Positions 1-64,000 of a stretch of 64,000 nucleotides of DNA are shown in pieces. Source of the stretch: Pontibacter sp. FD36 (GTDB taxonomy: Bacteria > Bacteroidota > Bacteroidia > Cytophagales > Hymenobacteraceae); NCBI RefSeq assembly GCF_015686655.1, contig NZ_JADPMP010000011.1:62001-126000 (forward strand), given 5' to 3'. Each line of letters starts with the position of its first letter. The first letter of the stretch is position 1. Under the pieces are notes generated by a model. It was not told the DNA's origin. It did no database searches and saw only the letters and a list, made by a program, of their open reading frames with translations. A program made the position numbers and the translations under genes.

Positions 1-100
1 TTCTAAAAACAGATAATCTTGGTCTGGCGGAAGTACCAGAAATCTTGTTTCTGATACTTCTCTTAATTCTAAGTCTTCTTGATACTTTATTAACAGACAT
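1..100 (-). CDS. rplR: 50S ribosomal protein L18, N-terminal part (cut by window edge)
   Basis: Reading the minus strand from the ATG at 100-98 gives about 33 residues beginning [15 protein letters not shown] and continuing [15 protein letters not shown], which is the start of L18. L18 binds 5S rRNA in the large subunit. The start lies 8 bp after the rplF stop, the usual spc-operon order. The rest lies beyond position 1, so the C-terminus cannot be checked. Confidence 0.9.
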
Positions 101-108
101 GATGATGA

Positions 109-663
109 TTATTTAGACGCTGTCTTACCAGCTTTTCTTCGTACAACTTCACCCACAAAACGGATACCTTTACCTTTATAAGGCTCTACTTTACGGAGTG
201 ATCTGATTTTAGCAGCTACTTGACCGATCAGTTGCTTGTCATTGCTTTCAAGCGTGATAACTGGTGCTTTACCTTTCTCAGTTACTGCTGTAGCAGAAAC
301 TTCTTCAGGCATAGTCATGAAGATATTGTGTGAGTATCCAAGAGCAAGTTCCAAAACGTTACCTTGAACGGTTGCTTTGTAACCTACACCTACTAACTCC
401 AGCTGCTCCTTATAACCTTCACTTACACCTACAACCATGTTGTTGATCAGTGAACGGTAAAGACCGTGCATAGCTTTATGACGCTTCTGCTCAGTAGGAC
501 GCTCAACCACAATCTGATTGTCTTCCTGCTTCACAATAATGTCTTTATCTACTGGGGTTGTTAGGGATCCCTTAGGACCTTTTACAGTAACAACGTTGTC
601 TTTTGCAACAGACATTTCTACGTTGTTAGGCAGAGTGATTGGCAATTTTCCTATACGTGACAT
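109..663 (-). CDS. rplF: 50S ribosomal protein L6
   Basis: A 184-residue protein starting [12 protein letters not shown], the standard L6 start, with the two repeated L6 folds and the conserved C-terminal segment [17 protein letters not shown]6 sits near the sarcin-ricin loop and supports factor binding on the large subunit. It lies in the spc segment, 14 bp after rpsH and 8 bp before rplR, and is surely co-transcribed with them. Length is normal and nothing looks unusual. Confidence 0.97.
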
Positions 664-677
664 TGTCTATCCTCCTA

Positions 678-1076
678 TTAGTAAACGTAACACAATACCT
701 CACCACCTACATTCAGTGATTTGGCTTCTTTTTCAGTCATTACACCTTTGGAAGTTGACAGAATAGCAATGCCTAACCCGTTCAATACGCGTGGCAAGCT
801 GTCATTTCCGGTATACTTACGAAGCCCTGGCTTACTTACCCTCTCAAGTTTCACAATAGCAGATTGCTTAGTGGTAGGGTTGTATTTCAGAGCGATCTTA
901 ATAGTACCTTGTACAGAGGAATCATCAAACTTATAGCTTTGAATGTATCCTTTTTCGTACAATACTTTTGTAATCTCTTTCTTGATATTGCTAGATGGTA
1001 TTTCAACTACTCTGTGGTTTGCCTTGATGGCATTACGCACTCTAGTTAAATAATCTGCTATTGGATCTGAGTTCAT
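678..1076 (-). CDS. rpsH: 30S ribosomal protein S8
   Basis: A 132-residue protein starting MNSDPIADYLTRVRNA, the typical S8 N-terminus, and ending in GGEVLCYVY, the typical S8 C-terminus. S8 is a primary 16S rRNA binder in the small-subunit platform; in E. coli it also represses the spc operon (family knowledge, not shown here). The 89 bp before it is the widest spacer inside this ribosomal cluster and carries a promoter-like TATCTTTG, so this gene may also be transcribed from its own start. Confidence 0.97.
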   Translation of the reverse strand: MNSDPIADYLTRVRNAIKANHRVVEIPSSNIKKEITKVLYEKGYIQSYKFDDSSVQGTIKIALKYNPTTKQSAIVKLERVSKPGLRKYTGNDSLPRVLNGLGIAILSTSKGVMTEKEAKSLNVGGEVLCYVY

Positions 1077-1118
1077 TATGAATCACTTAAATCTTGAACG
1101 CTTTTTCTAAGCGAGCGG

Positions 1119-1126
1119 CAAAGATA
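1119..1126 (-). promoter_or_regulatory. Possible internal -7 element before rpsH
   Basis: The minus strand reads TATCTTTG, a match to the Bacteroidota TAnnTTTG element, 43 bp before the rpsH start and inside the only long spacer of the spc genes. No clear TTTG lies 19-21 bp upstream, so this is a weak call. Confidence 0.4.
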
Positions 1127-1165
1127 AGAATATCTTTTCTTCTTTCTTAATATGTTAAGAAAAAA

Positions 1166-1435
1166 TTACCAGCTCGATTTTGTTACACCAGGAATTTTAC
1201 CCATAACAGCCAGTTCTCTGAACACTACACGTGAGATACCGAATTTTCTCATGTAACCACGTGGTCTTCCAGACAGCTTGCAACGGTTATGTAACCTTAC
1301 TGGAGATGAATTCTTAGGAAGCTTATCAAGTCCTTCGTAATCTCCTTTAGCTTTAAGTTCAGCACGCTTCGCAGCGTACTTTGCTACTAACTTCTGTCTT
1401 TTAAGCTCTCTCGCTTTTACTGCTTCTTTAGCCAT
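1166..1435 (-). CDS. rpsN: 30S ribosomal protein S14 (zinc-free form)
   Basis: An 89-residue S14 with the conserved C-terminal half [20 protein letters not shown] and ending [11 protein letters not shown]. The four-cysteine zinc ribbon of the short S14 type is absent, so this is the long, C-minus form. It assembles into the 30S head. It sits 5 bp after rplE and 89 bp before rpsH. No second, zinc-independent copy is visible in the window. Confidence 0.96.
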
Positions 1436-1440
1436 TTTTC

Positions 1441-1995
1441 TTATTTCTTAATATTAGTGAAAGGCATACCAAACGCTTTAAGCAACTCGTAGCTCTCCTC
1501 ATCAGTCTGAGCAGTCGTTACGAAGGTAATATCCATACCACTAATGGCCTTAATTTTATCAATGCTGATCTCTGGGAAGATGATCTGCTCTTTTACACCA
1601 AGTGTATAGTTGCCACGACCATCAAAACCTTTATCACTAACACCTCTGAAGTCACGTACACGTGGTAGAGCAATTGTTAACAAACGGTCCATGAATTCGT
1701 ACATACGCTCGCCTCTTAGTGTCACACGTGCACCAATTGGCATGCCTTCACGAAGCTTGAAGTTCGAAACTGACTTCTTAGCGATAGTTGCAACAGCTTT
1801 CTGACCTGTAATAGTAGTAAGCTCTTCAACGCCGATGTCAACAAGTTTCTTGTCAGCTACTGCAGCACCGATACCTTTGTTAATAGAGATCTTTGTGATC
1901 TTAGGCACCTGCATTACGTTCTTGTACTGGAACTTCTCCTTCAGGGCAGGTATAACCTCCTTCTGATATTTTTCTTTAAATCTTGCAGTTGCCAT
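1441..1995 (-). CDS. rplE: 50S ribosomal protein L5
   Basis: A 184-residue protein with the L5 signatures [16 protein letters not shown] near residues 32-47 and [20 protein letters not shown] near 110-130. L5 binds 5S rRNA with L18 and L25 and contacts the P-site tRNA. It starts 1 bp after the rplX stop and ends 5 bp before rpsN, so translation is probably coupled. Length and motifs are normal. Confidence 0.97.
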
Positions 1996-1996
1996 A

Positions 1997-2320
1997 TTAG
2001 ATTACTTCTCCTGATTTTTTAGAATAACGCTCTGTTTTACCTTCGCTGTTTTTTCTTCTGCCAGCTTTAGTGGTTTCACCTGACTTAGGATCTACCAAAG
2101 CTACGTTGCTGGCATGAATAGGAGCTTCCATTTTAGAGATACCACCCTGAGGGTTCTTAGCGCTAGGCTTTGCATGCTTAGTCACCATATTGATTCCCTC
2201 AACTGTTACTCTTTGCTTCTCAATATTAACAGCAGTAATGCGGCCTGTCTTTCCGCGGTCATCACCGGCAATCACTTTTACTGTATCGCCAGTTTTTACA
2301 TGAAGTTTTTTCTTATTCAT
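1997..2320 (-). CDS. rplX: 50S ribosomal protein L24
   Basis: A 107-residue protein with an N-terminal KOW motif ([20 protein letters not shown]) and the L24 stretch [20 protein letters not shown]24 starts large-subunit assembly by binding the 5' end of 23S rRNA and later lies near the exit tunnel. It sits between rplN (20 bp away) and rplE (1 bp away). Nothing looks unusual. Confidence 0.97.
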
Positions 2321-2340
2321 CTTGATGTCTGAATTAATGA

Positions 2341-2709
2341 TTAAAGAACTTCAGGTGCCAACGAAACAATTTTCATGAATTGCTTTTCACGAAGCTCACG
2401 TGCAACCGGTCCGAAAATACGCGTACCACGTGGCTCGTTGTTAGCGTTCAGAAGCACAGCGGCATTATCATCGAAACGGATATATGAACCGTCTTTTCTT
2501 CTGATCTCTTTCTTTGTTCTTACAATAACTGCCTTAGAAACAGTTCCCTTTTTAACGTTACCAGAAGAAAGGGCTGATTTTACAGTTACAACGATTCTAT
2601 CACCGATAGAAGCGTATTTCTTGCCTGTACCTCCTAAAACACGGATGCAAAGTACTTCTTTTGCTCCGCTGTTGTCGGCTACGTTCAATCTTGATTCCTG
2701 CTGTATCAT
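2341..2709 (-). CDS. rplN: 50S ribosomal protein L14
   Basis: A 122-residue protein starting [19 protein letters not shown], the nearly invariant L14 N-terminus, and ending [13 protein letters not shown]14 forms part of the intersubunit bridge and the factor-binding side of the 50S subunit. It begins 1 bp after the rpsQ stop. Length equals the usual family length. Confidence 0.98.
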
Positions 2710-2710
2710 T

Positions 2711-2968
2711 TTATTTCGCCCTTTCTATAATTTCTACTAAACGCCAGTTCTTGTTCTTGCTGAGGGGACGTGTCTCCTGAATGCGAACGGTATCACCGAT
2801 ATTGCATTCATTATTTTCGTCGTGAGCCATGAATTTGGTGGACTTGCTAACGAATTTACCGTAGATCGGGTGCTTCATTCTGCTTTCCACTAACACAGTG
2901 ATAGACTTGTCCATCTTGTTGCTAACAACCTTACCACTTCTTTCTTTTCTAAGATTTCTCTCTTCCAT
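2711..2968 (-). CDS. rpsQ: 30S ribosomal protein S17
   Basis: An 85-residue protein with the S17 OB-fold core: [15 protein letters not shown], then HPIYGKFV, then [22 protein letters not shown]17 binds helices in the 5' domain of 16S rRNA early in assembly. It follows rpmC by 15 bp and precedes rplN by 1 bp. Normal length, no oddities. Confidence 0.97.
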
Positions 2969-2983
2969 GATTTCTATTAAGTA

Positions 2984-3184
2984 TTAAGAGTTAGCTTCAA
3001 TTTCACGGCGACGAATTTCAGTATTCAGACGAGCAATTGCTTTTTTCGTCTCACGGATTTTCATCGGATTTTCCAACGGAGAGATAGCATGTGCAAAACG
3101 CAGGTTCTGCATGGTTGTTTGCTCCGTATTAAGCTTCTCTTTCAGCTCTTCTAAAGACAAAGCTTTAATCTCTGAATTTTTCAT
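2984..3184 (-). CDS. rpmC: 50S ribosomal protein L29
   Basis: A 66-residue, mostly helical protein starting MKNSEIKALSLEELKEKL and containing the L29 signature ENPMKIRETKKAIARLNT. L29 lies beside the polypeptide exit tunnel and helps dock nascent-chain factors. It is 3 bp after the rplP stop and 15 bp before rpsQ. The length is typical. Confidence 0.96.
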   Translation of the reverse strand: MKNSEIKALSLEELKEKLNTEQTTMQNLRFAHAISPLENPMKIRETKKAIARLNTEIRRREIEANS

Positions 3185-3187
3185 ATA

Positions 3188-3610
3188 CTATTTCTCAACG
3201 TAATCTCTACGTACTACAAACTTTGTTTTAACTGGCAGCTTCTGGGCAGCTAATCTAAGTGACTCTTTTGCCACTTCCATAGGAACGCCATCTGATTCAA
3301 ACATGATGGTACCTGGCTTAACTACGGCTACCCAATACTCAGGAGAACCTTTACCCTTACCCATACGAACCTCTGCAGGCTTTTTCGTAACTGGCTTGTC
3401 AGGGAAAATGCGAATCCATACCTGGCCTTCACGTTTCATTGCTCTTGTCATGGCGATACGAGCAGCTTCAATCTGGCGGCTTGTAATCCATGAAGCCTCC
3501 AGTGATTTGATCGCAAAAGAACCAAATGAAATAGTACTGCCTCTATGAGCCAGACCTTTCACGCGGCCTTTTTGCATTTTTCTATATTTAGTCCTTTTCG
3601 GCTGTAACAT
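3188..3610 (-). CDS. rplP: 50S ribosomal protein L16
   Basis: A 140-residue protein starting [19 protein letters not shown] with the L16 motif [21 protein letters not shown]16 lies near the A site and the elbow of A-site tRNA and is needed late in 50S maturation. It sits 30 bp after rpsC and 3 bp before rpmC, the standard S10-operon order. Length is normal. Confidence 0.98.
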
Positions 3611-3640
3611 TTTCTAAAACTTAATAATGTTATCAATCAA

Positions 3641-4393
3641 TTATTGGCGACGCTTACGCTTAGGAGCTCCGTCAGTTTTCTTGCGATCACCACGGCCTCT
3701 TCTATCGCCACCCTGTGCACCTGCTCCACCTTTGGTATCCATGTCTGCATTCGGAGTAAGGTCTTTTTTACCGTAAACCTCTCCTTTGAAGATCCATACT
3801 TTGATACCTAGCTTACCATATACAGTCTGAGCTTCAGACAATGCATAATCGATATCAGCACGAAGTGTGTGCAGAGGAGTTCTGCCTTCTTTATAGTGCT
3901 CAGTTCTTGCCATTTCAGCACCGCCTAGACGACCTGAAACCTGAACTTTGATACCTTCAGCACCAACACGCAGCGCAGAAGCAATAGCCTGCTTCATCGC
4001 ACGACGGAAAGAGATACGGGCCTGCAGCTGCTGAGCGATAGACTCACCTACCAGCTTTGCATCAAGCTCTGGACGCTTAATTTCAAAAATGTTGATCTGA
4101 ACATCTTTATTAGTAAGTTTCTTAAGCTCTTCCTTGATCTTATCTACTTCCTGTCCGCCTTTACCGATTACTACACCAGGTCTGGCAGTGTTGATAGTGA
4201 TAGTGATGCGCTTTAGGGTTCTTTCAATGATAATTTTAGAAATACCACCTTTAGGAATACGCGCTAAAATATACTTTCTGATTTTCTCGTCTTCAACCAG
4301 TTTCTCAGCGAAATCTTTGCCACCATACCAGTTAGAATCCCAACCTTTGATAACTCCTAGGCGAAAACCGATCGGATTTACTTTCTGTCCCAT
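3641..4393 (-). CDS. rpsC: 30S ribosomal protein S3
   Basis: The start is taken at the ATG at 4393-4391, giving 250 residues beginning [13 protein letters not shown], the invariant S3 start. A longer frame would run back into rplV. The KH domain follows ([16 protein letters not shown], about residues 60-75), then the C-terminal domain with [21 protein letters not shown]3 lines the mRNA entry channel. An extra Gly/Arg/Lys-rich tail of roughly 35 residues ([12 protein letters not shown]) extends the C-terminus. Confidence 0.97.
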
Positions 4394-4397
4394 GTTC

Positions 4398-4793
4398 TTA
4401 CTTATTGGCTTTTTTAGATTTCTTTGATTGCTGTTGCTCAAGTTGCTCTTCAGTCATGCTGTCTATTACAAGAGTCACATGATTAGATCTTTTTCTGATT
4501 CTGTAACCACGGCCCTGTGGTGCAGGACGCAGACGCTTCAGCATCTTACCTTCATCTACAAAGATCTCTTTGATATAAAGATTGGCATCTTCTATGCGAG
4601 CATCTTCATTCTTCTGCTGCCAGTTAGAAAGAGCTGATAAAAGGAGCTTTTCAATTCTTGCAGCACCTGAGTTTGCTTCGAATTTCAATAATCCAAGGGC
4701 TTTGTTCACGCTCTTGCCGCGTACCAGACCCGCTACTAATCGCATTTTGCGAGGAGAAGTAGGTACGTTTTTAAGTCTTGCTACTGCTTCCAT
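4398..4793 (-). CDS. rplV: 50S ribosomal protein L22
   Basis: The start at 4793 gives [19 protein letters not shown], the proper L22 N-terminus; upstream in-frame codons lie inside rpsS. The protein is 131 residues and contains the tunnel-lining loop region [19 protein letters not shown]22 forms a constriction of the exit tunnel with L4. The tail [13 protein letters not shown] is a lysine-rich extension. The start overlaps the rpsS stop region by a few bases or less, suggesting coupled translation. Confidence 0.96.
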
Positions 4794-4794
4794 T

Positions 4795-5073
4795 TTATCG
4801 CTTGCCTTTATCTTTTTTAGCAATATGACCTCTAAAGTTTCTGGTTGGGGCAAACTCTCCAAGTTTGTGACCTACCATGTTCTCAGTCACATAAACAGGA
4901 ATGAATTTATTTCCGTTATGAACTGCGAATGTGTGACCTACGAAATCCGGAGAAATCATGGATCTGCGTGACCAAGTCTTGATAACAGTCTTCTTACCAG
5001 ACTCGTTCATCACGTCTACTTTCTTCTCGAGCCTATAGTCAATATAAGGCCCTTTTTTTAATGATCTAGCCAT
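4795..5073 (-). CDS. rpsS: 30S ribosomal protein S19
   Basis: A 92-residue protein starting [19 protein letters not shown] with the conserved block [20 protein letters not shown] and [13 protein letters not shown]19 binds 16S rRNA in the 30S head together with S13. It lies 3 bp after the rplB stop and adjoins rplV. Length matches the family. Confidence 0.98.
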
Positions 5074-5076
5074 TTA

Positions 5077-5901
5077 CTATTTCTTTCCTCTATTAACTAT
5101 AAGTTTCTCAGAATGCTTTTTCTTGCTGCGTGTCTTAAGACCTTTTGCCAGCAAGCCTTTGCGTGAACGTGGGTGACCGCCAGATGACTTACCTTCACCA
5201 CCACCCATAGGGTGATCAACAGGGTTCATGGCAACACCACGTACTCTTGGACGCTTACCTAACCATCTGTTACGACCGGCCTTACCGATCTTAACATTCA
5301 TATGATCAGAGTTAGAAACTGTTCCTACAGTTGCGTAGCAATTTACAAGCACCATGCGAAGTTCACCAGATGGCAACTTGATAGTTGCATAGCGACCTTC
5401 TCTTGCAACCAGCTGTGCATAAGAACCTGCGCTTCTGGCAAGTGTTGCACCTTGGCCAGGCTGCAATTCGATGTTGTGAATGATAGTACCTAGAGGAATG
5501 TCAGATAAAGGAAGACAGTTACCTACTTCTGGTGCATTACCTGGTCCTGAAACTATCTCAGTTCCCACCTGGATTCCAGATGGAGCAATGATATAGCTTT
5601 TCTCACCGTCTGCATAATAAAGCAGGGCAATACGAGCGGTTCTGTTTGGATCGTACTCGATTGTTTTAACCGTAGCTGGCACACCGTGCTTCGTACGCTT
5701 AAAGTCAATCACTCTGTACTTCTGCTTATGACCACCGCCCATATAGCGCATAGTCATTTTACCTGAGTTGTTGCGTCCACCAGATTTTTTACTAGGTGCC
5801 AACAAAGATTTCTCTGGAGTAGCCGTCGTGATCTCATCGAACGCTGGCGCTACACGGAATCTTTGACCTGGTGTTGTTGGTCTTAACTTCTTTAAAGCCA
5901 T
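5077..5901 (-). CDS. rplB: 50S ribosomal protein L2
   Basis: A 274-residue protein with the L2 signatures [20 protein letters not shown] near residue 40 and [20 protein letters not shown] near residue 225, the latter carrying the conserved histidine next to the peptidyl transferase centre. L2 is required for peptide-bond formation and subunit joining. It lies 10 bp after rplW and 3 bp before rpsS. Length is normal. Confidence 0.98.
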
Positions 5902-5911
5902 TGTTATTTAA

Positions 5912-6196
5912 TTAAATGCTGCTGTAAAAGTCGATTACTTCACCCTCTTTCAGGGTAACGATTGCTTTTTTCTTAGAAGATGTACGGCCAGTTACAGCGC
6001 CAGACTTAGTATACTTGCTCTTTACTTTGCCTTGCGTCTTCATGGTAGCTACCTTTTCTACAGTAACTCCGTAAAGCTTCTCAACTGCCTTTTTGATTTC
6101 TACTTTGTTGGCTTTGATGTTTACCTCGAAAGCATACTTTCCAACCTCGTTCATGGCAGCGAATTTTTCCGTCAGAAGCGGTTTTTTCAGGATCAT
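5912..6196 (-). CDS. rplW: 50S ribosomal protein L23
   Basis: A 94-residue protein starting MILKKPLLTEKFAAMNE, with YAFEVNIKANKVEIKKAVEKLYGV, the L23 core (residues about 22-45). L23 lies at the tunnel exit and docks trigger factor and the signal recognition particle. It sits 4 bp after rplD and 10 bp before rplB. Nothing unusual. Confidence 0.96.
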   Translation of the reverse strand: MILKKPLLTEKFAAMNEVGKYAFEVNIKANKVEIKKAVEKLYGVTVEKVATMKTQGKVKSKYTKSGAVTGRTSSKKKAIVTLKEGEVIDFYSSI

Positions 6197-6200
6197 AATA

Positions 6201-6827
6201 TTATGCGCTTAGGAGGTTTTCAATAATGTTAACTGAATCTTCAACCAGCAATACACGGTCTGTATTCAACAGGTCGTATGTATTCAAATCGCTAGCTGTA
6301 GAAATCTTCACCTTGTTCAGGTTGCGGCCGGAAAGAACAACATTCTTATCAACTGCAGGCAGTACTAGTAAAGTTTTACCTTCTACCTTCAGGTTGCTCA
6401 GCATGCTTTTGAATTCTTTCGTCTTCGGAGCTTCAAATGTGAAAGACTCAACTAAAGAAACTTTATTATCTTTCACTAACAATGAAAGAGCAGAAGCACG
6501 AGCAACTTCCTTAAGCTTTTTGTTAAGCTTAAAGCTGTAGTTTCTAGGTCTTGGTCCGAATACTCTACCACCACCTACAAAAAGAGGAGCTTTCAAGCTA
6601 CCTGCACGAGCTCCACCAGTACCTTTTTGCTTTTTGATCTTCTTAGTAGATCCAGCTACTTCGTTTCTTTCTTTGGACTTGTGCGTACCTTGTCTCTGAT
6701 TAGCCAGGTACTGCTTTACGTCAAGATACATTGCATGCTCGTTCGGTGTAGCACCAAACACAGCATCAGAAAGTGTTACCTTTCTACCTGTATCCTCACC
6801 TTTAATATTCAATACAGAAAGCTCCAT
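6201..6827 (-). CDS. rplD: 50S ribosomal protein L4
   Basis: A 208-residue protein with the L4 signature [20 protein letters not shown] near residues 66-85 followed by [20 protein letters not shown]4 lines the exit tunnel opposite L22. In enterobacteria L4 represses the S10 operon; there is no sign either way here. It starts 2 bp after the rplC stop. Length is typical. Confidence 0.97.
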
Positions 6828-6829
6828 TT

Positions 6830-7447
6830 TTATTTCTCAATTAACACGTAAGAATTCTTGGCACCTGGAACAGAGCCACTAACTACTAACAGATTTTTGT
6901 CTGCGATTACACGAACCACTGTTAAGTTCTGTATCTTAACTCGGTTACCGCCCATACGACCGGCCATGCGCATACCTTTGAATACTCTTGATGGCCAAGA
7001 GCACGCACCAATTGAACCAGGGTGTCTTGCTCTGTTGTGCTGACCGTGTGTCTGGCCACCTACACCGGCAAAGTTGTGACGCTTAACAACGCCCTGAAAA
7101 CCTTTACCTTTTGATGTACCCACTACGTCAACATACTCTCCTTCTTCGAATAGATTCACATCTACTGAATCACCAAGATTCAGAGATATTCCTTCTACAT
7201 CGAATTCAGCAACTTTTTTCTTGGCTGTCGTATTAGCTTTTTTGTAATGTCCAGCTTCTGCTTTCGTTACTCTTTTAAGCTTTTTGTCGCCGTAGCCAAG
7301 CTGCACCGCTGCGTAGCCATCAGTCTCAACCGTCTTCACTTGAGTAACTACACAAGGTCCTGCTTGAATAAGCGTAACTGGCGTGTATTTACCATCTGTA
7401 GTGAAGAGGCTTGTCATTCCGATTTTTTTACCGATAATTCCAGGCAT
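6830..7447 (-). CDS. rplC: 50S ribosomal protein L3
   Basis: A 205-residue protein starting [19 protein letters not shown] with the L3 signature [20 protein letters not shown] and [21 protein letters not shown]3 reaches the peptidyl transferase centre and nucleates 50S assembly. It is the first gene of the S10-spc unit here: a terminator and a good promoter separate it from rpsJ, which in many bacteria lies directly upstream in the same operon. Confidence 0.97.
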
Positions 7448-7509
7448 TCAACTTGTTTTTTAAAAGATGGATATAATGATTTTATCCCACAGCTCTCGCT
7501 AAGGGAGTG

Positions 7510-7541
7510 CAAAGTTAATAAAATTTAAAATGCTTTAGCAA
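7510..7541 (-). promoter_or_regulatory. Promoter of the rplC (S10-spc) operon
   Basis: The minus strand reads TTG, 21 bp, TAACTTTG followed by CAC, a strong match to the Bacteroidota consensus. It lies between the terminator behind rpsJ and the rplC start, with a predicted transcript start near 7503 and a leader of roughly 55 nt. The operon's own promoter is therefore here. Confidence 0.75.
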
Positions 7542-7571
7542 CTTTTGTCTAAAATATTATTAATCAGCGCA

Positions 7572-7602
7572 TAAAAAAAGAGAACCCGAAGGTTCTCTTT
7601 TT
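7572..7602 (-). terminator. Rho-independent terminator behind rpsJ
   Basis: On the minus strand GAGAACC-TTCG-GGTTCTC is followed by seven Ts. The UUCG tetraloop makes it very stable. It ends the rpsL-rpsG-fusA-rpsJ unit before the rplC promoter. Confidence 0.85.
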
Positions 7603-7621
7603 AATATTCGATCTGTTCTTA

Positions 7622-7927
7622 TCAAACTTTGATCTCAACATCCACACCGCTAGGAAGTTCTAACTTCATCAGGGCGTCTACTGTTTTAGAGCTAGTAGAG
7701 TAGATATCAACTAGACGCTTGTAAGTGCAAAGCTGAAACTGCTCTCTTGATTTCTTGTTCACGTGTGGTGAACGAAGAACTGTGAATTTATCCTTCTCTG
7801 TAGGAAGAGGAATAGGACCGCTTACGATAGCTCCAGTAGCCTTTACAGCTTTTACAATCTTCTCAGAAGATTTGTCTACCAGGTTATGGTCGTAAGACTT
7901 AAGCTTAATTCTAATTTTCTGATTCAT
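7622..7927 (-). CDS. rpsJ: 30S ribosomal protein S10
   Basis: A 101-residue protein starting [20 protein letters not shown] with the S10 signature [21 protein letters not shown]10 sits in the 30S head and is also the NusE antitermination factor. Here it is the last gene of the str unit, 12 bp after fusA, with a terminator behind it. It is thus separated transcriptionally from rplC. Confidence 0.98.
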
Positions 7928-7939
7928 TATCTTTTACTA

Positions 7940-10042
7940 CTATTTAGCTGCAGTTCCTTTTAATTTAGCAATGATGCCATCGGCCAGGTTTTGTGGTACT
8001 TGCTCGTAATGAGAGAAAGTAAGAGAAGCCGTTGCTCTACCTGAAGTAATGGTACGAAGGTCAGTTACGTAACCAAACAGTTCTGAAAGCGGAACGTCTG
8101 CTTTCACTACTGTAGATGTTCCTTTCGTATCCATACCTTTCATGATACCTCTTCTTCTGTTCAAGTCACCAGTTACAGGACCTGTGTACTCATCCGGAGT
8201 AACTACATCAACTGCCATGATTGGCTCAAGTAGTTTCGGAGCACACTGCTTACCTGCTTCTTTGAAGCCCTGACGTGCAGCCAGTTCAAAAGAAAGTGAG
8301 TCAGAGTCAACGTCGTGGAATGAACCGTGGAACAGACGAACTTTCATAGAGTCGATCGGGAAGCCAGCCAGAATACCATTCTTCATTGCTTCTTCAAAAC
8401 CTTTCTGAATTGCTGGGATGAATTCTCTTGGAATTACACCACCCACAATTGCGTTTTCGAACTCCAGTCCTTGCTTGCCATCTTCACGTGGTCCCATTGT
8501 GAACACGATGTCGGCAAACTTACCACGACCACCTGACTGCTTCTTGAACACTTCTCTGTGCTCAACTGCTTTCGTGATAGTTTCTTTGTAAGCTACCTGT
8601 GGAGCACCCTGGTTCAATTCAACCTTGAATTCGCGCTTCATACGGTCGATGATGATTTCTAGGTGAAGCTCACCCATACCTCTAAGGATCGTCTGACCAG
8701 TTTCCTCGTCAGTATTTACCTGAAGGGTTGGATCTTCCTCAACAAGTTTGGCAATTGCCATACCCATTTTATCAGAGTCAGCCTGTGTTTTTGGCTCAAT
8801 CGCATAGCCAATTACTGGCTCAGGGAATTCCATTGACTCAAGAACAATCTTAGATTCCTGAGCGCAAAGAGTATCACCTGTTTTGATATCCTTGAAACCT
8901 ACTACCGCAGCAATATCACCAGCTTGCAGTTTATCAATCTGGATCTGCTTGTTAGCATGCATTTGGAAAATACGGGAGATACGCTCCTTATTTCCTGAAC
9001 GCGAGTTATATACATACGAACCTGAATCAAGTACACCTGAATAGGCACGTACGAAGCATAGACGACCTACGTAAGGGTCCGTTGCAATTTTGAAGGCAAG
9101 TCCTGCGAAAGGATCAGACTCAGATGGCTTTCTTGCTACTTCTGCACCCGTGTCTGGGTTAGTACCGATAATGCTTTCTTTGTCAACTGGTGATGGAAGC
9201 AAAGCCATCACATAGTCCAGCATTGTCTGTACACCTTTGTTCTTGAAAGAAGAACCACACAACATAGGCACAATAGCCATGTCGATTGTAGCAGCACGAA
9301 GAGCAGCTAGAATTTCAGCTTCAGTAATTGAGTTTGGATCTTCGAAGTATTTCTCCATCAAAGACTCATCATACTCAGCTACGGCCTCCAGAAGTTTCTC
9401 TCTGTATTCTTCTGCTTCTTCCATCATGTCGTCAGGAATAGGAACTTCAGTAAAGGTCATACCTTTATCGCTTTCATTCCAAACGATGCCTCTGAAGTTT
9501 ACCAGGTCAACAACTCCTTTGAAGTTGTCTTCAGAACCGATTGGCAACTGAAGTGCTACAGCATTGCTGCCCAACATTTCTTTCACCTGACGGCAAACGT
9601 TAAGGAAGTCAGCACCAGAACGGTCCATCTTATTAACGAAACCGATACGTGCTACTTTATAGTTGTCAGCAAGTCTCCAGTTTGTCTCAGACTGAGGTTC
9701 AACACCATCAACTGCACTGAAAAGGAATACCAGACCATCCAGTACACGCAGTGAGCGGTTTACTTCTACAGTAAAGTCAACGTGACCCGGAGTATCGATG
9801 ATGTTGATATGATAATCGTTACCTCTGTATGGCCAGTTTACTGTTACAGCGGCAGAGGTAATAGTAATACCACGCTCCTGCTCTTGTTCCATCCAGTCAG
9901 TAGTAGCTCCACCTTCGTGAACCTCACCTAGTTTGTGAGATTTACCTGTATAGTAAAGTATACGCTCTGTTGTCGTGGTCTTACCCGCATCGATGTGAGC
10001 GGCAATACCAATATTACGTGTGTATTTTAAGTCCCTTGCCAT
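7940..10042 (-). CDS. fusA: Translation elongation factor G
   Basis: A 700-residue GTPase. The G1 loop is AHIDAGKT near residue 17, G3 is DTPGHVDF, and G4 is NKMD. Later come domains III-V with YKETITK and the C-terminal segment [23 protein letters not shown] drives tRNA-mRNA translocation and, with RRF (frr at 28.8 kb), recycles ribosomes. It lies 3 bp after rpsG and 12 bp before rpsJ. Full length and ordinary. Confidence 0.98.
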
Positions 10043-10045
10043 TAA

Positions 10046-10513
10046 TTAAAATCTAAAGTGTGAGAATGCTTTGTTTGCCTCGGCCATTCTGTGCGTGTCG
10101 TCTTTCTTCTTCACGGCAGCACCTTCACCTTTTGCAGCTGCGATAATCTCACCAGCTAATTTGTCTTTCATTGTTTTCTCACCTCTCTTGCGAGCGTAAG
10201 AAATCATCCACTTGATACCAAGAGATACTCTGCGGTCCGGACGAACCTCAGTCGGCACTTGGAAAGTAGCACCACCTACGCGGCGGCTTTTTACCTCTAC
10301 GCTTGGCATAACATTGTTCAATGCTTTCTTCCAAGTTTCAAGGCCGTTCTCTTTCGTTCTTTGCTCTACTAATTCTACAGCATCATAGAAGATACCATAA
10401 GCAATACTTTTCTTACCATCTTCCATCAGATAGTTTACGAAACGTGTTACTAAGGTCTCTTTGAATTTTGGATCAGGAAGGAGAACTCTACTTTTAGGCT
10501 TTGCTTTTCTCAT
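10046..10513 (-). CDS. rpsG: 30S ribosomal protein S7
   Basis: A 155-residue protein starting [17 protein letters not shown], with the S7 motif [20 protein letters not shown] near residue 65 and the C-terminal [21 protein letters not shown]7 starts assembly of the 30S head and touches the E site. It follows rpsL by 19 bp and precedes fusA by 3 bp. Normal length. Confidence 0.98.
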
Positions 10514-10532
10514 TGTAATATAATTCTATCAA

Positions 10533-10949
10533 TTATTTTTTCTTACCACCTTTACCTGCAGCAGCGGCTGGCTGGCCTGGCTTAGGTCTCTTAGCACCGT
10601 ACTTTGAACGTGACTGCAAACGACCGTTAACTCCGGCTGTATCCAGTGCACCTCGTACGATGTGATAACGAACACCTGGAAGGTCTTTCACTCTACCACC
10701 TCTGATAAGCACAATAGAGTGCTCCTGAAGGTTGTGACCTTCACCTGGGATATAAGCGTTCACTTCCTTACCGTTCGTAAGTCTAACCCTAGCTACTTTA
10801 CGCATAGCTGAGTTTGGCTTCTTAGGAGTGGTTGTATACACTCTTGTACATACACCACGACGTTGTGGGCATGAATCTAGGGCTGGAGACTTCGACTTTG
10901 AAGTTAACTTCTCTCTTCCCTTTCTTACTAATTGCTGTATAGTAGGCAT
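10533..10949 (-). CDS. rpsL: 30S ribosomal protein S12
   Basis: A 138-residue protein starting [20 protein letters not shown] with the decoding-centre loop [19 protein letters not shown], carrying the lysine that is changed in streptomycin-resistant mutants; it is wild type here. A second conserved block is [20 protein letters not shown]. The tail [15 protein letters not shown] is a longer basic extension than usual. It is the first gene of the str unit, about 40 nt behind a clear promoter. Confidence 0.98.
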
Positions 10950-10996
10950 TTATAATTTGTTAATTATAGATATTTTTCACTCTAAAATTTGGTCTG

Positions 10997-11029
10997 CAAA
11001 GGTAGGAAAATCATTTTGCAAATTCAAAA
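10997..11029 (-). promoter_or_regulatory. Promoter of the rpsL-rpsG-fusA-rpsJ operon
   Basis: The minus strand reads TTTTG, 20 bp, TACCTTTG, then CAGAC, a near-perfect Bacteroidota promoter. It lies in the spacer between the DUF3467 gene and rpsL, with a predicted start near 10990. Confidence 0.8.
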
Positions 11030-11054
11030 TTTTAATTCATTAATTATTAGCACC

Positions 11055-11372
11055 TTAGGCTTCGCCTACTGTTCCTCCAAAGTTCATTGGGAAAGATGGT
11101 GCTTCATTTGCCGGTTTAATTTCCCCAAAGCTGCTTTCGAACTTTTGAATGTTATCGGCCAGAGCCGCCAATAATCTCTTGGCATGCTCTGGCGTGATAA
11201 CTATTCTTGATTTCACTTTTGCTTTAGGTAATCCTGGCATCAGTCTTATAAAATCAATCACAAACTCGCCACTCGAATGGGCTATCATTGCCAGATTGGC
11301 ATATTCCCCCTCTGCTATCTCTTCAGATAACTCAATGTTTATTTGATTTTGATTTTTCAGTTCCTCTGCCAT
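11055..11372 (-). CDS. DUF3467 family protein
   Basis: A 105-residue acidic protein with the central pattern GEYANLAMIAHSSGEFVIDF, PGLPKAKVKSRIVITPEHAK and LLAALADNIQKFE, which I recognise as DUF3467, a family of unknown function. No signal peptide or membrane helix is visible. It starts 6 bp behind the rpoC stop in the same direction and is followed by the str promoter, so it is the last gene of the rpoBC unit. The location suggests a role linked to transcription, which is inference only. Confidence 0.85.
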   Translation of the reverse strand: MAEELKNQNQINIELSEEIAEGEYANLAMIAHSSGEFVIDFIRLMPGLPKAKVKSRIVITPEHAKRLLAALADNIQKFESSFGEIKPANEAPSFPMNFGGTVGEA

Positions 11373-11378
11373 ACCTGC

Positions 11379-14300
11379 TTATCTATTGTTCTGTAGTTCC
11401 TGCTGCTTGGCGCGGCTTCCAACTCCAGACTTTTTTGATTCTACCAATGAATCGTATTCTTCCTGGCTTCCAACAATCAGGTTTTGGTAATCGCGCAGAC
11501 CTGTACCAGCCGGGATTAAGTGACCAACGATCACGTTTTCCTTTAGACCTAACAGTTCATCGGCTTTACCTTTGATTGCTGCTTCACTCAGTACTTTCGT
11601 AGTTTCCTGGAACGACGCGGCAGAAATAAAGCTTTGTGTACCCAATGAAGCCTGCGTTATACCTTGCAAGGTTGGACGCGAAACGGCTGGAGATGCATCA
11701 CGCACAGTCACCAGTTTCAAGTCACGACGCTTCAGGCTTGAGTTTTCGTCACGCAGTCTTCTGGCTGTTACAATCTGACCTGGTTTCAGGTTAGTTGAGT
11801 CACCTGCTTCTTCAACCACTTTCATATCGATGATGCGGTCGTTTTCTTCCATGAAGTTGATTTTGTCAACAACCTGGTGCTCCAAGAAGCTTGTATCACC
11901 TGCGTCGATGATCACAACTTTTTGCATCATCTGGCGAACTACTACCTCGATGTGCTTATCGTTGATCTTCACACCCTGCAGACGGTATACTTCCTGAATC
12001 TCATTAACCAAGTACTCTTGTACTGCACCCGGACCCTGAATATTCAGAATGTCTGTTGGTGTAATAGCTCCATCTGATAGTGGCATACCTGCACGAACAA
12101 AGTCATTGTCCTGTACCAGGATGTGCTTAGAAAGTGGTACCATGTACTTCTTCTTCACGCCGTCTTTCGACTCAATGAAGATTTCGCGGTTACCACGCTT
12201 CACGCTACCATAGGTTACTACACCATCAATCTCTGAAACAACTGCTGGGTTAGAAGGGTTACGCGCTTCAAATAGTTCAGTCACACGTGGTAGACCACCT
12301 GTAATATCGCGTGTTTTACCAATCGCACGAGGAATTTTTACCAGGATCTGACCTGCTTTGATTTTCTCGCCGTTTTCAACTGTCAAGTGAGCTCCTACTG
12401 GAATATTATAGCCTTTCGACTCACCACTCTTAGGATTAACTATGATAGCCGGGTTTTGTGTCTTATCTTTTGTATCGATAATTACTTTCTCACGGTATCC
12501 TGTCTGCTCATCAGACTCTTCACGGTATGTTATACCTTCAATGATGGATTCATATGCAATCTCACCGTCAAATTCAGAAAGAATAACTGCGTTATATGGA
12601 TCCCACATACACAGTTGGTCACCTTTTTCTACAACCTGTCCATCATTCACGGTAATGAATGAACCATAAGGCACGTGGTTGCTGATTAGCAATTTGCCTG
12701 TAGCAGGATCAACGATCTTCACCTCTCCTGAACGACCCATTACTACTTTTACTGGCTCTCCTTCATTGTTGATTGTTTCGATCGTACGAACATCTTCAAA
12801 TTCGATTTTACCAGCGAATTTCGCACGGATCATAGCATCTACTGCAATGTTTGATGCTGTACCACCTACGTGGAATGTACGAAGTGTCAGCTGCGTACCA
12901 GGCTCACCGATCGACTGTGCAGCAATTACACCAACAGCCTCACCTTTCTGCACCATAAAGCCTGTTGCCAGGTTACGGCCGTAGCACTTAGCACAGATAC
13001 CGCGCTTGGATTCGCAAGTCAGTACAGAACGAATCTCTACTGTCTCGATCGCAGTGTTCTCTATAGCACGTGCTACTTCCTCTGTTACTTCTGAGCCTGA
13101 CTCTACAATCAGTTCGTTTGTAATCGGATCGTATACATCGTGTACAGTTACACGGCCCAGGATACGCTCAGAAAGCGACTCCACGATATCTTCGTTATCC
13201 TTCAGTGCACTCACTTCAAGACCTCTCAATGTACCGCAGTCTTCTTCGTTCACGATAACGTCCTGCGATACGTCTACCAGACGACGTGTCAGGTAACCAG
13301 CATCCGCAGTCTTAAGGGCAGTATCAGCAAGACCTTTACGAGCACCGTGTGTAGAGATGAAGTACTCGATTACATCCAGACCTTCCTTAAAGTTAGAAAG
13401 GATCGGGTTCTCGATAATCTCACCTACTGAGCCTTGCAATGATTTCTGAGGCTTCGCCATCAGACCACGCATACCACCCAACTGACGAATCTGCTCTCTC
13501 GAACCACGAGCACCTGAGTGCATCATCATGAAGATCGAGTTGAAGCCCTGGTCATCATTCTCCAGACGGCGCATCAACGTTTCAGTGATCTGGTTGTTGA
13601 TACGAGTCCAGATATCAATTACCTGGTTGTAACGCTCGTTGTCAGTGATCAGACCCATTGAGTAGTTCTGCCATACAGCATCTACATCTTTCTTGGCCTG
13701 TGCTACCAGGATATCTTTCTCTGCTGGAATCTGAATATCACCCAGACCCATTGAAAGACCGCCTTTGTAAGCAGACTGGAAACCTAGTGTTTTGATATCA
13801 TCCAGGAAGTGGGCTGTACGAGCCATACCTGTCTCCTTGAATACGCGAGAGATGATCTGCTGAAGTTTCTTCTTCGTTAACAGCTCGTCGATGTATCCAA
13901 CTTCTTCCGGAACAAACTGGTTGAAGATCACGCGACCGGCAACTGTCTCGATCAACTTTGTCTCGAGTTCACCTTTTTCGTTCTTAACCTTAGTTCTTAC
14001 TTTAATATAGGCCTGCTTAGATAGACGACCTTCGTTGATGGCAATAATCACTTCCTCCGCAGAGTAGAAGCTCATGCCTTCACCAGGTATGTGTTCATTT
14101 TCTGTGCTTCGCTTTCCTTTAGATACATAGTATAGACCAAGTACCATGTCTTGAGAAGGTACTGCAATAGGAGCACCGTTAGCAGGGTTCAGGATGTTGT
14201 GCGAAGCAAGCATCAGCATAGAGGCTTCCAGTACAGCAGCAGGTCCGAGTGGAACGTGTACCGCCATCTGGTCACCGTCAAAGTCGGCGTTGAATGCCGT

Positions 14301-15704
14301 ACACACCAGTGGGTGCAGCTGGATCGCCTTACCTTCGATCAGTTTCGGCTGGAATGCCTGTATACCTAGTCTGTGGAGGGTAGGAGCACGGTTAAGGAGT
14401 ACTGGGTGGCCTTTCAGCACATTCTCCAGGATGTCCCAAACAACAGGATCCTTACGGTCTACTATTTTCTTAGCAGACTTCACAGTCTTCACAATACCTC
14501 TTTCGATCAGCTTGCGGATAATGAACGGCTTGAAGAGTTCAGCTGCCATGTTCTTAGGCAGACCGCACTCATGCAGCTTCAGTTCAGGACCAACTACAAT
14601 TACCGAACGGCCAGAGTAGTCAACACGCTTACCAAGCAAGTTCTGACGGAAACGTCCTTGCTTACCTTTCAGCATGTCAGATAGTGACTTCAGCGCACGG
14701 TTACCTTCTGCACGAACAGCATTCACTTTACGTGAGTTGTCGAACAGGGAGTCTACCGCTTCCTGTAGCATACGCTTCTCGTTACGAAGGATTACTTCAG
14801 GAGCCTTAATTTCGATAAGACGTTTCAGTCGGTTGTTACGGATGATTACACGACGGTATAGGTCGTTCAAATCCGAAGTAGCGAAACGGCCACCATCCAA
14901 AGGAACAAGTGGACGAAGTTCTGGTGGAATAACAGGCACCATGCGGATGATCATCCACTCTGGTCTGTTTTCAATTCTTGTTGTAGCATCACGGAATGCT
15001 TCTACTACACGAAGACGTTTCAAAGCTTCAGCTTTACGCTGCTGCGACGTTTCGTGAGCGGCAGCGTGACGAAGCTCGTACGACAGGTCGTCCAAGTTTG
15101 TACGCTCTAACAGCATCTGCAATGCCTCAGCACCCATCTTCGCGATGAACTTGTTTGGATCGTTATTGTCCAACATCTGGTTCTCGCGTGGGAGCTTGTC
15201 AATCATATCCAGGTACTCGTCTTCAGTCAGGAAGTCCAGTGTATTTACACCGTCTTCTGCCAAAATACCTGGCTGGATTACTACATATCTTTCATAGTAG
15301 ATGATCTGGTCAAGCTTCTTGGTTGGTAAGCCTAATAGATAACCGATTTTGTTCGGAAGAGATTTGAAGTACCAGATATGCGCTACAGGAACGACCAGTT
15401 CGATGTGGCCCATGCGCTCGCGACGCACTTTCTTTTCAGTAACCTCTACACCGCAACGGTCGCAGATGATACCTTTATATCTGATTCTCTTATACTTTCC
15501 GCAGTGGCATTCCCAGTCCTTTACAGGTCCGAATATTCTTTCGCAGAATAGACCACCCATCTCAGGCTTATAGGTTCTATAGTTGATTGTCTCAGGCTTT
15601 GTAACCTCGCCATTTGATCTCTCCAGAATCGACTCTGGAGAAGCCAGGCTTATCGTTACTTTGGAGAAGTCCTGAGTTAGCTTTTTGTTTTTTGCAAATG
15701 CCAT
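11379..15704 (-). CDS. rpoC: DNA-directed RNA polymerase subunit beta'
   Basis: About 1441 residues from the ATG at 15704 ([15 protein letters not shown]); a slightly longer frame is less like the family start. An N-terminal zinc ribbon ([19 protein letters not shown]) comes near residue 70. The catalytic Mg-binding loop [12 protein letters not shown] lies near residue 470, and the second zinc site ([13 protein letters not shown]) near residue 910. It forms the polymerase active centre with RpoB, which ends 102 bp upstream. Confidence 0.98.
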
Positions 15705-15753
15705 ATTATTACAATAATGTCGATACAATGAATATGCCTTACAGCGAATCTGT

Positions 15754-15807
15754 ATAAAGTGCGCTAAGCGCCCTGACTTTTGCCAGGACGCTCAGCTTAT
15801 ACTTTAT
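15754..15807 (-). other. Hairpin in the rpoB-rpoC spacer
   Basis: The spacer RNA can form an inner stem (AGCGCCCTG with CAGGACGCT, one mismatch) around an 8-nt loop, extended after internal loops by ATAAAGT with ACTTTAT. No T-run follows, so it is not a terminator; it may be an RNA processing or stability element. Confidence 0.4.
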
Positions 15808-18800
15808 TACTCTAAGGTGATCTCGAGTGCCAGACCTCTCAACTCGTGAATCAATACGTTGAATGATTCCGGGATATTTGGCTTTGGCAACACATCGCCT
15901 TTCACGATTGCCTCGTAGGCTTTCGCACGGCCGATCACGTCGTCAGATTTCACTGTAAGTATTTCCTGCAGTACGTTCGAAGCGCCGAATGCCTCGAGAG
16001 CCCACACCTCCATCTCACCGAAACGCTGACCACCGAACTGAGCTTTACCGCCCAATGGCTGCTGTGTGATAAGTGAGTATGGTCCGATAGAACGCGCGTG
16101 CATCTTATCGTCAACCAAGTGGCCCAGTTTAAGCATGTAAATCACGCCTACTGTTACTGGCTGATCGAAACGATCACCTGACAGACCATCGTACAGGTAT
16201 GTACGGCCGAAGCTAGGCAATCCTGCTTCTCTTAATTCAGACTGTACCTGCTCTTCTGTAGCACCGTCGAAGATCGGTGTAGCATAGGTTCTACCCATCT
16301 TCTTGCCGGCCCATCCAAGCACGGTTTCATAAATCTGACCGATGTTCATCCTTGAAGGTACACCCAGTGGGTTAAGCACGATATCCATTGGTTCACCTGT
16401 TTCCAGGAACGGCATATCTTCTTCACGCACAATACGGGCAACCACACCTTTGTTACCGTGACGACCAGCCATCTTGTCACCCACTTTCAGCTTACGCTTC
16501 TTAGCGATGTATACTTTGGCTAACTGCACGATACCTGCTGGCAATTCATCTCCGACCTCCAGTGTGAAACGCTCACGCTTGAAGTGGGCAGAAGTTATGT
16601 TGCGGCGCTTGTTGTAGTTTTTAACAAGTTCCACCAGCATGTTATTGGCTTTCTCATCAGTTGTCCAGTTCTCCAGGATCAGATCCTTGAACATGTTCAC
16701 CTCTTCAGGCACCGCATAGTTACTTTCGTCCTTATATGGGTTCTTCTCTGGGAACAGTGCTTCAATGATGTTCTTTCTGCTGAACTTAACTCCTTTAGAT
16801 AGGATTTCATCACCAAACTTGTGCTTGATACCCTGCGATGTTTTGCCTTCCAGCAAAGCCACCAGTTTATCAACCATCACGTTCTTAATGGCGTTGAGGT
16901 CTTTCGAGTATTTTACTTTTAACTCTTCAACCTCTTTCTTAGACTTAGCCCGCAGGTTTTTGTCTTTCTTAGGTCTTGAGAAAAGCTTTGTTTCAATAAC
17001 TACGCCGTTCAGTGATGGCGGCGCCTTAAGCGAAGCATCCTTCACATCTCCGGCTTTGTCACCAAAGATGGCACGAAGCAGTTTTTCTTCAGGAGTCGGG
17101 TCCGTCTCACCTTTTGGCGTGATCTTACCGATCAGGATATCGCCTTCACGAACTTCAGCACCGATACGGATGATACCGTTCTCGTCCAGGTTCTTCACAG
17201 CTTCCTCGCTCACGTTCGGAATTTCAGAAGTAAGTTCTTCTTCACCACGCTTCGTCTCACGAACCTCAAGTTCGAATTCTTCAATGTGGATAGAAGTGAA
17301 GATGTCATCTCTTACTACTTTCTCAGAGATAACAATAGCATCCTCGAAGTTGTAACCCTGCCATGGCATGAACGCCACCTGCATGTTACGACCAATTGCG
17401 AGTTCACCATTATTAGTAGCATAACCTTCACAAAGCGGCTGTCCTTTCGTTACACGCTGTCCAGTGTAAACGATCGGTGTCAGGTTGATACAAGTATCCT
17501 GGTTCGTTCTTCTGAACTTGATCAGGTTGTAGGTTACATACTCTGCATCGAAAGCAACCAGCTTTTCTTCTTCTGTCAGATCGTATTTCACAACGATCTT
17601 GTTAGCGTCTACGAAGTCAATTACACCATCACCTTCAGCGATTACAAGTGCTCTTGAGTCGATAGCTGCTCTTCTTTCAAGACCAGTACCTACGATTGGA
17701 GCCTCAGCTTTCAAAAGTGGAACGGCCTGGCGCTGCATGTTCGAGCCCATCAACGCACGGTTGGCGTCATCGTGCTCCAGGAATGGAATCAACGAAGCCG
17801 CTACTGACACGATCTGGTTCGGAGCAACGTCCATATAGGTATAAGTCTTAGGCTCTTCAACAGGGAAGTCACCTTCGAATCTACCTTTTACTCTATCATT
17901 AATGAAGTTACCACTGTCATCGATAATGGCATTAGCCTGTGCGATGTGATGGGTATCTTCTTCTTCTGCTGTCAGGTATTCAACAGATCCATCCATCTCT
18001 ACTATGCCTTCATTTACCTTGCGGTAAGGCGTTTCGATGAAGCCCATGTGGTTAACACGAGCGTGCACGCATAGAGATGAAATCAGACCGATGTTCGGAC
18101 CTTCTGGCGTTTCGATTGTACAAAGACGACCGTAGTGCGTATAGTGAACGTCACGAACCTCGAAGCCAGCACGCTCTCTAGACAGACCACCTGGCCCCAG
18201 TGCAGATACACGACGCTTGTGCGTCACTTCTGCCAGTGGGTTAGTCTGGTCCATAAACTGAGATAGCTGGTTTGTTCCAAAGAAAGAGTTGATCACAGAA
18301 GACAGCGTACGCGCGTTGATCAGGTCTACAGGCTTGAAGTCCTCATTGTCACGCACGTTCATACGTTCTTTGATAGTTCTGGCCATACGGGCAAGACCTA
18401 CACCGAACTGTGCATATAGCTGCTCCCCTACCGTTCTTACACGGCGGTTGCTCAAGTGGTCAATATCATCCACTACAGCCTTCGAGTTAATCAAACCGAT
18501 CAGGTACTTTACAATAAGAACGATGTCCTCATTTGTAAGAACTTTCGCATCCCAGTTCGTATCAAGACCAAGTTTCTTATTGATTCTGTAGCGGCCTACT
18601 TCTCCAAGATCATAACGCTTGTCAGAGAAAAACAGCTTCTGGATAATGTCACGCGCAGTTTCCTCGTCTGGCGCCTCTGTATTTCGAAGCTGACGATAAA
18701 TCTGCTCTACCGCTTCTTTCTCGGAGTTTGAGTTATCCTTCTGAAGTGTATTGTAGATAATGGCATAGTCCGCAATGTTCACGTTTTCACGGTGAAGAAT

Positions 18801-19679
18801 GATAGACTTAGTACCAGAATCCAGAATAACGTCGATATCGTCTTGCGTAATTTCTGAATCACGCTCGAGAAGTACTTCGTTACGATCAATTGATACTACT
18901 TCACCTGTATCCTCATCTACGAAGTCTTCTGTCCATGTGCGTAGCACACGTGCAGCCAGCTTTCTGCCGATCGCATTCTTCAGATTTGTCTTTGTAGCAG
19001 GCAACTCTTCAGAAAGACCGAATAGGTCAAGGATATCCTTATCTGTACCATAACCAATAGCACGCAAGAGCGTTGTTACCGGAAACTTCTTCTTACGGTC
19101 AATGTAGGCATACATGACGTTGTTTACGTCTGTTGCAAACTCAACCCAAGATCCTTTGAAAGGAATAATTCTGGCAGAATAAAGTTTTGTACCGTTTGTG
19201 TGCTTGCTTTGAGCGAAGAACACACCCGGAGATCTGTGAAGTTGAGATACAATAACACGTTCAGCACCGTTGATAACAAATGAGCCTTTCTCGGTCATGT
19301 ATGGGATATTACCCAAAAACACTTCCTGCTCGATTGTCTCAAAGTCCTCATTGTCCTCATCGTTACAGATGAGACGAAGCTTGGCCTTTAGCGGAACCGA
19401 ATAAGTTAGACCACGGTCAATACACTCATCTACTGAGTATTTTGGCGGGTCGATATGGTAGTCGATAAACTCTAGTACAAAGTTTTCTCGTGAATCGGAA
19501 ATCGGAAAGTTCTCAGCGAACACCTTGAACAAACCTTCCTGTGCTCTATTTTCAGCAGGAGTCTCCAGCTGGAAGAAGTCCTGGAATGACTGTAGCTGAA
19601 CATCTAAGAAGTCAGGATAGTCAATTACCGGATTTATAGAGGCAAAATTGATTCGCTCTGTCGTTTTATTCTTAGCCAA
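15807..19679 (-). CDS. rpoB: DNA-directed RNA polymerase subunit beta
   Basis: A 1290-residue protein. The rifampicin-binding region reads [20 protein letters not shown] then [14 protein letters not shown], with the residues usually changed in resistant mutants intact. Further hallmarks are [24 protein letters not shown] and the C-terminal [19 protein letters not shown]. It forms one claw of RNA polymerase. The 157-bp spacer from rplL contains two attenuator-like hairpins, which probably lower rpoBC output relative to the ribosomal proteins. Confidence 0.98.
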
Positions 19680-19742
19680 AGCCTTGGAATTTTAACGTTT
19701 ACAATATGATTCCAGCACACAGCCATTCGTATAGCCATGGGC

Positions 19743-19767
19743 AAAAAAAGGATTCAAATTTGAATCC
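19743..19767 (-). terminator. Attenuator/terminator hairpin between rplL and rpoB
   Basis: GGATTCAAATTTGAATCC is a perfect 18-bp palindrome followed on the minus strand by seven Ts. As rpoB has no evident promoter after it, it probably acts as a partial terminator that sets the rplL to rpoBC ratio. Confidence 0.65.
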
Positions 19768-19780
19768 GTATACAAACAGG

Positions 19781-19807
19781 AAAAGACCTGACTAAACTGC
19801 CAGGTCT
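19781..19807 (-). terminator. First hairpin downstream of rplL
   Basis: AGACCTG and CAGGTCT pair across a 10-nt loop and are followed by TTTTCC on the minus strand. It lies 30 bp behind rplL and just ahead of the stronger palindrome, making a tandem pair. Confidence 0.5.
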
Positions 19808-19836
19808 ACCTGTTCTCGGTATGTTGGTAAGTGAGA

Positions 19837-20217
19837 TTATTTAACCTCTACTTCAGCGCCAGCTTCTTCCAAAGACTTCTTCAGTGATTCAGCTTCGTTC
19901 TTATCCACACCTTCTTTCAAAGGCTTAGGAGCGCCGTCTACCAGTTCTTTAGCTTCTTTCAGGCCAAGACCAGTCAATTCTTTTACAAGCTTAACAACTG
20001 CAAGCTTAGATGCACCAGCTGACTTAAGGATTACGTCAAAAGAAGTTTTCTCTTCTGCAGCAGCTCCTCCTTCAGCAGCACCACCACCAGCCATCATAAC
20101 TGGAGCAGCAGCAGCTGGCTCGATACCATACTCATCCTTAAGAATTGTAGCTAGTTCATTAACCTCTTTCACAGTTAAGTTTACTAACTGCTCAGCGAAT
20201 GCTTTCAAATCTGCCAT
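19837..20217 (-). CDS. rplL: 50S ribosomal protein L7/L12
   Basis: A 126-residue protein: an N-terminal dimerisation helix pair, an Ala/Gly-rich hinge ([16 protein letters not shown], about residues 41-56), then the factor-binding domain with [19 protein letters not shown] and [16 protein letters not shown]. It forms the multi-copy stalk that recruits elongation factors and binds L10, whose gene precedes it by 42 bp. Normal length. Confidence 0.98.
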
Positions 20218-20259
20218 TTTATTGAAATTAAAAGTTACTTATTGATTACGTTTTTAAAA

Positions 20260-20784
20260 TTATTCTTTTTCAGATAGGGTTTTCAGGATACCGGCTAGTT
20301 TGCCACCGCTGCTCTGAAGAGCAGAAACAACATTCTTAGCTGGAGACTGAAGCAAGCCGATGATATCACCGATAAGCTCATGCTTAGACTTGATGCTGGC
20401 AAGTGTATCCAGTTGGTTTTCGCCGATGTAGATACCGCCATCAATATAGGCACCCTTCAATAATGGAAGTGCGTTGCCTTTCTTTCTGAAGTCTTTCAGA
20501 AGCTTACCAGGAGCATTGCCTGATTCAGTAGAAAACAAGATACCAGATGATCCTTTCAGGATAGCTTCCAGATTAGAGGTGTCAGCCTCTAGGGTATCTA
20601 ATGCTTTCTTAATGAAAGTGTTTTTGTAAACTTTGTACTCCAACCCTCTTTCGAAGGCTAATCTCCTGAACTGGTTGATGCTCGCTACAGTCATGGTAGA
20701 TGCATCTGTGATATAGAAATAGCTAGTGTTCGCTAACTTCTCGCTCAGGTCTTTAACAATTATCTCTTTTTCTTCCCTGGTCAT
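20260..20784 (-). CDS. rplJ: 50S ribosomal protein L10
   Basis: The ATG at 20784 gives 174 residues starting MTREEKEIIVKDLSEKLAN; the longer frame would overlap rplA. The protein has the L10 pattern FRRLAFERGLEYKVYKNTF and a C-terminal helix that anchors L7/L12 dimers. It is the base of the stalk. In other bacteria the L10-L12 complex represses its own mRNA; no leader structure was identified here. It starts 4 bp after the rplA stop. Confidence 0.95.
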   Translation of the reverse strand: MTREEKEIIVKDLSEKLANTSYFYITDASTMTVASINQFRRLAFERGLEYKVYKNTFIKKALDTLEADTSNLEAILKGSSGILFSTESGNAPGKLLKDFRKKGNALPLLKGAYIDGGIYIGENQLDTLASIKSKHELIGDIIGLLQSPAKNVVSALQSSGGKLAGILKTLSEKE

Positions 20785-20788
20785 GTTC

Positions 20789-21481
20789 TTAGATAGTTGC
20801 GTTCTTGTCAACGATTACGGCCGGGCTCATTGTGCTAGACAATGTTATGCTCTTAATGTAAGTACCCTTTGCTGAAGATGGCTTCAGGCGGTTCAGTGTA
20901 GCAATCACTTCTGCAGCGTTAGCAGCTAACTGCTCTGGTGAGAAAGAAACTTTGCCTACACTTGTATGGATGATACCATACTTGTCAACTTTAAAGTCGA
21001 TCTTACCTGCTTTAACTTCTTTTACTGCTTTAGCTACGTCTTGCGTAACTGTACCAGACTTAGGGTTTGGCATCAGGTTACGAGGACCTAAGATTCTACC
21101 TAAACGACCTACTTTAGCCATTACAGCTGGCATCGTGATGATCACGTCTACATCTGTCCAGCCTTTTTCAATCTTTTGGATATAGTCATCCAGACCTACG
21201 AAGTCAGCGCCTGCATCTTTGGCTTCCTGCTCTTTGTCAGGTGTTACCAATGCCAGTACTTTTACGTCTTTACCGGTGCCATGTGGAAGGGTAACAATAC
21301 CACGTACCATCTGGTCGGCTTTGCGAGGGTCAACGCCTAAGCGTACATCAATATCAACAGAGGCATCAAACTTGGTAAAAGTGATATCTTTTACTACTGA
21401 AGCCGCATCTGTTAAAGAATACTCTTTTGTCAGGTCAGCCTTTTCTAAGGCTGCTTTCCTGTTCTTTGAAATCTTCGCCAT
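20789..21481 (-). CDS. rplA: 50S ribosomal protein L1
   Basis: A 230-residue protein with the L1 signature [20 protein letters not shown] followed by [13 protein letters not shown], near residues 119-150. L1 forms the mobile stalk that moves deacylated tRNA out of the E site. It follows rplK by 16 bp and precedes rplJ by 4 bp, the classical rplKAJL order. Nothing unusual. Confidence 0.98.
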
Positions 21482-21497
21482 TATCCTTTAACTCTAA

Positions 21498-21941
21498 TTA
21501 TTCGTTCCACGGAGCGTTTCCAGACACTGTAATACCCATGCTTCTTGCTGTACCAGCTACCATTTTCATGGCGGCTTCCAGTTTGAAGGCATTTAAGTCA
21601 GGCATTTTCAGCTCTGCAATCTCTCTTACCTGATCCCATGTAACTGAACCTACTTTGTTACGGTTTGGCTCTTTAGAACCACCCTTAATCTTAGCAGCAT
21701 CCATTAACAATACCGGAGCAGGAGGCGTCTTAATAACGAAGTCGAAGGACTTATCTGCGTATATTGTAATCAACACTGGTAACACTTGTCCTGGCTTATC
21801 CTGGGTTCTAGCATTGAACTGCTTACAGAACTCCATGATGTTAAGACCTTTAGAACCAAGTGCAGGTCCAATCGGTGGCGATGGGTTCGCGGCACCTCCC
21901 TTTACCTGAAGTTTCAGGTAACCTTTTATTTCCTTTGCCAT
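21498..21941 (-). CDS. rplK: 50S ribosomal protein L11
   Basis: A 147-residue protein: [20 protein letters not shown] at the N-terminus and the C-terminal rRNA-binding domain with [11 protein letters not shown]11 with 23S rRNA forms the GTPase-associated centre and the thiostrepton site and is needed for stringent sensing of uncharged tRNA. It follows nusG by 12 bp. Normal length. Confidence 0.98.
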
Positions 21942-21953
21942 TATTTGTATTTA

Positions 21954-22511
21954 CTACGATTCTTTTTCTACCTGCATGTAATTCAGCTCAACTGGTGTGT
22001 TACGGCCGAAAATCTTTACCATAACATTAAGCTTCTTACGTTCTTCGAACACTTCCTCTACAGTCCCTGAGAATCCACTGAAAGGACCGTCCATCACTTT
22101 CACCATTTCTCCAACTAAGAATGGAGTATCCAATACTTCTGCCTGTTCTTCTGCCTCATCTACAGTACCCAGTATTCTGTTTACTTCAGACTGGCGAAGC
22201 GGAACTGGCTTTTTATTCTGACCTCCTTCGTTTGAACCGAGGAAGCCTATTACACCTGGTGTGCTGATGATAATGTGTTCAGCTTCACCATGTGAAAGAT
22301 CAGCTTGTACCAGTACATATCCCGGGAAGAAATTTCTCTCTCTGATCTTCTTCTTTCCGCCTCGCATCTCATACACCTTCTCGGCTGGTATGAGAACCTG
22401 AGGAACGTACTCTCCAAGATTCTGTCTTACTACTTCGTTCTCCAGATACGCCTTTGCCTTTTTCTCCTGTCCGCTTACAGCGCGAACCACATACCATTTT
22501 AAATCAGCCAT
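21954..22511 (-). CDS. nusG: Transcription termination/antitermination factor NusG
   Basis: A 185-residue protein: the NGN domain starts KWYVVRAVSGQEKKAKAYLE and includes NFFPGYVLVQ, and a C-terminal KOW domain has DGPFSGFSGTVEEVFEERKK near residues 130-150. NusG bridges RNA polymerase to the leading ribosome or Rho. It lies 9 bp after secE and before rplK, as in most bacteria. Confidence 0.97.
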   Translation of the reverse strand: MADLKWYVVRAVSGQEKKAKAYLENEVVRQNLGEYVPQVLIPAEKVYEMRGGKKKIRERNFFPGYVLVQADLSHGEAEHIIISTPGVIGFLGSNEGGQNKKPVPLRQSEVNRILGTVDEAEEQAEVLDTPFLVGEMVKVMDGPFSGFSGTVEEVFEERKKLNVMVKIFGRNTPVELNYMQVEKES

Positions 22512-22520
22512 AGACTCAAA

Positions 22521-22712
22521 TTAAAATTGGTTGTAAAACCAAGACAGCGACGAATCAAAAACGAAATCCATAGCTCCAACTACCAGAGCAAATATTAAAG
22601 ACCCGATCAACACCAATACAGAGCTATTCTGCAGGTCAGAATATGCAGGCCATGAAACTTTGTTTTTCATTTCCTCCACTGTCTCGTCTATGTAGCCTTT
22701 TACTTTGCTCAT
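22521..22712 (-). CDS. secE: Preprotein translocase subunit SecE
   Basis: The ATG at 22712 gives 63 residues: MSKVKGYIDETVEEMKNKVS, the amphipathic helix with the VSWP motif, then one membrane helix (SVLVLIGSLIFALVVGAMDF). A longer frame would run through tRNA-Trp and is rejected. SecE clamps SecY in the inner-membrane translocon. It begins 28 bp behind tRNA-Trp and is followed by nusG. Confidence 0.95.
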   Translation of the reverse strand: MSKVKGYIDETVEEMKNKVSWPAYSDLQNSSVLVLIGSLIFALVVGAMDFVFDSSLSWFYNQF

Positions 22713-22740
22713 CGCCTTCGCTTTAATAGGATTTAAATTG

Positions 22741-22813
22741 CACGGGTGGAGAGACTCGAACTCCCAGCCAATGGTTTTGGAGACCACTACTCTACCAATT
22801 GAGCTACACCCGT
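22741..22813 (-). tRNA. tRNA-Trp (CCA anticodon)
   Basis: A 73-nt cloverleaf: acceptor ACGGGTG pairs with CACCCGT, the discriminator is G, the anticodon loop contains CCA, and the T arm reads GGGAGTTCGAGTCTCTCC. The 3' CCA end is not encoded. It lies between its promoter and secE. Confidence 0.97.
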
Positions 22814-22844
22814 AAAAAAATGCACACCAATTTTAATTGGAGTG

Positions 22845-22875
22845 CAAATTTATTTAAAAGAATATTAAAAACAAA
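22845..22875 (-). promoter_or_regulatory. Promoter of tRNA-Trp-secE-nusG-rplKAJL
   Basis: The minus strand reads TTTG, 19 bp, TAAATTTG, then CAC, an exact consensus. Its TTTG is part of the T-run of the tuf terminator, so terminator and promoter share bases. A start near 22838 leaves about 25 nt before the tRNA. Confidence 0.8.
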
Positions 22876-22906
22876 CCCGTTTCCGAAAAAGATTCCAGAA
22901 ACGGGT
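22866..22906 (-). terminator. Terminator behind tuf
   Basis: ACCCGTTTC and GAAACGGGT pair across a 14-nt loop and are followed by TTGTTTTT on the minus strand. It ends the tRNA-tuf unit just before the tRNA-Trp promoter. Confidence 0.8.
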
Positions 22907-22921
22907 CAGTTTTATATATTA

Positions 22922-24109
22922 TTAGTCAAGGATTTCAGTTACCTGACCGGCACCTACTGTTCTACCACCCTCACGGATAGCGAAACGTAGACCTTTCTCC
23001 ATTGCTACTGCGTTGATCAGGTTTACCTCGATAGTGATGTTATCACCAGGCATAACCATTTCTACGCCTTCTGGCAGCATGATCTCACCAGTAACGTCTG
23101 TCGTTCTGAAGTAGAACTGTGGACGGTACTTGTTGAAGAACGGCGTGTGACGTCCACCTTCTTCTTTAGAAAGAACGTAAACCTCAGCCTTGAACTTCGT
23201 GTGAGGCTTCACAGAACCTGGCTTACAGATAACCATACCACGACGGATATCAGATTTCTCAATACCACGAAGCAACAGACCTACGTTGTCACCAGCTTCA
23301 CCACGGTCAAGGATCTTACGGAACATCTCAACACCAGTAACTACTGACTTAAGGTTCTCAGCACCCATACCCAGGATTTCAACCTGCTCACCAGAGTTGA
23401 TTACACCACGCTCGATACGGCCTGTAGCTACAGTACCACGACCAGTGATTGAGAACACGTCCTCAACTGGCATCAGGAATGGAAGGTCAGTCAAACGAGC
23501 TGGAATCGGAATATAGCTATCAACTGCAGCCATTAATTCTTCGATTGTCTTCACCCACTTCTCGTCGCCGTTCAAGCCACCAAGAGCTGAACCCTGGATA
23601 ACTGGAATGTTGTCGCCGTCGAAGTCGTAGAAAGAAAGAAGCTCACGGATTTCCATCTCAACAAGCTCAAGAAGCTCTGGATCGTCCACCATGTCAACTT
23701 TGTTCATGAATACTACCAGCTGAGGTACACCTACCTGACGAGCAAGAAGGATGTGCTCACGAGTCTGTGGCATTGGACCATCAGTTGCAGCAACCACAAG
23801 GATAGCACCGTCCATCTGGGCAGCACCAGTAACCATGTTCTTCACGTAGTCAGCGTGACCTGGGCAGTCAACGTGAGCATAGTGACGGTTCTCAGTTGCG
23901 TATTCTACGTGAGAAGTATTGATTGTAATACCTCTTTCTTTTTCTTCTGGAGCGTTATCAATAGAAGAGAAGTCGCGAAGTGCAGCAAGACCTTTCTTAG
24001 CCAAAACTGTAGTAATGGCAGCAGTCAAAGTTGTTTTGCCGTGGTCAACGTGACCGATAGTACCGATGTTTACGTGCGGTTTGGAACGGTCAAATGTTTC
24101 TTTAGCCAT
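22922..24109 (-). CDS. tuf: Elongation factor Tu
   Basis: A 395-residue GTPase: G1 is GHVDHGKTT near residue 18, G3 is DCPGHADY, G4 is NKVDM, and the C-terminal barrel ends [16 protein letters not shown]. It delivers aminoacyl-tRNA to the ribosome. It lies behind three tRNA genes read in the same direction, the ancient tRNA-tuf arrangement also known from the E. coli tufB operon. This is the only tuf copy seen in the window. Confidence 0.98.
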
Positions 24110-24178
24110 TGTATGATAATTAAATTAAGGTTAAAACGTTTAAGTATGTTGCGTTAATTATACACGTAACGGACTTTG

Positions 24179-24250
24179 AGCCAACGATGGGAATTGAACC
24201 CACGACCCCTTCCTTACCAAGGAAGTACTCTACCCCTGAGCTACGTCGGC
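24179..24250 (-). tRNA. tRNA-Thr (GGT anticodon)
   Basis: A 72-nt cloverleaf: acceptor GCCGACG with CGTTGGC, discriminator T, anticodon stem ACTTCC with GGAAGG and GGT in the loop, T arm GTGGGTTCAATTCCCAT. CCA is not encoded. It is the last tRNA before tuf. Confidence 0.95.
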
Positions 24251-24362
24251 TTTTGCCATCACTTATCTTAAAAATGAGTTTATACTAAAAAGGAAATCCA
24301 TCTTCATGAAATTCCTTACAAAGCAACCCATAATTGATAAGCAGCACGCCGTTTGCTTATTG

Positions 24363-24435
24363 AGCGGGAGACGAGGGTCGAACTCGCGGCCTATAGCTTG
24401 GAAGGCTATCGCTCTACCAACTGAGCTACTCCCGC
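24363..24435 (-). tRNA. tRNA-Gly (TCC anticodon)
   Basis: A 73-nt cloverleaf: acceptor GCGGGAG with CTCCCGC, discriminator T, anticodon loop CTTCCAA with TCC, T arm GCGAGTTCGACCCTCGT. CCA is not encoded. It is the middle member of the Tyr-Gly-Thr trio. Confidence 0.96.
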
Positions 24436-24475
24436 TTTTAATGAAGCAAACCATTAAATAGCGTGGTCTTAATTG

Positions 24476-24558
24476 TGGGGAGAGCAGGATTCGAACCTGC
24501 GAAGTATCACTACAACGGAGTTACAGTCCGTCCCATTTGGCCGCTCTGGAATCTCCCC
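24476..24558 (-). tRNA. tRNA-Tyr (GTA anticodon)
   Basis: An 83-nt class II tRNA: acceptor GGGGAGA with TCTCCCC, discriminator A, anticodon stem ACGGA with TCCGT around CTGTAAC (GTA), then a long variable arm and T arm GCAGGTTCGAATCCTGC. CCA is not encoded. First gene of the tRNA-tuf unit. Confidence 0.96.
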
Positions 24559-24642
24559 TAATATTCAACCTGGCTGACTTATTCAGCCTTTCCTTAGCAC
24601 TTCAAAACTGTTTTTCAGTCCGCTGTTCGTTCTAAGGAGATG

Positions 24643-24673
24643 CAAAATTAAGCGCTTTTTCTTTCCAGTCAAA
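24643..24673 (-). promoter_or_regulatory. Promoter of the tRNA-Tyr/Gly/Thr-tuf unit
   Basis: The minus strand reads TTTG, exactly 19 bp, TAATTTTG, then CA. This is a full consensus match, fitting a very strong transcription unit. The predicted start is near 24636, about 78 nt before tRNA-Tyr. Confidence 0.8.
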
Positions 24674-24712
24674 TATTCTCTAAAAAATTATTTACTTTTT
24701 TTTCTGGATGCC

Positions 24713-27265
24713 CTACAATGTAACCTGATTGTACAGTTCCAGAAGCCTTTTGTCCTGCTCATTAGCTCTTATTTCTTTAAGCAATTCTACTATCTCCGGA
24801 CGCTCTGAATGCACCATAAGTGTTTGAAAGGCAGCCATGCGCACGTAATACAATCGATGCTCCTGTGCCAATTCTGCCAGCATACCAATTGCCTCGGGGG
24901 TATAGGCTTCCGGGTTTACCGCCATAAATGCGCCGTAGCTCTGCAACAGATAATAAAGACCTACTCCTTTAGCATTTTTCATCTGCTTCATAAACCAATC
25001 ATACTTTCCTGCCCCTCCCTTCACTGCATAGTATGAAGCCAGCGCCAGCACGATCTCCTCGTTTGTCTCCTTTTCAAAACTGGACAGGCGTTGGTTAATG
25101 TCTGGTGCCTCTGTCATGGCATAGCCCAGTATACCTGCGGCTGCCACTTTGTAAGAGTCATCTTCCATTGATTTCTTATATAGTTCGCTATACTCATCAT
25201 CGCCCCATTCAGAAAGCAGCATGATAGCGCCTGCTCTTACTTCCCCTTTTTCATCGCTTTCAGCTATTCGCTTCACAATTGGCTCCAGTGTTTCGGTCTG
25301 CCTTGCTGGTAGACGCCCCGCTACATCCAATGCCATGTTTCGTACAGCCCAGAATTCGTCTTTCAAAGCGCCCTGCAACAGGCTTACCATTTCCTGTTGG
25401 CTTAACTCCTTCTCCAACTCTTCTAATGCCTCAAGTTTTGCAGCCAACCCACCTGCGTTGTTAAACTGAAACTCCAATTCTTCGGCTGTCTTCGCATGCT
25501 CTACAGTACCAAGTAGCTGCTGCTCGCTGTCAAACAGCAAAAGTTGCGGCTCTGCACCCACAGGCAGGTTAAACACCTGGTTTGCTTTTGTGATCTCAAT
25601 ACTATGCTCTGCTTTCTTACCATTTTCCCAAACTGCTACTTTCAGCGGCAACCTATACACTGGCTGGTAGAGCGTATCCTGTTGCTGCCATACCTGAAGC
25701 GTAAGCGCACCGTTCTGATAGGTATGGCTTACTTTAAGCTCCGGATGACCCGCTCGCAGGAACCACTGATCAAAGAACCACATTAAGTCTTCGCCAGTAG
25801 TATCTTCAAAGGCCATGCGCAATTCAGCCACTTCTACATCTGAGAATTTGTTCTGTGTGAGGTAGCGGTTCAGTGAAGCAAAGAACGCTTCGTCTCCCAC
25901 ATACTTGCGAAGCATGTGCAGCACACGACCGCCCTTGGCATAGGAGTGGCTATCGAACATATCTTCCCGGTCCGCATAGCGATAGCGAATCAGCTGTTCA
26001 CGCTTACTTTCGGATTCATCGAGGTACTGCCCCAGTTCGTCCAGGTGATGGAGAGCGGCTTCATCAGCACCGTACTTGTGCTCTGTCCACAGGTATTCAG
26101 AATAGTTGGCGAATGCTTCATTAAGCGGCAGGTTAGCCCACGACTCTGTAGTCACGTAGTTGCCGAACCACTGGTGGAACAGTTCGTGCGCAATGATACC
26201 ATCCCAGTTTTTATCAAGAAGCTCCCGCTCATTCAATTGCAGGTCTTCCATGAAAGTAGAAGCCGACGTGTTTTCCATAGCTCCTGACACGAAGTCGCGC
26301 ACAACCACCTGCGAGTATTTCGACCAAGGGTAATCCACGCCTAGTTTTTTTGAGAAGAACTCAAGCATTTCGGGCGTATTACCAAAGATCTTCTTAGCCG
26401 TTTTCTCATAAGCCGGCTCCACATAGTAGTTCACCTCCAGGTCGCGCCACTTGTCTTTCACTACGGCATACTCTCCAATGGCCATCATGGTCAGGTATGG
26501 CGCGTGAGCCTGTTCCATTTTCCAGTAGTCGGTCTTAGTGCCATTCGGGTTTTTGCGTGAGTAGACGAAGGTGCCGTTGGAGAGTGTGGTGAATTGCTGA
26601 TCCACGGTAATGTACAGCTCCTGCGTCATGCGCTCATTTGGCGAGTCAATGGTTGGGAACCAGGCAGAGTTCGCTTCGGTTTCGCCCTGGGTCCAGATCT
26701 GGCGTGGCTTGTTTGGTTCCTCCCCTTTCGGGTTGATGAAGTAGAGTCCCTTGTCTTCGGTGATGGCATCACTGCCCCCTACTACCAACTCATTTGGCTT
26801 AGCCGTATAATCTATTTCAATGACATACTTGTCATTTCGGGTATACGTTTTGTCCAGGTCAATTGTCAGCTTCATTCCGTCGTAGGTATACTGAAGCTCC
26901 TTCGCGTCAAAACCATTCATCAGGTTCACGCTGTGGATATCAAAACCTTTGGCATCTAATACAAGCTTGTTCTGCGGATAGAAATAAGGTTTGAGGGTGA
27001 GCTCTGCGATGCCATGCAGGTATTGCTTATCCCAGTCAAAACTCACACGCAGTTTGGTGTGCAGCAGGTCGTGCACCCGTGTTTTAGAGGGATTGAAGGC
27101 ATGGTTCTTTGGGGCCCACACAGGAGGCTCGGCAATCTCCAAGGCTGGTTTGCCCGTTACTGGCTCAACTGTAGGAGTCGCCTTCGTTTGTTTGTTCACA
27201 CTGCAGCCGCCTGTAAAAGCCATAGCGGCAGCAAGGCCAACTATGCTCAGAAACCTATGATTCAT
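24713..27265 (-). CDS. M1 family aminopeptidase lipoprotein
   Basis: From the ATG at 27265 the protein has 850 residues and opens with a lipoprotein signal (MNHRFLSIVGLAAAMAFTGG then Cys), so it is probably outer-membrane anchored. The M1 exopeptidase motif is GAMEN, and the zinc site is HELFHQWFGN with the third ligand in NEAFANYSEY. The last ~250 residues form HEAT-like repeats (LQGALKDEFWAVRNMALDV). It removes N-terminal residues from peptides. It stands alone, facing away from the biotin-domain gene. Confidence 0.92.
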   Translation of the reverse strand: MNHRFLSIVGLAAAMAFTGGCSVNKQTKATPTVEPVTGKPALEIAEPPVWAPKNHAFNPSKTRVHDLLHTKLRVSFDWDKQYLHGIAELTLKPYFYPQNKLVLDAKGFDIHSVNLMNGFDAKELQYTYDGMKLTIDLDKTYTRNDKYVIEIDYTAKPNELVVGGSDAITEDKGLYFINPKGEEPNKPRQIWTQGETEANSAWFPTIDSPNERMTQELYITVDQQFTTLSNGTFVYSRKNPNGTKTDYWKMEQAHAPYLTMMAIGEYAVVKDKWRDLEVNYYVEPAYEKTAKKIFGNTPEMLEFFSKKLGVDYPWSKYSQVVVRDFVSGAMENTSASTFMEDLQLNERELLDKNWDGIIAHELFHQWFGNYVTTESWANLPLNEAFANYSEYLWTEHKYGADEAALHHLDELGQYLDESESKREQLIRYRYADREDMFDSHSYAKGGRVLHMLRKYVGDEAFFASLNRYLTQNKFSDVEVAELRMAFEDTTGEDLMWFFDQWFLRAGHPELKVSHTYQNGALTLQVWQQQDTLYQPVYRLPLKVAVWENGKKAEHSIEITKANQVFNLPVGAEPQLLLFDSEQQLLGTVEHAKTAEELEFQFNNAGGLAAKLEALEELEKELSQQEMVSLLQGALKDEFWAVRNMALDVAGRLPARQTETLEPIVKRIAESDEKGEVRAGAIMLLSEWGDDEYSELYKKSMEDDSYKVAAAGILGYAMTEAPDINQRLSSFEKETNEEIVLALASYYAVKGGAGKYDWFMKQMKNAKGVGLYYLLQSYGAFMAVNPEAYTPEAIGMLAELAQEHRLYYVRMAAFQTLMVHSERPEIVELLKEIRANEQDKRLLELYNQVTL

Positions 27266-27352
27266 GATGGAATGTTTTAATTTTGAGCTCAATTTCTAAA
27301 AATACTCTGATAAATCAATTATCTTTAAGCTTCCAAAACCTGATTTAAAAAG

Positions 27353-27850
27353 ATGCTCCAGATAAAAACCGCTAACGACAAGACATGGCAGGTTGATATT
27401 CAAAAAGACGCTATTCTCCTTAATGGATCGCCTTTCAACTGGGACATTTCGCCCCTTGGCCCTAACCGATATCATATCATAAAAGACGACAAGTCGTATA
27501 CCGCAGAGTTGGCAGAAGCTGACTATCAGGCCAAAACATTTACTTTCAAGATAAATGGCATCAAGCAGACCGTGAGCGCGAAAGACCGCTTTGACCTGCT
27601 GCTTGACAAATTAGGTATGAGCAATGCCAATGCCCAGAAAGTGAACGATGTGAAGGCGCCTATGCCAGGGTTGATACTTGAAATAAAAGTGCAGCCCGGA
27701 CAGGAAGTGAAGAAAGGCGACCCTATCATGATATTGGAGGCGATGAAAATGGAAAACATCCTCAAATCTCCTGGAGACGGCGTGGTGAAGGAAATAAAGG
27801 TAGCCGTGAAGCAGAACGTGGAGAAAAATCAGATCCTGATTCAATTTTAA
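27353..27850 (+). CDS. Biotinyl-domain (biotin carboxyl carrier-like) protein
   Basis: A 165-residue protein whose last ~75 residues form a biotin/lipoyl attachment domain: KAPMPGLILEIKVQPGQEV and then the biotinylation motif EAMKMEN, with lysine as the acceptor. The N-terminal half (residues 1-90) resembles the linker region of Bacteroidota carboxylase carrier proteins. It probably carries biotin for an acyl-CoA or pyruvate-type carboxylase encoded elsewhere; no carboxylase gene lies nearby. The substrate cannot be told from this sequence. Confidence 0.88.
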   Translation: MLQIKTANDKTWQVDIQKDAILLNGSPFNWDISPLGPNRYHIIKDDKSYTAELAEADYQAKTFTFKINGIKQTVSAKDRFDLLLDKLGMSNANAQKVNDVKAPMPGLILEIKVQPGQEVKKGDPIMILEAMKMENILKSPGDGVVKEIKVAVKQNVEKNQILIQF

Positions 27851-27935
27851 TTTTTTTTGTGTTGCCGGATGGGCAGCACGTACTGCCTTGCCGCGACATG
27901 AGCACCATAAATGTTAACATTACTATAAAACGACC

Positions 27936-28721
27936 GTGAAGTATAAAAGAATATTGCTGAAGTTAAGCGGCGAAGCGCTAATGGGAGAACAGCAGTACGG
28001 CATTGACTCTGACAGGCTGATGCAGTACTCGCAGGAGATTAAGGAAGTGGCCGCACTTGGCGTTGAGGTAGCAGTAGTGATTGGTGGGGGCAACATCTTT
28101 AGAGGTGTGCAAGCTGAGCAGGTGGGCCTTGACCGTGTACAGGGTGACTACATGGGCATGTTGGCAACTGTCATCAACAGCATGGCATTGCAGAGTGCAC
28201 TCGAAAAACTAGGCGTATATACCCGCTTACTTTCTGGCCTTAACATCCAGCAGGTATGCGAGCCTTACATTCGCCGCCGCGCAGTACGTCACCTTGAAAA
28301 AGGACGTGTCGTTATTTTCGGAGCTGGTACTGGCAACCCCTACTTCACAACCGACTCAGCCGCCAGTCTTCGTGCCATCGAGATTGAAGCGGACGTTGTA
28401 TTGAAGGGCACCCGTGTAGACGGCATTTACTCGGCTGACCCCGAGAAAGACCCGAACGCAATCTTCTACTCGAATATCTCCTTCAAAGACGTGTTCGAGA
28501 AAGGCCTGAACGTAATGGATATGACTGCCTTTACACTCTGCAAGGAAAATGGCTTGCCAATCATTGTATTCGACATGAACACTGGAGGCAACCTGAAGCG
28601 ACTGGTACAGGGCGAGAAAATCGGCACGCTTGTAAGCATGGAAGACCTGGCAGACTCAATAGAAGAAGCCATCGATAATATTCAGGCTTCAGAAGGCGCA
28701 GGCTCAACTGACAAGAATTAG
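27936..28721 (+). CDS. pyrH: UMP kinase
   Basis: A 261-residue protein starting at a GTG ([17 protein letters not shown]) with the amino-acid-kinase fold: [12 protein letters not shown] near residue 50, the nucleotide site [14 protein letters not shown] near 132, and [16 protein letters not shown]. It converts UMP to UDP with ATP for nucleic-acid synthesis. A C-terminal extension of about 20 residues follows the usual end. It lies 53 bp before frr, the common pyrH-frr pair. Confidence 0.97.
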
Positions 28722-28774
28722 TAAATTGCAGTATACATAAGATAACAGAAGAACCTTATTAAGCTAAAATTGAT

Positions 28775-29338
28775 ATGACGGAAGAAATTCAGTTTTACCT
28801 CAGCGAAGCCGAGGAGTCGATGCAAAAATCGGTACAGCATACAAACTCTGAGCTGCTTAAAATCAGAGCTGGCAAAGCCTCTCCTGCCATGGTAGAGGAT
28901 CTGCGCGTAGATTACTATGGCGCTCCAACTCCTATCTCTCAGGTTGCTGGTATCACCACCCCAGACGCACGCACACTCTTGATCAAGCCATGGGAAAAGA
29001 ACATGGTTGCTGAGATTGGCAAAGCCATTAAAAACAGTGATCTAAACCTGAATCCACAGCACGAAGCAGATTCCATCCGTCTGAACATTCCGCCACTGAC
29101 GGAAGAGCGTCGCCGTGACCTGGTGAAGCAAGTGAAGAACGAGACTGAAAACGGAAAGATTGCGATTCGCAACATTCGCAAAGATGTGAACGACTCACTG
29201 CGAAAACTGCAGAAAGAAGGCACCTCAGAAGATGCTGTGCGTGATGCGGAAGCTAAAGTTCAGAAGATGACAGACAGCTACATTGTGAAAATGGACGAGC
29301 TCCTTGCCAAGAAAGAAGCTGAGATCATGACCGTGTAA
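28775..29338 (+). CDS. frr: Ribosome recycling factor
   Basis: A 187-residue protein with ELLKIRAGKASPAMVEDLRV near residue 25 and the C-terminal half of the three-helix bundle PPLTEERRRDLVKQVKNETE. With EF-G it splits the post-termination ribosome. It follows pyrH and ends at a strong bidirectional terminator shared with nadD. Length is typical. Confidence 0.98.
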   Translation: MTEEIQFYLSEAEESMQKSVQHTNSELLKIRAGKASPAMVEDLRVDYYGAPTPISQVAGITTPDARTLLIKPWEKNMVAEIGKAIKNSDLNLNPQHEADSIRLNIPPLTEERRRDLVKQVKNETENGKIAIRNIRKDVNDSLRKLQKEGTSEDAVRDAEAKVQKMTDSYIVKMDELLAKKEAEIMTV

Positions 29339-29357
29339 GCAGCACCATTATACCTTT

Positions 29358-29404
29358 ATAAAAGGAGAAGCCCGCTGAACATTCAGTGGGCTTCTCCTTT
29401 TATA
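29358..29404. terminator. Bidirectional terminator between frr and nadD
   Basis: A roughly 20-bp stem, ATAAAAGGAGAAGCCC-GCTGA with its complement ending CTTCTCCTTTTAT, flanked by A- and T-runs on both sides. It serves the convergent genes frr (+) and nadD (-). Confidence 0.85.
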
Positions 29405-29418
29405 TGCCTATGCATTAT

Positions 29419-29991
29419 TTACAGGTATAGCTTGTGCACCCTGATATACTCTGCCACCTCGTCTGGCACCATATACTTGATTGACTTCTCCTCTTTGATA
29501 CATTTCCGAATAAACGTAGCGGAGATATCCAGCACAGGAGCTTTGATGAAAGTCACATTGGGCATAGCCGGCAATTCGGTGGTAACAGAGCCAGAGCGCG
29601 GGTATACATATACACGGTGATATTCCAGTATACGATCATAGTTCTTCCATTTCGGGAAGAGTGGCAGATTGTCCTCCCCCATGATCAATACAAACTCGTA
29701 GCTTGGGTACTTTTCCTGCAGGTAGGTAAGCGTATCGATGGTATAGCTCGGCTTGGGCATGTTGAACTCGATGTTCGACACACCAAGGCTCGGATTATCA
29801 GCCACGGCCAGCGACACCATGTGCAGTCGGTCAAATTCGTGCAGCAGTGTGTTGCTGGGCTTGAAGGGGTTCTGTGGCGACACCACCAGCCAAACCGTAT
29901 CCAGGTCTGTGTTATTGGCCATGAAATTGGCCAGTATCAGGTGCCCGATGTGGATGGGGTTAAAGGAGCCGAACAGCAGCCCTACTTTCAT
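29419..29991 (-). CDS. nadD: Nicotinate-nucleotide adenylyltransferase
   Basis: A 190-residue nucleotidyltransferase: GSFNPIHIGHL at residues 8-18 is the HxGH motif, and ISATFIRKCI near residue 162 is the second phosphate-binding motif. It makes deamido-NAD from nicotinate mononucleotide and ATP. Its start overlaps the gmk stop by 4 bp, so the two are translationally coupled, downstream of the sigma/anti-sigma genes. Confidence 0.95.
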   Translation of the reverse strand: MKVGLLFGSFNPIHIGHLILANFMANNTDLDTVWLVVSPQNPFKPSNTLLHEFDRLHMVSLAVADNPSLGVSNIEFNMPKPSYTIDTLTYLQEKYPSYEFVLIMGEDNLPLFPKWKNYDRILEYHRVYVYPRSGSVTTELPAMPNVTFIKAPVLDISATFIRKCIKEEKSIKYMVPDEVAEYIRVHKLYL

Positions 29992-30572
29992 ACGATGGCT
30001 GGTTCAGCGTTCAGAAACTCGTTTACCAGTTTTTCTGCCTTAGAGCAAGCTTCCTGCAAGTTGTCGTTTACGATCACCTTGTCAAACTGGTCTTCAAACT
30101 TCATCTCAAACTCTGCCTTGAAGACACGGCTCGAAATGCTGGAAGCAGAGTCGGTGTTGCGGGCCTGCAGGCGCTTAGCCAATTCCTCTATGGAAGGCGG
30201 CTTCACGAAAACCGCCAGTGCTCTGTCTTTGTAAAAATGCTTTATACTCAGTCCCCCTTTTACATCCACGTCCAGTATCACGTGCTTGCCACTTTTCCAG
30301 ATACGTTCTATTTCAGATTTCAAAGTGCCGTAGAAGGCACCTTCATATACCTCTTCCCACTCTACGAATTCGTCTTTAGCGATCTTCTGCTTAAATTCTT
30401 CCGGTGTTATGAAGTAGTAGTCTTTTCCGTTTTCTTCAGTGCGGCCGCGCTTGTCGCGTGTGCAGGCCGAGATAGAGAAGGCAAGTAGTGGGTTTACCTG
30501 CAAGAGGTGCTTTACAATAGTAGTTTTGCCGGCGCCGGAGGGTGCCGAAAAAATGATAATCTTTCCTTGCAT
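29988..30572 (-). CDS. gmk: Guanylate kinase
   Basis: A 194-residue kinase: the P-loop SAPSGAGKTT at residues 9-18, and the GMP-binding part SISACTRDKRGRTEENGKDY with VEWEEVYEGAFYGTLKSEIE. It turns GMP into GDP. It starts only 6 bp behind the zinc anti-sigma gene and overlaps nadD by 4 bp. This suggests a sigma, anti-sigma, gmk, nadD operon. Confidence 0.97.
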   Translation of the reverse strand: MQGKIIIFSAPSGAGKTTIVKHLLQVNPLLAFSISACTRDKRGRTEENGKDYYFITPEEFKQKIAKDEFVEWEEVYEGAFYGTLKSEIERIWKSGKHVILDVDVKGGLSIKHFYKDRALAVFVKPPSIEELAKRLQARNTDSASSISSRVFKAEFEMKFEDQFDKVIVNDNLQEACSKAEKLVNEFLNAEPAIV

Positions 30573-30578
30573 CAGAGG

Positions 30579-30860
30579 TTATACAGTTTCTTGAATTCTG
30601 GCTTTAATGGACAAAGCTAAGCTTTCCGGCACAATTACGCGCTTAAGATGACCACTTACAAGCCCTTTGAGGAGTTTTTGCTTTTGATGGCTTTCGAAGC
30701 AGGGAACGCACTCTTCGATGTGAGTATTAAAGTAGGACTGCTCTTCTGTGGAGGCTTCTCCATCAATCATCAGGTCCAACAACTTGGCAATCTTGTCGCA
30801 TTCTGACTCATGCCCGTCTTCAGAAAGTTTCTGGTGCGCTTCTGTAAATTTCGATTCCAT
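30579..30860 (-). CDS. Zinc-binding anti-sigma factor (RsrA-like)
   Basis: A 93-residue protein without membrane helices. It carries the ZAS motif HIEECVPC plus an upstream cysteine: C21, H47, C51 and C54. These spacings (26, 4, 3) equal those of C11/H37/C41/C44 in Streptomyces RsrA, whose zinc is released when the thiols oxidise, freeing its sigma factor. It sits 25 bp behind an RsrA-partner-like ECF sigma gene. A redox-sensing role is inferred from this spacing. Confidence 0.85.
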   Translation of the reverse strand: MESKFTEAHQKLSEDGHESECDKIAKLLDLMIDGEASTEEQSYFNTHIEECVPCFESHQKQKLLKGLVSGHLKRVIVPESLALSIKARIQETV

Positions 30861-30885
30861 CTTAACTCAAACTCTTTAGGTTATT

Positions 30886-31479
30886 CTAACTGTTATATCC
30901 CATGCTCTTCGCATACTTTTCCAACTTCTCTTTCAAAGAGTTACGGGCACGGTGCAGCCTGGAGCGCACGGTACCTATAGGTATATCCAGAATTTTAGCC
31001 ATTTCCTCGTAGGTGAAGCCCTCGAGATCACACAAAATGATCACGGTTCTGAAGTCGACCGGCAATGCGTTCAGGGCACTGGCCACTTCGTCGCCAATCA
31101 GGTCCTGTACACTTTCGGTGCGCATGTCGGTGGTGGAGGCCACGCCGCCCTCGCCTTCTACGTCGTCCGAATTGTAGTACCCCTCGACCTCACTATAATC
31201 TACCTTGGCAGGCTGTTTGCTCTTTTTCCGGAACTCATTAATGAAAGAGTTCTTCAGGATTCGGAACAGCCAGGCTTTTGCATTAGTTCCTTGTTCAAAG
31301 TAATCGAAAAAGCGGTAGGCCTTCAGGTAAGTTTCCTGTACCAGGTCATTGGCATCATCTTCATCGAGGGTGAGCCTGTAGGCAAAATTGTACAGAGGAT
31401 CCAGCACAGGCAGTAGCTCCGCCTCGAACCGGGCATCTTTTTCCTCTTTACTCAACTGTTTACCTGTTTGCTCGCTCAT
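30886..31479 (-). CDS. ECF RNA polymerase sigma factor (SigR-like)
   Basis: A 197-residue sigma-70 factor: region 2 has YNFAYRLTLDEDDANDLVQE and TYLKAYRFFDYFEQGTNAKA, and region 4 has LEGFTYEEMAKILDIPIGTV then RSRLHRARNSLKE. Region 2 with its GTN-KAW run is of the SigR/RpoE kind whose partners are zinc anti-sigmas. It probably directs a thiol-oxidation or envelope-stress regulon and lies upstream of its anti-sigma, gmk and nadD. Confidence 0.92.
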   Translation of the reverse strand: MSEQTGKQLSKEEKDARFEAELLPVLDPLYNFAYRLTLDEDDANDLVQETYLKAYRFFDYFEQGTNAKAWLFRILKNSFINEFRKKSKQPAKVDYSEVEGYYNSDDVEGEGGVASTTDMRTESVQDLIGDEVASALNALPVDFRTVIILCDLEGFTYEEMAKILDIPIGTVRSRLHRARNSLKEKLEKYAKSMGYNS

Positions 31480-31526
31480 TTGACTTGATTTTGTAATTTA
31501 TAAAGTCGTCATCGCGTAATTATACG

Positions 31527-31534
31527 CAAATATA
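31527..31534 (-). promoter_or_regulatory. Possible -7 element before the ECF sigma gene
   Basis: The minus strand reads TATATTTG, matching TAnnTTTG, 48 bp before the start codon. No good TTTG is found at the right distance upstream, so an additional autoregulated promoter is possible. Confidence 0.4.
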
Positions 31535-31691
31535 GAAATTTTAATTACATACCTTTCTAGCCGCCTTTGGGTTGCACGGGAGCCACATTGGTATGCGCAG
31601 AACAAGCAGCTCATGAGCCGCTCTTATTCCTTTCTTTATTAGAAACATACGGATTTTCAGAACTTTCAGCAGTTCCTGAGCTTTTTTTTCA

Positions 31692-31719
31692 TTGGTTTAG
31701 GTGTTAAAGCTTAATTTTG
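31692..31719 (+). promoter_or_regulatory. Possible promoter of the two-domain glycosyltransferase
   Basis: TTG, 17 bp, TAATTTTG followed by CAACT, 31 bp before the ATG at 31750. Spacing is short, but the -7 element is good. It supports the later start over the codon at 31717, which lies inside the element. Confidence 0.5.
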
Positions 31720-31749
31720 CAACTCCAACCACATAGGGAGTTCCCATAC

Positions 31750-33291
31750 ATGAGCCAACCAATATCGGTTACCATCCTGACTAAAAACAGCCAGCAGCAT
31801 CTCTCCAGCTGTCTGCATTCCTTGCAGCGCTTTCCTGAGATAATTGTACTGGATAATGGCTCTACGGATGAGACAATGGCTATTGCGGCCCGCTATCCTA
31901 ATGTACGCATCGTGCAGCATACCTTTATCGGATTTGGACCGCTGAAGAACCTGGCCGCACAGCACGCCTCTCACCCATGGGTCCTCTCCATTGACAGCGA
32001 CGAAGTGCTTTCACCTCAGCTAACAGAAGAAATTCTGCAGCTCGACCTCCGCGATACGCATAAGGTATACAGCTTCCTGCGTCATAACTTTTACGGCAAA
32101 AAGCATATCAAAGCCTGTGGATGGGACAATGATTATGTGCTGCGCCTCTATCATAAGGAAACTACCCGCTTTGCCGACCTCCCGGTGCACGAGTATATCA
32201 TAACGGATGGCTTACAGGTACAGGCGCTGCGTGGCACCATGGATCACTTTTCCTTCGACAGCATATCGCAGCTGATTGCCAAGATGGACCAGTATACCAC
32301 ACTCTTTGCCAAAGAGAAGCGGTTTCGGAAGCACTCCTCCCCTGCCATCAGTTATTTCAAGTGGGCTTTCTCGCTTTTCAGGAACTATGTGCTGCAGCGC
32401 GGGTTTCTGTATGGGTACGAAGGTATGGCCATCTCCTTCTCGAACGCCAACGGTACTTTTTACAAATACATGAAACTGCACGAAGAGAACCAGCGCCTGG
32501 GCATCAGCCTGGTCGTAACTACCTATAACTGGAAGGAGGCCTTAGGCACAGTGCTGCGCAGCGCCTTTCAGCAAAGTGAGTTGCCGCGTGAGATCATTGT
32601 GGCCGACGACGGTTCCCGCGAAGACACACGTGCTCTTGTAGCGGAGCTAGCGAAAGAGTCGCCGGTACCGGTGCTGCACAGCTGGCAGGAAGACCTGGGT
32701 TTTAGAGCTGCAGAAAGCCGCAACAGAGCCATTGCGATGGCAACCGGTGAGTATGTGGTGATCATTGATGGGGATATGGTGCTGCATCCTGACTTTTTAA
32801 AGGGCCATCGCCGAGCTGCCCGCAAAGGTTATTTTACCCAAGGAAAGCGTGTGCTCCTGAGTCCTGAGTTGAGCCAGAAGCTGATTAGTCGCGGCCCTTC
32901 TCCCATTTCGCCTCTTTCATCAGGTATAAAAAACCGGTTCAATGCTACTAACTCGCCTTTTCTGTCAAGGCTGTTTAGCAAGGACAAGGCCGGCATCGCT
33001 TCGATCAAGAGCTGCAATATGGGCTTCTGGATGGAAGACATTGTGCGCGTCAACGGATTTAATGAGGATTTTGTAGGCTGGGGACGAGAAGATAGTGAGT
33101 TTGCCATCCGCTTGCTAAACAGTGGCACGAAGCGGCAAAACCTTGCTTTTGGCGGTGTAGCCTATCATTTGCATCATCAGGAGAACTCCCGCCAAAGTCT
33201 GGCAGCTAATGATACACTCCTTGAGAAGGCCATTTCTGAAAAGAGCATTTTTTGCACTAACGGTATTGATAAGCACCTTCACAAAAAATAA
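31750..33291 (+). CDS. Fused two-domain family 2 glycosyltransferase
   Basis: 513 residues with two GT2-like domains. The first (about 1-235) resembles WaaE/KdtX-type glucosyltransferases: SVTILTKNSQQHLSSCLHSL, VLDNGSTDETM, and the acidic SIDSDEVLSP. The second (about 245-513) has LVVTTYNWKEALGTVLRSAF, VADDGSRED, IIDGDMVLHP and the galactosyltransferase-like GWGREDSEFAIRLL. Both probably add sugars to a lipopolysaccharide core or surface glycan at the cytoplasmic membrane. The sugars cannot be predicted. Confidence 0.88.
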   Translation: MSQPISVTILTKNSQQHLSSCLHSLQRFPEIIVLDNGSTDETMAIAARYPNVRIVQHTFIGFGPLKNLAAQHASHPWVLSIDSDEVLSPQLTEEILQLDLRDTHKVYSFLRHNFYGKKHIKACGWDNDYVLRLYHKETTRFADLPVHEYIITDGLQVQALRGTMDHFSFDSISQLIAKMDQYTTLFAKEKRFRKHSSPAISYFKWAFSLFRNYVLQRGFLYGYEGMAISFSNANGTFYKYMKLHEENQRLGISLVVTTYNWKEALGTVLRSAFQQSELPREIIVADDGSREDTRALVAELAKESPVPVLHSWQEDLGFRAAESRNRAIAMATGEYVVIIDGDMVLHPDFLKGHRRAARKGYFTQGKRVLLSPELSQKLISRGPSPISPLSSGIKNRFNATNSPFLSRLFSKDKAGIASIKSCNMGFWMEDIVRVNGFNEDFVGWGREDSEFAIRLLNSGTKRQNLAFGGVAYHLHHQENSRQSLAANDTLLEKAISEKSIFCTNGIDKHLHKK

Positions 33292-33310
33292 GTATTCATC
33301 CCCTAATTGC

Positions 33311-33366
33311 CAATACCTACACCTGTTGCCTGCAACCTCTGCAACAGGTATAGGCATTGATTTTTA
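33311..33366 (+). terminator. Terminator behind the two-domain glycosyltransferase
   Basis: A 19-bp stem with two mismatches (CAATACCTACACCTGTTGC and its partner) around an 11-nt loop, followed by TTTTTAAT. It separates this gene from the sensor kinase. Confidence 0.7.
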
Positions 33367-33519
33367 ATAAGCTATCCGCACATAAAGTAAATTTATAACA
33401 TCAGGTATAGCCTGCAGGCAACAAATTTACAACTTTAGAGTAATGTAAATATTAAACTATTTTTTATTACAAAATATATCAGCTTCCTGTGTTGTCACAT
33501 CTAACGCCCTTGCTTCCGG

Positions 33520-36492
33520 ATGCGCCTTGTTGCTTTCACACTATTACTGGCAGTTTCGCTAAACTTGCAGGCGCAACAGTTCAACTTCCGGAACTGGTCG
33601 CTTGAGCAGGGCTTACCGCAATCTCAGGTAAACGACATCCTGCAGGATCACAAAGGGCAGCTCTGGCTAGCTACGCTCGGGGGGCTTAGTCGCTTTGACG
33701 GGTCTACCTTCCATACCTATACCAAACGCGATGGCATGAGCAGCAACAGTATAAGCTGCCTGCTGCTCGACAGCCGTCAGCGCATCTGGATCGGGACTAC
33801 TGATAAAGGCTTGATGCTGCTCACGGGTAATAATTTTTATGCTTATGACCTGGAGGCTGGCCTGCCGCCCGGAGGGGTCTACAGTATCGCAGAAGACAAC
33901 CAAGGTACTATATGGGCAGCCACAGACAGTGGCGTTTACTACTTGGCCAGGAATGCATTTGTGCAGCACACCGAATTACCGCCCATCCGTTACAATGACG
34001 TACTCTTCACATCCACAAACGAGCTTTGGGCAGGGAGCAACTCTCAGGGCGTGTACAGCATCACACCCAAAGGAACAACTAATTATACCTCCACCAACAG
34101 CTTGCTGCCTTATAACAGCATTAATGTGCTAAACCAGTCACCTGACGGCACTATTTGGATAGGCACTGCCAACGGCGCGGCAACTTTCCGGCAAAACAAG
34201 CTGGAGCACTTTGAGCTGCCGCCAGGTATAACGAGCCCTAACATAAGAGATTTCACAACTGATAACTACGGTCATCAATGGTTAAGTCTGAACCTGAATG
34301 GCGTGCTTAAATACGATGGCAAAGAGTTTCAACACCTGACCCGCTTCAGCGGTCTGCGCACAGACAGAGTCAACTGCATCACAACAGATCGTGAAGGAAA
34401 TATCTGGATTGGAACAACTGGCCATGGCCTGATGCAGTACCGTAACCCCTGGTTTGTACACTTTTTTGATATGGGACAGGTGAAGGAGCCTGTTATATCA
34501 GCTCTGGCGCAGGACACCAAAGGCAGGGTGTGGCTGGGTACCGATGACGGCTATGCTGCTTATATGGAAGGAGGTATTCTAAACTGGCTCCAGACTGATA
34601 TTTGGCCCAAAGGCACCACCCTGCATAGTATGTGGGTAGCGCATGAAAACGATGTTTGGGTATGCACCAGCAAAGGGCTATACCGTTTGGGTCCCGGCAA
34701 AGTAACACATTACAGCACGGCACAGGGGCTGCCCTCAGCAGAAGTGTTTCAGGCTATGCTCATGCGAAATGGAGACCTGCTACTCGCAACTGCCGCCGGA
34801 TTGGCTATTCTGCCCCCCAACCAGCAATCGATTAAGCCATTGCATAAGCCACAGCTTACAGGCAACGTGTATGCCCTACATCGTGACAGCCAGGGCAGGA
34901 TATGGGTTGGTGCCGAAAAAGGTGTGTTCCGGTACGAGAACAATGCCCTGGCCGCTGCTAAAGGACTGGGCGAAGCTGGCTTTCGTGAGATCCGCACTAT
35001 TGCAGTAGATGAGTGGGGCACCTTGTACTTTGGCGGTTTCAATTACGGTATTATGGCCTGGCATGACAAGTGGAAGGCTCCTAAGGTATACAACTCCCGG
35101 AACGGACTGCCCAATGAAGGTATAAAGAGCCTGTTTGTTGATAACACCAACCACCTTTGGGTCGGCACCAGTCGGGGCGTGCTAAAAGTGCAGCTTGATC
35201 AGCTACATGCCCGGGGGCGTCTTAGCATCCGGTCGTATGCAAATCAGGAGGGGTTTCGGGGTCTTGAAGTCAGCAACAAGGGAATCACCCAGACTCCGGA
35301 CGGTACTGTGTGGTTTGCCACCGCCAAAGGCCTGACCATGTACCTGCCTGATATGGACAGGCGAAATCAGGTATACCCCAATACAATCCTGACCAATATC
35401 ATGCTCTTTCTGAAGCCCACTGACTGGGCGAGCATGGGTTACACGACTGACTCAACTACTGAACTCCCTGTAAACCTTCGGCTCCCACATCACCAAAACC
35501 ACCTGACGTTTGACTTTCATGGCATATCACTCACCGCCCCCGACCGTGTGCGCTACCGCTACCGTCTGAAGGGACATGACGACCATTGGTCTGCTGTGAC
35601 GGATCATTCTTTTGCCACCTATGCCAGTCTCGACCCGGGCACTTATACCTTTCAGTTACTCGCAGCCAACAGCGACGGCTACTGGACACCCAGTCCTCTT
35701 ACCTATACCTTCACCATTGTACCCCCGGTGTGGCGCAGAGAGTGGTTTATAGTGCTACTGGTACTCATTGCCACCGGCGCAACGATCAGCCTGATCAGGC
35801 TGCGCGAAAGAAGTCTGGTAAAAATGAATACGCTGCTTGAACATAAGGTACAGTATAGGACACAGCTGCTGGAAGAAAAAAACCGTGAGAAGGAAATTCT
35901 GCTGAAGGAGATCCATCATCGCGTTAAAAATAACCTGCAGATCATTATGAGCATGCTCAACCTGCAGGCCCGCCACGTACAAGACCCAAATGCACTCGAA
36001 GTGATGCAGTCTGTCAGAGGTCGGGTGAGATCGATGGCTATCCTGCATGAACGCCTTTATCAGCACGAAGACCTGGCCTCTATTGATCTGAACGCCTACA
36101 TAGAAGATATATGCGAAGGCCTATGCGCTACATACGGCACCAAAGAGCGCCATATCAAAATCAAGCTCGATATACCTACTATCATGGTAGAGGCAGATAC
36201 CGCCCTGTCATTAGGGCTAATTGTGAATGAGCTTGTTTCCAATTCTATTAAATATGCCTTCCCTAACCGCTATGGGCAAGTCGCTATTTACCTAAGGCCA
36301 GAGCAGGAAAACGCTTATACCCTAACAGTACATGACGACGGTGTGGGCTTGCCTACCGACTTTCAGGAACGGCGCAAAAAATCATTTGGTCTCCAACTGG
36401 TGTCCTCACTGGCCCGAAAACTTGGGGGTAATATCGAATTCCAAAATAATAATGGTACAAAATCAATATTGTATTTTGTTTTGGCATCGTAA
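33520..36492 (+). CDS. Periplasmic-propeller sensor histidine kinase
   Basis: A 990-residue protein: a signal peptide (to about residue 19), then two seven-bladed-type Reg_prop propellers to about residue 640 with repeated GTIWIGT/GRIWVGA-like blades. A Y_Y_Y domain follows (about 650-735), then a membrane helix (EWFIVLLVLIATGATISLI, about 743-762). The kinase core is HisKA_2 (EIHHRVKNNL, phospho-His near 799) and a HATPase with NELVSNSIKYAF and DDGVGLP. It senses an extracytoplasmic ligand and passes phosphate to the next gene's product, 30 bp away. Confidence 0.92.
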   Translation: MRLVAFTLLLAVSLNLQAQQFNFRNWSLEQGLPQSQVNDILQDHKGQLWLATLGGLSRFDGSTFHTYTKRDGMSSNSISCLLLDSRQRIWIGTTDKGLMLLTGNNFYAYDLEAGLPPGGVYSIAEDNQGTIWAATDSGVYYLARNAFVQHTELPPIRYNDVLFTSTNELWAGSNSQGVYSITPKGTTNYTSTNSLLPYNSINVLNQSPDGTIWIGTANGAATFRQNKLEHFELPPGITSPNIRDFTTDNYGHQWLSLNLNGVLKYDGKEFQHLTRFSGLRTDRVNCITTDREGNIWIGTTGHGLMQYRNPWFVHFFDMGQVKEPVISALAQDTKGRVWLGTDDGYAAYMEGGILNWLQTDIWPKGTTLHSMWVAHENDVWVCTSKGLYRLGPGKVTHYSTAQGLPSAEVFQAMLMRNGDLLLATAAGLAILPPNQQSIKPLHKPQLTGNVYALHRDSQGRIWVGAEKGVFRYENNALAAAKGLGEAGFREIRTIAVDEWGTLYFGGFNYGIMAWHDKWKAPKVYNSRNGLPNEGIKSLFVDNTNHLWVGTSRGVLKVQLDQLHARGRLSIRSYANQEGFRGLEVSNKGITQTPDGTVWFATAKGLTMYLPDMDRRNQVYPNTILTNIMLFLKPTDWASMGYTTDSTTELPVNLRLPHHQNHLTFDFHGISLTAPDRVRYRYRLKGHDDHWSAVTDHSFATYASLDPGTYTFQLLAANSDGYWTPSPLTYTFTIVPPVWRREWFIVLLVLIATGATISLIRLRERSLVKMNTLLEHKVQYRTQLLEEKNREKEILLKEIHHRVKNNLQIIMSMLNLQARHVQDPNALEVMQSVRGRVRSMAILHERLYQHEDLASIDLNAYIEDICEGLCATYGTKERHIKIKLDIPTIMVEADTALSLGLIVNELVSNSIKYAFPNRYGQVAIYLRPEQENAYTLTVHDDGVGLPTDFQERRKKSFGLQLVSSLARKLGGNIEFQNNNGTKSILYFVLAS

Positions 36493-36522
36493 CTAGCTAA
36501 TTTTACGTATGAGATTAATGCT

Positions 36523-37263
36523 ATGACAAAACCAAAAATTCTTATTTCGGAAGACGAAATTATAATCGCAGAAGACCTGGCTGCCTGTTTGGAAGAGCTA
36601 GGCTACCAGACGTGTGGCATCGACTCCGGTGCGAACACTCTTGAGATGATCCGGACCCTGCAACCAGACCTGGTGCTGCTCGATGTGAACCTGAAAGGTG
36701 ATGCTGACGGGATAGAGATCGGCGCTAAAATACGGGAGGAGTTCGACATTCCTTTCATCTACCTGACCGCCTATGCCGACAAAGCTACACTGGACAGAGC
36801 AAAGAAAACAGAGCCTGATGGGTTTCTGGCCAAACCCTTTGACGAAAAAAACCTGCGTTCTGCCATCGAGCTTGCCCTTTACAAACACGACTCCGGGCAC
36901 AAAGCAGTGGATAACGGCGCAGGAAAAGCCCCCAAAGAAGCCGAGACGCAGACCGATTACATCTTCGTAAAGGTAAAGCACCGCATCATCAAGGTACAGT
37001 ATAGTGACATCTTGTGGGTAGAGGCCTATGACAACTACTCTTTCATTGTCACTGTAGATCAAAAGTACCTGGTCAGCTCTACACTCAAGGACATGGAGCA
37101 CAAGCTGCCTTCCGGTAATTTTGTGCGGGTGCACCGCTCCTATATCGCTAACCTCGACAAGGTAGAGGCGCTGGAAGAAAACGCTGTCGTGTTCTCCAAA
37201 GGAGAGGTTCCGATCGGTAAATCCTACAAAAAGGCCCTGATGTCACGCTTCAACATCATCTAA
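36523..37263 (+). CDS. LytTR response regulator
   Basis: A 246-residue protein: a receiver domain (1-120) with EDE at 10-12, phospho-acceptor D54 (VLLDVN), T at LTAYAD and K at FLAKPF, then a linker and a LytTR DNA-binding domain (about 140-246) with ILWVEAYDNYSFIV and the recognition part GNFVRVHRSYIANLDKVEAL. It follows the propeller kinase and is its likely partner. Targets are unknown; the nearest genes make surface glycans. Confidence 0.94.
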   Translation: MTKPKILISEDEIIIAEDLAACLEELGYQTCGIDSGANTLEMIRTLQPDLVLLDVNLKGDADGIEIGAKIREEFDIPFIYLTAYADKATLDRAKKTEPDGFLAKPFDEKNLRSAIELALYKHDSGHKAVDNGAGKAPKEAETQTDYIFVKVKHRIIKVQYSDILWVEAYDNYSFIVTVDQKYLVSSTLKDMEHKLPSGNFVRVHRSYIANLDKVEALEENAVVFSKGEVPIGKSYKKALMSRFNII

Positions 37264-37297
37264 TAGCAAAATCAACAGTCATACGAGAAGCTACAGG

Positions 37298-37341
37298 TTG
37301 CCCTGACTCTGAAATATATACAGAGCCAGGGCAATTAATTT
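37298..37341 (+). terminator. Terminator behind the LytTR regulator
   Basis: TTGCCCTGACTCTG pairs with CAGAGCCAGGGCAA (one bulge) across a 9-nt loop and is followed by TTAATTTA. It ends the kinase-regulator unit. Confidence 0.65.
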
Positions 37342-37352
37342 AGTGCTCCCGC

Positions 37353-37360
37353 TATCTTTG
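37353..37360 (+). promoter_or_regulatory. Possible -7 element of the second glycosyltransferase gene
   Basis: TATCTTTG followed by TGCAT, 18 bp before the ATG at 37379. No clear TTTG lies upstream at the usual distance. Its position just after a terminator supports the call. Confidence 0.5.
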
Positions 37361-37378
37361 TGCATTCACTCTGTTTAA

Positions 37379-38116
37379 ATGAATATGCCTAAGGGAATTA
37401 CTGTCGTTATTACCAGCTGCAACCGCTTCGATCTGCTGGAGGCTACACTGCACAGCTTCTTCAAATTCAATACCTACCCCATTGAGAAAATCCTGATCAT
37501 AGAGGATAGCGGAGACGGAAAGGGGCTGGAGAGCGTACTGCGCAAATTCAGCTACGACAAGTTTGAGACGATCGTAAACCCGGAGCAGCTCGGCCAGCAG
37601 AAGAGCATCGACAAAGCTTACAGCCAGGTAAAGACCGAGTACATCTTCCATTGCGAGGATGACTGGGACTTTCTGCGCAATGGCTTTATTGAAGACTCCC
37701 TTGCGTTGATGGAAGCTTTCACGAAGCTGATCACAGTGTGGGGCCGTAGTGCCGATGAGTACCCTGCCGACTTTTTCAGCCCTACTGTAGCGGAGTTTGA
37801 AGGTATACGCTACCGGAAAGTTCAGAAAGATATCTTTACGCTTAACCCCAGCCTGAAGCGGGTGAGCGATTACCGCCTGATGGGCAGCTTTGAACAATAT
37901 ACGCCAGGGCAGTTTGAGAAGGAGATCTCAGATTTTTACGCCGACTTGGGCTACACCGCTTTTATCCTGGAGGAGCCTTATACCAATCACCTGGGCTGGC
38001 ACCGCCGCATCCACTTCCGCGACAAAGCCAACAAATACCTCAAGCTTGACAACAAGTTTAAGCAGGCCAAAGCCTCGGTGTACAAACTGCTGAAGATGGG
38101 AAAATTTAAGAAATAG
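37379..38116 (+). CDS. Family 2 glycosyltransferase-like protein
   Basis: A 245-residue protein with a GT-A nucleotide-sugar fold start: ITVVITSCNRFDLLEATLHS, then ILIIEDSGDG and, at about residue 97, the acidic HCEDDWDFLRNGFI, which replaces the usual DxD. ATG at 37379 or at 37385 is possible. Similar single-domain proteins lie in Bacteroidota surface-polysaccharide loci. Here it stands between the two-component system and ahcY, so its glycan is unknown. Confidence 0.8.
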   Translation: MNMPKGITVVITSCNRFDLLEATLHSFFKFNTYPIEKILIIEDSGDGKGLESVLRKFSYDKFETIVNPEQLGQQKSIDKAYSQVKTEYIFHCEDDWDFLRNGFIEDSLALMEAFTKLITVWGRSADEYPADFFSPTVAEFEGIRYRKVQKDIFTLNPSLKRVSDYRLMGSFEQYTPGQFEKEISDFYADLGYTAFILEEPYTNHLGWHRRIHFRDKANKYLKLDNKFKQAKASVYKLLKMGKFKK

Positions 38117-38118
38117 GT

Positions 38119-38162
38119 ATAAACAGGAAAGCCGGAGCATCAGCTCCGGCTTTCCTGTTTAT
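38119..38162. terminator. Bidirectional terminator between the glycosyltransferase gene and ahcY
   Basis: A perfect 20-bp stem (ATAAACAGGAAAGCCGGAGC with its complement) and a 4-nt ATCA loop, flanked by T-runs on both strands. It serves two convergent genes. Confidence 0.88.
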
Positions 38163-38177
38163 AAGCAATACTCAAAA

Positions 38178-39485
38178 TTAGTATCTGTAGTACTCAGGCT
38201 TGTAAGGGCCCTCTACCGTCACACCAATGTAAGCGGCCTGGTCTGAAGACAGTTCGTCCAGTTCCACACCAATCTTGCCCAGGTGCAGGCGGGCTACTTT
38301 CTCGTCCAGTTGCTTCGGCAAGGTATACACCTTGTTCTCGTAAGCCTCCGCGTTTGTCCACAGTTCGATCTGGGCCAGTGTCTGGTTAGAGAACGAGTTA
38401 GACATTACAAATGAAGGGTGACCAGTCGCGCAACCCAGGTTTACCAGGCGGCCTTCAGCCAGCACAATGATGTCTTTGCCTTCGATGTTGTAGAGGTCAA
38501 CCTGCGGCTTGATGGTATCTTTTGTGTTACCATAGCTCTTGTTCAGCCAAGCCATATCAATCTCGTTGTCGAAGTGACCGATGTTACAAACGATCGCCTT
38601 GTCCTTCATGAGACGGAACTCACGCTCCGTGATGATGTCCTTGTTACCAGTTGCTGTCACCACGATGTCTGCTTCTTTTACAGCGTCAACCATCTTCTTC
38701 ACTGCAAAGCCGTCCATGGCAGCCTGCAGGGCGCAGATCGGGTCGATCTCTGTCACGATCACACGGGCACCGGCACCACGCAATGAAGCGGCAGAACCTT
38801 TGCCTACGTCACCGTAACCAGCTACAACGGCTACTTTACCAGCCATCATGACGTCTGTAGCACGACGGATCGCATCTACCAACGATTCTTTACAGCCATA
38901 CTTGTTGTCAAACTTAGACTTGGTTACGGAGTCGTTCACGTTGATGGCAGGCATTGGAAGTGTTCCGTTCTTCATACGCTCGTACAGGCGATGAACGCCT
39001 GTTGTCGTTTCTTCAGAAAGGCCTTTCACAGCAGGTGCAAGCTCAGGGTACTTGTCGAGTACCATGTTGGTCAGGTCACCACCATCGTCCAGGATCATGT
39101 TGAGCGGCTTGCGGTCTTCGCCAAAGAACAGGGTTTGTTCAATGCACCAGTCAAACTCCTCAGCAGTCATACCTTTCCAGGCGTAAACCGAGATGCCAGC
39201 AGCGGCAATAGCAGCGGCAGCGTGATCTTGTGTAGAGAAGATGTTGCAGGAAGACCAGGTAACTTCAGCGCCCAGTTCCACCAGTGTTTCGATCAGCACA
39301 GCTGTCTGTATGGTCATATGCAGGCAGCCAGCGATGCGGGCACCAGCCAGCGGCTTGCTCGGGCCATACTCTTCACGGATAGCCATCAGACCAGGCATTT
39401 CAGCCTCTGCCAATCTGATCTCTTTGCGGCCCCACTCGGCCAGCGAAATATCTTTTACTTTGTACTTAAGTGTTGTATCGATCAT
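38178..39485 (-). CDS. ahcY: S-adenosylhomocysteinase
   Basis: A 435-residue enzyme: NAD site [20 protein letters not shown] near residue 220, catalytic K and D in [19 protein letters not shown], and [19 protein letters not shown]; the C-terminus KPEYYRY is the family ending. It splits S-adenosylhomocysteine into adenosine and homocysteine, keeping methylation going. It has its own promoter with a leader of about 20 nt and a strong terminator behind it. Confidence 0.98.
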
Positions 39486-39510
39486 ATTTTACTTTTTTCT
39501 TAGGGAAGCA

Positions 39511-39541
39511 CAAAATTACAAAATTTCTCACTCAACTTCAA
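39511..39541 (-). promoter_or_regulatory. Promoter of ahcY
   Basis: The minus strand reads TTG, 20 bp, TAATTTTG, then TGC. A predicted start near 39504 gives a short leader of about 20 nt. No SAM- or SAH-type riboswitch could fit in that leader. Confidence 0.75.
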
Positions 39542-39594
39542 CATAATAGCACTACTCAACTGAAAGTCAATTAGTTTGAATTTCTTTAAAATAC

Positions 39595-39623
39595 TGAGGC
39601 CTGTACCAATGGCACAGGCCTCA
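39595..39623 (-). terminator. Terminator behind the DUF4397 gene
   Basis: TGAGGCCTGT pairs perfectly with ACAGGCCTCA across 9 nt and is followed on the minus strand by TATTTTAAAG. It isolates ahcY from the gene upstream. Confidence 0.7.
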
Positions 39624-39647
39624 ACTAGGTAGTTGTCTTCTTCGTTA

Positions 39648-40337
39648 TTATCGGTTCGTAATGATCTCGGCTCCAAGGGAGTTCATATTTTCAGCTGGTG
39701 GCGACACAAAACCTCTGGCGAATACAGTGTAGATGCGGCCACTGGCCAGCTGTACGTTTGGCACAGCCAGCACAACTGTTTCTGTTCCGGCCAGTCTTAC
39801 TTCCAGGTTATAGGTACCTGTTGGTACAGGGGCAAAAGGACTCGCCTCTTTAAATTCGCTGTTGCTGAAGAGCACAGGTCCACCCGTTACGGCAACGTCT
39901 ACTGCCGGGGCGTCAGGTGATAAGTGCACGAAACGCACGTGCGCATTACCGGAAGCCGGTGCCGTCAGGTCATCCATCAGTACCAGTGGCTCTATATTGC
40001 TCAGCGTGTTGATCGCGAACACAGAGTAGTTCATGTTACGCTCCAGGTCAAGGTTGGCGTTGATAACTGATGTGTTTGTGCCAGCAGCATTCACTTTCAC
40101 ATTACGACGGCCAGCCGGCACCTCCAGGTAACCTGTGTTGTTCGGGTAAGTGAGAGCAGTTGAGTTCACTTTCTCGTCATCCACCAGCAAATCAACGCCG
40201 GGTGCGTCAGGTGAGGCGTGCACTACCATTACATTTGCATTTTCGATAACAGTCATGTCGTCATCGTCATCATCACAGCTTGTTAGCACCATGGCCGGCA
40301 GCACCGCCAGCATCATGATTTTCATCCATTTCTTCAT
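39648..40337 (-). CDS. DUF4397 lipoprotein, probably surface-exposed
   Basis: A 229-residue protein: a lipoprotein signal (MKKWMKIMMLAVLPAMVLTS then Cys) directly followed by six aspartates, then two DUF4397 repeats. Each repeat holds a VVHASPDAPGVDL- or VHLSPDAPAVDV-type motif, near residues 38 and 132. Acidic residues right after the lipid-bearing Cys act as an export signal to the cell surface in Bacteroidota. The family's function is unknown; the repeats look like small beta-sandwich domains. Confidence 0.88.
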   Translation of the reverse strand: MKKWMKIMMLAVLPAMVLTSCDDDDDDMTVIENANVMVVHASPDAPGVDLLVDDEKVNSTALTYPNNTGYLEVPAGRRNVKVNAAGTNTSVINANLDLERNMNYSVFAINTLSNIEPLVLMDDLTAPASGNAHVRFVHLSPDAPAVDVAVTGGPVLFSNSEFKEASPFAPVPTGTYNLEVRLAGTETVVLAVPNVQLASGRIYTVFARGFVSPPAENMNSLGAEIITNR

Positions 40338-40456
40338 AGTAGTCTGATAAATTATTTAAATAAAAATTTCTTTTAGCTGTGAATACAACCAGCAGGTATA
40401 AGGATTGTTTGCGGTCGGTCATATTTTTATGAGAAAAACAGGGCTGATTAAATTTG

Positions 40457-40464
40457 TACCTTTG
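40457..40464 (+). promoter_or_regulatory. -7 element setting a nearly leaderless start
   Basis: TACCTTTG followed by CAGCG lies 9 bp before the ATG at 40474. Transcription would start only a few bases before that codon, so the mRNA is almost leaderless and upstream in-frame ATGs (40405 onward) are not used. Confidence 0.55.
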
Positions 40465-40473
40465 CAGCGTACC

Positions 40474-41670
40474 ATGAAGCACTATACCCCGGAAGAGAGA
40501 GATTTTATACTGCAGCACCAGCACCGCCACCCAGCCGAACTAATGCTGCAGGCAAGCCGTTACCCGCATTTGCCGGTGGCTGAACTGGTGAAGCAGATCC
40601 AGGCACGACAGAAAGCCTCGGACAAGCTGCCAACCTGGGTAGCACACCCGGATGTGGTATTTCCAACGGCCGTATCAGTAGAGCAGACTTCTTCAGAGGC
40701 AACAGCTGCTTTTAAAGCCTCACTGGTAAAAGGCAAGCTGCTCGTCGACCTGACAGGCGGCTTTGGGGTGGACAGTTTCTATTTTGCGAAACAGTTTGGG
40801 CAGGTGGTGCACGTCGAGCAGAACAGCGAACTTTCAGAAATAGCCGCCTATAATTTCAAGTTGCTGGGCGCTGCTAATATTGATGCTGTCAACGGCTCCG
40901 CAGAAGATTTCCTTCAAGAGTTTACTGGTAAAGCCGATGTGCTATACCTGGACCCGGCACGACGCGGCGAAAGGCACGAGAAGGTGCACCTGCTCCAGGA
41001 CTGCGAACCCGATGTGCTGCAACTGCTGCCGGTACTGTTTGAGAAAGCAGCTACTGTGCTGCTCAAAACCTCCCCCATGCTTGATATTGAGCTGGCACTT
41101 GAGCAACTGAGGTCAGTAGCCAGGGTATGGGTGATTGCACTGCACAACGAGTGCAAGGAAGTGCTATACCTGCTTCAGCCTTATGCAGGGACGAACCCCA
41201 CCCGACAAGCGGTCAACCTGATGCCGGATGGTAGTATACAAACGCTTACTTTCGACAAAGAGCAGGAAGAGCAGGCTTCTGTCAGCTTCTCTGATCCAAA
41301 GACATACCTTTACGAGCCTAATTCTGCCATACTTAAATCAGGAGCCTACCGCAGTGTGGCTAGTCAGTTCGGCCTACAGAAGCTGCACCCCAACAGCCAC
41401 CTGTATACCTCTGAGCAGCTCATACCTGATTTTCCGGGCCGGACCTTTACTTGTCAGGGTATAGGCCGCTATAATAAGAAAGAGATTCTTGCCAGACTCC
41501 CCCACCGCAAAGCCAATATCACGGTGCGCAATTTTCCAGAGTCCGTGGCTGACATTCGCAAAAAGACAGGTATAAAGGAAGGTGGCGAAGACTACCTTTT
41601 CTTTACTACTGATATGCACCAGAAGCCGATTGCGATCTTCTGCCGGAAAGCAACAGCCCCTGCCCTGTAA
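40474..41670 (+). CDS. SAM-dependent methyltransferase with THUMP-like domain
   Basis: 398 residues from the ATG at 40474 (MKHYTPEERDFILQHQ). The class I methyltransferase core has motif I LLVDLTGGFGVDSFYFAKQF and the motif IV variant VLYLDPARRGERHEK. The last ~100 residues form a THUMP-like domain (YEPNSAILKSGAYRSVASQF). The DPAR motif and THUMP-like part suggest an RNA substrate, which is inferred; no member of this exact family that I can name has a proven target. Confidence 0.82.
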   Translation: MKHYTPEERDFILQHQHRHPAELMLQASRYPHLPVAELVKQIQARQKASDKLPTWVAHPDVVFPTAVSVEQTSSEATAAFKASLVKGKLLVDLTGGFGVDSFYFAKQFGQVVHVEQNSELSEIAAYNFKLLGAANIDAVNGSAEDFLQEFTGKADVLYLDPARRGERHEKVHLLQDCEPDVLQLLPVLFEKAATVLLKTSPMLDIELALEQLRSVARVWVIALHNECKEVLYLLQPYAGTNPTRQAVNLMPDGSIQTLTFDKEQEEQASVSFSDPKTYLYEPNSAILKSGAYRSVASQFGLQKLHPNSHLYTSEQLIPDFPGRTFTCQGIGRYNKKEILARLPHRKANITVRNFPESVADIRKKTGIKEGGEDYLFFTTDMHQKPIAIFCRKATAPAL

Positions 41671-41961
41671 TTTTTTTTCAGGTTTTTTATGGTGCTTTAG
41701 TTTTTGAAGCACTTTATAAAATCCTACCGCCCAACTGCTTACCTCTTTTAAACCAACCCCTTAATGGGTTCAGGCACAATTACATACACCCGTTGTTATA
41801 CTTACATAACACTATATACCCATAGATATTCTAGTCGGTTTTATTGCTATCCTGTTCCAACACTGACCTGGCCAAATTGCTAACTGCTAGAGTCTTTGTC
41901 CGTAAAACAGAGAGTCCCGTCTGGTACGGAGACACCATGTTAAACATATATCACGAAAGCT
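41671..41961 (+). other. Non-coding spacer of 291 bp
   Basis: No coding frame is supported. It starts with a run of eight Ts just after the methyltransferase stop, then a short stem (GTGCTTTAGTTTTTGAAGCAC). The rest is mixed sequence without a TAnnTTTG element close to the next gene. The hydrophilic protein that follows may use a different (stress) sigma factor; this is inference. Confidence 0.4.
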
Positions 41962-42444
41962 ATGAAACGTAATAATGAAGAGAATCAGGGTATGAATCGT
42001 AATCGTAACAACGAAGATAACCTGAATCAAAATCAGAACCAGAATAGAAACCAGAATCAGCCAAGAAACGAATCGGGCGAGTTTACAAGCTCTTCCCGCT
42101 CACAAAATAACCCATCGGGTCAGAGCAACCAGGGTTCGCAAGCAAGCAACAGCAACCAGGGACAGGGCTGGCACGGTGACTCACAAGGCCACGCAGAAGC
42201 GGGTCGTCAAAGCCATAAGAACGACAGTTCATCATCTTCTAGTAGCGGCAGATCATCACAAAGTGGTCAGACCCAAGCAAGAAGTAGCAACCAATCACAA
42301 GCCAGAAGCAGCAACCAGTCGCAGGGCAGTAGCAGCCAAAACCAGGGAAAAGGCTGGCACGGTGACTCTGAGGGACATGCAGAAGCAGGACGCCAGGGTA
42401 ACAAGAATAACAACAACTCAGGCTCCAGCAACAACAACTCCTAA
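41962..42444 (+). CDS. Asn/Gln/Ser-rich disordered protein with two KGG-like units
   Basis: A 160-residue protein without signal peptide or membrane helix. It starts MKRNNEENQGMNRNRNNEDN and is dominated by N, Q, S, G and R. Two copies of GWHGD-GHAEAGRQ (near residues 69 and 131) resemble the KGG motif of YciG-type stress proteins. Between them QARSSNQS is repeated in tandem. It is probably intrinsically disordered and may act in desiccation or general stress, judged only from composition. A terminator follows at 42470. Confidence 0.7.
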   Translation: MKRNNEENQGMNRNRNNEDNLNQNQNQNRNQNQPRNESGEFTSSSRSQNNPSGQSNQGSQASNSNQGQGWHGDSQGHAEAGRQSHKNDSSSSSSSGRSSQSGQTQARSSNQSQARSSNQSQGSSSQNQGKGWHGDSEGHAEAGRQGNKNNNNSGSSNNNS

Positions 42445-42469
42445 TATAGTTTAGCTGAATATATTATGG

Positions 42470-42503
42470 AAAAGCCCGTGGCAGATGCTACGGGCTTTTC
42501 TGT
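42470..42503 (+). terminator. Terminator behind the Asn/Gln-rich gene
   Basis: AAAAGCCCGT and ACGGGCTTTT pair across 10 nt and are followed by TTCTGTT. Strong GC stem with A/T flanks. Confidence 0.8.
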
Positions 42504-42580
42504 TAGCGTCAACTAGAGCCAAAAGGCCTCGTAAACAGAATATTGTACATGATTTGCAATTAACCCTCAATTTTAAAACT

Positions 42581-42754
42581 ATGAAAAACGAGAAAGAGAA
42601 TAAAAACATGCCGCAGAACAAGCAAACCAGAAAAGAGCAGGCTGGTTCTAAAAAGGACATCGGAAACGACCTGCACAAGGATGCAGTTGGTAAAACCGGA
42701 TCTAACAACCCGACACCTCAGGCCCGCACCGACAACGAGCAGAAGAACCAATAA
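42581..42754 (+). CDS. Small hydrophilic protein (57 aa)
   Basis: A 57-residue protein from the ATG at 42581 (MKNEKENKNMPQNKQTRKEQ), rich in K, N, Q, E and D and without hydrophobic segments; longer upstream frames cross the preceding terminator. Its middle GKTGSNNPTPQARTD resembles QGSGANNPGHTKDD of the 58-residue protein at 50453. It lies between two strong terminators, so it is transcribed alone. Function unknown; probably disordered and perhaps stress-related. Confidence 0.7.
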   Translation: MKNEKENKNMPQNKQTRKEQAGSKKDIGNDLHKDAVGKTGSNNPTPQARTDNEQKNQ

Positions 42755-42775
42755 GGATTGAACAATATCCTACCT

Positions 42776-42820
42776 AAAGCCCCGGCTGCGCTGCGACCCA
42801 GCAAACAGCCGGGGCTTTTC
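42776..42820 (+). terminator. Terminator behind the 57-residue protein gene
   Basis: AAAGCCCCGGCTG and CAGCCGGGGCTTT form a perfect 13-bp stem across 17 nt, followed by TTCGTG. Very GC-rich stem. Confidence 0.85.
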
Positions 42821-42959
42821 GTGTACAAGCCATTCAGCATGTACAACTATGGCTACAGAGATAATATTTAAAAAGATTGATTAGACACAATAAGCTTTTT
42901 ATTATATATTATTGGCTTAATATTTGTTCTTTCGCTCAAGTACCTTTATAAGCCAAGCT

Positions 42960-45704
42960 ATGCGCAAACCTCTACTGCTCTTATCACTTCCTGCTGTTTT
43001 ACTACTTCTGGCCTTCAGCTTCAAAAAGGCCAGCAACGATGACCTGATCATGCGCATAGCACTGCAGCTACAGAAGTTCTACACCCTGTACCCGCAGCAG
43101 AGCATCTACCTGCATCAGGACAAAACACTCTACAGTCTCGGCGAGACTATCTGGTTCAAAGCTTATACTTCTCAAAGCACGACTGATAGCCTAAGCAAGG
43201 TACTCTACGCAGACCTGGTAGGCCCTGACAACAAAGTGCGCCTGAGCAGGAAACTGAAGCTGCAAAATGGCATGGCACACGGCGACTTCTACCTGCCCGA
43301 TACCCTCTCCGAGGGGCTCTACCAGCTCAGAGCTTATACCAACTGGATGCGTAACTTCGATCCGCAGTACTTCTTTACCAGAGAGCTCAACATTGCCAGC
43401 CCTTCCCTTACTGAGGCTAAAGCAAGTATTTCTTTCCAGACACACGCCTCCGCAGCCGGAGATTCCATCATCACCAGTCTGCAGTTTTATAAGCATCCTT
43501 TTGAGCCACTGAAGAATCTGAAGTTAAAGACACAGCTGGTGCTGGATGGTAAAAGAGGAAAGTCAGGCAGCCTGGAAACAGATGCGCAAGGTATAGCCCG
43601 ACTACCGCTCTTCTTCAGCAATGCCCAGAGCGGCACGGTAAAGGATGCCCTTCTGGTCGTTCAGTCTGATGACAAAAGCAACCCATTCCAGCGTAGCTAC
43701 CGCCTGCAGGTGGGCCAGCCGGCTCTCGACTTGCAGTTTTTCCCGGAAGGTGGACAACTGGTGGCAGGTATATCTTCCCGGGTAGGCTTCAAGGCTGTGG
43801 AAATAAGCGGTAAAGGGCAGCAAGTAGCTGGCACTGTGCACGACCAACAGGGCAATATGGTAATGGACTTTAAGAGTGAGCACTTGGGTATGGGTGCTTT
43901 TACGTTTATACCCGAACCCGGCAAAACCTACACCGCACAGATAAAGCTACCCAACGGCCGTACAGCCAGTTATAAGTTGCCGGAGGCAAAGCCGGAGGGC
44001 GTGGTGCTGCAGGTTGCGCAGCATAGTGAGCACACGGTTAATTTTCGGATAGAGCATAATTTCAAAGCCCAGGTTGCGAATGCCCCCATGTATATGATTG
44101 CGCACGCTGCCGACAGCCTTATATTTGCTGTAAGAGCCAGCACCGATAAACCGGTACTGGAGTCGGCTATACCTGCTTCCCGATTCCCGGTGGGTTTGAT
44201 CCACTTCACCCTGTTCAGCGCTGATGGCAAAGCCCTGAGCGAACGCCTGGCCTTTGTGAACCATCCGCCACAGCTCCAACTCAACATCACGACCGACAAG
44301 GCCATGTATGGCAAAAGGCAAAAAGTAACCATGCAGTTCGAAGCCCGTGATGCCAGCGGCACGCCGGTAGTCGGCAATTTCTCACTCGCCGTGCGCGACG
44401 CTCTCATCGACCAGAACCAGCAGCCTTATGAAAATAATATTTACACACAGCTATACCTGCAGGGTGAGCTGAGAGGCAATATCGAGCAACCCGCCTACTA
44501 CTTCGACAAAAAGCAGCCACAGGCACGGCGCCACCTGGACCTCCTGCTACTCACTCAGGGCTGGCGCCGCTTCGATTGGGGCAACCTGCTACAGGACAAG
44601 CTGCAGGCCGCTCCACATCTTCCGGAGGAGAGTCTTTCATTCTCAGGGAGAGTAGAAAAGGAGCTTGGCAAGAAGACACCGCAGAAAAGCAACCTGACGC
44701 TTATCTTCACGCCGAACACGGCACCCAAAGAAGCAGAGCTTACACTGCCCAACCTGGTCATGGCAGAGACGAACCCTGATGGCAGTTTCCGGTTTGTAGG
44801 GCTGGACTTTGAGGATACGCTGAAGGTCTTCATACAGGCACGCACGCCCAAGGGAAGTAATAACCAGTTGATTCACCTGGATCGCATGACAGCCCCTGCG
44901 CCAAGCTTCCAGGCATTGGAAGGAGCCACCCTATCGCCAGACCAGATATCAGCCTACCGCAGGCGCATGAGCGACTGGGCCAAGGCTGACCGCCAGCACC
45001 GCCTGACCACGGGCGCCATTCAACTGAAGCAGGTAGATATCACTGCAAAAAAACAGGAGTTCAGCAATGACCACCGCATTTACTTTAAGGAAAACGCAGA
45101 TGCTCGCATTGAGCTAGATAAACTCACAGTAGTATACCCCAATGTGCTGCAATACCTGGCAGGTCGTGTAGCTGGTGTGCATGTTACAGGTTCAGGCAAT
45201 GAGACCAGCGTAATGATACGTGGCGACGGGCCACTGTTTGTACTGGACGGTATGCGTGTTAGCCTAGAGACAGTAAATATGCTCTCGCCAGAAGATATTG
45301 AGGCGATTGAGGTGCTGAAAGGCGCCAATGCTGCCATTTATGGCTCTTCATCAGCCGGCGGCGTGATTGCGCTCTTTACTAAGAGGGGCAATCCAAACTA
45401 CAATTACGCAAATCAAAAAGCACCCGGCACCATCAATTTCAAGCTGGCTGGCTACAACAAGCCATCAGAGTTTTATTCGCCGCGCTACGATGTGCCCCAG
45501 GACCGTCACAACCTACCGGACTACCGAAGCACCCTGCACTGGCAGCCTAATGTAACTACTGATGCCAGAGGGAAAGCGACTGTTAGCTTCTTCACGTCAG
45601 ATGTCATTACTGAGTTTGTGGCCGTTTGCGAGGGTGTTGCAAGACAAGGCATAGTAGGCGCAACCTCCTACCGCTTCAGCAGCGAAACACGGATACAGCC
45701 TTAG
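42960..45704 (+). CDS. MG2-domain protein with TonB-plug domain
   Basis: 914 residues from the ATG at 42960, opening with a signal segment (MRKPLLLLSLPAVLLLLAFS). An MG2/macroglobulin-like part follows (QSIYLHQDKTLYSLGETIWF, near residue 40), several beta-sandwich domains, and a TonB-receptor plug domain (about 690-800; VLDGMRVSLETVNMLSPEDI and YGSSSAGGVIALFTKRG). It ends with a macroglobulin-like tail (TDARGKATVSFFTSDVITEF). No barrel follows the plug. It probably works at the outer membrane or cell surface with a TonB-linked system; the substrate is unknown. Confidence 0.82.
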   Translation: MRKPLLLLSLPAVLLLLAFSFKKASNDDLIMRIALQLQKFYTLYPQQSIYLHQDKTLYSLGETIWFKAYTSQSTTDSLSKVLYADLVGPDNKVRLSRKLKLQNGMAHGDFYLPDTLSEGLYQLRAYTNWMRNFDPQYFFTRELNIASPSLTEAKASISFQTHASAAGDSIITSLQFYKHPFEPLKNLKLKTQLVLDGKRGKSGSLETDAQGIARLPLFFSNAQSGTVKDALLVVQSDDKSNPFQRSYRLQVGQPALDLQFFPEGGQLVAGISSRVGFKAVEISGKGQQVAGTVHDQQGNMVMDFKSEHLGMGAFTFIPEPGKTYTAQIKLPNGRTASYKLPEAKPEGVVLQVAQHSEHTVNFRIEHNFKAQVANAPMYMIAHAADSLIFAVRASTDKPVLESAIPASRFPVGLIHFTLFSADGKALSERLAFVNHPPQLQLNITTDKAMYGKRQKVTMQFEARDASGTPVVGNFSLAVRDALIDQNQQPYENNIYTQLYLQGELRGNIEQPAYYFDKKQPQARRHLDLLLLTQGWRRFDWGNLLQDKLQAAPHLPEESLSFSGRVEKELGKKTPQKSNLTLIFTPNTAPKEAELTLPNLVMAETNPDGSFRFVGLDFEDTLKVFIQARTPKGSNNQLIHLDRMTAPAPSFQALEGATLSPDQISAYRRRMSDWAKADRQHRLTTGAIQLKQVDITAKKQEFSNDHRIYFKENADARIELDKLTVVYPNVLQYLAGRVAGVHVTGSGNETSVMIRGDGPLFVLDGMRVSLETVNMLSPEDIEAIEVLKGANAAIYGSSSAGGVIALFTKRGNPNYNYANQKAPGTINFKLAGYNKPSEFYSPRYDVPQDRHNLPDYRSTLHWQPNVTTDARGKATVSFFTSDVITEFVAVCEGVARQGIVGATSYRFSSETRIQP

Positions 45705-45705
45705 T

Positions 45706-46305
45706 TTATTTCTTGCGACTGACCCACTTGTTGTCTTTCAGCCAGAAGCGCCAGGGTAGCAGCGCATCTTCACCGGCATAGTCTATACCTACTCGTGGGC
45801 CGATGGCTATACCTTCAGCAGGCACGGCTATATCTTTGTCTTCTATCCAGATGGTGTCGCCGATGAGTGTTTCGCCATAGTGACTGCGGTTTATACCTAA
45901 GGCAATGCTGAGCACACCCGGCCCGGCCGTCAGGTTAGGTTTGGGAGTGGCCATGTTGCGGCGCAGCAGCATCTCTTCTATACCTTCTGTCGGTTCGATG
46001 GCCCGCACCAGCACGGCATCGGCCTGCCCTTCCACGTTGGTAATGATGTTGAACAGGTTGTACATGCCATACACGAGGTATACATAAGCCACCCCGCCCT
46101 CGTGGTACATGATTTCGGTGCGCTGTGTGCGGCGGTTCATATGCGCATGGCAAGCCTTGTCGTTTGTGCCGGAGTATGCCTCCGTTTCCACAATGATGCC
46201 TCCGGTGAGGATGCCGTCGTGGTGTGTGTAGAGGTACTTACCCAGCAGGTCCTGTGCCACCTGCACCACATCCGGTCGGGTATAAAAGTCTTTTCTGAGC
46301 TTCAC
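45706..46305 (-). CDS. DNA-3-methyladenine glycosylase (AAG/MPG family)
   Basis: A 199-residue protein from a GTG start (MKLRKDFYTRPDVVQVAQDL) with the AAG active-site segment IIVETEAYSGTNDKACHAHM, whose first Glu activates water, and AYVYLVYGMYNLFNII. It removes alkylated purines such as 3-methyladenine as the first step of base-excision repair. It is convergent with the MG2/TonB-plug gene (stop codons 1 bp apart) and divergent from the B12 operon across a repeat-rich spacer. Confidence 0.95.
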   Translation of the reverse strand: MKLRKDFYTRPDVVQVAQDLLGKYLYTHHDGILTGGIIVETEAYSGTNDKACHAHMNRRTQRTEIMYHEGGVAYVYLVYGMYNLFNIITNVEGQADAVLVRAIEPTEGIEEMLLRRNMATPKPNLTAGPGVLSIALGINRSHYGETLIGDTIWIEDKDIAVPAEGIAIGPRVGIDYAGEDALLPWRFWLKDNKWVSRKK

Positions 46306-46323
46306 TTTGTAATGGATAATGAT

Positions 46324-46371
46324 GAATGAGTAATGACGAATGAGTAATGAATAATAAGCAATGAGTAATGA
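46324..46371. repeat. Degenerate tandem repeat of an AATGAGTAATGA unit
   Basis: Three near-identical 13-bp units, (G/C)AATGAGTAATGA, begin at 46324, 46338 and 46359, embedded in similar AT-rich sequence up to about 46390. They lie in the spacer between the glycosylase gene and the B12 operon. Confidence 0.8.
46331..46358. repeat. Left arm of a 28-bp inverted repeat
   Basis: The reverse complement of this stretch matches 46524-46551 in 26 of 28 positions. The arms are 165 bp apart and flank the divergent spacer; the right arm ends 2 bp before the -33 element of the B12 promoter. Confidence 0.8.
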
Positions 46372-46523
46372 CGGATGAATGAATAAATATTTAATTCATA
46401 CCTACCTGTAAGCAAATAATGAACAGGTATACGTGAAACAGGCTCATCGGCCAATCCCTTATCCTCACCTTATTATTAGTTATCATATGCTATTCACTAA
46501 ATCTGATTGCTAATTCGTCATTA

Positions 46524-46551
46524 CTTATTAATCATTACTCATTCGCCATTA
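46524..46551. repeat. Right arm of the 28-bp inverted repeat
   Basis: It begins CTTATTAATCATTACTCATT and pairs with the reverse complement of 46331-46358 with two mismatches. It adjoins the promoter at 46553. Confidence 0.8.
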
Positions 46552-46552
46552 C

Positions 46553-46581
46553 TTGTTTCTTCATTAAAACAATTACCTTTG
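46553..46581 (+). promoter_or_regulatory. Promoter of the cobalamin uptake operon
   Basis: TTG, 18 bp, TACCTTTG. The predicted start near 46588 is the 5' edge of the B12 riboswitch, so promoter and riboswitch fit together exactly. Confidence 0.75.
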
Positions 46582-46587
46582 CCTTCA

Positions 46588-46770
46588 GATTGGTGGCCTT
46601 GTCGTTTTCGCGACAAAGCCTTAAAAGGGAAATAGGTGAGATACCTATGCTGTTCCCGCAACTGTGATCTTCTTAAAAAGGGTTAGCCAAAACCACCGCC
46701 ACTGTGCCGCACAACGCACGGGAAGGCTGGCTAACCTGAAGAGAGCCAGGAGACCTGCCAGTCCGACAAT
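46588..46770 (+). ncRNA. Cobalamin riboswitch
   Basis: The RNA has the conserved core AAAAGGGAAATAGGTGAGA, then CCCGCAACTGTGA, then GCCACTGTG and GGGAAGGCTGGCTAACC, and the B12 box AGCCAGGAGACCTGCC near 46744-46759. This is the order of the adenosylcobalamin riboswitch class. It precedes the BtuB-like receptor gene by about 110 nt and presumably shuts it down when cobalamin is plentiful. How it does so (translation or termination) is not decided; no clear terminator follows. Confidence 0.93.
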
Positions 46771-46879
46771 AATTAGTCGTATGCTTTCGGGTAAAAAGCT
46801 GCACGGCCTTCGCTATACCTGCGCGCGCTGTTCCTGCCTATACCTGCCTGCATGCTTCGGGATTTAAGCAAGCGTATAC

Positions 46880-48793
46880 GTGGCAAAGTTTCACTACCCT
46901 CTTCTATCATGCCTGGCTCTACTGCTAGGTATAGCGCCCGTCGCTCTGGCGCAGCAGGATACTACGGTGTATCACTTGCGCACAGTCGAAATCTTTGGCA
47001 AGCCCTCCGAAGTGTTTGCCTCTGGCAGCCGCGTAAGCACACTCGACAGCAGTTTCATCCGCACCTATGCCTCCGGCACCATAGCGGATGCCTTGCAGGC
47101 CCGCACACCGGTATTTCTGAAAACGAACGGTGCTAGCGGCATTTCCACCCCTTCCTTCCGGGGCACCAGCGCTACACATACTGCCGTGCTTTGGAACGGC
47201 CTCAACATCAGTCAGCCAGCCTTGGGGCAGAGTGACCTGTCTTTGTTGCCTTTGAGCAGTATCGGGAGCATTGCGGTGCAGCATGGTGCGGCAGGTGCTA
47301 TGTATGGCAGTGGCGCGATCGGTGGGGCTGTTTTGCTCAACTCCCCAACCCAGCAAGAGCCCGGCTTTGGAGCAGATGTGATGCAGGAGGTTGGCAGCTT
47401 CGGCCGGTACTTCTCCAGCGCAGGCGTCCGCTACAGCAGCCAGAAGCTTTCTGTCGCACTGAGTGCCTATCGTCTGGCAGCAGAAAACGACTACTCTTTC
47501 CGGGACTACGGCCGTATTGGAGCACCGGTTCGTCGACAGGACCAGGCGCAGGTAGCACAGCATGGCTTCACCCAGGACCTGAGCTGGCAGCTCTCTTCCA
47601 ATACCCGGCTTGCTTTGCATGGCTGGTATACCTTTGCCGACCGGGAAGTAGCTCCTGCGCTGGGCGCTGCCAACACCAATGCCGAACAACTCGACCGGAA
47701 CCTGCGCCTGATGACGGAATTGAACCACAGCAGCAACTGGGGCGAAACCTCCGTGAAAGCGGCCGTGTTCAACGATTACCTTCGATTCACTGACAACAAC
47801 AACTACTCTACCACTGATATCAACACTTACCAGGTGCAGGCCGAGCAGACCTATACCTATGCCCGCCGCTGGAGTTTGCGGGGCGGCCTTAATCTGCAGC
47901 ACTTTGACGCCGATGTACAAGGCTATGGCAAACAAGTAACGGAAGACCGCGCTTCGGCTTTCCTGCTCTTCCGCTACGACCCCAGCGAGCGGCTCGACCT
48001 GAGCCTGAACTTGCGCCAGGCATTTGTGAAAGGCTACAACCCCACTCCGGCGCCCACCCTGGGCGCTAACTGGCTGATGCTGCAGCAGGGTAATCACAAG
48101 CTATACCTGAAGGGCAACGTGTCGGGCAGTTACCGGGTGCCGACGCTGAACGAGCGCTTCTGGCAGCCAGGTGGCAATCCGGACATCAAACCGGAGCAGG
48201 GCTGGAGTTACGAAACCGGACTGCGTCACCGCTATACCTTGGGCAGTGTGCAGTTGGATTCTGAATTATCGGTTTACCGCATGCTCGTGGACAACTGGAT
48301 ACAATGGATGCCGATTACTTCCAGCTATTGGTCTCCCCGCAACCTGCAGAAGGTTCGCTCACAGGGTATAGAACTCAGCAGCCGTGCTAGTACCATAATA
48401 GGCGACTGGCAACTGGCTGCTACGGGCGCCTATACCTATACCTCCTCCGAGCAGGTAAAGGCCTACGAAGGAAACCAGGAGTTGAACCAACAGCTTGCGC
48501 ACGTGCCATTGCACAAAGCCCAATTGGGGGCTGACCTTACCTTCCGCTCCTGGACGTTACTCGGCAACATCACGCACACCGGCCTCCGCTATACCGACAA
48601 CAGCAACACTGGCAGCCTGCCCGGCTATACCTTGCTTAGCCTGGCACTGCACAGGAAGTTCAGCATCGGTCAGTATCAGTTTGTTACATCGGTCCGCAGC
48701 GATAATGTAACCGACCGCGAGTATACCGTGCTCGAAAACGTGCCTATGCCATCCCGCAGCTTTGCGGCCAGCCTGCGCTTTATCATACCTTAA
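46880..48793 (+). CDS. btuB: TonB-dependent cobalamin receptor, BtuB-like
   Basis: A 637-residue outer-membrane receptor from a GTG start with a signal peptide (FHYPLLSCLALLLGIAPVAL). A plug domain follows (SFRGTSATHTAVLWNGLNIS; GAMYGSGAIGGAVLL, about 90-150), then a 22-strand-type barrel ending in ASLRFIIP. It imports cobalamin using energy from TonB. The riboswitch upstream and the BtuG-like gene 22 bp downstream give the substrate; the plug alone would not. It contains at least seven copies of the TATACCT/AGGTATA word. Confidence 0.9.
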   Translation: MAKFHYPLLSCLALLLGIAPVALAQQDTTVYHLRTVEIFGKPSEVFASGSRVSTLDSSFIRTYASGTIADALQARTPVFLKTNGASGISTPSFRGTSATHTAVLWNGLNISQPALGQSDLSLLPLSSIGSIAVQHGAAGAMYGSGAIGGAVLLNSPTQQEPGFGADVMQEVGSFGRYFSSAGVRYSSQKLSVALSAYRLAAENDYSFRDYGRIGAPVRRQDQAQVAQHGFTQDLSWQLSSNTRLALHGWYTFADREVAPALGAANTNAEQLDRNLRLMTELNHSSNWGETSVKAAVFNDYLRFTDNNNYSTTDINTYQVQAEQTYTYARRWSLRGGLNLQHFDADVQGYGKQVTEDRASAFLLFRYDPSERLDLSLNLRQAFVKGYNPTPAPTLGANWLMLQQGNHKLYLKGNVSGSYRVPTLNERFWQPGGNPDIKPEQGWSYETGLRHRYTLGSVQLDSELSVYRMLVDNWIQWMPITSSYWSPRNLQKVRSQGIELSSRASTIIGDWQLAATGAYTYTSSEQVKAYEGNQELNQQLAHVPLHKAQLGADLTFRSWTLLGNITHTGLRYTDNSNTGSLPGYTLLSLALHRKFSIGQYQFVTSVRSDNVTDREYTVLENVPMPSRSFAASLRFIIP

Positions 48794-48815
48794 ATTATAT
48801 ACATACCCCAATAAC

Positions 48816-49943
48816 ATGAAAAAAATTACCCGCTTCCGCAGCTACCTACTGTCAGCTGCCTTTGCCTTTGGTGCGCTCACTATCACTTCCTGCGACAAAA
48901 AGGACAACGGGCCTGCCGGTGAGTACGCCCGCAATGGTGTCCTTGTGTCCAATGAAGGCGCCATGACCAAATCAAATGCCTCGATGAGCTTCTACAGCCA
49001 CGACAGCAAAACAGTGGAGAACGAATCGTTTAAGAAGGTGAATGCTCCGCTTCTGCTCGGCGACGTGTTGCAGCACATGGTGCAGCATGGCGACAGGCTA
49101 TACCTGGTGATGAACAACAGCGGCAAGGTGGTAGTCACTAACGCCCATACCCTGAAAGCGGAAGGCGAGATCGCCGGTTTGGAGGCGCCCCGTTACTTTG
49201 CGGCCCTGAACGATGATAAAGCTTATGTAACGGAGTGGCTTGGCTACGATCCGGCGACTTATGTATATGGCAACGGCCGAGTAGCAGTAGTGGATCTCAA
49301 TACGTTGACCGTTACCAAAACAATCACTGTAGGCGTGCAACCGGAGCAACTTATCCTTCAAGGTGGAAAGCTCTACGTAGCCAACAGCGGTGGCAACTCT
49401 GTAACGGTGATCAACACGGCTACTGACGCGATAGAAACTTCTATCACCGTAAACGACGGCCCGAGCAGCCTGGCACTGGACCGTAACAACATGCTTTGGG
49501 TAAGTAGCCGAGGCATCAAGTCTTATGACCCAACCGACTGGTCTGTCAGCGAAGAACACAGCACTCCCGGCTCCCTTGCCAAGATCAATACAGGTAGCAA
49601 TTCGGTAGCCGCGACACTCACCTTCACCAGAAATGCGCCATCTCCAGACAAGCTCACGCCAAATCAGGGCGGAGACAAAATCTACTATGTGTTCAACAAC
49701 AAGGTATGGGTGCAGGATGTCAACACGACTACACTGGCCACTCAACCACTCATCGACCGTGGCAGCTATGTAGCTTATGGCTTCAACGGCCTGGGTGTGG
49801 AACCTGGCAGCGGCACGATTTACGCAGGCAAGGCGACAGACTATGCCTCCAACGGTTGGGTGGTGCGCTACAACCCACAGAGCGGAGCAGCTGTAGACTC
49901 CTTTAGGGTTGGTATTGCCCCGAACGGTTTTGTGTTCAAATAA
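48816..49943 (+). CDS. BtuG-like surface cobalamin-binding lipoprotein
   Basis: 375 residues from the ATG at 48816. A lipoprotein signal (MKKITRFRSYLLSAAFAFGA ... TITSC) is followed by a YncE-like beta-propeller (GRVAVVDLNTLTVTKTITVG, YVANSGGNSVTVINTATDA). BtuG of Bacteroides is a propeller lipoprotein that caps BtuB and binds B12 with extreme affinity. The fold, lipid anchor and position directly behind a riboswitch-controlled btuB match that. Binding itself is inferred, and no other DUF could be assigned by eye. Confidence 0.85.
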   Translation: MKKITRFRSYLLSAAFAFGALTITSCDKKDNGPAGEYARNGVLVSNEGAMTKSNASMSFYSHDSKTVENESFKKVNAPLLLGDVLQHMVQHGDRLYLVMNNSGKVVVTNAHTLKAEGEIAGLEAPRYFAALNDDKAYVTEWLGYDPATYVYGNGRVAVVDLNTLTVTKTITVGVQPEQLILQGGKLYVANSGGNSVTVINTATDAIETSITVNDGPSSLALDRNNMLWVSSRGIKSYDPTDWSVSEEHSTPGSLAKINTGSNSVAATLTFTRNAPSPDKLTPNQGGDKIYYVFNNKVWVQDVNTTTLATQPLIDRGSYVAYGFNGLGVEPGSGTIYAGKATDYASNGWVVRYNPQSGAAVDSFRVGIAPNGFVFK

Positions 49944-49959
49944 TTAATCTGCTATCCCC

Positions 49960-50010
49960 AAAAGCACAATGCCCGGTCCTCTTATCTAGAGAGCCGGGCA
50001 TTGTGCTTTT
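49960..50010. terminator. Bidirectional terminator after the BtuG-like gene
   Basis: A perfect 17-bp stem (AAAAGCACAATGCCCGG and its complement) around a 17-nt loop with A- and T-runs at the ends. It lies between the B12 operon (+) and a small lipoprotein gene (-). Confidence 0.85.
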
Positions 50011-50024
50011 ATACCTGAGCCGAA

Positions 50025-50309
50025 TTACTGGTTCGGATCAGGCTTCAGATTTTCATCATAACGTTTCTGGCGATCACCCTCCTGGTTAAAGGCACTGTCG
50101 CCTATGGCGGTTCCTTCACGGCCTTCGTATACGTCCTCGTAATTACCAGTAGTATCACCGTAGGTACCCGCACGGTTAGCCTCTTCCGGTTGCTCTATTT
50201 CGCTCCGCTCCACGTTTGTCTCACCTGGGTCGGTACCCGTGTTACAGGCCGTCATACCTACGCCCATAAGCAAACCAAGTGCAGCAGCCGTTTTCTTTAT
50301 AGATTTCAT
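50025..50309 (-). CDS. Small acidic lipoprotein of unknown function
   Basis: A 94-residue protein: a lipoprotein signal (KKTAAALGLLMGVGMTAC, Cys near residue 22), then a polar, acidic chain without predicted structure (RSEIEQPEEANRAGTYGDTT). No family is recognised. It lies on the opposite strand from the B12 operon and shares its terminator, so a link to B12 uptake is not implied. Confidence 0.65.
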   Translation of the reverse strand: MKSIKKTAAALGLLMGVGMTACNTGTDPGETNVERSEIEQPEEANRAGTYGDTTGNYEDVYEGREGTAIGDSAFNQEGDRQKRYDENLKPDPNQ

Positions 50310-50452
50310 AGTTTTTTCATTTTAGATTTTCAAAGTGCCAATCCGCATCAGGGTATAGCTCTCTAATGTACGACCAGCCTACAATTAGAGTTAAAAAAAG
50401 CTACATACCTCACTCCTTTGCCGTATGACATAGTGCACATAAACATAAAGGT

Positions 50453-50629
50453 ATGATGAACGGGAAAAATAAGTCTGACCAGGAAAAGAGCAGCAAGGAA
50501 ATGTCTTCGGACAAGAAAAAAGTAGCAACCGACAAGCAAACCCCGCCGCCACAGGGTTCGGGTGCGAACAATCCGGGCCACACCAAAGACGACAGCTCTG
50601 ATGCCGAGGCACAAAAAGGGCACGCCTGA
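50453..50629 (+). CDS. Small hydrophilic protein (58 aa)
   Basis: From ATG 50453 to TGA 50629 the frame gives 58 residues: MMNGKNKSDQEKSSKEMSSD, then lysine-rich, then TPPPQGSGANNPGHTKDDSS and a polar end. There is no hydrophobic segment. Composition and the NNPGHTKDD part resemble the 57-residue protein at 42581, suggesting two members of one small family. It precedes the DUF2798-like gene by 51 bp in the same direction. Function unknown. Confidence 0.6.
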   Translation: MMNGKNKSDQEKSSKEMSSDKKKVATDKQTPPPQGSGANNPGHTKDDSSDAEAQKGHA

Positions 50630-50680
50630 TGGCGCAACAATCAGCCTAAACCTTAACTTTGCGGCTATACCTGGTCTGCC

Positions 50681-50914
50681 ATGAAAAAGAACTTGATGAA
50701 CCCGGCGCTTAAACGCAAGTTGCTGGTTATCTCCCTGCTGTGCCTGCTCGTAGCCTCTGCCCTGCAGCTCTATACCTTCGGATTTGCTGATAACTTCTTC
50801 AGTAACTGGCTGCGCATGTTTGTGGTACTGTTTGTTTTGGTGGCAGGTACTGTGCTGGCTGTTGTGCCGGGTGCAAATTATGTTGTCAACAAGACTTCGC
50901 AATTATTCAGATAA
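50681..50914 (+). CDS. Small two-helix membrane protein (DUF2798-like)
   Basis: A 77-residue protein with a basic start (MKKNLMNPALKRKL) and two membrane helices (LLVISLLCLLVASALQLYTF; FVVLFVLVAGTVLAVVPGAN), matching the pattern of DUF2798. The function of that family is unknown. It lies 51 bp behind the 58-residue protein gene and ends at a strong terminator. Confidence 0.7.
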   Translation: MKKNLMNPALKRKLLVISLLCLLVASALQLYTFGFADNFFSNWLRMFVVLFVLVAGTVLAVVPGANYVVNKTSQLFR

Positions 50915-50937
50915 GCACTGCTATACCTCTACAAACG

Positions 50938-50971
50938 AAAAGCCCGTGATAGCATCACGGGCCTTTTGTTT
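50938..50971 (+). terminator. Terminator behind the DUF2798-like gene
   Basis: AAAAGCCCGTGAT pairs with ATCACGGGCCTTTT around a 3-nt loop and is followed by GTTTT. Confidence 0.8.
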
Positions 50972-50974
50972 TAG

Positions 50975-51329
50975 GGAACAATTGAAACACTTACACCATC
51001 ACAAGCCATTGCTTCAGGTTATTATTCATGAAATTTATTCCACTGATTTAACCTTTGCTTTTACGCCTAGAAGCATTCAACTATAGATGATAATAATGCA
51101 AATATAGTGATATTCGGATTGATTTATATAATTAAATATCGCTTTAATGCATAATTTATTCGATGTTATACCTACCATTCTCTAAGCTGCTCATTTACAA
51201 CAATTCCAGACTGAACCCTGCCTGCACTAGAAGTGTTAAGCAGGCAGTAATTGTTTAGAAAGCGCTACAGAATCAGTAGTTTTGCAGCCCGCGCCCTTTG
51301 GGGCGTTTTTATTTTAAGAATCCCGAGAC
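50975..51329 (+). other. AT-rich non-coding spacer of 355 bp
   Basis: No supported gene. It holds AT-rich sequence (51080-51170), one AGAAAGCGCTACAG run and, near its end, TAGTTTTG (51277-51284) with TTG at 51251-51253 (23 bp apart), a possible promoter for the radical SAM gene. Confidence 0.45.
51251..51284 (+). promoter_or_regulatory. Possible promoter of the radical SAM gene
   Basis: TTG, 23 bp, TAGTTTTG then CAGCC. The spacing is at the long end of the accepted range. It is 45 bp before the TTG start codon at 51330. Confidence 0.4.
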
Positions 51330-53534
51330 TTGAAGAAGCCAACCATACTGCTCATTACGCCGCCGCTCACGCAGCTCAACACACCATACCCCGCCACTGC
51401 CTACATCAAGGGCTTTCTGAAAGGGCAGGGCTATACCGTTACCCAGGCTGACTTTGGCATTGAGCTGGTGCTGCGCATGTTTTCGAGAGATGGACTAAGC
51501 AGAATATTTGAGGCTGTAGAAAAGGGGGATTTTGAGTTGTCGGATAACAGCCGACGCATCCTGCGACTCAGGAGGGAGTACCTGAACACTATAGAGCCAG
51601 TCATCCGTTTTCTGCAGAACAAAGACACTACCCTGGCTCAGCAAATAAGCTACAGCCGTTACCTGCCCGAGGCTTCACGCTTCGACCAGGTAGAGGACAT
51701 TGACTGGGCTTTTGGCAGCATGGGCATCACCGACCGCGCCCGTTACCTGGCTACGCTATACCTAGAGGATCTGGGTGACCTTATTAAAGAAACCATCTGC
51801 CCCTATTTCGCTTTTAGCCGCTACGCCGAGAAACTGGCCTTGTCGGCCACTTCCTTTGACCCGATGGAGGAGTCGCTGCAGACGGAGCCAAACCTGGTAG
51901 ACCAGATGCTGCTCGAGCTGCTGGAAGAGCGCCTGCAGGAAGTGCAGCCGGATGTGGTCGGCTTCTCTATACCTTTCCCGGGGAACCTGTATGGTGGTTT
52001 GAGGCTGGCACAGTATATCAAGCAGCACCATCCGCACATCCATACGATGATGGGCGGTGGCTATCCAAATACAGAGCTGCGAAGCCTCCGCGAGCCGCGC
52101 CTGTTCAAATACATCGACTTTGTAACGCTGGATGACGGCGAAGGCCCTTGGCTGAAACTGCTGGAATACTTGCAGGGCGAGCGCCAGGTTGATTTTCTGC
52201 AGCGCACATTCATGCTACAGGATGGAAAGGTAGAGTTTATCAACGGCTGCCTCGACAAAGATATTCCGCACACTGAGGTGGGAACGCCGGACTACAGCGA
52301 TTTGCCACTGCAGGATTACCTGTCCGTGATCGACGTGATCAACCCGATGCACCGCCTCTGGAGCGACGGCCGCTGGAACAAGCTAACGGTGGCCCACGGC
52401 TGCTACTGGAAACGCTGCTCCTTCTGCGACATCACGCTCGACTATATTTCCCGCTATGAAACGGCCCCGGCTACTTTGCTGGTGGATCGCATCGAGCAGA
52501 TCATCGCCCAGACGGGCCAGACGGGATTTCACTTCGTGGACGAAGCAGCGCCGCCAGCCGCCCTCCGCGACCTGGCCATTGAACTGCTACGCCGCGGTGT
52601 GAAGATTACCTGGTGGGGCAACATCCGGTTTGAGAAAACCTTCACACCCGACCTCTGCCGTCTGCTGGCCGCGTCAGGTTGCATAGCTGTGTCGGGTGGT
52701 TTGGAAGTGGCATCTGACCGACTGTTGGATTTGATGAAAAAAGGTGTGAGCATTGCGCAGGTGGCACGTGTAACGGACGGCTTCACACAAGCTGGTATCA
52801 TGGTACATGCCTACCTCATGTATGGCTTCCCAACGCAGACAGCACAGGAAACGATTGATTCGCTGGAAGTGGTGCGGCAGCTTTTCCTAAACGGCGTGAT
52901 ACAATCCGGCTACTGGCACCGCTTCAGTATGACGGCGCATAGCCCGGTGGGTAAGCACCCTGAGAAATTTGGTGTGGTGAAAGTAGGCCCGCCGGAAGGT
53001 GACTTTGCCAACAACGACCTTTGGCACGATGACCCGCAGGGAACCGACCACGAGCTGTTCGGCCAGGGTTTAGCGAAAGCCATCTACAATTATATGCATG
53101 GTGTGGGACTGGAAGAGCCACTCTCGTTCTGGTTCGATTTCAAAGTGCCGCGTGTCACCACCGACCGCAACCTGATCGCCAAGGCGATCCAAGAGCCTGC
53201 CAAACCAGACAGCGAACGCAAGCTGGCCCGTGTATTCTGGCTCGGTAACGTGCCCGAAATCGACTTTATGATGTATGCCAAAAAGGGCCAGACCATCGAA
53301 CGCTGCGTGCTGACTTTTTACGAAAAAGCCGAAGACTTCCAGATCAAAACTACAGCCAACATTGGGCAATGGCTGCTGGAGCAACTCACGCTGCTGACTT
53401 CTGAAGATGCTCCGGCTATGACACTGAAGCAACTGGAAGAAACTTACCCACTGGACGCACACCTGAACTTCACAGAGTTCCTGGCGTCTCCTGTTTGGTT
53501 TGAGTTGCGCGAGAAAGGATTGCTGTTGCTGTAA
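51330..53534 (+). CDS. B12-binding radical SAM protein
   Basis: A 734-residue protein from a TTG start (MKKPTILLITPPLTQLNTPY). A cobalamin-binding-type Rossmann part comes first (DVVGFSIPFPGNLYGGLRLA ... GGGYPNTELRS, about 210-245). The radical SAM barrel carries C358, C363 and C366, a CX4CX2C cluster motif (HGCYWKRCSFCD) instead of the usual CX3CX2C. No DxHxxG cobalamin motif is seen. Its substrate is unknown; enzymes with this plan often methylate or rearrange inert carbons. A B12-uptake operon lies 1.4 kb upstream. Confidence 0.88.
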   Translation: MKKPTILLITPPLTQLNTPYPATAYIKGFLKGQGYTVTQADFGIELVLRMFSRDGLSRIFEAVEKGDFELSDNSRRILRLRREYLNTIEPVIRFLQNKDTTLAQQISYSRYLPEASRFDQVEDIDWAFGSMGITDRARYLATLYLEDLGDLIKETICPYFAFSRYAEKLALSATSFDPMEESLQTEPNLVDQMLLELLEERLQEVQPDVVGFSIPFPGNLYGGLRLAQYIKQHHPHIHTMMGGGYPNTELRSLREPRLFKYIDFVTLDDGEGPWLKLLEYLQGERQVDFLQRTFMLQDGKVEFINGCLDKDIPHTEVGTPDYSDLPLQDYLSVIDVINPMHRLWSDGRWNKLTVAHGCYWKRCSFCDITLDYISRYETAPATLLVDRIEQIIAQTGQTGFHFVDEAAPPAALRDLAIELLRRGVKITWWGNIRFEKTFTPDLCRLLAASGCIAVSGGLEVASDRLLDLMKKGVSIAQVARVTDGFTQAGIMVHAYLMYGFPTQTAQETIDSLEVVRQLFLNGVIQSGYWHRFSMTAHSPVGKHPEKFGVVKVGPPEGDFANNDLWHDDPQGTDHELFGQGLAKAIYNYMHGVGLEEPLSFWFDFKVPRVTTDRNLIAKAIQEPAKPDSERKLARVFWLGNVPEIDFMMYAKKGQTIERCVLTFYEKAEDFQIKTTANIGQWLLEQLTLLTSEDAPAMTLKQLEETYPLDAHLNFTEFLASPVWFELREKGLLLL

Positions 53535-53580
53535 AACCGTGTCTCGACAAGGTTTGTTGACAAAGAACAATACACTATTG

Positions 53581-53619
53581 AAAACAGAACAGGCGCTGAT
53601 AAAGCGCCTGTTCTGTTTT
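53581..53619. terminator. Bidirectional terminator behind the radical SAM gene
   Basis: A perfect 17-bp stem, AAAACAGAACAGGCGCT with its complement, around a 5-nt loop. It lies between convergent genes. Confidence 0.85.
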
Positions 53620-53629
53620 CTGCTTTTGA

Positions 53630-54562
53630 TTAGTTGACTCTGCCAGGAGTTACTGGTGGCGGGTAGTCTAAGCCAAACCGTTTCGCATAGTCTTTCAAGG
53701 GCTCCAGGCCAACCTCGGCACGGCGCTTATCCACATTCGCTTCATCCTCTATCAGGTAAAACTCAGGTTTGTTGGTTTCAGGGTTATTTCTCAGTTGACT
53801 TCCGTAGAGCTGTGGCTGGTTGTTGTACATGCGCACCCTATCCTCTGTAAGTGCCAGGCTACTTTTCTGCAACTCCCCCTTCTCTGCCGCTTCTCGCATC
53901 ATAGGCAGGTATTTCTCCATCAGCTCCTTCTGATCCTGGCCTATATGTTGTATCACCGCCCAGGCCGCCTGACTAGCCGCCCCTCCTACCATGCTTTTTC
54001 CGGGCCAGCCGTGCTCTTCAATAATAGCTATTACCTGCTCCAGGTTTTCTTTGTCAGCAGCCCACATTTTAAGAATCAGGTCCTGAAACTGCTCTGACTG
54101 CGGCCCATGCTCCTGCTGCACCTTGCTGATCATGCGTCTGTGCTTCTGGTCATTTTCATAGATTTGCTCCAGCTGTGCCTTCAGGGGTTTATTGTAGTTG
54201 GCCTCTGCCTTATCCACATTCGCCCGCAGCTGCTGCACTAACTTTTCCCAACGTTTGTCGCTGTGGAGGCTGTTGAGATCAGTGTCCTGCTTCAGGTGAT
54301 TAATGTTGAGGTAGCCTTTGTCGATGGCTTTTCCAAGGTGCGCAAAGGCCTTGTTTTTGTCTCCTGCCAAAGCCCATGAGCAGGCAGCATTGTAATGGTC
54401 TGTGGTACTCCCCTTCCCATCTTTTAACACCTGATCGTATACTTGTCCGGAACCCTTATAGTCTTTGGTATTATACTTTGCATTAGCCTCAGCAGCAGAT
54501 TGTGCCAACGTAACAGTGCTTATGCTGCCAGCCAGCAGCAGAGAAAGGAAGAGCGTTTTCAT
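53630..54562 (-). CDS. DUF6624 protein with signal peptide
   Basis: 310 residues from the ATG at 54562 (signal peptide MKTLFLSLLLAGSISTVTLA, probable cut after AQS). A TPR-like part comes first (DHYNAACSWALAGDKNKAFA, about 55-75). Then comes the DUF6624 part (HRRMISKVQQEHGPQSEQFQ, IIEEHGWPGKSMVGGAASQA, TEDRVRMYNNQPQLYGSQL), a family of unknown function common in Bacteroidota. It is probably secreted to the periplasm. It is transcribed alone and ends at the terminator shared with the radical SAM gene. Confidence 0.82.
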   Translation of the reverse strand: MKTLFLSLLLAGSISTVTLAQSAAEANAKYNTKDYKGSGQVYDQVLKDGKGSTTDHYNAACSWALAGDKNKAFAHLGKAIDKGYLNINHLKQDTDLNSLHSDKRWEKLVQQLRANVDKAEANYNKPLKAQLEQIYENDQKHRRMISKVQQEHGPQSEQFQDLILKMWAADKENLEQVIAIIEEHGWPGKSMVGGAASQAAWAVIQHIGQDQKELMEKYLPMMREAAEKGELQKSSLALTEDRVRMYNNQPQLYGSQLRNNPETNKPEFYLIEDEANVDKRRAEVGLEPLKDYAKRFGLDYPPPVTPGRVN

Positions 54563-54679
54563 AGATTTTCTAGTTTGTTTACCATTCAATCTACACAAAT
54601 TTCATAATATATACCTTATCAGATACTTTATTCTGCCGCAACAGCTTTAACATAAAGACAATCCGATAGCAAATGGGTA

Positions 54680-54720
54680 AAAAAGATGAAGCCGCACAAA
54701 CAGCTGTTTGTGCGGCTTCA
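54680..54720 (-). terminator. Terminator behind the M28 peptidase: perfect 34-bp palindrome
   Basis: TGAAGCCGCACAAACAG is followed directly by its exact reverse complement (54687-54703 and 54704-54720). On the minus strand a T-run follows. It is about 20 bp from the peptidase stop. Confidence 0.8.
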
Positions 54721-54740
54721 CAGAAAGAAGGGTTATATGT

Positions 54741-56414
54741 TTAGTTATTCATGTAGCTATCCCGTACAGCCTTGAACTCAGAACCCGCCTTCCATTGTGG
54801 CCACTCCGATGAGCCCGCCAAACGGTGACCTACCTGGTAAAGCAGTTTCAAATCCTCTACCACCCCATCCATTTTATAATCCGGATGCACCTGGTCGGCT
54901 GCTTTGTGGTAATAGTTGGCGTAGTACTCGTCAAGTTTCTTCTTGCCCAGTTCTTTACCGCCATCCATCAGGTCCACTCCCGGACCAATGAACAGCGCCG
55001 GTATACCTATTTTGGCAAAATTGAAGTGATCGGAGCGGTAATACAGGCCTGCCTCTGGATTCTCTTCCGGTGCGATGTAACGACCTGCCGCTTCAGCCTC
55101 CGCTGTGATATAGTCCTCGAGCTCGGACTGACCCATCCCATACAGCACCACGTCTTTTGTCTTGCCATAGGGGTTCATCATGTCCATGTTGATGTTGGCC
55201 ACCGTCTTCTCTTTCGGGAACACCGGGTTTTCAGCATAGTAAGCCGAGCCCCAAAGTCCCTGCTCCTCCGCCGTCACGGCCAGGAACACTACTGTACGCT
55301 CCGGCTGCGTCAGCTGATTCTTAAATGCCTTGGCAATCTCGAGCAAGCCGGCCACACCACTGGCGTTATCCACAGCACCGTTGTAGATACTATCGCCTGT
55401 CGCATCGGCCTTGCCTATACCTAGGTGGTCCCAGTGGCCGGTGTAGATGATCGTCTCGTCAGGGCGGGTGCTACCGGTGATCTTGGCGATGAAGTTGGAT
55501 GTCTTATCGTAGCGGGTCTTCACTTTTAGCGAAGTGCTCGCCTGCAGGTTTAGCGGGAAAGGTTTGTTGCCCGGCTTAGATGCTTTGCTGAATACAGACT
55601 TATAATCCATACCTGCAGCGGCGAAGAGTTTCTCAGCTATGGGGGTGGTGATCCATCCTTCCATGGCGCACTTGTAGGTTTCGCGGCCACGGCTGTCAAG
55701 GTACATTTTGGATGTGTTCCAGTTGTTCTGCACTACCTGGAAGCCGTAGCCAGCAGGATCGGTATCATGGATGATCAGGGCTCCTTTTGCTCCCTGTCGG
55801 GCTGCCTCTTCAAATTTGTAAGTCCAGCGACCGTAGTAAGTCATGGCTTTGCCTTTGAATACAGCCGGGTCCTGGGTATAAAAGCCTGGGTCATTCACCA
55901 ACATCACCACAATCTTGTCCTTCACATCCAGACCGGCATAGTCGTTCCAGTTGTACTCCGGTGCCACAACGCCAAAACCCACAAACACCATTTCTGTAGG
56001 ATTAATGTTGATGGACTCGTCCGTGCGACGGGTCCAGATCACATAATCGTTACGGCCTTCCAGCTTCAACTCCTGCTGCTTGCCTTTGATGGTCATGTCT
56101 GAATTAGCCGTCGTATTCACCTCTACCATCGGTACCTCCTGGAAATAGCTGCCGTTGTTGCCCGGCTCTACTCCGAGCGCCTTAAACTCCCGCTCCAGAT
56201 AATCCAGTGTTTTCTGCTCACCCGAAGTGAACGGCTTGCGGCCCTCCATATCATCGGCAGCAAGCGCAGTCAGGTATTGCTCGTAGCTTTCAGTTGTAAG
56301 TGCGGCCACGGTTCCGGCACCGGCTTCTCCTGTTTCAGGGCTGGAAGACTGGCAGGCGGTGAACGCTCCGGCCAATAATATTGGCAGAAATAGAGGCTTG
56401 ATTTTTCTTATCAT
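54741..56414 (-). CDS. M28 family peptidase lipoprotein with PA domain
   Basis: A 557-residue protein: a lipoprotein signal (MIRKIKPLFLPILLAGAFTA then Cys), an inserted protease-associated domain (YYGRWTYKFEEAARQGAKGA, about 190-210) and the M28 zinc site: TGHWDHLGIG (His), YNGAVDNASG (Asp), TAEEQGLWGS (Glu pair), NINMDMM (Asp) and RSDHFNFA (His). It is an outer-membrane-anchored aminopeptidase-type enzyme that probably degrades external peptides. It resembles other M28 proteins of Cytophagales; its exact specificity is unknown. Confidence 0.93.
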   Translation of the reverse strand: MIRKIKPLFLPILLAGAFTACQSSSPETGEAGAGTVAALTTESYEQYLTALAADDMEGRKPFTSGEQKTLDYLEREFKALGVEPGNNGSYFQEVPMVEVNTTANSDMTIKGKQQELKLEGRNDYVIWTRRTDESININPTEMVFVGFGVVAPEYNWNDYAGLDVKDKIVVMLVNDPGFYTQDPAVFKGKAMTYYGRWTYKFEEAARQGAKGALIIHDTDPAGYGFQVVQNNWNTSKMYLDSRGRETYKCAMEGWITTPIAEKLFAAAGMDYKSVFSKASKPGNKPFPLNLQASTSLKVKTRYDKTSNFIAKITGSTRPDETIIYTGHWDHLGIGKADATGDSIYNGAVDNASGVAGLLEIAKAFKNQLTQPERTVVFLAVTAEEQGLWGSAYYAENPVFPKEKTVANINMDMMNPYGKTKDVVLYGMGQSELEDYITAEAEAAGRYIAPEENPEAGLYYRSDHFNFAKIGIPALFIGPGVDLMDGGKELGKKKLDEYYANYYHKAADQVHPDYKMDGVVEDLKLLYQVGHRLAGSSEWPQWKAGSEFKAVRDSYMNN

Positions 56415-56625
56415 AGTATTAGCAGGTTTGTTAAATGAATGGTGAGTGCCAAGGTATAACAGCCACAGAAGTGTTAAAGTACATAAAGCTGTTCAGGAAA
56501 AAAAGTAGCGAGGGCTTCAAGGCCATTTGCAGCTTAGCTGGCTGCCAGCTTCCTCTTGAAATTGAGATCAGATACAGCCCCTGTCTTTGGCACAGGCACC
56601 GCGAGGTCTGGCAGCACCAGCATCC

Positions 56626-56664
56626 ATAAAAAAGCACCCAAAGCTTTACGCCATGGGTGCCTTT
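56626..56664 (-). terminator. Terminator behind uvrB
   Basis: GCACCCA and TGGGTGC pair across a 13-nt loop and are followed on the minus strand by TTTTTTATGG. Confidence 0.7.
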
Positions 56665-56679
56665 CAAATTTCAAACTTA

Positions 56680-58707
56680 CTAGTCTCGCTTCGACTTAAG
56701 CAGCTGCCTCAATTCAGCCAGTTCGTCGCGGTACTTGGCGGCTTGCAGGAAGTCCAGGTCTTTGGCGGCGGCTTCCATCTGCTTCTCGGTTTTCTTAATC
56801 AGCTTCTCGAGTTCGTCTCGCTTCATCATCTGAATCACCGGTTCCGCTGCCAACGAAACCTCTTCCGGACCAGCATACATCTTCACCTCTTTCTTCTTAG
56901 CGTCAGCTACAGATGTCTGCTCAAATATCTCGTCTTTGGTTTTGAGTACGGTACGCGGTGTAATGCCATGTTCCAGATTATAAGCCATCTGCGTTTCACG
57001 GCGGCGGTTGGTCTCCTCGATGGCCCGTTGCATGGAACCTGTAATACGGTCGGCATACATAATCACCCGGCCCCGCTCATTACGGGCGGCACGGCCCATC
57101 GTTTGGATCAACGAACGCTGGTCACGCAGGAAGCCTTCTTTATCAGCGTCAAGAATAGCCACTAAGCTCACTTCCGGTAAGTCAAGACCCTCACGCAGGA
57201 GGTTCACACCTATCAGCACATCGATCTCCCCTAAACGCAGCTCGCGCAGTATTTCCACACGGTCCAGTGTCTTCACCTCCGAGTGCAGATACTTCACCTT
57301 GATATTGAGGCGGTCCATATACTTGGTCAGCTCTTCGGACATACGCTTGGTCAAGGTCGTCACCAGCACGCGCTCTTTGCGCTTGATACGCTCGTCCACC
57401 TCATCCAGCAAATCATCCACTTGGTTGGCACTTGGCCTTATTTCGATCTCCGGATCCAAAAGGCCAGTGGGACGAATGATCTGCTCGACGATCACACCTT
57501 CTGATTTCTGAATTTCGTAATCGCCTGGTGTAGCGCTTACAAATACCACCTGGTGCATCAGGCTCTCAAATTCATTGAAAGTGAGCGGGCGATTGTCCAT
57601 GGCGGCTGGCAAACGGAAGCCATACTCCACCAAAGCCACCTTACGGGAGCGGTCACCGCCCCACATGGCTCGTACCTGTGGTATCGTCACGTGGCTCTCA
57701 TCGATCACCATCAGGAAATCGTCGGGGAAGTAGTCCAGCAAACAGAATGGACGTGCACCCGGCGAACGGCGGTCGAAGTAGCGGGAGTAGTTCTCTATAC
57801 CTGAGCAATAGCCCAGTTCCCGAATCATCTCCAGGTCAAACTCAGTACGTTCCTTGATACGCTTTGCTTCTACTGGTCTATCCTCTTTCAGGAAGTAGTC
57901 ATGCTGCGCTACCATGTCGTACTGTATCTCATGAATAGCCTGCTGCAGTGTATCCTTGCCTGTCACGAAGAGGTTGGCAGGGTATAAGGTAATGGCTTTC
58001 TCGTCAGCTATCTTCTTTCCCGATTCCGGATCGATGCGATGGATCTGCTCCAGCTCATCGCCGAAGAAATAGAGGCGGTAGGCGAAGTCAGCATAGGCCG
58101 GGAAGATGTCTACGGTGTCGCCCTTCACGCGGAATGTTCCACGTGTGAACTCGGCCTCGGTGCGGCTATAAAGAATCTGCACGAAGGTATAGAGCAGGTT
58201 GTTACGACTGTAGCGCTGACCCGGTGCCAGGTAAATCACGTTCTTGCCAAACTCCTCCGGGTTACCGATACCGTAGATACATGACACCGACGCCACTACG
58301 ATCACATCACGGCGACCGGAGAGCAGCGCAGAGGTGGTATGCAGACGCAGCTTCTCGATCTCCTCATTTATTTGGAGGTCTTTTTCAATAAACACATCCG
58401 AAGAAGCGATATAGGCTTCCGGCTGGTAGTAGTCGTAGTACGAGATAAAGTACTCTACCGCATTATCCGGAAAAAACTGCTTGAACTCACCGTACAGCTG
58501 TGCGGCCAAAGTCTTGTTATGACAAAGCACCAGCGTCGGCTTGCCAGTATTTTTGATCACGTTGGCCATGGTAAAGGTCTTACCCGTGCCCGTGGCACCC
58601 AGCAGCACCTGTGCAGGCTCCCCTTTGTTAACGCCTTCCGTGAGTTGGGCAATCGCTTTTGGCTGATCGCCGGTTGGTTGAAATTCTGATGTTAGCTTAA
58701 AATCCAT
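56680..58707 (-). CDS. uvrB: Excinuclease ABC subunit B
   Basis: A 675-residue DNA-repair helicase: Walker A GATGTGKTFT near residue 38, the beta-hairpin region SYYDYYQPEAYIASSDVFIE near 90, Walker B DESHVTIPQ near 340, motif VI QTMGRAARNERGRVIMYADR, and a C-terminal UVR motif (LEKLIKKTEKQMEAAAKDLD) that binds UvrC. It verifies lesions in nucleotide-excision repair. It has no operon partner here. Length is normal. Confidence 0.98.
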   Translation of the reverse strand: MDFKLTSEFQPTGDQPKAIAQLTEGVNKGEPAQVLLGATGTGKTFTMANVIKNTGKPTLVLCHNKTLAAQLYGEFKQFFPDNAVEYFISYYDYYQPEAYIASSDVFIEKDLQINEEIEKLRLHTTSALLSGRRDVIVVASVSCIYGIGNPEEFGKNVIYLAPGQRYSRNNLLYTFVQILYSRTEAEFTRGTFRVKGDTVDIFPAYADFAYRLYFFGDELEQIHRIDPESGKKIADEKAITLYPANLFVTGKDTLQQAIHEIQYDMVAQHDYFLKEDRPVEAKRIKERTEFDLEMIRELGYCSGIENYSRYFDRRSPGARPFCLLDYFPDDFLMVIDESHVTIPQVRAMWGGDRSRKVALVEYGFRLPAAMDNRPLTFNEFESLMHQVVFVSATPGDYEIQKSEGVIVEQIIRPTGLLDPEIEIRPSANQVDDLLDEVDERIKRKERVLVTTLTKRMSEELTKYMDRLNIKVKYLHSEVKTLDRVEILRELRLGEIDVLIGVNLLREGLDLPEVSLVAILDADKEGFLRDQRSLIQTMGRAARNERGRVIMYADRITGSMQRAIEETNRRRETQMAYNLEHGITPRTVLKTKDEIFEQTSVADAKKKEVKMYAGPEEVSLAAEPVIQMMKRDELEKLIKKTEKQMEAAAKDLDFLQAAKYRDELAELRQLLKSKRD

Positions 58708-58807
58708 TCGTTGGTTTTACAACTTGTAAAGATATACTATAACATGAAAAATGGGCTGTAAGTTTAGCTTTTGTCAATATAATAGCTGGTAGAACAGGAA
58801 TTCTCCG

Positions 58808-58840
58808 AAAACAAAAAACCTGCTCTGAGAGCAGGCTTTT
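58808..58840 (-). terminator. Terminator behind the 122-residue lipoprotein gene
   Basis: CCTGCTC and GAGCAGG pair across TGA, with a T-run (TTTTTTGTTTTC) following on the minus strand. Confidence 0.75.
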
Positions 58841-58894
58841 GCATGTTTAACTATTCCTAACAATTAATATAAATTAGGCACTGTAAAAACTGTT

Positions 58895-59263
58895 CTATTC
58901 ATCTGAGCAAACCTGCTTTACCCGCACCGGCGGGAACATCATGTAGTTAGCAGTGCAACGCGGTCCGTAGTCAGCGTTGCGCTCAAGTGATAAGTAGGCT
59001 ACTTTACCGGAGTGCCTTAAGTCTTCGGGCAGATTGTCGGTGGTGACAAAGCCGCTCTGCAATTGTCCAATGTACTGGTTGCTGCGCTGTTCGCCTGTAC
59101 CGTCGGCATCCATGATCTGGAGCACATACCAACCGGCTTCGCAGTCAGGTCCTACCACCTCTACCTGCAGGCAGGCCGGAACAGCCTCTTCCTGGTCAGC
59201 ACAGCTTACAAGCAGCAGCGCCAGCAGCAGGTATAGCACAATGATGGACAGGACACTCTTCAT
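58895..59263 (-). CDS. Cysteine-containing lipoprotein of unknown function
   Basis: From the ATG at 59263 the protein has 122 residues: a lipoprotein signal (MKSVLSIIVLYLLLALLLVS then Cys) and a compact domain with several cysteines (PACLQVEVVGPDCEAGWYVL, DYGPRCTANYMMF, VKQVC) that could form disulfides in the periplasm. No family is recognised. It lies downstream of the lipocalin-like gene in the same direction, 124 bp apart. Confidence 0.65.
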   Translation of the reverse strand: MKSVLSIIVLYLLLALLLVSCADQEEAVPACLQVEVVGPDCEAGWYVLQIMDADGTGEQRSNQYIGQLQSGFVTTDNLPEDLRHSGKVAYLSLERNADYGPRCTANYMMFPPVRVKQVCSDE

Positions 59264-59387
59264 AGTTTTATGTTGTACTAATGGTGCTTGGTGAGCAGGG
59301 CTACCCAACACGGGCACTGGTTGCCGGACTGTTAAATATTTAGTCTTCTTCATTTGCCAGCATCTATACCCTGTGTTAGGAGCCCCT

Positions 59388-59846
59388 TTATCTGTATAAA
59401 TAGTAAGTATCTGTAAATATGGCACTTGGATCAGATCCGTAATAAACTCCCTCCAGTATCAGCAACCTTTGATCGCGGTGCATGACTCTGAAACGGGCTG
59501 ACCATCCGAAGTTGCTCAGCACAAACGAGTTTGGCTGCGAGTAGTCTGCTTTGAAACTATCGCGGTACACACTGTTTGAACTCTGCATGCTCGCCCGCTG
59601 CAGGTAAGCACTGTCAGGCTTAAACTCAAAGTAATCGTTCGCAGTGCCTGTGTACATCACAGAGGTGCAAGTACCGCCGCGACATAGTTTGTTGTTCACG
59701 CGCTCAATCCGCCACTTACCCTGCACGGACTCGCGCAGTCCGTTCTCCTTTGTAATCGGTTGCATGTCTTCATCTGATTTAGCACAGCCTGTCGCCAGCC
59801 CTAACAGGACAGAGGCCATGGCCGCAAGCCCCAATATTTTTTTCAT
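59388..59846 (-). CDS. Lipocalin-like lipoprotein
   Basis: A 152-residue protein: a lipoprotein signal (MKKILGLAAMASVLLGLATG then Cys), then VQGKWRIERVNNKLCRGGTC and a run of beta-strand-like stretches (DYFEFKPDSAYLQRA, RLLILEGVYYG) of the lipocalin-like type frequent in Bacteroidota. The sequence gives no substrate. It lies 19 bp behind a possible small membrane protein and 124 bp before the next lipoprotein gene. Confidence 0.68.
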   Translation of the reverse strand: MKKILGLAAMASVLLGLATGCAKSDEDMQPITKENGLRESVQGKWRIERVNNKLCRGGTCTSVMYTGTANDYFEFKPDSAYLQRASMQSSNSVYRDSFKADYSQPNSFVLSNFGWSARFRVMHRDQRLLILEGVYYGSDPSAIFTDTYYLYR

Positions 59847-59865
59847 AGCGTGGAAAGGCGCTGGT

Positions 59866-60057
59866 TTAGAAGCCGCCTAAAAAGGAATTGTCTTGGATTG
59901 CACAGCCCGAAAGCAGCACAGAAAGAAATAAGAGCGCCAGCAATACATACCACCCAGATATATTTTCGCGGCCGGCGGCCACCAGGGCCAACAGTGTTTG
60001 AAGAACGGATCTCATGAACAGCATCATTTGCATAGCGCTTTTATTTAAATCAACCAA
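59866..60057 (-). CDS. Possible small membrane protein
   Basis: A 63-residue frame in line with its neighbours: a hydrophobic first half (MMLFMRSVLQTLLALVAAG), then GWYVLLALLFLSVLLSG and the end CAIQDNSFLGGF, which could be a short lipoprotein-like tail. No homologue is recognised. It could be real (19 bp from the next gene, same direction) or a chance frame. Start unclear (several ATGs within the first 15 codons). Confidence 0.35.
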   Translation of the reverse strand: MVDLNKSAMQMMLFMRSVLQTLLALVAAGRENISGWYVLLALLFLSVLLSGCAIQDNSFLGGF

Positions 60058-60124
60058 TCACTCTACACTTACATGATTCCCATTGGAGCCGAAGGGTTGC
60101 AAGGCTTCAAAAAAAAATCAGAAA

Positions 60125-61828
60125 TTATTTTCGGGAGCTGTTCAACTGGTAGTTCAGGCTCATGTTCATACCGATCGCATAAGGCCTGCCCTGCGGCGCG
60201 GCGGCTTTGTCAGGATCAGCCACCAGGGTACTGAAGTAGTGGCGCACTTCCGGTCCGAGTGCCAGCGTCAGGTTTGGCGTGATGCGCTTGCCCACACCCA
60301 CAGAGGCATTGCCGGAAAACTGCACGTTGCGGAAAGGAGATTCGCTGTCGTTGGCTGCGTAGCTGACCGACTGCACGTCCTGGTTAGAAGCCGTCACGCT
60401 AGACTCTAGCAGGAAGTTGGCAGCAGCACCTGCAGCTACATACACGAACCAGTCTTTGTTGATATCCTGCTCATACTGCAACCCTAGTGGCACTGTCAGG
60501 TGGCGGTACTTGTACTCGGTAGCATATGAATCACCCGTGCGGGCCACACTCACCGAGTCAGACGAGAAGCCGTCGTTCAGCGAAGACACAAAGAAAGTGG
60601 ACGGGCTGAGTTCGTAGCGCTCGTTAGAGCGGGGCTTCACCCAGAACTGGCGTACGATGTAGTTCGACTTCGAACGCGTCCTGCTCTCGCTATACCCTAT
60701 ACCTGTCAGCAGCTTCAGTTTCTCTTTTAGTTTGAAGCCGGCTTTGGCCTCTACTGCATACGAGTAAGCCGGCTGTGTGCTCTCTTCAAACTCTTCGCGT
60801 GCAGCTGTCATGTTCTGGAAAGACTCCTGTGAAGCATTTACACTTGGCCCTGACGCAGCGATGCTGAGCATGTTTCTGTTGTTGGAGCTTGGCATAGCAA
60901 GTGGATCCGGCAGGCCGATGTTCTGTTCAAAAACTGATGGGGCATAGGCCAGGTTTAGGCTCCAGCGGCTGTTTGACTTGGTTACTGCATCCGCCGATTT
61001 TGATTGCTGAGCAGCAAGTGCTCCCTGCGCCACCTCTGCTGTCTGTTGACGGCTGGCCTGGTGTGCCTCACTCATTTCTGCAAAGGACTTCGGCTTGGCT
61101 GCCATCGACTGATTACCTAATGGGAACGGCTGACCTGCAGCTGGTGTGTTGTTGCCGAACGTGATCGTCACGCTCTCCCAGGTAATGATCTGGGTATAGC
61201 GGTTGCCGGGCGCAAAAAGATTCCCTTGTGTAGCGCCAGAGTTACTGCCCGGAAAACCTCCTGACACATAACCTCTGCTACGGCCCGGCATTGGTGTATA
61301 GCCCAGGTATGGACTGTAGCCCGGTGCCACATTGAAGTAGTCGCCGGCCTGTGGTTCGTTGCTAAGTTCGGAGCTTTCCGCATTAACCGTCTGTTTGCCC
61401 TGGCGCATACCAGCTGCATTAGCTACGCTTTTAGTCTCTGCTGTTTCTTCAACAGGAGTATAAGCCATGGCAGAAGCCTCTTCCTGCTGTGCGGCATAGG
61501 CGCTCATGGCCTCCTCTACGGTTACAGGTGCGTTAGCGGGCTTGGTTGCCGGCAGGGAGGCTATACCTGGCTGCGCATTACCCTGGTTCAGGTGGCCATT
61601 ATAATAATAGGCCAGCAATGTGCCAGTTAGTGCAAACAGCACAAAGCAGGCTGCAGCAAGCTGCCGGTAGAACAGGACACGCTTCTTATAATCTTTGTTT
61701 TCCTGCACTGTCAGGTCGTGGTCTATACGGGCCCAAAGGTCCGGTGCAGGCCTGGCCTCCGCATCGAAAAGGCGACGCTGGAACTCGTCTTCCAGAGTGT
61801 TTCGCTTATGGTTATTGGCTGATGACAT
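60125..61828 (-). CDS. Anti-sigma-like N-terminus fused to an outer-membrane beta-barrel
   Basis: 567 residues from the ATG at 61828. Residues 1-50 are polar with the pattern RPAPDLWARIDHDL, as in the cytosolic part of Bacteroidota anti-sigma-like proteins. One membrane helix follows (LAAACFVLFALTGTLLAYYY, about 57-76). Residues 80-287 are Ala/Gln/Pro/Gly/Ser-rich, a probable periplasmic linker. Residues 288-567 alternate as a porin-like beta-barrel (LKLLTGIGYSESRTRS; YVAAGAAANFLLESSV; YAIGMNMSLNYQL). It overlaps the ECF sigma gene by 17 bp, so it is its likely partner. A span across both membranes is inferred. Confidence 0.78.
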   Translation of the reverse strand: MSSANNHKRNTLEDEFQRRLFDAEARPAPDLWARIDHDLTVQENKDYKKRVLFYRQLAAACFVLFALTGTLLAYYYNGHLNQGNAQPGIASLPATKPANAPVTVEEAMSAYAAQQEEASAMAYTPVEETAETKSVANAAGMRQGKQTVNAESSELSNEPQAGDYFNVAPGYSPYLGYTPMPGRSRGYVSGGFPGSNSGATQGNLFAPGNRYTQIITWESVTITFGNNTPAAGQPFPLGNQSMAAKPKSFAEMSEAHQASRQQTAEVAQGALAAQQSKSADAVTKSNSRWSLNLAYAPSVFEQNIGLPDPLAMPSSNNRNMLSIAASGPSVNASQESFQNMTAAREEFEESTQPAYSYAVEAKAGFKLKEKLKLLTGIGYSESRTRSKSNYIVRQFWVKPRSNERYELSPSTFFVSSLNDGFSSDSVSVARTGDSYATEYKYRHLTVPLGLQYEQDINKDWFVYVAAGAAANFLLESSVTASNQDVQSVSYAANDSESPFRNVQFSGNASVGVGKRITPNLTLALGPEVRHYFSTLVADPDKAAAPQGRPYAIGMNMSLNYQLNSSRK

Positions 61829-62390
61829 GCTCTTGATATGTTTTATCCTGGCGCTCGAGCATACCTTGCAGTATAGCCCGCGCACGTGAATACTGTGACT
61901 TAGATGTACCTTCGGAAATGCCAAGCATCTCCCCTATTTCTTTGTGATTGTAACCCTCGATGGCGTACAGGTTGAACACCATTCGGTAGCGTGGAGCGAG
62001 GCTTTGGATCATGCCGAGCAGTTCGTCCATTGAATAACCCGTCAGGTTGACGTCCTCCGATGCGATATTGCCTGCTTCTTCCGTTTCATGTGAAACGGTC
62101 ATGAGCGATTTCTGTCGCAGCTGTTTCAGGGCTGTGTTAATCATGATGCGGCGCACCCAAAACTCCAGCGGACAGTCCCGCTTAAAATTCTGAATGTTGG
62201 CAAACACTTTCACAAAGCCTTCCTGCATCATATCCTCTGCCTCAAAGCTAGTCGGGGCGTAGCGCATACATACCGCCATCATCTTACGGGAGTAAAGGTC
62301 ATAGAGCAGTCGCTGCATGTCCCGCTTGCCGGCAATGCATCCCTCTATGAGTTTATCCTCTTCTGATTTAGGTTTTGTAAAAAGCTTCAA
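61812..62390 (-). CDS. ECF RNA polymerase sigma factor
   Basis: A 192-residue sigma-70 factor: region 2 has LYDLYSRKMMAVCMRYAPTS and AEDMMQEGFVKVFANIQNFK, and region 4 has RYRMVFNLYAIEGYNHKEIG with EMLGISEGTSKSQYSRARAI. It is of the type encoded next to outer-membrane-linked partners in Bacteroidota. It overlaps the barrel-fusion gene by 17 bp, implying coupled translation. Its regulon is unknown; autoregulation is likely but no promoter was found. Confidence 0.9.
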   Translation of the reverse strand: MKLFTKPKSEEDKLIEGCIAGKRDMQRLLYDLYSRKMMAVCMRYAPTSFEAEDMMQEGFVKVFANIQNFKRDCPLEFWVRRIMINTALKQLRQKSLMTVSHETEEAGNIASEDVNLTGYSMDELLGMIQSLAPRYRMVFNLYAIEGYNHKEIGEMLGISEGTSKSQYSRARAILQGMLERQDKTYQEHVISQ

Positions 62391-62562
62391 ACGCCTCTTC
62401 TTTTAGCTTCACTCCTATGATTCCCATAGCGAGGCAATGGTTGCAAGCACAAAAAAATATTTTTTCACCTCTGGTGGGTGGCATTAAAGCGCACCAAGAA
62501 CAATTGCATGGTAAATATATTAAAATTAATTATTCTAACAACAGCAAAATAGTGTATAAACA

Positions 62563-62595
62563 GCGAAGGCCTCTCCGATATGGAAAGGCCTTCGC
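62563..62595 (-). terminator. Hairpin behind the DUF1232 gene
   Basis: GCGAAGGCCTCTCC pairs with GGAAAGGCCTTCGC (one mismatch) across GATAT. The T-run after it on the minus strand is weak (TGTTTATAC), so it may only pause or protect the transcript. Confidence 0.5.
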
Positions 62596-62621
62596 CGGGT
62601 TTGTTTAAGGTGAGAGAAGGT

Positions 62622-63065
62622 TTAAAGTAGTGTTAAAAACAAAAGTTTGTAGAGGATGATGGAAACAAGCGCAGCGATCAGCATCCAGTTATAACCGATG
62701 ATCTGGTAAGCACTGGTAGCCCCCTCGCCTTCCTGGTTCAACACTTCGTACGCTTGCAGACGGGCCTGCCCTAGTATATTTTTGGATACCAACTGGTAGG
62801 CAGCATGTATACCCAGCACCACCAATACCACATCATCCAGGAAGCCAAATACCGGCACCAGATCAGGAATCAAATCAATAGGTGAAATGGCATAGCCGAT
62901 GACCAAGGCTAACAAGAGCGGTACATACCATCTTACTTCCGGGTGACGGGCAGACAGGTATAGGGCGTATATCTCCGCATTTATCTCATGCGCTTTCTGG
63001 CGAAGGTAGGTCAACTGCATCATGGGTGTAAGGGTAGTATAACTCTCCTTACGCAGCAGCCCCAT
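62622..63065 (-). CDS. DUF1232 (YkvA-type) membrane protein
   Basis: A 147-residue protein with the DUF1232 core YVPLLLALVIGYAISPIDLI then PDLVPVFGFLDDVVLVVLGI (about residues 47-86) and a last hydrophobic helix (WMLIAALVSIILYKLLFLTL). The start may be at 63065 or at one of two ATGs about 45 bp further in, close to the usual N-terminus. The family is a small membrane protein of unknown role. It lies 38 bp behind aroE. Confidence 0.85.
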   Translation of the reverse strand: MGLLRKESYTTLTPMMQLTYLRQKAHEINAEIYALYLSARHPEVRWYVPLLLALVIGYAISPIDLIPDLVPVFGFLDDVVLVVLGIHAAYQLVSKNILGQARLQAYEVLNQEGEGATSAYQIIGYNWMLIAALVSIILYKLLFLTLL

Positions 63066-63103
63066 CAGAAAGTTTCATTATAACATAAAATAAACGCAAT
63101 ATT

Positions 63104-63850
63104 TTATTCCGGCTTTTCGTTCGCCCAGATTTTCCAGGCAGCATTGGCCTGTGCATGAAGCATGGGCAGGCCATTCAGCGTTTTGGCCCCTGCCAGGCGA
63201 CCTTTCTGCAGGAACAACGTTTCTTCGGGGTTATATACCAGGTCGTAGAGGTAGTGTCCTGTCGTCAGGGTTTCGTAAGGTATAGCCGGGGCACTATCCG
63301 TATCAGGGGCCATACCCAGCGGTGTCGTATTGATAATCAGGGTATAAGCCTGCAGTACTTCTGGTGTTATGGCATCGTAATGCAGCTGCTTCTCAGTGGG
63401 ATTGCGCGAAACCGAGGCATAAGGTATAGCCAGTGAATCCAGGGCAGCCCACACTGCCTTTGCAGCACCGCCCGTACCCAGCACCAGGGCTTTGTTGCCT
63501 TCATCAGCCGGATAGAACTGCTGCAGCGTATCCCGAAAGCCAATGAAGTCAGTATTATAGCCTTTCGTTCTGCCATTCTCTAATCTGATCGTATTCACGG
63601 CACCGATACGGGCAACGCTTTCATCCAGCTCGTGCAGGTATGGAATAACAGCCTCTTTGTATGGCACCGTTACATTTAGCCCAACCAACTCAGGCTCCCG
63701 GGAAAGCAAATCAGGAAACCCGGCTATGTCGGGCAGTTCATAAAGCTCATAGGCAGCATCTGCTATACCTTCTTTTGCGAACTTCGCAGTGAAGTAGCGC
63801 TTTGAGAATGAGTGCCCGAGCTTTTTGCCGATGAGTCCGAACCTGCGCAT
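63104..63850 (-). CDS. aroE: Shikimate dehydrogenase
   Basis: A 248-residue enzyme: substrate part LGHSFSKRYFTAKFAKEGI near residue 11 and NVTVPYKEAVIPYL near 58 with the catalytic Lys of VPYK, the NADP loop LGTGGAAKAVWAAL near 124, and NTTPLGMAPDTDSAPAIP. It reduces 3-dehydroshikimate to shikimate in aromatic amino-acid synthesis. It starts 2 bp after the stop of the partial gene upstream, so the two are co-transcribed. Confidence 0.95.
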   Translation of the reverse strand: MRRFGLIGKKLGHSFSKRYFTAKFAKEGIADAAYELYELPDIAGFPDLLSREPELVGLNVTVPYKEAVIPYLHELDESVARIGAVNTIRLENGRTKGYNTDFIGFRDTLQQFYPADEGNKALVLGTGGAAKAVWAALDSLAIPYASVSRNPTEKQLHYDAITPEVLQAYTLIINTTPLGMAPDTDSAPAIPYETLTTGHYLYDLVYNPEETLFLQKGRLAGAKTLNGLPMLHAQANAAWKIWANEKPE

Positions 63851-63852
63851 GC

Positions 63853-64000
63853 TTATACCCTTTCCACTGTGTTGGGGTCGTCCGTCAGGCGGTCGATCAG
63901 GTATACCAGCAGGAAGCCGAAAATGGCCAGTCCGACAGCGTACAACAGGTATGGCTCCTCACCTGTTAGCTGTGCGAAAGTGGCCGGAGAGATATTTTCC
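63853..64000 (-). CDS. C-terminal end of a membrane protein, cut by the window edge
   Basis: The minus strand is open from the right edge to a TAA at 63853-63855, encoding about 48 residues: NISPATFAQLTGEEPYLLYA, a membrane helix (VGLAIFGFLLVYLI) and DRLTDDPNTVERV. It sits 2 bp before aroE. The family cannot be named from this part alone. Confidence 0.6.
   Translation of the reverse strand, partial: ENISPATFAQLTGEEPYLLYAVGLAIFGFLLVYLIDRLTDDPNTVERV

Follow-up and report, generated by a model that had tools for sequence, protein, structure and literature searches.

A cobalamin riboswitch, a BtuB-type receptor and a BtuG-type lipoprotein in a two-gene locus of Pontibacter sp. FD36

The two-gene locus and its parts

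In the window analysed, which is a stretch of 64,000 nucleotides from contig NZ_JADPMP010000011.1 of Pontibacter sp. FD36, the locus at 46553-49943 is very probably a B12-responsive two-gene operon for the capture of cobamides at the outer membrane. Its order from 5' to 3' is a Bacteroidota promoter, a cobalamin riboswitch, a Bacteroides-type BtuB and a BtuG-type propeller lipoprotein. That the pair belongs to the BtuB-BtuG family and lies behind a cobalamin riboswitch is supported by sequence, predicted structure, gene order and the EL8 loop, and the matches are not due to chance (E 6e-24 for the riboswitch, 6e-65 for BtuB against BtuB3 and 5e-41 for BtuG against BtuG3). Family membership, gene order, fold, EL8, riboswitch class and the conserved hairpin sequences come directly from the computation. 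The features are as follows.

46553-49943, + strand: two-gene unit with promoter and riboswitch
46553-46555, + strand: candidate -33 element TTG, 33 bases before the predicted start at 46586
46574-46581, + strand: -7 promoter box TACCTTTG, which fits the consensus TAnnTTTG
46588-46763, + strand: cobalamin riboswitch aptamer from P1 to P1 (RF00174 match and alignment)
46653-46658, + strand: L5 loop UUCCCG (RF00174 alignment)
46783-46799, + strand: hairpin H1 of the P13/L13 type, loop CGGG complementary to L5 (leader scan)
46853-46870, + strand: hairpin H2, loop CGGGA, 5 bp to L5 (scan and alignment)
46880-48793, + strand: btuB-type TonB-dependent receptor, 637 aa, GTG start (Pfam and phmmer)
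48296-48355, + strand: EL8 loop of BtuB, WIQWMPITSSYWSPRNLQKV, aligned with the Tyr538 loop of BtuB3
48816-49943, + strand: btuG-type seven-bladed propeller lipoprotein, 375 aa (DUF5074, phmmer and AlphaFold model)
48891-48893, + strand: predicted lipidated Cys26 (lipobox, Cys after LTITS)
49960-50010, + strand: inverted repeat with TTTT at its end, candidate terminator of the two-gene unit (repeat search)

The initial annotation had called this a complete uptake unit. Promoter, riboswitch, BtuB and BtuG are indeed all at the locus, but complete is an overstatement because BtuFCD is absent here. A complete import system was considered and rejected, since the three FecCD matches are all on other contigs and the genome has a single riboswitch match. 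Two of the FecCD matches stand behind a substrate-binding gene, and the BtuFC-like genes are on these other contigs.

The arms of the inverted repeat downstream (49960-49982 and 49988-50010) are 23 nt long and 91% complementary, and a pattern scan missed this repeat, probably because its T run is inside the stem. A radical-SAM/B12-binding gene at 51330-53534 was considered as a member of the unit and was provisionally rejected, as this strong inverted repeat lies in between.

Receptor, lipoprotein and ligand pocket

The BtuB ORF matches Pfam Plug and TonB_dep_Rec_b-barrel, and its best phmmer matches were BtuB3, BtuB2 and BtuB1 of B. theta (8p97_A with E 6.4e-65, then 8p98, 8bmx and 8blw). When the start column was inspected by eye in aligned relatives, GTG, TTG and ATG were found to alternate. 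The EL8 tip residue Trp484 (48329-48331) aligns with BtuB3 Tyr538, in a column that is aromatic in 94 of 112 aligned rows. The receptor is not filed as the proteobacterial BtuB equivalog, whose models score far under their cut-offs (TIGR01779, 102.2 of 599.7 bits; PRK10641, 67.1 of 836 bits).

A BtuG-type lipoprotein 22 bp downstream of BtuB had been proposed in the initial annotation, and this was borne out by the ORFs at 46880-48793 and 48816-49943. The second ORF matches DUF5074 with E 9e-27, and phmmer aligned it with BtuG3 (E 4.7e-41, about 32% identity) over residues 10-375, that is, over the whole propeller; BtuG2 was also matched. In the structure search that had been suggested as a check, the AlphaFold model (pLDDT 91.2) superposed on B. 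thetaiotaomicron BtuG2-CNCbl with Z 42.7 and an rmsd of 1.6 A over 309 aa (VIA), tied with other BtuG2 and BtuG3 entries, and the best propeller other than BtuG reached Z 33.1. Foldseek was also run and gave BtuG and BtuB-BtuG entries as the closest. The label YncE-like, on the other hand, proved weak, as the NCBIfam YncE model scored 23 bits against a cut-off of 400. The lipobox cysteine, Cys26, is present in all 52 aligned rows. In the FD36 protein it is followed by DKKD, which may act as a surface-export signal in the place of the MKWD of BtuG2.

What the FD36 locus shares with BtuB1G1, BtuB2G2 and BtuB3G3 of B. thetaiotaomicron (8blw, 8bmx, 8p97/8p98) is a TonB receptor with an adjacent propeller lipoprotein of the same fold, predicted in FD36 to lie at the surface, an EL8 with an aromatic tip, and control by a cobalamin riboswitch, which in FD36 is a prediction. 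It differs from them in having two genes only, with no btuFCD or further binders, in pocket residues for the upper ligand that are not aromatic, and in a host that is not a gut Bacteroides. BtuK1 (9s6c), a further B12-binding propeller of B. theta, is more distant (Z 31.0, 20% identity). That the propeller match reflects a mere common fold was ruled out, because BtuG gave much better scores than BtuK1 and a YVTN surface-layer protein.

For BtuG2, femtomolar binding of B12 has been published (PMC6143338), and the side chains of W194, W272 and Y316 narrow its upper-ligand cavity (PMC10404256). In the alignment these residues are S, S and N in the FD36 protein, which would seem to be mildly new. 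Trp at the W194 position was found only in BtuG3 among 43 aligned rows, and BtuG3, whose structure has CNCbl bound, carries Ala at 272. The equivalents of Asn54-Glu55-Gly56, the NEG loop near the start of the propeller, are retained in 52, 51 and 52 of 52 rows, and in 40, 38 and 42 of 43 rows of a broader set.

It could be argued that a general surface propeller of the YVTN/YncE type stands by chance after a TonB receptor and that its ligand is not a corrinoid but, for example, a siderophore or a quinone. In keeping with this, the YVTN repeat and other propeller models match too, DUF5074 alone is not fully specific, as it also matches the E. coli and Methanosarcina control genomes, and W194, W272 and Y316 are all replaced. 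However, a cobalamin riboswitch stands upstream, the nearest solved relatives are BtuG and BtuB-BtuG entries, EL8 is retained in BtuB and the linkage to the riboswitch is found in many family labels, and we regard a chance propeller as highly improbable. It is conceivable, at rather less than even odds, that the two proteins are a true BtuBG pair whose lid binds corrinoids weakly, in the nano- to micromolar range, or favours bulky upper ligands such as adenosyl, and is no femtomolar scavenger. The three cavity-narrowing side chains, small in FD36, and the restriction of the W194 Trp to BtuG3 speak for such a lid, whereas BtuG3 binds CNCbl despite its Ala, and the hydrogen bonds to the corrin come from blades 1-4 (PMC10404256), with the NEG loop retained.

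Promoter, aptamer and leader hairpins

The Bacteroidota -7 consensus TAnnTTTG has been placed at -12 to -5 (PMC9723704), and a box at this distance puts the predicted transcription start near 46586, two bases 5' of P1, which begins at 46588. This agrees with the earlier claim that the promoter start falls at the edge of the riboswitch, and because of this start the first 12 or so bases of the Rfam match would be promoter and not RNA. All 29 aligned leaders share the TA and TT of the box. The -33 TTG is present in FD36 and its nearest relative and, as judged by eye from the alignment, is not conserved in most relatives. A sigma-70 promoter scan gave 3 sites against 3.0 expected and is uninformative for this phylum.

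The RF00174 match (46574-46776, + strand) scored 100.4 bits with E 6.2e-24 against a gathering score of 31.5 and is the sole one in the FD36 genome. It covers the whole model, positions 1-189. In P1, GATTGG at 46588-46593 pairs with CCAGTC at 46758-46763, and L5 contains the consensus UCCCG (PMC10653944). Like the RF00174 riboswitches with an L5-L13 kissing loop, E. coli btuB and P. megaterium metE, the FD36 leader has a full aptamer, an L5 of UUCCCG and a downstream CGGG hairpin. Unlike them, Pontibacter has two CGGG hairpins, the second beside the start codon, and the FD36 leader has no Shine-Dalgarno sequence evident by eye.

The hairpin scan covered 68 of 81 leaders; the 13 others did not match the strict pattern set for the aptamer box or for L5 and were left out. 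H1 was found in 28/28 Pontibacter, 2/2 Adhaeribacter, 5/5 Rufibacter and 1/1 Sabulibacter leaders. H2, whose 3' end is 9 nt upstream of the btuB start codon, was found in 27 of 28 Pontibacter leaders and in none of the 8 scanned from sister genera. The 28 Pontibacter leaders that were aligned all have the H2 loop CGGGA, although neighbouring loop bases vary; this alignment was cut with the H2 motif required, and none of the 28 was lost by the requirement. In the RNAalifold consensus both CGGG stretches are paired elsewhere and not as H1 and H2. When the minimum fold was computed for each sequence, the CGGG of H1 was at least partly paired in 28 of 28 and that of H2 in 27 of 28. This implies that, in the absence of ligand, the proposed hairpins are less stable than the alternative fold, and the computed fold energies did not give the sign of regulation.

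Since H2 immediately precedes a start codon that lacks an evident Shine-Dalgarno sequence, control is most likely exerted at translation initiation. The riboswitch may instead work on transcription, through termination or Rho, with H2 a mere spacer or an RNA-stability hairpin, and to this we assign a minor share of the probability. The stems of H1 and H2 barely vary and hence neither has covariation, and no study that tests the expression platform of a Bacteroidota cobalamin riboswitch was apparent in the literature searched, both of which leave room for transcriptional control. Against it, no terminator-like site was found between the aptamer and btuB by the pattern scan, the one that missed the repeat at 49960, and H2 is 9 nt from the start codon with its loop conserved amid varying bases.

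For control at initiation, the Pontibacter leader would be a simple test case of a riboswitch acting without a Shine-Dalgarno sequence. Two conserved CGGG-loop hairpins, each of which could kiss L5, would be mildly new; no double L13 was reported in the titles and abstract starts of the open-licence literature searched. We tentatively suggest, as a proposal that may well be wrong, that one aptamer in Pontibacter works with two hairpins of the L13 type: the older, common to sister genera, lies near P1, and the second, which matches L5 better (CGGGA-UCCCG), lets L5 latch the start site. On this view, and with BtuG across much of the phylum, the femtomolar scavenger of the gut would be a late tuning of an old system.

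Proposed working, distribution and genome context

For the FD36 pair we infer B12 binding and its affinity, the motion of the lid, and repression and its level. Transcription would begin with the first base pair of the aptamer. The btuBG mRNA would be translated while the cytoplasm is poor in cobamide; when cobamide is ample the aptamer would bind it, L5 would kiss a CGGG hairpin and expression would drop. BtuG on the outer face would take the corrinoid in its propeller and serve as the lid of BtuB; closure of the lid would drive EL8 into the BtuG pocket and free the B12, which would drop to BtuB. TonB would then power its passage through BtuB to the periplasm, and the BtuFC-like ABC genes elsewhere in the genome would complete uptake.

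The nearest named relative of FD36 is Pontibacter lucknowensis. In the Hymenobacteraceae sample DUF5074 was present in 136 and the riboswitch in 150 of 150 genomes. The presence of the pair in a Cytophagales host, on which the initial annotation remarked, is no surprise, since most genomes of the family sample have BtuG and all have the riboswitch. Across the phylum sample, at least 18 family labels contain linked pairs, and 69 of 158 genomes had no BtuG match; alignment A1 includes rows from genomes of this same sample. One linkage count used 50 of the DUF5074 rows (E <= 1.5e-6) and the other 74 rows (E <= 1.4e-30) together with riboswitch rows chosen by hand from the matches listed, and because the riboswitch rows are a subset of the matches listed these counts are lower bounds. 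Both genes were found in 36 of 40 loci that had been picked for a DUF5074 match, the phylum half also for a nearby riboswitch; in the other 4 no BtuB-like ORF was found, and one of these was also without BtuG. Of 80 named loci, 76 have a BtuB-like ORF 5' of BtuG; the count falls to 68 with a strict spacing test and to 57 with a strict aptamer-box test.

Pontibacter, Hymenobacter, Rufibacter and Adhaeribacter are environmental genera. The parts are real and usual for the relatives, which points to a system that is not peculiar to the gut, and the riboswitch-led BtuBG throughout their family argues that the lid came first; extreme affinity, if specific to the gut, would be later than the lid. 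No BtuG outside the gut was reported in the titles and abstract starts of the open-licence literature searched. The study that discusses BtuG as a response to competition in the dense gut surveyed 313 gut genomes (PMC6143338).

Two TP-methylase matches and six matches to the B12-binding domain, five of them over the cut-off, were found in the FD36 genome. Judged by these genes, FD36 seems unable to make B12 though it is equipped with B12-binding enzymes.

Layout and control region of the unit

Between 46553 and 49943 a promoter is followed by a cobalamin riboswitch, then by the gene for a BtuB-type receptor and finally by that for a BtuG-type lipoprotein. The initial annotation had described this arrangement, and its observation was confirmed and its interpretation supported. 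The features are as follows.

45706-46305, minus strand: DNA-3-methyladenine glycosylase gene, divergent, upstream of the unit
46574-46581: -7 box TACCTTTG, agreeing with the sigma-A -7 box TAnnTTTG
46653-46658: aptamer loop L5, UUCCCG
46783-46799: hairpin H1, CGGG loop, between aptamer and start codon
46853-46870: hairpin H2, CGGG loop, ending 9 nt ahead of the GTG
46880-48793, plus strand: BtuB-type receptor gene, 637 aa
48816-49943, plus strand: BtuG-type lipoprotein gene, 375 aa
49960-50010: inverted repeat, 23-nt arms, 91% complementary, 5 nt between them, TTTT at the end

The lipoprotein gene does lie 22 bp behind the TonB receptor gene, as had been noticed. The unit is probably closed by the inverted repeat, which was absent from the output of the terminator-type pattern scan.

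The riboswitch is the single RF00174 match in the 4.84-Mb assembly (46574-46776, 100.4 bits), and it covers all 189 model positions. The -7 box is placed at -12 to -5 in the part of PMC9723704 consulted. With the box so placed the predicted transcript start falls near 46586, two bases before the closing stem of the aptamer, P1, begins at 46588, and therefore the remark that the promoter starts at the riboswitch edge is exact. The TA and TT of the box were invariant across 29 aligned leaders, in which conservation of a -33 TTG was absent. The assignment of the btuB start codon looks firm because GTG, TTG and ATG interchange, by eye, at that column. In the gap ahead of the promoter there are degenerate 7-bp tandem repeats (GTAATGA / TCATTAC; 46309-46371 and 46518-46554), and similar CATTACT-rich text was seen by eye upstream of the riboswitch in several relatives.

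Candidate hairpins of the expression platform

The loops of H1 and H2 could form 4 and 5 Watson-Crick pairs, respectively, with L5. In a scan in which 13 of 81 leaders yielded no row, H1 was found in 28/28 Pontibacter leaders and both hairpins in 27/28; the sole leader failing for H2 keeps, by eye, a CGGGA loop on a stem with a G-U pair. When each Pontibacter leader was shuffled, two such hairpins occurred in 0 to 2 of 200 shuffles. H1 alone was found in the sister genera Adhaeribacter (2/2), Rufibacter (5/5) and Sabulibacter (1/1), and among 32 other leaders, mostly of Hymenobacter, the H1 zone contained a hairpin in 5, a later position did so in 7, and no leader had the two together. The stems are nearly invariant among the aligned leaders and therefore covariation speaks neither for nor against them. 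What counts against the two hairpins is that both CGGG stretches are engaged in other pairs in the RNAalifold consensus, and that in the minimum folds the CGGG of H1 is at least partly paired in 28/28 leaders and that of H2 in 27/28, the mean cost of keeping both unpaired being 7.7 kcal/mol. Such a cost would suit a switch driven by ligand and kissing, which together would pay for the hairpins; P13 and the RBS hairpin are so described for other cobalamin riboswitches in the part of PMC10653944 consulted. The sign and level of control by the Pontibacter leader are something we infer. In six Rufibacter/Sabulibacter leaders (L108, L110, L111, L114, L118, L121) a different hairpin directly before the start codon seemingly replaces H2, and its arms vary between species in what by eye seems a compensatory manner.

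Receptor, lipoprotein and the B12 economy of the genome

Plug and barrel domains were recognised in the receptor. Among solved structures it is closest to BtuB3, BtuB2 and BtuB1 of Bacteroides thetaiotaomicron (E 6e-65 to 1e-20), ahead of E. coli BtuB (E 9e-12). It was not classed with the proteobacterial BtuB, as its scores were under the cut-offs of those models. According to the part of PMC10404256 consulted, deletion of EL8, the BtuB loop freeing B12 from BtuG, abolishes growth on B12, and Tyr538 of BtuB3 is the EL8 tip. This residue aligned to Trp484 of the receptor, in a column with an aromatic residue in 94 of 112 rows and a non-aromatic one in 18. In two other loci (L070 820-2735, L147 2807-4966) the BtuB frame is broken into pieces, either by disruption or by sequencing error.

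The lipoprotein, whose closest named relative is from Pontibacter lucknowensis (95% identical), matches the domain DUF5074, BtuG3 (E 5e-41) and BtuG2 (8bmx_D, E 1e-38). This 95% identity is the basis for treating the host as a Pontibacter. When its AlphaFold model (pLDDT 91.2, pTM 0.87) was searched with Foldseek, BtuG3 and BtuG2 with bound cobalamin came out on top, and VIA-align gave Z 42.7 for BtuG2-CNCbl (1.6 A over 309 aa), a score on which several BtuG2/BtuG3 entries tied, vs 33.1 for the next non-BtuG and 31.0 for BtuK1; the structure search proposed for the propeller thus points, at the level of a predicted model, to BtuG. Among 52 rows Cys26 was kept in 52 and the residues matching Asn54, Glu55 and Gly56 in 52, 51 and 52 (40, 38 and 42 in a broader set of 43), and the equivalents of Tyr239 and Tyr335 are both Tyr. 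Unlike BtuG2, in which W194, W272 and Y316 narrow the upper-ligand cavity (PMC10404256, in the part consulted), the Pontibacter lipoprotein has Ser, Ser and Asn. Among the 43 rows W194 is Trp in BtuG3 only, BtuG3 has Ala at 272, and Y316 is Tyr in 34, and thus these residues are not family-defining. The pocket differences may bear on affinity and upper-ligand preference of the predicted BtuG; they and the leader detail are the points deserving a bench test. A second BtuG-like propeller follows btuG in Rufibacter/Sabulibacter loci (L108 6143-7282, L110 6138-7280, L114 6065-7228, L118 6222-7292).

The unit had been called complete. The outer-membrane half of uptake is in the window, but the three FecCD matches of the genome, two of them preceded by a substrate-binding gene, are all on other contigs. 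These two loci scored 86 and 42 bits with the BtuF model and at best 216 and 229 bits with the BtuC model, all below cut-off, so no locus is singled out as the B12 carrier and these BtuFC-like loci are candidates by sequence. The genome has only two TP-methylase matches, which, given the known corrin synthesis pathway, would be too few for de novo synthesis. There are six B12-binding-domain matches, five above cut-off, among them ORFs sized like MetH and methylmalonyl-CoA mutase (names guessed from size). Shortly downstream of the unit is a gene for a B12-binding radical SAM protein (51330-53534, PF04055 and PF02310), whose top NCBIfam model, below cut-off, is a RiPP C-methyltransferase.

Spread of the system and a dispersed word

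In the literature consulted, each paper in part, BtuG is treated as belonging to gut Bacteroides: Wexler et al., whose survey covered 313 gut genomes, called it exclusive to Bacteroidetes (PMC6143338), and in a soil study the gut protein served as reagent (PMC11287211). A TonB receptor behind a riboswitch is already published for Flavobacterium psychrophilum (PMC9723704). DUF5074 was found in 136 (133 above cut-off) and RF00174 in all of 150 genomes of the family, and in 64 (54 above cut-off) and 155, respectively, of 158 genomes of the phylum. Taking as linked a DUF5074 on the same strand, downstream of a listed riboswitch and within 6 kb, at least 37 of 50 rows (E <= 1.5e-6) were linked, at a median of 2,058 bp and under at least 14 family labels; four of these 37 were <400 bp away, too close for a btuB. 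A profile of 31 BtuG sequences matched 89/158 phylum genomes at 1e-8, the weaker rows often covering part of the propeller only, and gave no match in 69. At least 48 of the 74 best rows were riboswitch-linked (at least 45/69 genomes, at least 18 family labels), and at least 38 of the 48 leave space for btuB. Forty loci picked for a DUF5074 match had both genes in 36, BtuG alone in 3 and neither in 1. In 80 named loci found via BtuG similarity, a BtuB-like ORF is listed upstream in 76; a strict spacing rule left 68 and a strict rule for the aptamer box 57. Within this known system the unit is an ordinary representative from outside Bacteroides. In one genome with the same genus label (G023, locus L067), a second DUF5074 protein that is much more typical (4101-5426, minus strand; 289 bits vs 114 in the next best genome) adjoins a divergent BtuBG and was perhaps acquired.

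The word TATACCT/AGGTATA occurs 73 times on both strands of the window vs 5.0 expected (e.g. 46814, 46839, 47852, 48431, 48437). In the genome CTATACCTG has 1003 + 1000 copies (reversed control 8 + 17), and within the genus three genomes have 2,104 to 2,518, a fourth has 1,073 and the remaining eight searched have 100 to 218; it is a HIP1-like dispersed word of one Pontibacter clade. A literature search for the word found no account of it. Its occurrence inside ORFs is as expected (56/73 vs 58.3), with uneven frames. It is sparse in 1-24000 (5 copies), with 6, 15, 20, 15 and 11 copies per 8 kb in 24001-64000, and this uneven density might point to acquired or differently selected DNA.
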